IMG/VR virus record: IMGVR_UViG_3300010149_000245
Coordinates: 1-20,202 of that record
From: a virus
DNA length: 20,202 bases
Reading direction: 5' to 3' (one strand)
Shown here: one piece after another, positions 1 through 20,202 of the stretch
How positions within the stretch are numbered: position 1 is the first letter of the stretch
Layout: each line of letters starts with the position of its first letter
Notes under the pieces: model-generated
What the model was told of the DNA's origin: nothing
The model's database searches: none
The model's input: the letters and a program-made list of their open reading frames with translations, nothing else
Made by a program: the position numbers and the translations under genes

Positions 1-437
1 AAGATGAGTACGTCATTGTTGCTAGGCGAGTCAGCAGAAACATTGCTTAGGTTCTCAATGTCTCCCGTAGCAGCGGCAGTGGTGCGCTCGGCAAACTGAA
101 TGAAGTAGGTGAATGACCCGCCTTCAATGTTGGCGATAAGTTCGTCACCATCCTCCAGAACGATGGGCGCGGTGAGACACTCCGCCGCCTTGTTCGCTGG
201 GTAGTCCGCTCCACTATCGAGATCCCCAAAGTCAGCCTGAAAGAAAGACTTGGTAAGACCCGACCCATCATTCTTCGCGATCTTCAACTCCACACCGGTC
301 AGTACGCTACCTGTCTGAAACTTGCATACAACAGAATTTACGATGATCGTGTCGATACCCGCCCCCGGCGTAAGTAGCACTATGTCTGAGCTTGCCTGAG
401 ATATAGTCTGCTGCTTGCTTCTGTAATTTATTGCCAT
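1..437 (-). CDS. Small tail-module protein, C-terminus beyond the window (partial)
   Basis: An ATG at 437 opens a frame with no stop down to position 1, giving 145 complete codons before the edge. It begins MAINYRSKQQTISQASSDIV and continues as an alternating hydrophilic/beta-like sequence with segments such as VLEDGDELIANIEGGSFTYF. It lies 10 bp after the stop of the 1038-residue tail protein, in the same direction, with an A-rich leader (AAATTAAGCA) and no Shine-Dalgarno sequence. The leader, the frame continuity and the start resembling that of its neighbour (MAVNY) argue that it is a real gene. I recognise no family. Position after the tape measure and tail-tip genes suggests a minor tail, fibre or baseplate component, but this is inference from location only. 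Confidence 0.8.
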   Translation of the reverse strand, partial: MAINYRSKQQTISQASSDIVLLTPGAGIDTIIVNSVVCKFQTGSVLTGVELKIAKNDGSGLTKSFFQADFGDLDSGADYPANKAAECLTAPIVLEDGDELIANIEGGSFTYFIQFAERTTAAATGDIENLSNVSADSPSNNDVLI

Positions 438-447
438 TGCTTAATTT

Positions 448-3400
448 TTAATCTCCGGTACGATCTGTGTGTGATCTAGTTTGGACACTAGGATTCGCCT
501 TCGAGGTCAAGCCTGTAGTTGGGCGAGTTGACAACAGCTTGTTCATCTCTTCCTCTTCCTGAACCTGTTTAACGAGAACTATCTGACTCTGATTGTCATT
601 GATCTTACCCTTCTCCTGATCCAAGTCGATGGCGTTTTCAATGGTGATCTTGTGCATCTTTCTGCCATTGCGACTTATCCTGCCTCCGATATTTTTTCCT
701 GGGGCAAACTTACCGGTGGGCGTGCCCTTACCCTTACCGCCACCGATACCGATGGGAAAGGGTGAGTCGAACAGGGAGCTCTTCTCCCTTTCGTGCCCAA
801 CCTTCAAGAACGAACCTTGAATACCCCCATCCATTGTCCAGCTAAAACTGAGTGGCATAAGGAACTCCGTGTTGCTCTTGTCGCCCACCAGCTTCTTAAA
901 CTCAATAACATGGAAGGGGCTGAGCAACGCATCCTGCTGACTCGACTGACTAGGTATCAAAGTCATATCATACACCACGCGACTCTCTCCAAAGAGATCG
1001 AGAAAGGCGTTGCACACGTAAGAGTGAAGGGAGTCATACACGATAGCCGGAACGAGGCTTCCCGCAACATCACCCGCTGAGTGACCCCTCCACTGCAAAG
1101 TCTCTGTGTATTTGTCGGCAACTGTGAGGAAGTCGTCCGGATCATTGCTTGCCTTCCTATTAGCCCAAAGGGTGCCTCCAACGTGAGTGTTCACGAAAGA
1201 CAAACGAGACCCAATGCGTGAAGATCCGAGCTGAGCGATCTCATATCCATCACCACCTTGAATCTTGGTCACAAAGTCCTGAGTCTCCTCTCCGTTACCG
1301 ACAGTCACACGCATCGCCTCATTGTGGATGTATTCAGGAAGAGTTCTCCAACTTCCAGAGCCATTGTACCTTCGATAACCACCAGTTCCATCCGCGTATG
1401 CCGTTCTCCATATAGGGTTATATGACGCACCATTGTTGGGGCGCGGGCCTTCATCGTGATTCCAGTACGAATACCCCTGCTCGAAGAAGAAGGATTCAAA
1501 ATCGAGAATGCTTCCGTCATCAAAATCAAAAGGAAGGTTCACTTCGAGCTGACCTCCATAATACTGAATGAACGTAGAGTCTTCGCCCTTTTCATATTGG
1601 ACTCCCTGACCCTCTTCGCCTTCATCATTCTCTAATTGACATCCGATAGGTGCATAGTCGGGCGCATACAATCCGTACTGCGCGTCATAATTTTCGTAAG
1701 TATCGGTGCCCCAACCATCATCAGCCTTGGCGATGTTTCCATCAGGGATGATAAACTCCACCCACGCATCACTAAAATTCTGAGATTCCTCCTTAACCCA
1801 GTTTATTGCCTGATAGACCTTACGGTAGTATGATCTGTTACTTCCAAATTGAAAAACAGTCCCGTCGTCAAAGTAGTAATAGCCCAACCCATTATTATCA
1901 ATGTTGATCCCGTCCGGGCTACCATTCGTGTTTACGTGAGTAGTCACCGGCCTTCTTAGACGATACTTCGTTCCGTCTGTTGTGGTGACCTCAATACGCA
2001 AACGCATGATAAGCGTCTTACCCACATGAAACTCCCTGAAGGCGTCGCTCTCCAACGCATAGCTAAAAGTCTTTTCACGAGTGAACTTAGTGGTATCACT
2101 GAACTCAATCTTCATGGTCTCCCCACTCTGGAATTCCAGATCGTTGACGGTCTTGGCAGGGAAGCCTGTGTAGTCCGTGATGTCAGCCGGGAACTTAAAG
2201 AATGGGAGATCTACAGAATCCTGACCGGCAGGGTCTGTGGGGAATCCCTGGTCTGTAGAGGTGGGCGATCCGGCAATGTAATTAGGCGAACGATACAAGT
2301 ACTGATGCCACAAGTCCCTACGGTTTCCATCCACAGCAGCGAACAGACTCGTTTGGTACGGCTCCAACAAGCCCGATGATATCCACGCTGCGTGCTGTAC
2401 ATAGGCAGCAGCCGCAGAAAGGTCGATGTGGGAGATTGTGTCATCGAGAAAGTAACCCTGACAGTAGAGCCAGTCGCTACCCCCCTCTTCGTGAGTGAGG
2501 TTAGCCTGAAACATAGGCAAAGAACGCCTCTTAACAGCACCGTTCAAAACCTCGTAGAGATCGTCGGCGTCTGTAATCAAATAGTCATTTTCATTACTGC
2601 CTATAACATCGCCAGAGGAAGCGCTAACATTGTGAAGAGTCTCCCACGTAGGCGTCTGAGTAGAGTTGAACTTGTGCTTGACACTCGCTACATTCTTACC
2701 CTTCATCGTCGCGACATCGAGTCGGCACATGAAGTTGATGTATCCATCGAACATACAAGCCGTAGCGCCAAAAGCCTTACAGACATCTTCCAACACATCT
2801 GATGTGGCGAAATAGTCCGGGAGAGCCGGTAGCGCCCTGTGACGATCAACCTGCTTCTTGGGCTTCATGAAGGTTTCACCACGAACTCGTAAGTATTCAA
2901 ACTTGGAGTCGTAATGATGGAACTCTGCGTTTGCGTCTCCATTAGGTCGCGCATCAGGAAACCCAATCTCGCTCATCACCCTTACATGGGTACTGGCGCC
3001 CTGATTTGTCAATACGTAATTCTCGAAGGCTGCCCTAGCCGGTAGCTTTTTGATGATCTCGTGAACCCAATATCTCAGGTCCTGAAAGCCCTCGTACTCG
3101 TTACCACTCAGAGTCTTCCAAGGCTTGCCGCGCAGTGAAGCCAGGCCGTCCGTAAACTCCAGGTCGATGATGTGGCGCCTGTCGGCAATACGAATGGTTG
3201 TACTTTCAATGACGAGATGACCGTACCAATAAGGATGCGATACTGTACCCCATTTATCAAAGAACAAAGCAAAGACCCTGCCTTCTTCGAGATCGAGTAG
3301 ATCATCCCAAATCTCCAACTGAGCATCATCAAGCACCGACGTGAATGACAGCGTAGAACCCATAAAGGCAGACATAAACCTGTCTTGGTCCCCTCCCCAA

Positions 3401-3564
3401 TCAAGCGTCATCCCGGGAGAAAGGAGGTCCATCTCACCCCCAACAGCAATGTCTTCATCAGAGATATGACCGATGACGATGCGGTACTTTTGCTTGACGC
3501 TATTGTTAGACGGCTCACCATACTGCTGAGCATACTTTGTGTCGAAGGTATAGTTTACAGCCAT
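448..3564 (-). CDS. Putative tail-tip / baseplate hub protein (1038 aa)
   Basis: This is the first large gene after the tape measure, the usual place of distal-tail and hub proteins that form the tail tip and contact the host. The N-terminal 150 residues (for example SPGMTLDWGGDQDRF, then MGSTLSF and a WYGHL segment) resemble the opening domain of long tail proteins that I associate with Bacteroidota siphophages; the match is from memory. The middle is rich in Tyr, Trp, Asp and Gly, fitting beta-structured tail proteins. Near residues 930-960 is a Gly/Lys-rich stretch (GIGGGKGKGTPTGK), followed by a charged, low-complexity C-terminus. The ATG overlaps the tape measure stop as TAATG, implying coupled translation. 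No enzymatic motif was recognised. Tail role is fairly safe; the exact hub versus fibre role is not. Confidence 0.75.
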   Translation of the reverse strand: MAVNYTFDTKYAQQYGEPSNNSVKQKYRIVIGHISDEDIAVGGEMDLLSPGMTLDWGGDQDRFMSAFMGSTLSFTSVLDDAQLEIWDDLLDLEEGRVFALFFDKWGTVSHPYWYGHLVIESTTIRIADRRHIIDLEFTDGLASLRGKPWKTLSGNEYEGFQDLRYWVHEIIKKLPARAAFENYVLTNQGASTHVRVMSEIGFPDARPNGDANAEFHHYDSKFEYLRVRGETFMKPKKQVDRHRALPALPDYFATSDVLEDVCKAFGATACMFDGYINFMCRLDVATMKGKNVASVKHKFNSTQTPTWETLHNVSASSGDVIGSNENDYLITDADDLYEVLNGAVKRRSLPMFQANLTHEEGGSDWLYCQGYFLDDTISHIDLSAAAAYVQHAAWISSGLLEPYQTSLFAAVDGNRRDLWHQYLYRSPNYIAGSPTSTDQGFPTDPAGQDSVDLPFFKFPADITDYTGFPAKTVNDLEFQSGETMKIEFSDTTKFTREKTFSYALESDAFREFHVGKTLIMRLRIEVTTTDGTKYRLRRPVTTHVNTNGSPDGINIDNNGLGYYYFDDGTVFQFGSNRSYYRKVYQAINWVKEESQNFSDAWVEFIIPDGNIAKADDGWGTDTYENYDAQYGLYAPDYAPIGCQLENDEGEEGQGVQYEKGEDSTFIQYYGGQLEVNLPFDFDDGSILDFESFFFEQGYSYWNHDEGPRPNNGASYNPIWRTAYADGTGGYRRYNGSGSWRTLPEYIHNEAMRVTVGNGEETQDFVTKIQGGDGYEIAQLGSSRIGSRLSFVNTHVGGTLWANRKASNDPDDFLTVADKYTETLQWRGHSAGDVAGSLVPAIVYDSLHSYVCNAFLDLFGESRVVYDMTLIPSQSSQQDALLSPFHVIEFKKLVGDKSNTEFLMPLSFSWTMDGGIQGSFLKVGHEREKSSLFDSPFPIGIGGGKGKGTPTGKFAPGKNIGGRISRNGRKMHKITIENAIDLDQEKGKINDNQSQIVLVKQVQEEEEMNKLLSTRPTTGLTSKANPSVQTRSHTDRTGD

Positions 3565-6500
3565 TATCCGAATGTACGATCCATAGCGCGTGTGCCACGC
3601 TCGTTAGCAAGGACGATATTGTTGCCGCTGATGCGTCCCCCAAGCGCAAGTTGAGAAGAGCCGCCCATGCCCGGGCCGCCAACCATAGCGCTCTTAGTGC
3701 CACCACCAGGGATGCCGAATCCAGCACCGATAAATCCACCGAGACCACCAACAGCGGCACCAAAGCCCGGGATGAAGATGGAGAGGATTGCGAAGACGGC
3801 GATAAGTGTTATGAGTTTACCGATGATGGCAGTGAACATCTTCAGGAACCCTTCCTTGAGAGACTCGAAGAAATCCTTTCCGTCGGTAGTGGCCTCTACG
3901 AAGGCGTCTCCGATAAAGCTCATCTGCTGCTGGACGACACCGACAATGGCATTGATACGCTCCAGTCGCTCCACGGTAGCGGTGGCAGTAGCAAGCTGCG
4001 ACTGCAAAGTCTCCATGGTAAAGCCAGAGCCCGCTAGAACATCCTCATTGTTGAATGCCCGAAGCATCAGGTCCTGAAGGATGGACAACTCACTTTGAGC
4101 AGCCTGTAGCGGCTTGATGAAACCAAGCGTAAGCTGATCTGTCACCTGCTCCAGACCGAGCGCAGTATCTTGGAACGCCTCTCGTCCAGCGAAATCTTGA
4201 ATAGATTCACCCAGCTCTCCCATAGCGAGAGCGTTTTCTCTGATTGCGTCGTTAGTCTCTAAGAGCTGATTACGGAAGGCCACATATTCGTCAATCTTCT
4301 TATTGACTTCTGCAAACTCATCACTGCTTGTGTCGAGTTTTGTGGATTCCAACACCAGCCCAGCAATAGCTTGTTCGATCTTCTGGACGTCGATGAGAGC
4401 CGTGCCGTCTCCGAGACTAAAGGCGTCGTCGATAAGGTTAGCCTTGTCCGGAAGAGCGTTGAAACTCTTTGCAAGCTTATCTACCTCTGCCGCACTATCG
4501 TCACCCAAGAGACGGATCTTAGCGTTGAGCTTATCAATCTGAGTAATAAGCCTACCGTCCGCAAGACCCAGGTCTATCTTGAAGTTCGTGGTCTGTGTTA
4601 TCGCCGATAGTCGCTGAACTTCTTTGTTGTAAAACGCAAGCAGATCTAAGGCGTCTTGATCAACCACTCCCTGTCCCTGCAATCCAGAGATAAGGGTCGT
4701 CAGACGGGATACCTCAGAGCGAGCGAATGCAAGAGACTCAGTGATGCCCCGGTCGCTTAGGAATTTATTCAGCGACTCTGCCGACGCCGATGCCTCTCTA
4801 AGCCCCTCAATCTTCAATTCCCTGTCTAGGGATGCTTGAAGATCCTTGTAAGCCTTGTTAGTCTCTACAAATAAGAGCGCGAGGTCAACCTTACCTGCCG
4901 CGACAGACTTGACGATAAAATCATCAATGGACTTGACAATGCCGTCAATAGCCTTCTTACGATCTTCTATGGAACCCTGCTCATCGTCGAACTCTTCACC
5001 CAACAGACCGCCAAGGCCACTATCTTGAGTAAATAGTACGTCACGCAAATCGAGTGACTCACGAGCCAAGCTTGCGATGTCGTCCTGTACAGAGTTTATA
5101 TCGCCACTGCTGTTTCCAAACTCAGCGACGACGCCCTTGAGAGCTTCCTTCAGCTTATCGAAAGCCTCAATAGACTCCTTAGCTGAAGCGTCATCAGAGA
5201 AGATACCGCCAAAACCTTCCGCAAGGAACTGCGCTGCCTTTGCAGCGGCAAGCTGCTCCTCTAGGCGCTTCGCACTTTCCTCTTGGAACTTAGCCAACAG
5301 ATCCGCTTGGACTACGCGATCGGCGTCGAGCTGAGCAATCTCCGAGAGGATGTTTTCTATAGTACGATACTGAGGAGCAAATTCCTCCAGGATTTTAGCG
5401 TCCGCTTCAAACGCACCGCCCTCACCAAGAAATCCGGCACCAGAGAACAAGGCGTCAAGCTCCGCGACGAGCATGGCGCCATCCTGACGGAAGCCGGTGC
5501 CGAGGTCCGTAAAGAAGTTTTGGAACGGAGTACCTTTCTGAGCATTTGCAGTTGCAAGAGCTTCATCAATACGCTTCAGCGCCAACTCAATCTCAGTCTC
5601 CTGAGCCGCCAGTTGCTCTGAACTGAAGATGCTAAGGTCTAGATCATCAATCCTCGTCTTGACGAGATTTAAGTACGCATCTATCTCTGCTCGTGAATCA
5701 GCGTTGTCAAGGATCAACGCAATACTACGCTGCTTCTCATCCCCGATTTGCTCCTGAGCAACACCTAAGTTGTTTTCAAGACCCAGCTCCCGAAGCTCAG
5801 CAGTTCGATTGGAAATAGTGCTTTGAAGATCATCAATCTCTGTCAGATTTTGACGAATCCTTCTGGTGTTTCGATCGACTACCCTCGCAAAGTTTTTGAA
5901 GGAATCCTGTAGCTGATTAGTACCGAAGCTCTCCAAGCCGTTGAGCGTATCGGAGGTCCTCTCAATGGCCGTTGTGAGCCTTTGAGTCGCCTCTATCTTC
6001 TCTACAGTACCCAGTCTATCGTCGGTGGCTACCTTATCGAGTTCTTCGTTAAGAACCTTTAGGGATCCTGATACCTGCTCAGCTCCCTCCTGCGCAAACT
6101 TCTTCAGGTCTTGAGTGATCTTCAAGAACCCCTCACGAGAATTATTGAGAACACCAAGCGTTTTGCCAATCTCAACCTTAGAGGCGATACCTAAGCTAAC
6201 GATTGCGGCAATGGTAGCGGCGATGAGGCCAGGTGCAGACAGGAAGGTCGCGGCAAGAGCGGTACCAACCTGAGTAACCAAGAACACAACAATAGGAAGC
6301 ACCGCTAGGAATGTCCCTATCGAAGCCACCATCCTGATAGTCCCCTTGTCAGCGTCCTCTAAGAACTCAGCAAAACTCTGAAACGAATCCGCTAAACTGA
6401 GAAGGGTGGGAGCGAAAGCTTCTCCAATGGTGATGCCCGCTGACTCACTCGCAGCTTCAATACGCTTGAGAGAGAAGAACAGCCTGTCGTTAAGTGCGCT

Positions 6501-7385
6501 CTCTAGGGCAGCCGCCGCACCGCGAGAGTCGAGGAGCTTCTGTTTGAGTACTTGGAATTCCTCGCCCATCTCCGAGATAACCGCCGCCGCGACACCGGCC
6601 CTGTTGCGGAAGATCTCAATGAGCTGATTGAAGTCAAGCTGTCCGGAAGTGAGTAGCTGCAGTTCTTGGCCTGTGACACCAAACTGCTTACCCAAGCGGA
6701 TCATGACCCCCTTGAGTCGAGTACCTGCAATACCGCCCTTCTGACCTGCGTTAGCAAGCAGACCCAAGAGCGCTACGGTAGTCTCAAAGTCATTGCCCGT
6801 GATGTTGGCTACCGAACCTACGTTCTTCATAGCCTGACCGAAGTTCTCGGTGCTCAGGGCTGTCTCCTTAAACGCCACAGCCATCACATCGGCTACGCGG
6901 GTGGCGTTAAGGTTTTCGTTGCTGAACTGACGTACAGCTTCAGCGATGGTGGTTCCTGTCTTAACAAGGTCGCCACCGAACACAGCAGTGATACGTGTGG
7001 CTGCCTGTACGCCACCGACCACTTCTCTTGTACCAAAGCCAAGCTTCGCAAGTTCGAGCTGGAGGTTAGCTACCTGCGTCGCTGTAAAGACCGTGGTACG
7101 GCCCAGTCTCTTGGCCTCGCTCTCTAAGAGCGATAATCCCTGGCCGCTCGTAACAGCTTGCAACTGAGCTTGCAACTGGTCGAAACCGGCTGCAGTCTTA
7201 ATAGCTGCGGCTGCTACGAGACCAAAGGCCAGAGAGAATGTTCGTGAAAAACCCTGACCAAAAGCTACTGCTTCACCTCTAAGCTTTTTTAGCTGTGCGC
7301 TTACCCTTTCGGAGTTGGTCATGAACCTCGTTACGTCGAGGGTCATGATTGCCGACAACCGGCTTATGGTGGACAGACTTGCCAT
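3564..7385 (-). CDS. Tape measure protein (1273 aa)
   Basis: It sets tail length and is packed inside the tail tube before ejection. It is the longest gene in the window and follows the two-frame chaperone, the conserved order in siphophages. The N-terminal part (about residues 60-290, with AKRLGRTTVFTATQVANLQ and related segments) matches the phage minor tail/TMP family (PhageMin_Tail type). Two hydrophobic regions, about 352-402 and 1184-1227, flank long helical, Glu/Lys/Leu-rich segments likely to be coiled coil. The C-terminus is Gly-rich and ends in a segment after LALGGRI. The ATG lies one base after the TGA of the chaperone C-terminal frame. At the commonly used rise of about 0.15 nm per residue, the tail would be roughly 190 nm; this is an estimate. 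Confidence 0.95.
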   Translation of the reverse strand: MASLSTISRLSAIMTLDVTRFMTNSERVSAQLKKLRGEAVAFGQGFSRTFSLAFGLVAAAAIKTAAGFDQLQAQLQAVTSGQGLSLLESEAKRLGRTTVFTATQVANLQLELAKLGFGTREVVGGVQAATRITAVFGGDLVKTGTTIAEAVRQFSNENLNATRVADVMAVAFKETALSTENFGQAMKNVGSVANITGNDFETTVALLGLLANAGQKGGIAGTRLKGVMIRLGKQFGVTGQELQLLTSGQLDFNQLIEIFRNRAGVAAAVISEMGEEFQVLKQKLLDSRGAAAALESALNDRLFFSLKRIEAASESAGITIGEAFAPTLLSLADSFQSFAEFLEDADKGTIRMVASIGTFLAVLPIVVFLVTQVGTALAATFLSAPGLIAATIAAIVSLGIASKVEIGKTLGVLNNSREGFLKITQDLKKFAQEGAEQVSGSLKVLNEELDKVATDDRLGTVEKIEATQRLTTAIERTSDTLNGLESFGTNQLQDSFKNFARVVDRNTRRIRQNLTEIDDLQSTISNRTAELRELGLENNLGVAQEQIGDEKQRSIALILDNADSRAEIDAYLNLVKTRIDDLDLSIFSSEQLAAQETEIELALKRIDEALATANAQKGTPFQNFFTDLGTGFRQDGAMLVAELDALFSGAGFLGEGGAFEADAKILEEFAPQYRTIENILSEIAQLDADRVVQADLLAKFQEESAKRLEEQLAAAKAAQFLAEGFGGIFSDDASAKESIEAFDKLKEALKGVVAEFGNSSGDINSVQDDIASLARESLDLRDVLFTQDSGLGGLLGEEFDDEQGSIEDRKKAIDGIVKSIDDFIVKSVAAGKVDLALLFVETNKAYKDLQASLDRELKIEGLREASASAESLNKFLSDRGITESLAFARSEVSRLTTLISGLQGQGVVDQDALDLLAFYNKEVQRLSAITQTTNFKIDLGLADGRLITQIDKLNAKIRLLGDDSAAEVDKLAKSFNALPDKANLIDDAFSLGDGTALIDVQKIEQAIAGLVLESTKLDTSSDEFAEVNKKIDEYVAFRNQLLETNDAIRENALAMGELGESIQDFAGREAFQDTALGLEQVTDQLTLGFIKPLQAAQSELSILQDLMLRAFNNEDVLAGSGFTMETLQSQLATATATVERLERINAIVGVVQQQMSFIGDAFVEATTDGKDFFESLKEGFLKMFTAIIGKLITLIAVFAILSIFIPGFGAAVGGLGGFIGAGFGIPGGGTKSAMVGGPGMGGSSQLALGGRISGNNIVLANERGTRAMDRTFG

Positions 7386-7386
7386 G

Positions 7387-7668
7387 TCAGAACTTTTTCA
7401 TTTTCTCCAGGAGAGCGGCTGCTTCTTCTTTAGAAGAGACGCCTCCCTGATTACGCTTAGACTTACTGAATGGATTGAAATCGTCAGGACCGTATCGTTT
7501 ACCCTTTGAGGCATTTGCATTTGCAAACAACGCCATCATAGATGATGTCCGATCCCAGTCTCTCCGAAGTCTCCCCAAAACTCCCTCCCTGTACCAGATG
7601 AATTCCCGCATCGTCATTTCCCAGAACTGATCGGGTAACAGCCCAAATTCAATGGCTGTCTGGTACAT
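7387..7668 (-). CDS. Tail assembly chaperone, second (GT-like) frame
   Basis: The 93 residues from the ATG at 7668 contain the chaperone-type motif LPDQFWEMTMREFIW, followed by a basic C-terminus (SKSKRNQGG). The same frame is open upstream to the GGGAAAC heptamer at 7716-7722 and reads LNSSSSSSGEEFTWEA just before the ATG. The FTWEAM segment looks like the normal beginning of this domain, so I think the biological product is made by -1 frameshifting from the upstream frame (111 + 16 + 93 = 220 residues) and not from the ATG. The GGAGG ahead of that ATG is only 2 nt away, too close for a normal ribosome binding site. In lambda, the equivalent GT protein links tape measure and tail tube subunits during assembly. 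Confidence 0.85.
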   Translation of the reverse strand: MYQTAIEFGLLPDQFWEMTMREFIWYREGVLGRLRRDWDRTSSMMALFANANASKGKRYGPDDFNPFSKSKRNQGGVSSKEEAAALLEKMKKF

Positions 7669-7683
7669 GGCCTCCCAAGTGAA

Positions 7684-7722
7684 CTCTTCCCCACTAGATG
7701 AGGAAGAGCTATTTAGTTTCCC
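7684..7722 (-). promoter_or_regulatory. Predicted -1 programmed ribosomal frameshift signal
   Basis: On the minus strand the end of the first chaperone frame reads CCG GGA AAC TAA. This places G GGA AAC, a canonical X XXY YYZ heptamer (7716-7722), directly before the stop. After a spacer of 7 nt (TAAATAG) follows a hairpin: CTCTTCCTC (7700-7708), loop ATCTAGT, GGGGAAGAG (7684-7692). It has 9 pairs, 8 Watson-Crick and one U.G. A -1 slip places the ribosome in the open frame encoding LNSSSSSS...FTWEAM and the 7387-7668 domain. Location between tail tube and tape measure genes is exactly where such shifts occur in siphophages. Confidence 0.88.
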
Positions 7723-8048
7723 GGCTCCGCCTCTTCATCGGCGCCCAGAGCAGAAGACACAGCCTTCATCATCTGATCCAGCGTGTCGGGGTCATCGAGT
7801 GCTTGAGCGCACCATACGTCGAAATCCGGGAGTTCGGCTTTCTTACCCTTACGGAGAGCAAAGTTCTTTACGCCATAGTAGCAAAAAGCAGGAACGGCGG
7901 TGAGGGCATCCTCGCCCATCCAGTCCTGGATTTTATCAATAGGTACCTTGAAGTGCTGGCACATCAAGCGTAATGAGTTCAGGGTGAGTACTGCGTCGTA
8001 CTTCTTTTTGCCCACCTTAAAGGTGAATTCGCCTCGTAGTTGGTTCAT
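7713..8048 (-). CDS. Tail assembly chaperone, first (G-like) frame (111 aa)
   Basis: The protein starts MNQLRGEFTFKVGKKKYDAV, the beta-hairpin opening typical of tail assembly chaperones encoded between the major tail protein and tape measure. It then has helical segments (residues 25-85) and an acidic tail, GADEEAEPGN. It should coat the tape measure protein and recruit tail tube subunits, without staying in the virion. The frame ends in TAA at 7713-7715, immediately after the slippery heptamer, so a fraction of ribosomes should extend it into the second frame. The gene starts 58 bp after the last tail tube gene, downstream of a hairpin terminator, so its messenger level is probably lower than that of the tube genes. 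The leader is AT-rich with no Shine-Dalgarno sequence. Confidence 0.88.
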   Translation of the reverse strand: MNQLRGEFTFKVGKKKYDAVLTLNSLRLMCQHFKVPIDKIQDWMGEDALTAVPAFCYYGVKNFALRKGKKAELPDFDVWCAQALDDPDTLDQMMKAVSSALGADEEAEPGN

Positions 8049-8059
8049 GTGTGGTTGTA

Positions 8060-8100
8060 TTAAAAGTTAAGGAGGCGGTGGCAACTACACCACCGCCCCC
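8060..8100 (-). terminator. Intrinsic terminator after the tail tube genes
   Basis: In minus-strand RNA, GGGGGCGGTGG (8090-8100) pairs with CCACCGCCTCC (8071-8081) over 11 positions with one G.U wobble and an 8-nt loop. It is followed by a T-rich stretch (TTAACTTTTA). It lies in the gap between the third tail tube gene and the chaperone. The T tract is imperfect, so partial read-through into the chaperone and tape measure genes is likely. Confidence 0.75.
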
Positions 8101-8106
8101 GTTCAA

Positions 8107-8628
8107 TTAGGGTGTATCGTTGTAGTAGATATCATCAACACCTGTCAGAGAGACAGAGTAGTTGGCGATCTCATCTACGGAACCCGTGAGAGTCACCGTG
8201 TCGATCAGAGCCTGACCGATGAATTCTTCGGTAGAGCCAGTTTCACCCACGGACCACTTGACGACGACATACTTCTTATCGCGAGCGATTTTGAAGAGGT
8301 CGGTGCCAGCGTCGTTGGTGTCTTGGATGAGACCATCAGCCTGAACACTCCACGTCTGTGAGGTCTGCTGGAGCATACCCCCAGCTCCGTCGCGAGCGAC
8401 GTTCTCCACAGCGTTGCTCACCTCGATGACGCTGTTCGTGGCAGCGCCGACAAGAGTGAGAGTTGTAGTCACAGCACTAGTGGAGGTCGCAATACCGGTG
8501 AACTCGTCTCCGTTGACGACGAAGTCTCCGACGGTGTATGTAGATCCCGATGTGTCGAGTACGGGACGCTTAGACGTCGTCCCTTCGTAGTAGTAGATGG
8601 CTACGCAGTTAGCATTGATTACAGCCAT
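8107..8628 (-). CDS. Tail tube protein paralog 3 (173 aa)
   Basis: This is the shortest of three tandem homologous proteins. It shares the start (MAVINAN versus MSLLNAN), the central SQTWSVQADGLIQ segment, a KKYVVVKW strand and a FIGQALIDTVTLTGSVDE segment with the other two. The overall pattern matches major tail (tube) proteins of siphophages, which stack as hexamer rings. It lacks much of the N-terminal insertion seen in the other two, and its C-terminus diverges (GVDDIYYNDTP in place of an ATIRGYG ending). It is closest to the terminator and to the chaperone, the normal place of the major tail protein, so it may be the main tube subunit. Which paralog forms the tube cannot be decided from sequence. 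Confidence 0.82.
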   Translation of the reverse strand: MAVINANCVAIYYYEGTTSKRPVLDTSGSTYTVGDFVVNGDEFTGIATSTSAVTTTLTLVGAATNSVIEVSNAVENVARDGAGGMLQQTSQTWSVQADGLIQDTNDAGTDLFKIARDKKYVVVKWSVGETGSTEEFIGQALIDTVTLTGSVDEIANYSVSLTGVDDIYYNDTP

Positions 8629-8640
8629 GATATTCTAGTT

Positions 8641-9324
8641 TTAGTTATTGAATTTGTACAGTTTACCATAGCCGCGAATCGTGGCTGAGTAGGTTGAAGT
8701 GGAATCAAATGTTCCGGTGATGTTGGCGTTCTCAACAATGCCCTGGCCGATGTAGGTGATGTTTTGATCGTCTGTGCCAGTAGCTTCGTCATTGTCAATG
8801 TCCAACGTGTACTTAACGATTACGTAGTAACCGTAGTTGCACATATCGAAGATATCCGTTCCGTAAGAGTCATACGAGCCCGTATCACGGTCCTCGGAAG
8901 AAATCAAACCGTCGGCCTGGATACTCCAGCTCTGAGCCCCGATACTCGTATATGTGGCGGAGTTGCACTGGGTAGTCTTAGCCACGACTTCATCGGTAGC
9001 GTTGCTCAAGTCCAACGTAGAGTTGGTCGCAGCATAAGCCAGAGTAATCAAGGAATTTGCATTGACTACACCGTGAGGATCATTCGCCGGGTCCGATTCG
9101 ATATTGTTGTATCGGAAGATTGCGGGATCGGTTCCGACAGAGTGCATATCGCTCCCATTGACCATCATGATGATGTCGTTCAATGAGGCAGACGCATCAG
9201 CCTGAGCTTCAGAAACCGCGTTAGAATAAGAGGAGTTGTCGAAAATCTTGTACGGCGTGGTGCTGGAGTATTCGTGACTCTTCAGGACATAAACACCGAG
9301 GTTGTTTGCATTAAGTAGTGACAT
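8641..9324 (-). CDS. Tail tube protein paralog 2 (227 aa)
   Basis: It starts MSLLNANNLGVYV and shares a long block with paralog 1: DEVVAK, a Cys, TYTS, SWSIQADGLI, a D-rich loop, YVIVKYT, YIGQGIVENANITGTFDST and SATIRGYGKL. The 5' coding DNA is also nearly the same as in paralog 1 (ATGTCACTNCTTAATGCAAA), which points to tandem duplication. The fold should be the tail tube beta-barrel. An N-terminal insertion (about residues 25-95) differs fully from that of paralog 1 and may be surface exposed. The leader ends in CTTAAAACACATG with no Shine-Dalgarno sequence. It may be a second tube subunit, a decorating tube variant, or a tail-tip initiator ring. Confidence 0.82.
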   Translation of the reverse strand: MSLLNANNLGVYVLKSHEYSSTTPYKIFDNSSYSNAVSEAQADASASLNDIIMMVNGSDMHSVGTDPAIFRYNNIESDPANDPHGVVNANSLITLAYAATNSTLDLSNATDEVVAKTTQCNSATYTSIGAQSWSIQADGLISSEDRDTGSYDSYGTDIFDMCNYGYYVIVKYTLDIDNDEATGTDDQNITYIGQGIVENANITGTFDSTSTYSATIRGYGKLYKFNN

Positions 9325-9336
9325 GTGTTTTAAGTC

Positions 9337-10035
9337 TTAGTCGTTGTACCAAGTGAAGAGGTTGCCGTACCCACGAATCGTAGCGCTGTACGTTTGAGTT
9401 GAGTCGAAGCTACCGGTAAGAGAGATGCTTTCAATAAAGCCCTGACCCAAGTAGTTTACCCCGGATTCATAGTCTCCGATAGCATTCTGCTGATTGATGT
9501 TGGTGACGAAACGGACGACCACGTACTCTTTATTTCGAGCCAGGTCCATCAAGTTCGTGGCCCCGCGCTCAGTACCGGCGACAACACCCTGGATCAATCC
9601 ATCGCATTGGACAGTCCAAGAGGCAGCACCGAGGCTCGTGTAAGTCTCAGACTCACACTGAACACCCTTGGCTACGACCTCGTCTACAGTACGAGAGATG
9701 TCTATAGATGTGTTGGTGGCAGCAGCAGCGAGAGCGAGGTCGGCGGTGTAGTCTTCAAAGTCTGTGGCGCTACCAGAAGAGCCCAAGACCCTACCGAACG
9801 CAGGACGATCGTCTTCCGCACTACTAAGGTTAGTGTCGTCTTGCTGAAAGAGCTTCACCTTGTCGGAGGTTACGAGGAAGCCTACAGCGTTATTGCCTTC
9901 TGCATCGAAAAATGCTTCAACGGCTTCGTCAAAAGTGTCGGTGTTGTCGTCGCTGACGTACACCTTATAGGGTTCTGTCGATGAGGAGCCATCATAGACG
10001 TACAACCCCATGAAATTTGCATTAAGGAGTGACAT
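9337..10035 (-). CDS. Tail tube protein paralog 1 (232 aa)
   Basis: First of the three homologous tail proteins. Diagnostic segments are MSLLNANFMGLYVYDG, DEVVAKGVQCESETYTSLG, SWTVQCDGLIQ, KEYVVVRF, YLGQGFIESISLTGSFDST and ATIRGYGNLF. These correspond in order with paralog 2 and, more weakly, paralog 3. Its start overlaps the stop of the HK97 gp10-like gene as TAATG, so it is translationally coupled to the head-completion genes. In many siphophages the tail terminator gene sits at this junction; here it is absent and a DUF3168-like gene is found ahead of the terminase instead. The role as a tail tube or tube-like ring protein is inferred from order and sequence pattern. Confidence 0.82.
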   Translation of the reverse strand: MSLLNANFMGLYVYDGSSSTEPYKVYVSDDNTDTFDEAVEAFFDAEGNNAVGFLVTSDKVKLFQQDDTNLSSAEDDRPAFGRVLGSSGSATDFEDYTADLALAAAATNTSIDISRTVDEVVAKGVQCESETYTSLGAASWTVQCDGLIQGVVAGTERGATNLMDLARNKEYVVVRFVTNINQQNAIGDYESGVNYLGQGFIESISLTGSFDSTQTYSATIRGYGNLFTWYND

Positions 10036-10499
10036 TATATTCTGTTTAACTGTTTGAGTATGCCCGCAAGGTTCGCACGTAGCTTAGCTCTGTACTGACC
10101 AGTGTGTTGCTTAATTGCGGGTTGTACGTGAGGCTTACCGGGATGGTTCCTTGTGCCTAGTTCGGCCCAGTGATCACGCCATCCCGCCTTGCCAAAAGAT
10201 TGCCCCTTGAAAACTCCCTTGCCGCTGATGGCACCCACGCGGATACCGATAACGCCAGAGGGTGCCTTCTTCAACTTAACCGCCGCATAGGATCGGGACA
10301 ACTCCCCTGTGCGACGTGGAGCCAGCTTAGCCATCTTCTCCTTCATCTTATCGGCGGCATCCTTCATGGCCTTGATAAGAGCATCCTCCCTCTTTTGGAG
10401 AGTCATATACTTACGCATCAATCGCGGCAAAGGGTCTGATCGCTCAAACCCAATGAAGTGAAAGTTGGTCCTCGTTGATCTGCCTACTCGTACCGCCAT
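10035..10499 (-). CDS. HK97 gp10-like head-tail completion protein (154 aa)
   Basis: The family is recognised by the segment HWAELGTRNHPGKPHVQPAI near residues 109-128. It matches the 'vEfGt...h.arPflrpA' signature of HK97 gp10-like proteins, found between the head-tail adaptor and tail genes. The N-terminal half is helical and strongly basic (LIKAMKDAADKMKEKMAKLA), followed by APRRTGELSRS, another familiar element of the family. The protein is thought to act at the neck or tail completion step. The ATG overlaps the upstream stop as TGATG, and the stop overlaps the next gene's start as TAATG. Confidence 0.88.
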   Translation of the reverse strand: MAVRVGRSTRTNFHFIGFERSDPLPRLMRKYMTLQKREDALIKAMKDAADKMKEKMAKLAPRRTGELSRSYAAVKLKKAPSGVIGIRVGAISGKGVFKGQSFGKAGWRDHWAELGTRNHPGKPHVQPAIKQHTGQYRAKLRANLAGILKQLNRI

Positions 10500-10858
10500 C
10501 AGATGTTAGGATTAGTATCATTCTGATTGTCACGGCGACGGCCACGGACACGCATACCTTCGCGACGACCCACAGGCAGGATAGAGTAGACATTGAAGCG
10601 ACCGCCATTCCAAATGATCACATCATCGAAGCGGATGTCGCTAATCCATCGGCACTTGAATTCAGCCTTCATCTCACCCACGGTTTGGTCATCATCGCTA
10701 AACTCCGATGCTCCAGCCGAAGGGGTGCCCAGGTGAAGGATACTACAACGCACACCCTCTTTCCAAAGAGTCTCCTGCTCCACCGTATCACCCCAGTCAT
10801 TGATGGTGCGAGTCACGCGGTAGATGTCAATCTTCTCATGTAAGCTTCCTGCCTTCAT
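10499..10858 (-). CDS. Phage head-tail adaptor / head closure protein (119 aa)
   Basis: Length and pattern fit the head-tail joining family (SPP1 gp16 / HK97 gp7-like). Seen are an opening HEKIDIYRVTRTINDWGDTV, a central KCRWISDIRFDDVIIWNG strand pair and the FNVYSILPVGRREGMRV ending. In family members this small beta-barrel forms the ring that closes the portal channel beneath the connector. The C-terminus here is very basic (RGRRRDNQ). The start codon overlaps the connector stop as TAATG, and its own stop overlaps the next gene as TGATG, so connector, adaptor and gp10-like protein form one coupled set. Confidence 0.88.
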   Translation of the reverse strand: MKAGSLHEKIDIYRVTRTINDWGDTVEQETLWKEGVRCSILHLGTPSAGASEFSDDDQTVGEMKAEFKCRWISDIRFDDVIIWNGGRFNVYSILPVGRREGMRVRGRRRDNQNDTNPNI

Positions 10859-11886
10859 TAGAACTGACGTACACTTTGGATTAGACGGCGAACTCCCTCC
10901 TTCAACTCTGTCGTGATACCACCGATGTTCTCGGCTTCACGCATGTTGTAGTAGTGACCTACAAGCAGGAGGGCTGCTTGCTTGTATTGCTTGGGCAGAG
11001 ACATGAAGTCTGTCCCGGCCTTAAAGGTGAGCTTCCAAAAGTCTTCCTGCTCTTCGGCTGCGTCATCGAGGAGATCCACGCCCTTGCGGATGTCGATATG
11101 GATAGGGTAGCGAGCGGTGATGATGCGGTTGTCGAAGTCCATACCATCCGTCACCTCGTAGTAGCGGTAGTAAGTCTCAATCGTGGTATCGTCGTAGAGA
11201 GCTAGGAGCTTGATGCGGTACAGACCGACATTAAGAGTCACGTTCGTAAGCAAATCGCCATTGCCATCGGCAGAAAGCACCACGGGCGTCACTTGCGTGT
11301 CGGCTACATACCCTCCATCAGCAAAGGAGTACTTCTCCCATGTGTAGGTGAGATCCGTCAGGCCAGTCACCTCTCCAAACTTATCACTAGAGACATTCAG
11401 GGCGGCAACAGTGTAAGAGCCGTAGCTCGCCTCGTACACCACGGAGTTGCCCCAGCTCGACACCGCGCTGGCATCGTCAGCGTCGGGGACCTTAGAGTAT
11501 GGCTTGTAGTCCTTGCTCCAGGGACGCTCATCATCGGCGTCTTCGGAAAGGTAGTAGAGCTGGCCCAAAGAGGTCACGCCTTGGATGCCCGATACCGACA
11601 AGGGAAGCTTACTCTCGTCTTTGTTGATATACAGCTCCACCTCGTGCTCACCGAGCAAACGGTCGCTGAGGTTTTGCATGTAGTCCACAGCAGCTTCAAG
11701 GTAGATCAGCAACAGATCATCCTCCGAGTCGTCGATGGCACGGACATGGCTACGCATAAGCGCAGTCGCAGCAGCCTCCACCTCAGCCAGTGACTCACCC
11801 TCACCGGGGTTGTCCGTTACTGGTTCCTGAGCGTAGAAGAGGCGCAGTGCCTTCTCGGATGATAGTCGTGATACCTTTGTGTGCAT
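10858..11886 (-). CDS. gp6-like head-tail connector with large central insertion (342 aa)
   Basis: The ends match the gp6-like connector family that docks under the portal. The N-terminal helices are RAIDDSEDDLLLIYLEAAVD (residues 49-68); the C-terminal helices contain LPKQYKQAALLLVGHYYNMR (297-316) and a GVRRLIQSVRQF ending. Family members are usually about 100-190 residues. Here the core is split by extra beta-rich sequence (about 100-245) containing YTWEKYSFADGGY and TNVTLNVGLYRIKLLALYDD, possibly an Ig-like domain. I place the start at the ATG at 11886. A longer reading from a TTG at 11928 would run through the terminator hairpin and is unlikely. The adaptor gene follows with a TAATG overlap. 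Confidence 0.8.
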   Translation of the reverse strand: MHTKVSRLSSEKALRLFYAQEPVTDNPGEGESLAEVEAAATALMRSHVRAIDDSEDDLLLIYLEAAVDYMQNLSDRLLGEHEVELYINKDESKLPLSVSGIQGVTSLGQLYYLSEDADDERPWSKDYKPYSKVPDADDASAVSSWGNSVVYEASYGSYTVAALNVSSDKFGEVTGLTDLTYTWEKYSFADGGYVADTQVTPVVLSADGNGDLLTNVTLNVGLYRIKLLALYDDTTIETYYRYYEVTDGMDFDNRIITARYPIHIDIRKGVDLLDDAAEEQEDFWKLTFKAGTDFMSLPKQYKQAALLLVGHYYNMREAENIGGITTELKEGVRRLIQSVRQF

Positions 11887-11894
11887 GTAGAGAG

Positions 11895-11926
11895 ATAAAA
11901 GGGGGCCAGGCCATTTCCTAGCCCCC
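11895..11926 (-). terminator. Intrinsic terminator after the capsid gene
   Basis: In minus-strand RNA, GGGGGCTAGG (11917-11926) pairs with CCTGGCCCCC (11901-11910): 10 pairs with one U.G wobble and a 6-nt loop. TTTTAT follows at once. The hairpin lies between the protease-capsid stop (11952) and the connector start (11886). On the opposite strand the wobble becomes a C-A mismatch, so the minus-strand direction is favoured. Read-through must occur if no promoter lies downstream, because connector and tail genes are needed in smaller amounts. Confidence 0.82.
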
Positions 11927-11951
11927 AATTATTTTAGTTATTCAGGCAGCC

Positions 11952-13970
11952 TTACTCGGTTGCACCCATGTTCTTGAGACCCTGGAATCCATCACCCTGC
12001 AAAGTCTTGAAGGACTTGTAAGCATTGGCGATGATCCGCACGATGCCGTGGTTGGCATCAGTGTAAGGGTCAACCATGATGTTCAATCCACCCCAGTTAC
12101 CCATCACACACTGAGAAGCATCCACAAAGTGCATGCGACCTGTAGTCACTGATGAAGAAACGATGGTTTCGTACCCAATCACATTCAAGCGATCGAGTGG
12201 GCTAGTACCCATCAACATTCCTGAACCTGAGTCCAAGCTCAAAGTACGAGCCTTACGGAATGCTGCTGCTGAAGACAACACCTTGATGTTTGTCAAGTCA
12301 ACATCAGCTCCCAACAAAGCAGCCTCCAATGTGAGGGGGTTCACTTCAGTGCCAGTCTCGGCGTAAGCGTTAGAAGCTGCGCCAGAAGCAGTAGCGATTT
12401 CGGCTGCGATGTCTGCGTTGAACTTAGCCTCGACAGCCTTGCGGATATCTGCGGCCAAGAAAGCACCCATATCGTCAGCAGACTGAGCGAGCATCTGCTC
12501 AGTAACCTTGGTGTAGGCGCTGTAACGGTTAGGGTTCAAAGTAACAGCAGCGAAACCAGCAGCTTCGATTTCAGCGGTTGCACCTTCAGCAACTTTCTCA
12601 CCTTCGATTGCTGTGCCCTGAACCTGGAAAACCACGTCACCCGTGAGGTTGTTCAAAGTACGAGCTCCGAGCTGAGTACCGATGTCGCGAGGACGGAAGG
12701 CAGCTACGAGGCCAGCGTCCTGCTTACCGATAGCACCTCCGAAGGCGTCGACGTGAGCTTGACCTGTGCCAGCATTAGCGTCAGCGAGACCAAGGGCGCC
12801 GTCATCAACACGGAGAACCATAGAAGGAACAGAGAAACCTCCGCTCACGTTGATCTTAGAACTAGCAAACTCGCTGCGAGCTTCTTGGTTCATTTCGGCT
12901 TCGAGGCCGGTCAAGCGACCCTGTGCCGCTTCTTTAATTGCCTTACCAAAGCTGTAGCGCTTTGATACGTGCATTTCAGTATCGCCCAAACCCTGTACGT
13001 AGGCCGGGGCAGTTTTTTTCTTGTCTGACATTTGTTCAGATTTTGATTTTTGAGTACGAGCCTCCGGCTCTTTATTAGAAACTTGGCGTGGAACGAGTTC
13101 TCCGCCGGGCAGCCCGTAAGCATTAACTACGAGGTCTGGGTCTGCTAAAAGTACCTCGGTTTCTTTTGTGCGCTCTTCGTCTTCCTCTCCATCTTCCTCT
13201 TCCTCCTCCATACGCTCTTCGTCTTCTTCCTCTTCTTCAGATTCTTCCATACGCTCTTCGTCTTCTTCCTCCTCCTCTTCGCTGCCGTCCATGTATGCAC
13301 GGTCATCTTTTTCTTCCTCCTCCTCTTCTGAGCGTTGAACAGCGGGGATCACGTTGTTGCCTTCGCAACCACAGTCCTCTTTATCTGAAGAAGCCTCTTC
13401 GACTACGAGCTCCTCTTCGCGAACTTCTTCTTGTTCAATAGACATTACTTCTTCGTTTGCGAGAGCCAGCTCCATAGAGCGGAGTCCGACCTCTGTTGTA
13501 GGGTACGCACCTTGCGTCGTTGGGCTTACATCGAAAAGCAATCCTACTTCGGTGATGGTGCGAAGGTTGAGACCGTCATCACGACGTTCCCACTCGTCAC
13601 CCCGCACCGTGAAGCCGAAGCTGCTAGTCGATACATTACCCATGCGGATGTTCTCCGCAAGATCTCTGGCGTAGCTCTGGTTGCCAAGCTCGAAGCGATA
13701 CTTGAGTCCCCGTTCATCAACCTCAAGCAACAGGCCGCGACCCACGCGAGCGAGTGGCTGGTCAATGTTGTGGTTGAACAGAGCTACGGTATTACTCATG
13801 TCCGCCCCGTCAAAAGCTCCAGGAGCAACGCGCTCAACGAACTGACCCCCGATCTCAGTCTCGTCATTGAAGACAGCAGCGTAGCCTTCGACCACGTTTG
13901 GCTTGCCTTCCTCTGAACGGACCTCAACACTGGAGGACAGGAATCGCTTTTCTACGTTTTTCTGTGCCAT
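11952..13970 (-). CDS. Fused prohead protease - major capsid protein (672 aa)
   Basis: Residues 1-170 are an HK97-type prohead protease (peptidase S78/U35). Likely catalytic residues are His67 (ALFNHN), Ser117 (STSSFGF) and Glu141 (TITEVGLLFDVSPT). Residues 171-312 form a linker that is extremely acidic between about 213 and 270, with near-repeats of EEEEEDEERMEE and a CGC cluster near 200-202. Residues 314-672 are an HK97-fold capsid protein: a short helical segment, then SGGFSVPS (376-383), an E-loop-like region and TLNPNRYSAYTKVTEQML (477-494). Protease and capsid are normally separate genes. The mature capsid subunit probably begins near residue 370 after cleavage. An A-rich context before Met314 might allow free capsid protein to be made. 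The gene is followed by a terminator. Confidence 0.92.
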   Translation of the reverse strand: MAQKNVEKRFLSSSVEVRSEEGKPNVVEGYAAVFNDETEIGGQFVERVAPGAFDGADMSNTVALFNHNIDQPLARVGRGLLLEVDERGLKYRFELGNQSYARDLAENIRMGNVSTSSFGFTVRGDEWERRDDGLNLRTITEVGLLFDVSPTTQGAYPTTEVGLRSMELALANEEVMSIEQEEVREEELVVEEASSDKEDCGCEGNNVIPAVQRSEEEEEEKDDRAYMDGSEEEEEEDEERMEESEEEEEDEERMEEEEEDGEEDEERTKETEVLLADPDLVVNAYGLPGGELVPRQVSNKEPEARTQKSKSEQMSDKKKTAPAYVQGLGDTEMHVSKRYSFGKAIKEAAQGRLTGLEAEMNQEARSEFASSKINVSGGFSVPSMVLRVDDGALGLADANAGTGQAHVDAFGGAIGKQDAGLVAAFRPRDIGTQLGARTLNNLTGDVVFQVQGTAIEGEKVAEGATAEIEAAGFAAVTLNPNRYSAYTKVTEQMLAQSADDMGAFLAADIRKAVEAKFNADIAAEIATASGAASNAYAETGTEVNPLTLEAALLGADVDLTNIKVLSSAAAFRKARTLSLDSGSGMLMGTSPLDRLNVIGYETIVSSSVTTGRMHFVDASQCVMGNWGGLNIMVDPYTDANHGIVRIIANAYKSFKTLQGDGFQGLKNMGATE
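13029..13055 (-). promoter_or_regulatory. Candidate internal translation start for free capsid protein
   Basis: Met314 (ATG at 13029-13031) is preceded by CAAAAATCAAAATCTGAACA, far more A-rich than the surrounding code and like the SD-less leaders of the other genes here. Starting at this codon gives a 359-residue protein, MSDKKKTAPAYV..., a normal length for an HK97-fold capsid protein with a short N-terminal extension. The alternative is that the Lys/Ser-rich linker simply uses A-rich codons. Confidence 0.35.
13161..13334 (-). repeat. Degenerate repeats encoding an acidic linker
   Basis: The DNA holds near-tandem copies of a GAG/GAA/GAC-rich unit. On the plus strand the core CGCTCTTCGTCTTC recurs starting at 13171, 13213 and 13252 (spacings 42 and 39 bp), and a 25-bp stretch is identical in the last two copies. 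It encodes repeats of EEEEEDEERMEE between protease and capsid domains. Spacings that are multiples of three fit in-frame expansion by slippage or unequal recombination. Confidence 0.8.
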
Positions 13971-13977
13971 CGTTGGG

Positions 13978-14760
13978 TTATTTAGTACTCAGTGGGTGGC
14001 CCTTCGGGAACAAGTCCGTATCGTGCTTTCCACTGCGAAACTTTTCATTTCTAAGGGCATACAGGAATGAGTTCACACGAGCGTATGCCCACTGCTCGGG
14101 TGACTTTACGTTAGGCCGGACAGATCCGGGGTTAGTCTTATAGGCTCCGACACCGCGCTTGAAGACAGCGGTGAGGGTGCGGAGGTTCGTCTTCTTAGTG
14201 GGGGCCGTGACCTTTTCGTTGTGATCCTCCACTTTCTTTTTGAGACCTTCCTTTACAGCCCCTGTGACCTCGGAACGGCTATCACCCGTGGCATCGTCAT
14301 GGGTGCTGCATGCCATATACACCTTCTCGCCTTCGAGCTCGTGCTCATGGTATCCGGTGCATCCGATAGACTCAGCATGAGCCAGGGCTGCCTCTGGGGA
14401 GTCGAATACGGGGGATCCGTCAATCTCGCCTACCTTGGCACGGCCCTCGGCCTTGTTGATCACTCCACTGCACCAGCTACGCATAGTGGTTCCACCCCAA
14501 GCTGCATACATGATGCTGCCGCAGATCTCCTTTTCATTGTCGTCAAAGAACTTACCCTGATTGTAAGTCTCCGCTCGGGATAGGAAAGAGAAAGTCCTCT
14601 TCACCGTAGATAGGCTAAGCTTCTCTCCGGAGGCCAACTGATTTGCTCGCTGCCAACCGACGGCGGTTCCACACTTCGTTCCGTTTTTCTCACGGTGGCG
14701 CAGGGCACGCCGAGCGGCTGCCTTAGCTGTATCTGGATATCCACCGTAAGTCTTAGCCAT
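13978..14760 (-). CDS. Three-module capsid-region protein of unknown function (260 aa)
   Basis: Three blocks recur, from memory, next to head maturation proteases in other phages. Residues 12-100 contain GTAVGWQRANQLASGEKLSL, an SFLSRAE segment and a YAAWGG motif. Residues 115-155 hold a Cys/His motif, GCTGYHEHELEGEKVYMACSTH (C134, H138, H140, C151, H154), which could bind a metal. Residues 195-250 hold FKRGVGAYKTNPGSVRPNV and QWAYARVNSFL, resembling the domain I know as DUF5824. No catalytic function is established to my knowledge. The gene lies between portal and protease-capsid genes, with its start overlapping the upstream stop (TGATG). A role in head assembly, internal head contents or early infection is possible. 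Confidence 0.7.
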   Translation of the reverse strand: MAKTYGGYPDTAKAAARRALRHREKNGTKCGTAVGWQRANQLASGEKLSLSTVKRTFSFLSRAETYNQGKFFDDNEKEICGSIMYAAWGGTTMRSWCSGVINKAEGRAKVGEIDGSPVFDSPEAALAHAESIGCTGYHEHELEGEKVYMACSTHDDATGDSRSEVTGAVKEGLKKKVEDHNEKVTAPTKKTNLRTLTAVFKRGVGAYKTNPGSVRPNVKSPEQWAYARVNSFLYALRNEKFRSGKHDTDLFPKGHPLSTK

Positions 14761-15179
14761 CAGACGAGGTTCTTAGCTGTCAAGTTGGTGACAGCACCAG
14801 CGGCATCATTGTCAGAAAATCCGATTTCGTGACGCAAGACGTCCTTGCCAATTCTCTGGTACCACACTCCCTCAGTGGCAACAGTAGAATCGTCACCGGA
14901 AGAACCGAGCGAATTATTTACAGCAACATACCATGGCTTGCTGCTGGAGGTGTCAATCTTACTGACTAGAGTAGCTTCACTCGCCGCCATATTAACCTGC
15001 AATTCTCCGATAAGCTCGAAAAGTGCGCTCGCAGGATTTGCTTCTGTAACTGTTGTTGTGTATTCGTAAACAGGGCGGAACGGTACACTATTGTCGACAA
15101 AGTCGTTATTGCCAACAGCAGCAGTGTCATGTTTGCCTCTGCAGCTTACGATTTTATACTTGTAGAAATAATCAGCCAT
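14760..15179 (-). CDS. Uncharacterised head-module protein (139 aa)
   Basis: I do not recognise the family. The protein starts MADYFYKYKIVSCRGKHDTA and appears mainly beta, with an ETNP-like loop region (VTEANPASALFELIGELQVN) and Ser/Thr/Asn-rich stretches. There is no signal peptide or membrane segment. It overlaps the portal stop by 8 nt at its start and the next gene by a TGATG junction at its end, so it is firmly built into the head operon. Its location between portal and maturation genes would fit a minor head, decoration or internal protein. The start ATG has a GAAGAAA stretch just upstream, which looks A-rich and not a true Shine-Dalgarno sequence. Confidence 0.75.
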   Translation of the reverse strand: MADYFYKYKIVSCRGKHDTAAVGNNDFVDNSVPFRPVYEYTTTVTEANPASALFELIGELQVNMAASEATLVSKIDTSSSKPWYVAVNNSLGSSGDDSTVATEGVWYQRIGKDVLRHEIGFSDNDAAGAVTNLTAKNLV

Positions 15180-16401
15180 TTTCTTCGTTTGTAGTATTTG
15201 TTACTGAATCAGCATAGTCCTGCATGCGATCCAAAGGAATCATGTTGACTTGGATGTGGTGAGAATCGCCTCCATCAACCGGGCCAAGTCCCTCCTTACC
15301 CCGCACCTCATTGATCGACATAACTCCATCCTGCAAGGCTTGATGGTAGAATTTGGATCTTGATTCGCTGTCCGCGCGTAACAGGGTGTCGACATTAAAT
15401 TGGCATTGGAGGGTTTCATCCTCACTCAAGAGCTTGCGTTCGACTTCGTTTTCAATACGACGAACCCAAGGGAGGATGGTGCTTTGCTGGAACTGAAGGA
15501 CCTGCTGCTCGTAGTTGCTGTAAGCAGTGTTTCCTTCCAAGCCAATCATTGCAGGAGGCACAGAGTAGATACGCGCAATCTCTTCCGTGCTGTACTTTTT
15601 CATCTGCAAGAACTGGATCTGATCCAGAGATACCGATAGTGGTTGGTATTGAAAGCCTCCGCCAAGGATGGCAATCTTGTGAGCGTTGTGCTTACCCATG
15701 TACTCGCGCTCCCACATCTCCTGGGCTTGCTTCATCTGGTCTGCGCTCATGTGTTCCTTCGTAGAGAGGATACCTCCCATCATACCCCCGCTCTCAAAGA
15801 ACTTGGCACCGAAGTCTTGCACCGCCTTGGCCGTAGTAAAGTTTTGGATCTGCATGTGCGTGGGGTTGATGCCACGGAATGCGTTGATCTCCAACATGTC
15901 TGCTTGATGCACCGCGTTAGGGGCACCATCGTAGGTGTACCACTTCTCGCCCGTCTCAGGGTGGATGGTGTGGCTAACCCGGATCGCCGGGATGTAGAAA
16001 AGCTCCATGTTGCCGGGCTCTCTGCTGATGTAAGCATAGCCGGTACCGTGAAGCAAAGCGTCTGAACACATGAGCTGCCAAAACTCGTATGCACCGAGAT
16101 ACTTGTTTGGCTCCCTAGAAATCAGTCGGTGGACTGGATGGGCGGCGAGTAGATCCCGCGATCCGTTGGGAGATACTCTAACCACCGAGGCTTCAAGACT
16201 GGCAATAGTGTCGGCGATTTTGCTGACACACGCATAGACAGCAGACAGCTCCAGCGCGTCCGTTCCAAACTTGTAACCCTCACCATACAACCGAACATAC
16301 TGTGTGCGTAAGGCTGCTGTTGGTGAAACAAAGGTTGAACGGGAAGTAGCGGCGCGGAAGAGTCTAGTGAAGATGCTAGGCTTGGATGCTCCTTCAGACA
16401 T
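15172..16401 (-). CDS. Portal protein, HK97 family (409 aa)
   Basis: The portal forms the twelve-subunit ring at the capsid vertex through which DNA is packaged. Family hallmarks are SAVYACVSKIADTIASLEAS (residues 53-72), HPVHRLISREPNKYLGAYEF followed by a GTGYAYISR segment (about 88-127), and the stem/clip region ending in STILPWVRRIENEVERKLL. Length fits the family. I prefer the ATG at 16401, giving MSEGASKPSIFTRLF, which begins like other HK97-type portals. A GTG at 16446 overlapping the terminase stop (GTGA) would add 15 residues and cannot be excluded. The gene directly follows the terminase large subunit and overlaps the next gene by 8 nt. Confidence 0.93.
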   Translation of the reverse strand: MSEGASKPSIFTRLFRAATSRSTFVSPTAALRTQYVRLYGEGYKFGTDALELSAVYACVSKIADTIASLEASVVRVSPNGSRDLLAAHPVHRLISREPNKYLGAYEFWQLMCSDALLHGTGYAYISREPGNMELFYIPAIRVSHTIHPETGEKWYTYDGAPNAVHQADMLEINAFRGINPTHMQIQNFTTAKAVQDFGAKFFESGGMMGGILSTKEHMSADQMKQAQEMWEREYMGKHNAHKIAILGGGFQYQPLSVSLDQIQFLQMKKYSTEEIARIYSVPPAMIGLEGNTAYSNYEQQVLQFQQSTILPWVRRIENEVERKLLSEDETLQCQFNVDTLLRADSESRSKFYHQALQDGVMSINEVRGKEGLGPVDGGDSHHIQVNMIPLDRMQDYADSVTNTTNEENG

Positions 16402-16442
16402 TGGCACGAAAGTATTACTGATTAAGTGAGCGGAACAGGTTG

Positions 16443-18203
16443 TCACGCATTGGAACCGCCGATCACCGCCATAAAGAATTCAAAGTCCGGAGCATCGTCC
16501 TCCACGAAGGTCAAGGCTTCACCCATAGCCATGACTGCTGCAACCACCCCGTCGATCTTATCCCCACTCTTGGACTTGTCTGGTTTGATGTTTCCGCTGG
16601 CATCAAAACGCAAGCTTACGTTACCCATCATCCACCTAAGAACTTCGTCACCCCCGTGACAGACCTTGCCCTGGAGCACACACTTTTCAAACTCCTTAGA
16701 CGGGAAGGACATAGAGGCAAAACCCTGGCCGAACGGATCACAGGGAACACCATCGCCCTCTAGGTCGCGGATAAGGTTGAGGGAGTTCCATCGGTCATAC
16801 GCCACACCCTTTACGAGATACTTCTCCATAAGGTTGCGTTCGTCGTACTTCACCTTACCGTCCTGAATGTAGTGACCACTGATCAGTCTACGAATCACAT
16901 TGTAATCCGTGACGTTCCCGGGGGTTAAGTGTACGTGAGGGTCGTCCCTGAACCCAAGGTACACGCTACTCTCATCTTTGTCCAGGCGACGCTCCACAGC
17001 ACGCTCCGGCATAAAGTAGTGCATCTCAAAACCCCAGCCCTTATCATCGTTGCCCGTGCAGATCGCAAGCGCCGTGATGTCATCGGTCGAAGCGAGATCG
17101 AGTCCCAAGTACGCGACGGGCTTGCTCGCTTTCTCGTCTATGACGTGAGTAACGTGAGGCTCGCGACAGTTGGCGTCGCTCATCCAATCGTCGTCCGGAA
17201 TCCACACGGCCTCTGATCCCACGAACACGTTCAAGTGCTTTACCATAAACTCGGTGATGGAACGGCTCCCATAGAGCTTTGCGTTTTTGCATTGCGCCTC
17301 TAGATACTCTTTACTAATAGAGACCGAAAGGTTAGGGTTCGATTTTAGCCATGACTGGTAATCGTCCCATGCGTCCTCCTCGTCGATCTCATACGGAAGG
17401 ATAAGCAATCGGTCATTACTCTTCGTGCCATCAAGGACAGACTTACCAGCCTTCATAAACATGGCGCAAGGTCCGTCAGCAACAAAGCCGGCTGTCGTGA
17501 TAGCCAGCATCAAGGGTGACTGACGTGACCCCATAGATGAGGCTAGGACGCGGTACAGGTCTGCTGTCTTCATAGCGTGGAACTCGTCAACCACAGCGAG
17601 ATTCAGATTGAGACCGTCAAGGGTGTTCGCGTCAGAACTCAGCGGTTTGATAACGCCATTGCGAGGAGTCTTCACCTCAGCACGTTGCACCGTGAAGCGC
17701 TTGGAAAGAGCAGCGCTACTCTTCACGCATCTGCATATCTCATCAAACACCTCCTTAGCCTGATCCCTCTTAGTAGCTGCTGTGACAAGCTGAGGGGCTC
17801 CATCACCATCAAGGGTAGCCATTGCCAAAGCTATAGCTGCAGCAAGTTGGGACTTACCATTCTTACGTGCAACGAACAAGTGAGCAGTATTGAATCGCCG
17901 GTGGCCTAATGACTTGCTCACCCACCCAAATATCTGCCCGACAAAAAAAACCTGCCATGGCTCCAGCAGGAAAGGCTTACCCGCCAGCTCCCCACGGGTG
18001 TGTACGCACACGCGCTCTATGAAGTTCAGGTACCGAGCGGCTTCCCGAGCATCGAACTTCCACTCCCAATCTTCGTTTTCTAGGTCCGTGACAAAGCGAT
18101 CCGCTGCGAGCTTAATGTATTTACCCGTAGGGATTTCATCGTTAAGCACGCCATGGGCATACTCAAACATTTTAATCACGACTGTCGCGTCGACTCCTGA
18201 CAT
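16443..18203 (-). CDS. terL: Terminase large subunit (586 aa)
   Basis: This is the ATP-driven DNA packaging motor and headful or cos-cutting nuclease. The N-terminal ATPase has a Walker A variant ARKNGKS (residues 112-118) and a Walker B LAVVDE (202-207, Asp206-Glu207). A TAGF segment after it (237-240) fits the coupling region. The C-terminal RNase H-like nuclease has YLGLDLAST with Asp369, an AYDRW segment with Asp470, and GDKIDG with Asp548/Asp551 as likely metal ligands. Sequence style and length fit the HK97-type (Terminase_1) family. Its ATG overlaps the small-subunit stop as TAATG. The presence of an HNH protein nearby fits phages that cut at cos sites with HNH help. Confidence 0.96.
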   Translation of the reverse strand: MSGVDATVVIKMFEYAHGVLNDEIPTGKYIKLAADRFVTDLENEDWEWKFDAREAARYLNFIERVCVHTRGELAGKPFLLEPWQVFFVGQIFGWVSKSLGHRRFNTAHLFVARKNGKSQLAAAIALAMATLDGDGAPQLVTAATKRDQAKEVFDEICRCVKSSAALSKRFTVQRAEVKTPRNGVIKPLSSDANTLDGLNLNLAVVDEFHAMKTADLYRVLASSMGSRQSPLMLAITTAGFVADGPCAMFMKAGKSVLDGTKSNDRLLILPYEIDEEDAWDDYQSWLKSNPNLSVSISKEYLEAQCKNAKLYGSRSITEFMVKHLNVFVGSEAVWIPDDDWMSDANCREPHVTHVIDEKASKPVAYLGLDLASTDDITALAICTGNDDKGWGFEMHYFMPERAVERRLDKDESSVYLGFRDDPHVHLTPGNVTDYNVIRRLISGHYIQDGKVKYDERNLMEKYLVKGVAYDRWNSLNLIRDLEGDGVPCDPFGQGFASMSFPSKEFEKCVLQGKVCHGGDEVLRWMMGNVSLRFDASGNIKPDKSKSGDKIDGVVAAVMAMGEALTFVEDDAPDFEFFMAVIGGSNA

Positions 18204-18685
18204 TAAATCAAATCGTCAATCTCGTCGCCCTCTTGGGATTTGTCATTGGCGCTACTAGCGTTGGCCGCCGCCCCTAGGATACGGCTGCGGTCCATGGGAC
18301 TGAGCCCCAGCTTGGCACTGAGCTTGAGCACCTGATCCTGAGCCTTCGACAAGGCGGTAAACGCCCCACTAACATTTGATGTTCCGTTAGGGTAAACCTG
18401 GATAGCGTCTCCAAACCCATGCACATGACGAGCAACAGCGATATAGATTGCAAGGCTTTTCGCAAGCATAGTGACGGTGATAACATCAACTGATTCGATT
18501 AGACCTCGGTCGTTGAGGTAGTTCACCACAATTTCAAAGAGGCGGTTGCCGTCATCGTCCAACTGGAAGATGGGCTTCAGGTCCTTGGAGCCGATCTTAT
18601 TGATGGCGTTCTTTACGTCGTCACCTTCCTTGCTATTATTAAGCTGCTCTACGGCAGCCTTCATACGGTCTAGTGTATCTGACAT
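18203..18685 (-). CDS. terS: Terminase small subunit, P27-like (160 aa)
   Basis: The small subunit recognises the packaging start site and hands the DNA to the large subunit. Family evidence is the helical N-terminus, the central FEIVVNYLNDRGLIESVDV region and the C-terminal KLGLSPMDRSRILGAAA segment, a P27-family hallmark. The ending is acidic (QEGDEIDDLI). I place the start at the ATG at 18685, which overlaps the upstream stop as TGATG; a GTG at 18721 would overlap the upstream gene by 37 nt and looks wrong. It is immediately followed by the large subunit. Confidence 0.88.
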   Translation of the reverse strand: MSDTLDRMKAAVEQLNNSKEGDDVKNAINKIGSKDLKPIFQLDDDGNRLFEIVVNYLNDRGLIESVDVITVTMLAKSLAIYIAVARHVHGFGDAIQVYPNGTSNVSGAFTALSKAQDQVLKLSAKLGLSPMDRSRILGAAANASSANDKSQEGDEIDDLI

Positions 18686-19479
18686 CAGGCGTGAAGATTG
18701 TGGTAGTTCCAGATGCGCCACCCATACACCGTGCCACTGGTTTTTAGAGCTACTAGCGTGATACAGGCATTGCTTCTGTTGAGTTGGTAACCTTGAGAAT
18801 TCTGAACATGCTCCGATGAGCCCGAAGCCTTGGTTAGACTTATGGTGTAATTGCTGTCAAGCTGGCCGCCAGTAAAAATGGTGAAGATCTTACCGAGATT
18901 CTCCTGTGCGAGCGGCAACTCGAAAGTGTGTGACGAAGAACCACCTTGCACCTGAACCATGTCCAGAAAGTAAACCTGCTCATTGAGGTCAGCAACGGTA
19001 GTTGCATTTGGTTGAAGCTTATACATGGTCTTGACCTTCATGTGGTCGGCCCCCTGGAATGCCGGGCTCAAGAACACGGTGTCGGTGGTATCCACGCCAG
19101 TATCCATCTCCCACATCACTGTGACGTAGCCTTGGTGGATGTTGTCCACGTCTACGAAGTAACGCTCATCGAAAAGACGGATACGGAAGTTGGAGCTGTT
19201 TGCCGCAAGCATAGCAAGCTTGACCTGATCATGGATCGCAGTACACTCGCGGGCGCTCTTATGGAATACCGTGATGTCGACACGATAGGTGGTGGCGGCA
19301 GCATAGCTCTGCGTCACGGGTTCGTAGTCTACATTTCCAAGCGTGACCGTAAGGCCAGGCATTTGATCGCGCTGCGGGCGACGAGCGAAAGTTATCTTGT
19401 CTGCGGGTAGCAGGTCAGTCAGACCAGAGTAACTGATGAGGGCGCTGCGGACTTCCTGCAGCAAAGTGCTCATACTCAT
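18685..19479 (-). CDS. DUF3168-like tail terminator fused to a C-terminal beta domain (264 aa)
   Basis: Residues 1-126 resemble tail terminator/completion proteins of the DUF3168 type. Seen are LQEVRSALISYSGLTDLLPA, a PGLTVTLGNV strand, YRVDITVFHKS and a long helix after it, with a closing YVTVMWEMD strand. Such proteins cap the tail tube before joining the head. Residues 150-264 are extra; NLGKIFTIFTGG, NYTISLTKASG and CITLVALKTSG followed by YGWRIWN resemble beta domains at the ends of phage fibre proteins. The gene is out of its usual place, between HNH and terminase genes. Its ATG overlaps the HNH stop (ATGA). Confidence in the gene is high; in the terminator assignment, moderate. Confidence 0.65.
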   Translation of the reverse strand: MSMSTLLQEVRSALISYSGLTDLLPADKITFARRPQRDQMPGLTVTLGNVDYEPVTQSYAAATTYRVDITVFHKSARECTAIHDQVKLAMLAANSSNFRIRLFDERYFVDVDNIHQGYVTVMWEMDTGVDTTDTVFLSPAFQGADHMKVKTMYKLQPNATTVADLNEQVYFLDMVQVQGGSSSHTFELPLAQENLGKIFTIFTGGQLDSNYTISLTKASGSSEHVQNSQGYQLNRSNACITLVALKTSGTVYGWRIWNYHNLHA

Positions 19480-19904
19480 GTTCGAGTAATTTTTCTAAAG
19501 TGCTTACGACGGAGATAGTCCTCCCATTCCTTCTGGGTTTCAAAGTACACACCCTTGCCCGAGTAGCTGGCCCGCCTCACGTTGCATGATCGGCAACTGC
19601 CCACGATGTTCTCTTGATCAAAGAATTCTGATCGAGACGTTAAACGTGAAGAGGGGATGATGTGGTCAGCGTCCGTCGCTTCAGTGGCGATGCCGCATGC
19701 CAGGCACCACACGCACAGAGGGTCGCGGAACAAAACCGCATCCCGAGTCGCTTGCCACTCCGACGTCTTGTACAACGGGTTGCTCTGCGATGCTTCGCTA
19801 CCCTTAAAAGGTTTCTGCAACTGACCATCCTCCCGGCCACGCACCGATCGGCCCTTCTTCTCCGCCATCCATGGCTTTTTGCGAGCGCGTCTTTTGAGAT
19901 CCAT
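19476..19904 (-). CDS. HNH endonuclease (142 aa)
   Basis: The fold is recognised by a zinc-knuckle and HNH core: CVWC (Cys64, Cys67), DADHIIP (Asp80, His81), ENIVGSC with Asn99, and CRSCN (Cys104, Cys107, Asn108). A basic N-terminus (MDLKRRARKKPW) may bind DNA. In HK97-like phages, an HNH protein beside the terminase is needed with it for cos cleavage; position here fits that role. I choose the ATG at 19904. A GTG at 19982 would add a low-complexity Ser/His/Arg segment that is only the translation of short DNA repeats. The stop overlaps the next gene (ATGA). Confidence 0.9.
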   Translation of the reverse strand: MDLKRRARKKPWMAEKKGRSVRGREDGQLQKPFKGSEASQSNPLYKTSEWQATRDAVLFRDPLCVWCLACGIATEATDADHIIPSSRLTSRSEFFDQENIVGSCRSCNVRRASYSGKGVYFETQKEWEDYLRRKHFRKITRT

Positions 19905-19920
19905 TCCGCAATGATATGAC

Positions 19921-19938
19921 CGGTGATGTGAGCGGTGA
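19921..19938 (-). repeat. Two near-tandem 12-bp repeats with CGGTGA core
   Basis: On the plus strand CGGTGA occurs at 19921-19926 and 19933-19938. On the minus strand these belong to two adjoining 12-mers, TCACCGCTCACA and TCACCGGTCATA, matching at 10 of 12 positions. They lie just upstream of the chosen HNH start. Confidence 0.6.
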
Positions 19939-20056
19939 GATGGAGAGGAAGAATCGCGAAAGTTTTTTCCGAGCAACACCACCCGATCGCCGCAAGCCTA
20001 GTAACTGCGCGGGTCCTTACCCCTACCCCCCCTACACAAAATAAACTTTTAGAAAA

Positions 20057-20123
20057 CTATCTCTCCATCTCTCCGAGATCGGGGTTTGCCCAGTGTTTGC
20101 AAGGCTTTCCGCTGGAGAGATAG
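20057..20123. repeat. 10-bp inverted repeat with an 8-bp tandem repeat
   Basis: CTATCTCTCC (20057-20066) is perfectly complementary to GGAGAGATAG (20114-20123), 47 bp apart. The left arm overlaps two tandem copies of ATCTCTCC (20059-20074). The arms could bind a protein dimer or form a long-loop structure. Confidence 0.6.
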
Positions 20124-20149
20124 CGGTGAGGAACGGTGATATAGGGTGA
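20124..20149. repeat. Three CGGTGA-type hexamers at 10-bp spacing
   Basis: On the plus strand CGGTGA occurs at 20124-20129 and 20134-20139, and GGGTGA at 20144-20149. The exact 10-bp period puts the copies on one face of the helix. A longer GGTGAGGAA is repeated at 20125-20133 and 20145-20153. An inverted TCACCC follows at 20162-20167. Confidence 0.65.
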
Positions 20150-20202
20150 GGAAGCGGCATTTCACCCCCCCTGCGCAAATCTCGCCATAATGTTTCTTTG
20201 AT

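Follow-up and report, generated by a model that had tools for sequence, protein, structure and literature searches.

It has long been asked how a phage brings the right, small number of protease molecules into the closed prohead. The question arises again with a marine phage gene in which prohead protease and capsid protein share one reading frame, and where one has to ask whether the entire capsid supply is made in fusion with the protease. The gene lies on a viral contig record of 20.2 kb (20,202 nucleotides, in the following called the window), whose main genes are all on the minus strand and code for an HNH endonuclease, the terminase subunits, a portal protein, the fusion, connector proteins, tail proteins and a tape measure protein. 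All positions given below refer to features on the minus strand. The fusion gene itself extends over positions 11952–13970 and encodes 672 amino acids in the order protease, linker and capsid, with no internal stop codon.

Protease and capsid protein in one frame

Scans of viral contigs yielded 102 fusion loci including the window; 78 of their ORFs are distinct and form 38 clusters at 80% identity. The N-terminal domain (residues 14–167, positions 13470–13931) is a prohead protease of family S78 as judged by the Pfam profile Peptidase_S78 (PF04586, E = 2.1e-40, 139 bits at a curated cut-off of 21) and the NCBIfam profile proheadase_HK97 (E = 3.3e-26). In the alignment to HK97 gp4, His67 corresponds to H65 and Ser117 to S114, and both residues are conserved (76/76 and 78/78, respectively). 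An earlier note on this DNA had listed His67, Ser117 and Glu141 for the protease domain. Whereas the first two hold, Glu141 has to be rejected as the catalytic acid because a Glu is present in only 44 of the 78 ORFs. The invariant acid is Asp147 (78/78), which stands opposite a Glu of HK97 gp4 in the alignment.

The C-terminal half is a capsid protein of the HK97 fold. Residues 433–649 (positions 12024–12674) match Phage_capsid of Pfam (PF05065, E = 4.8e-14, 52.9 bits, cut-off 24.2) and major_cap_HK97 of NCBIfam (E = 6.6e-9). A Foldseek search with the AlphaFold model (mean pLDDT 61.5) likewise retrieved HK97-fold capsid proteins, with 8gta from the marine siphophage R4C as the best match (E = 3.4e-11). 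Further upstream the alignments reveal a conserved N-terminal capsid block at residues 321–377 (positions 12840–13010). The major head protein families PHROG 617 and 2263 align across both halves of the ORF; thus fused families are already contained in PHROGs.

The protease–capsid frame is uninterrupted in all 78 distinct ORFs despite their differing linker lengths. They include a contig nearly identical to the window (L041, 96% identity) as well as many diverged sequences, and an assembly or sequencing join, which the earlier note had wished to see checked, is therefore excluded. Its description of the two proteins as one polypeptide is borne out by the ORF, the profile matches and the relatives. 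We saw no second capsid gene in four related contigs of 37–44 kb, each of which contains a single capsid match.

Several observations concern the neighboring genes. Directly 3′ to the capsid stop codon is a terminator-like hairpin (positions 11901–11926) with a stem of 10 bp followed by TTTT. The connector ORF of 356 aa (positions 10858–11928) is listed with a TTG start that falls within this hairpin, and the true start is probably an ATG further downstream (MHTKVSR). Between portal and fusion gene, where HK97 has none, there are two genes of unassigned function (positions 13978–15179), one of them weakly similar to DUF5824; a separate scaffold may be encoded there. Three adjacent paralogues at positions 8107–10035 all match the major tail protein family phrog_1407. 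The first two share 38% identity, and the identity to the third amounts to 35% over 132 residues; we regard them as a tandem triplication of tail-tube-like genes. Finally, an unusual location 5′ to the terminase genes (positions 18685–19479) is taken by a gene for a gp17-like tail completion domain that is extended at its C-terminus.

A variable linker

Protease and capsid part are separated by an acidic, Glu-rich linker of about 140 residues (residues 173–313, positions 13032–13454), which is variable in the alignment and ranges from 25 to 143 residues among the relatives. Tandem Repeats Finder detects a 39-bp tandem repeat at positions 13171–13292 which makes up the Glu-rich part, and the variation in linker length is consistent with repeat expansion. 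The earlier note considered the linker as a scaffold. This is possible, and on the fusion copies the acidic linker may indeed be a source of scaffold; an obligatory scaffold is not supported, as only 25–30 residues lie between protease and internal Met in the group L058–L065, where the linker is nearly absent.

A probable internal start in front of the capsid protein

Already in the first alignment one invariant Met stood out within a variable stretch. In all 78 ORFs, and thus in all 38 clusters, an ATG is found 3–7 codons 5′ to the first conserved capsid motif (APA..Q or variants thereof). In the window this is Met314 at nucleotide 13031. Translation from here would yield a separate major capsid protein of 359 aa (positions 11952–13031), the very size that the earlier note had named. 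Counted from the internal ATG the capsid length is 336–370 aa in 69 complete ORFs listed and 444 aa in L107. The capsid protein is hence of nearly constant length while the linker varies between 25 and 143 codons, which supports an internal start.

The sequence in front of this ATG argues for the same. It is preceded by an A-rich and G-poor leader (positions 13032–13057) which at the same time is in-frame coding sequence. The 24 nt before the internal ATG contain 45% A and 7% G, to be compared with 52% A and 10% G before the first Met of the ORFs, with 25% A and 30% G before 1214 other in-frame Met codons and with 25% A and 29% G upstream of 1040 out-of-frame ATGs. The region from −24 to +12 is also less structured, the mean folding energy being −2.8 kcal/mol at the internal ATG versus −6.0 kcal/mol at other Met codons. 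Measured against the first Met and the other Met codons of these genes, the internal ATG looks like a real start.

One could object that the fusion is meaningful and the internal Met is not: the whole capsid supply would be made as the 672-aa fusion, with one protease per subunit, and would be released by self-cleavage, Met314 being a mere part of the propeptide. That all capsid comes from the fusion is the premise of the earlier note. The single continuous frame without an in-frame stop in 78 ORFs speaks for this explanation, and the description of the MD8-like phages also assumes that protease, scaffold and capsid arise as a single gene product (PMC8508860). It leaves unexplained, however, why an invariant Met sits amid variable residues, why the leader is G-poor and unstructured and why codons upstream of it are conserved. 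Moreover, by rough geometry from general knowledge, a prohead of HK97 size would be crowded if it had to take up an additional domain of 35 kDa more than 400 times. In view of the conserved ATG at codon 314 we consider this explanation unlikely.

The opposite objection would be that only the separate products matter: a stop between two genes would have been lost recently, the fusion would arise by readthrough and do no harm, and the start signals would be remnants. There are indeed relatives with split, overlapping genes (L033, L034, L036, L114 and L125). But the frame has been kept in 78 ORFs despite in-frame length changes, and with a mean capsid identity of 48% between clusters the event would not be recent. 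The stop codons are particularly telling. Among 780 codons from the final 30 nt before the internal ATG there is no in-frame stop, as opposed to 140 of 780 in frame +2, and the whole linker is likewise free of in-frame stops (0/7884). The frame is thus kept open and the fusion form is probably translated; a recent loss of the stop appears very improbable to us. The best explanation for an AT-rich leader devoid of in-frame stops is that two constraints act on it, one as translation start and one as coding sequence.

A hairpin upstream of the leader

Immediately 5′ to the leader the window contains the hairpin GAGCC(GGA)GGCTC (positions 13058–13070), which is conserved at the codon level in many relatives. 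In most of the 78 ORFs some hairpin precedes the leader. Ala304 is encoded by GCT in 27/27 clusters and Pro302 by CCG in 17/23, and Pro302 and Ala304 are the second and fourth most codon-biased of 315 columns. Most of the relatives found first have the same hairpin or GAGCC(AACCGA)GGCTC; others have variants at the same place, for instance CGAG(GAAA)CTCG, GAGC(GTTCA)GCTC and GGTGC(CGTTC)GCACC. The mean folding z-score is only −1.25 and values below −1.5 are reached in only 12 of 38 clusters. The stem pairs hardly vary and covariation support is therefore weak. In some other relatives the hairpin is replaced or weak, and the group L058–L065, with almost no linker, lacks it; the internal ATG is the same there, but its leader is rich in C and A. 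We therefore treat the hairpin as a secondary feature; our guess is that it holds the leader open or marks an RNA 5′ end.

The latter thought can be taken further. Hairpin and leader might work first at the level of the RNA, for instance as a processing site or because a second mRNA, transcribed from an internal promoter, begins there. Such a mechanism overlaps with an internal translation start, for it also gives two products and capsid translation would follow the RNA event. That the stem is kept while the loop goes from 3 to 6 nt suits an RNA structure better than a spaced protein-binding site. On the other hand, a scan for sigma-70-type promoters, the only types covered, found no promoter-like site on this strand, and no Rfam family matches. 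We grant an RNA-level mechanism a modest chance of being correct.

Split relatives and apparent exchange of capsid modules

At nine loci, which come from viral contigs and from bacterial genomes, protease and capsid protein are encoded by separate genes. The named genomes among them include a Flavobacteriales MAG, Algoriphagus, Belliella and Pontibacter. Most gene starts of the window lack a Shine–Dalgarno sequence, which together with these genomes suggests a host from the Bacteroidota. Compared with the product starting at Met314, the capsid proteins of the split relatives have about 60 extra N-terminal residues before the shared block. Should the short product be the main capsid protein, its scaffold-like region would be shortened.

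Between clusters the protease is on average 77% identical and the capsid 48%, with a correlation of 0.33; L028 and L008 share 94% in the protease and 38% in the capsid. It is as if capsid modules had been swapped near the internal start.

A model for protease delivery

We suggest that the gene is a head gene with two starts which supplies free capsid protein and protease-tagged capsid protein from one frame, and we consider this probable. Translation from Met1 would give the 672-aa fusion of protease, linker and capsid, and translation from the ATG at Met314 would give the free 359-aa capsid protein. The free protein would be the bulk subunit of the shell. The fusion would be a minor form which co-assembles by means of its capsid half and so brings the protease into the prohead, where the protease then could free itself and cut the capsid N-termini. 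By analogy with HK97 a cleavage near residue 370 is plausible; a profile alignment intended to place the HK97 cleavage site was not significant. From the frame, its conservation, the internal ATG and the leader, which are read directly from the sequence, we infer that both products are made, as well as their ratio, their co-assembly and the cleavage site. What weighs against the proposal is the hairpin, which is missing in the L058 group, replaced or weak in other relatives and weakly supported by covariation, and also the roughly 60 N-terminal residues from the scaffold-like region of the split relatives which a capsid protein beginning at Met314 would lack.

If the proposal is right, fusion and free capsid protein from one gene would be a simple answer to the problem of protease delivery. 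Hundreds of genes annotated as single capsid–protease fusions would then need a second start site, and the primary capsid product now assigned to such genes would have the wrong size.

Comparison with known systems

The fusion alone is not new. Protease–capsid fusions have been published for the Arthrobacter phage clusters AM, AU and AN and Rhodococcus phage RRH1 (PMC5513430) and for thaumarchaeal proviruses (PMC6563490); in MD8 protease, presumed scaffold and capsid are encoded by one gene, for which one gene product was assumed (PMC8508860). Known fusions are also found in Gordonia and Streptomyces phages. The earlier note called such fusions known but unusual. Known they are, but not very unusual, as in a phage collection 243 of 50,697 records match Circum gp12 over 80% or more of its length. 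For fusions of this kind the literature that we searched, which is largely open access, contains no report of an internal capsid start, here well supported by sequence comparison.

Might the known fusions have such a start as well? In the Circum type a start codon (9 ATG, 1 GTG) occupies one alignment column in 10 of 11 sequences. From this codon 358–437 aa remain (413–437 in nine of them), and the N-terminal part ranges from 234 to 396. With start positions picked after inspection of the sequences, the mean anti-Shine–Dalgarno energy at the boundary start is −7.2 kcal/mol versus −3.0 kcal/mol at other in-frame ATGs in the Circum type, −5.6 versus −1.7 in the Maggie type and −6.8 versus −1.5 in the MD8 type. 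The boundary Met is residue 242 in Circum and residue 160 in Maggie. P118 and Emperor have no clear candidate for a boundary start. A strong Shine–Dalgarno sequence and a start thus seem to occur at the equivalent boundary in three unrelated fusion families, which we take as a lead rather than a test. We give an even chance to the idea that the fusion genes of four or more unrelated phage lineages each consist of two genes sharing a frame, where an internal start would yield most of the capsid protein and the fusion would serve as low-copy carrier of the protease into the prohead; in the marine group of the window this start would be set off by the conserved hairpin and the A-rich, likewise coding leader.

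Circum gp12, Maggie gp7 and their relatives resemble the window gene in that an S78-type protease and an HK97-type capsid protein are encoded by one gene with a boundary start. They belong, however, to other sequence families, have a Shine–Dalgarno sequence instead of an A-rich leader and have been presented simply as fusions (PMC5513430). MD8-like gp5 also combines protease and capsid in one gene and has Met220 with a Shine–Dalgarno sequence after the protease in 5/5 cases. Here, in contrast, the protease is of the ClpP type, the capsid protein belongs to Phage_capsid_4 and the internal start precedes the presumed scaffold region. HK97 gp4/gp5 and gp11/gp12 of Cellulophaga phage phi39:1 have the same protease family and capsid fold, but as separate genes.

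Two further systems are alike in layout. In phage lambda, Nu3 is made from an in-frame start inside the protease gene C. Protease and scaffold are found within one gene (PMC8508860), and, as proposed for the window gene, this is a protease gene with an internal start; the short product is a scaffold, however, and the protease is from another family. The herpesvirus pair UL26/UL26.5 consists of a long protease-bearing and a short product, in frame and with a shared C-terminus (PMC4498786), but UL26.5 is a scaffold and the protease is unrelated. The window gene has what marks a nested in-frame pair, a conserved internal ATG (78/78) with start-like composition and folding. It is nevertheless not a member of the C/Nu3 or UL26/UL26.5 pairs, as the short product would be the capsid protein, which here takes the place of the scaffold.
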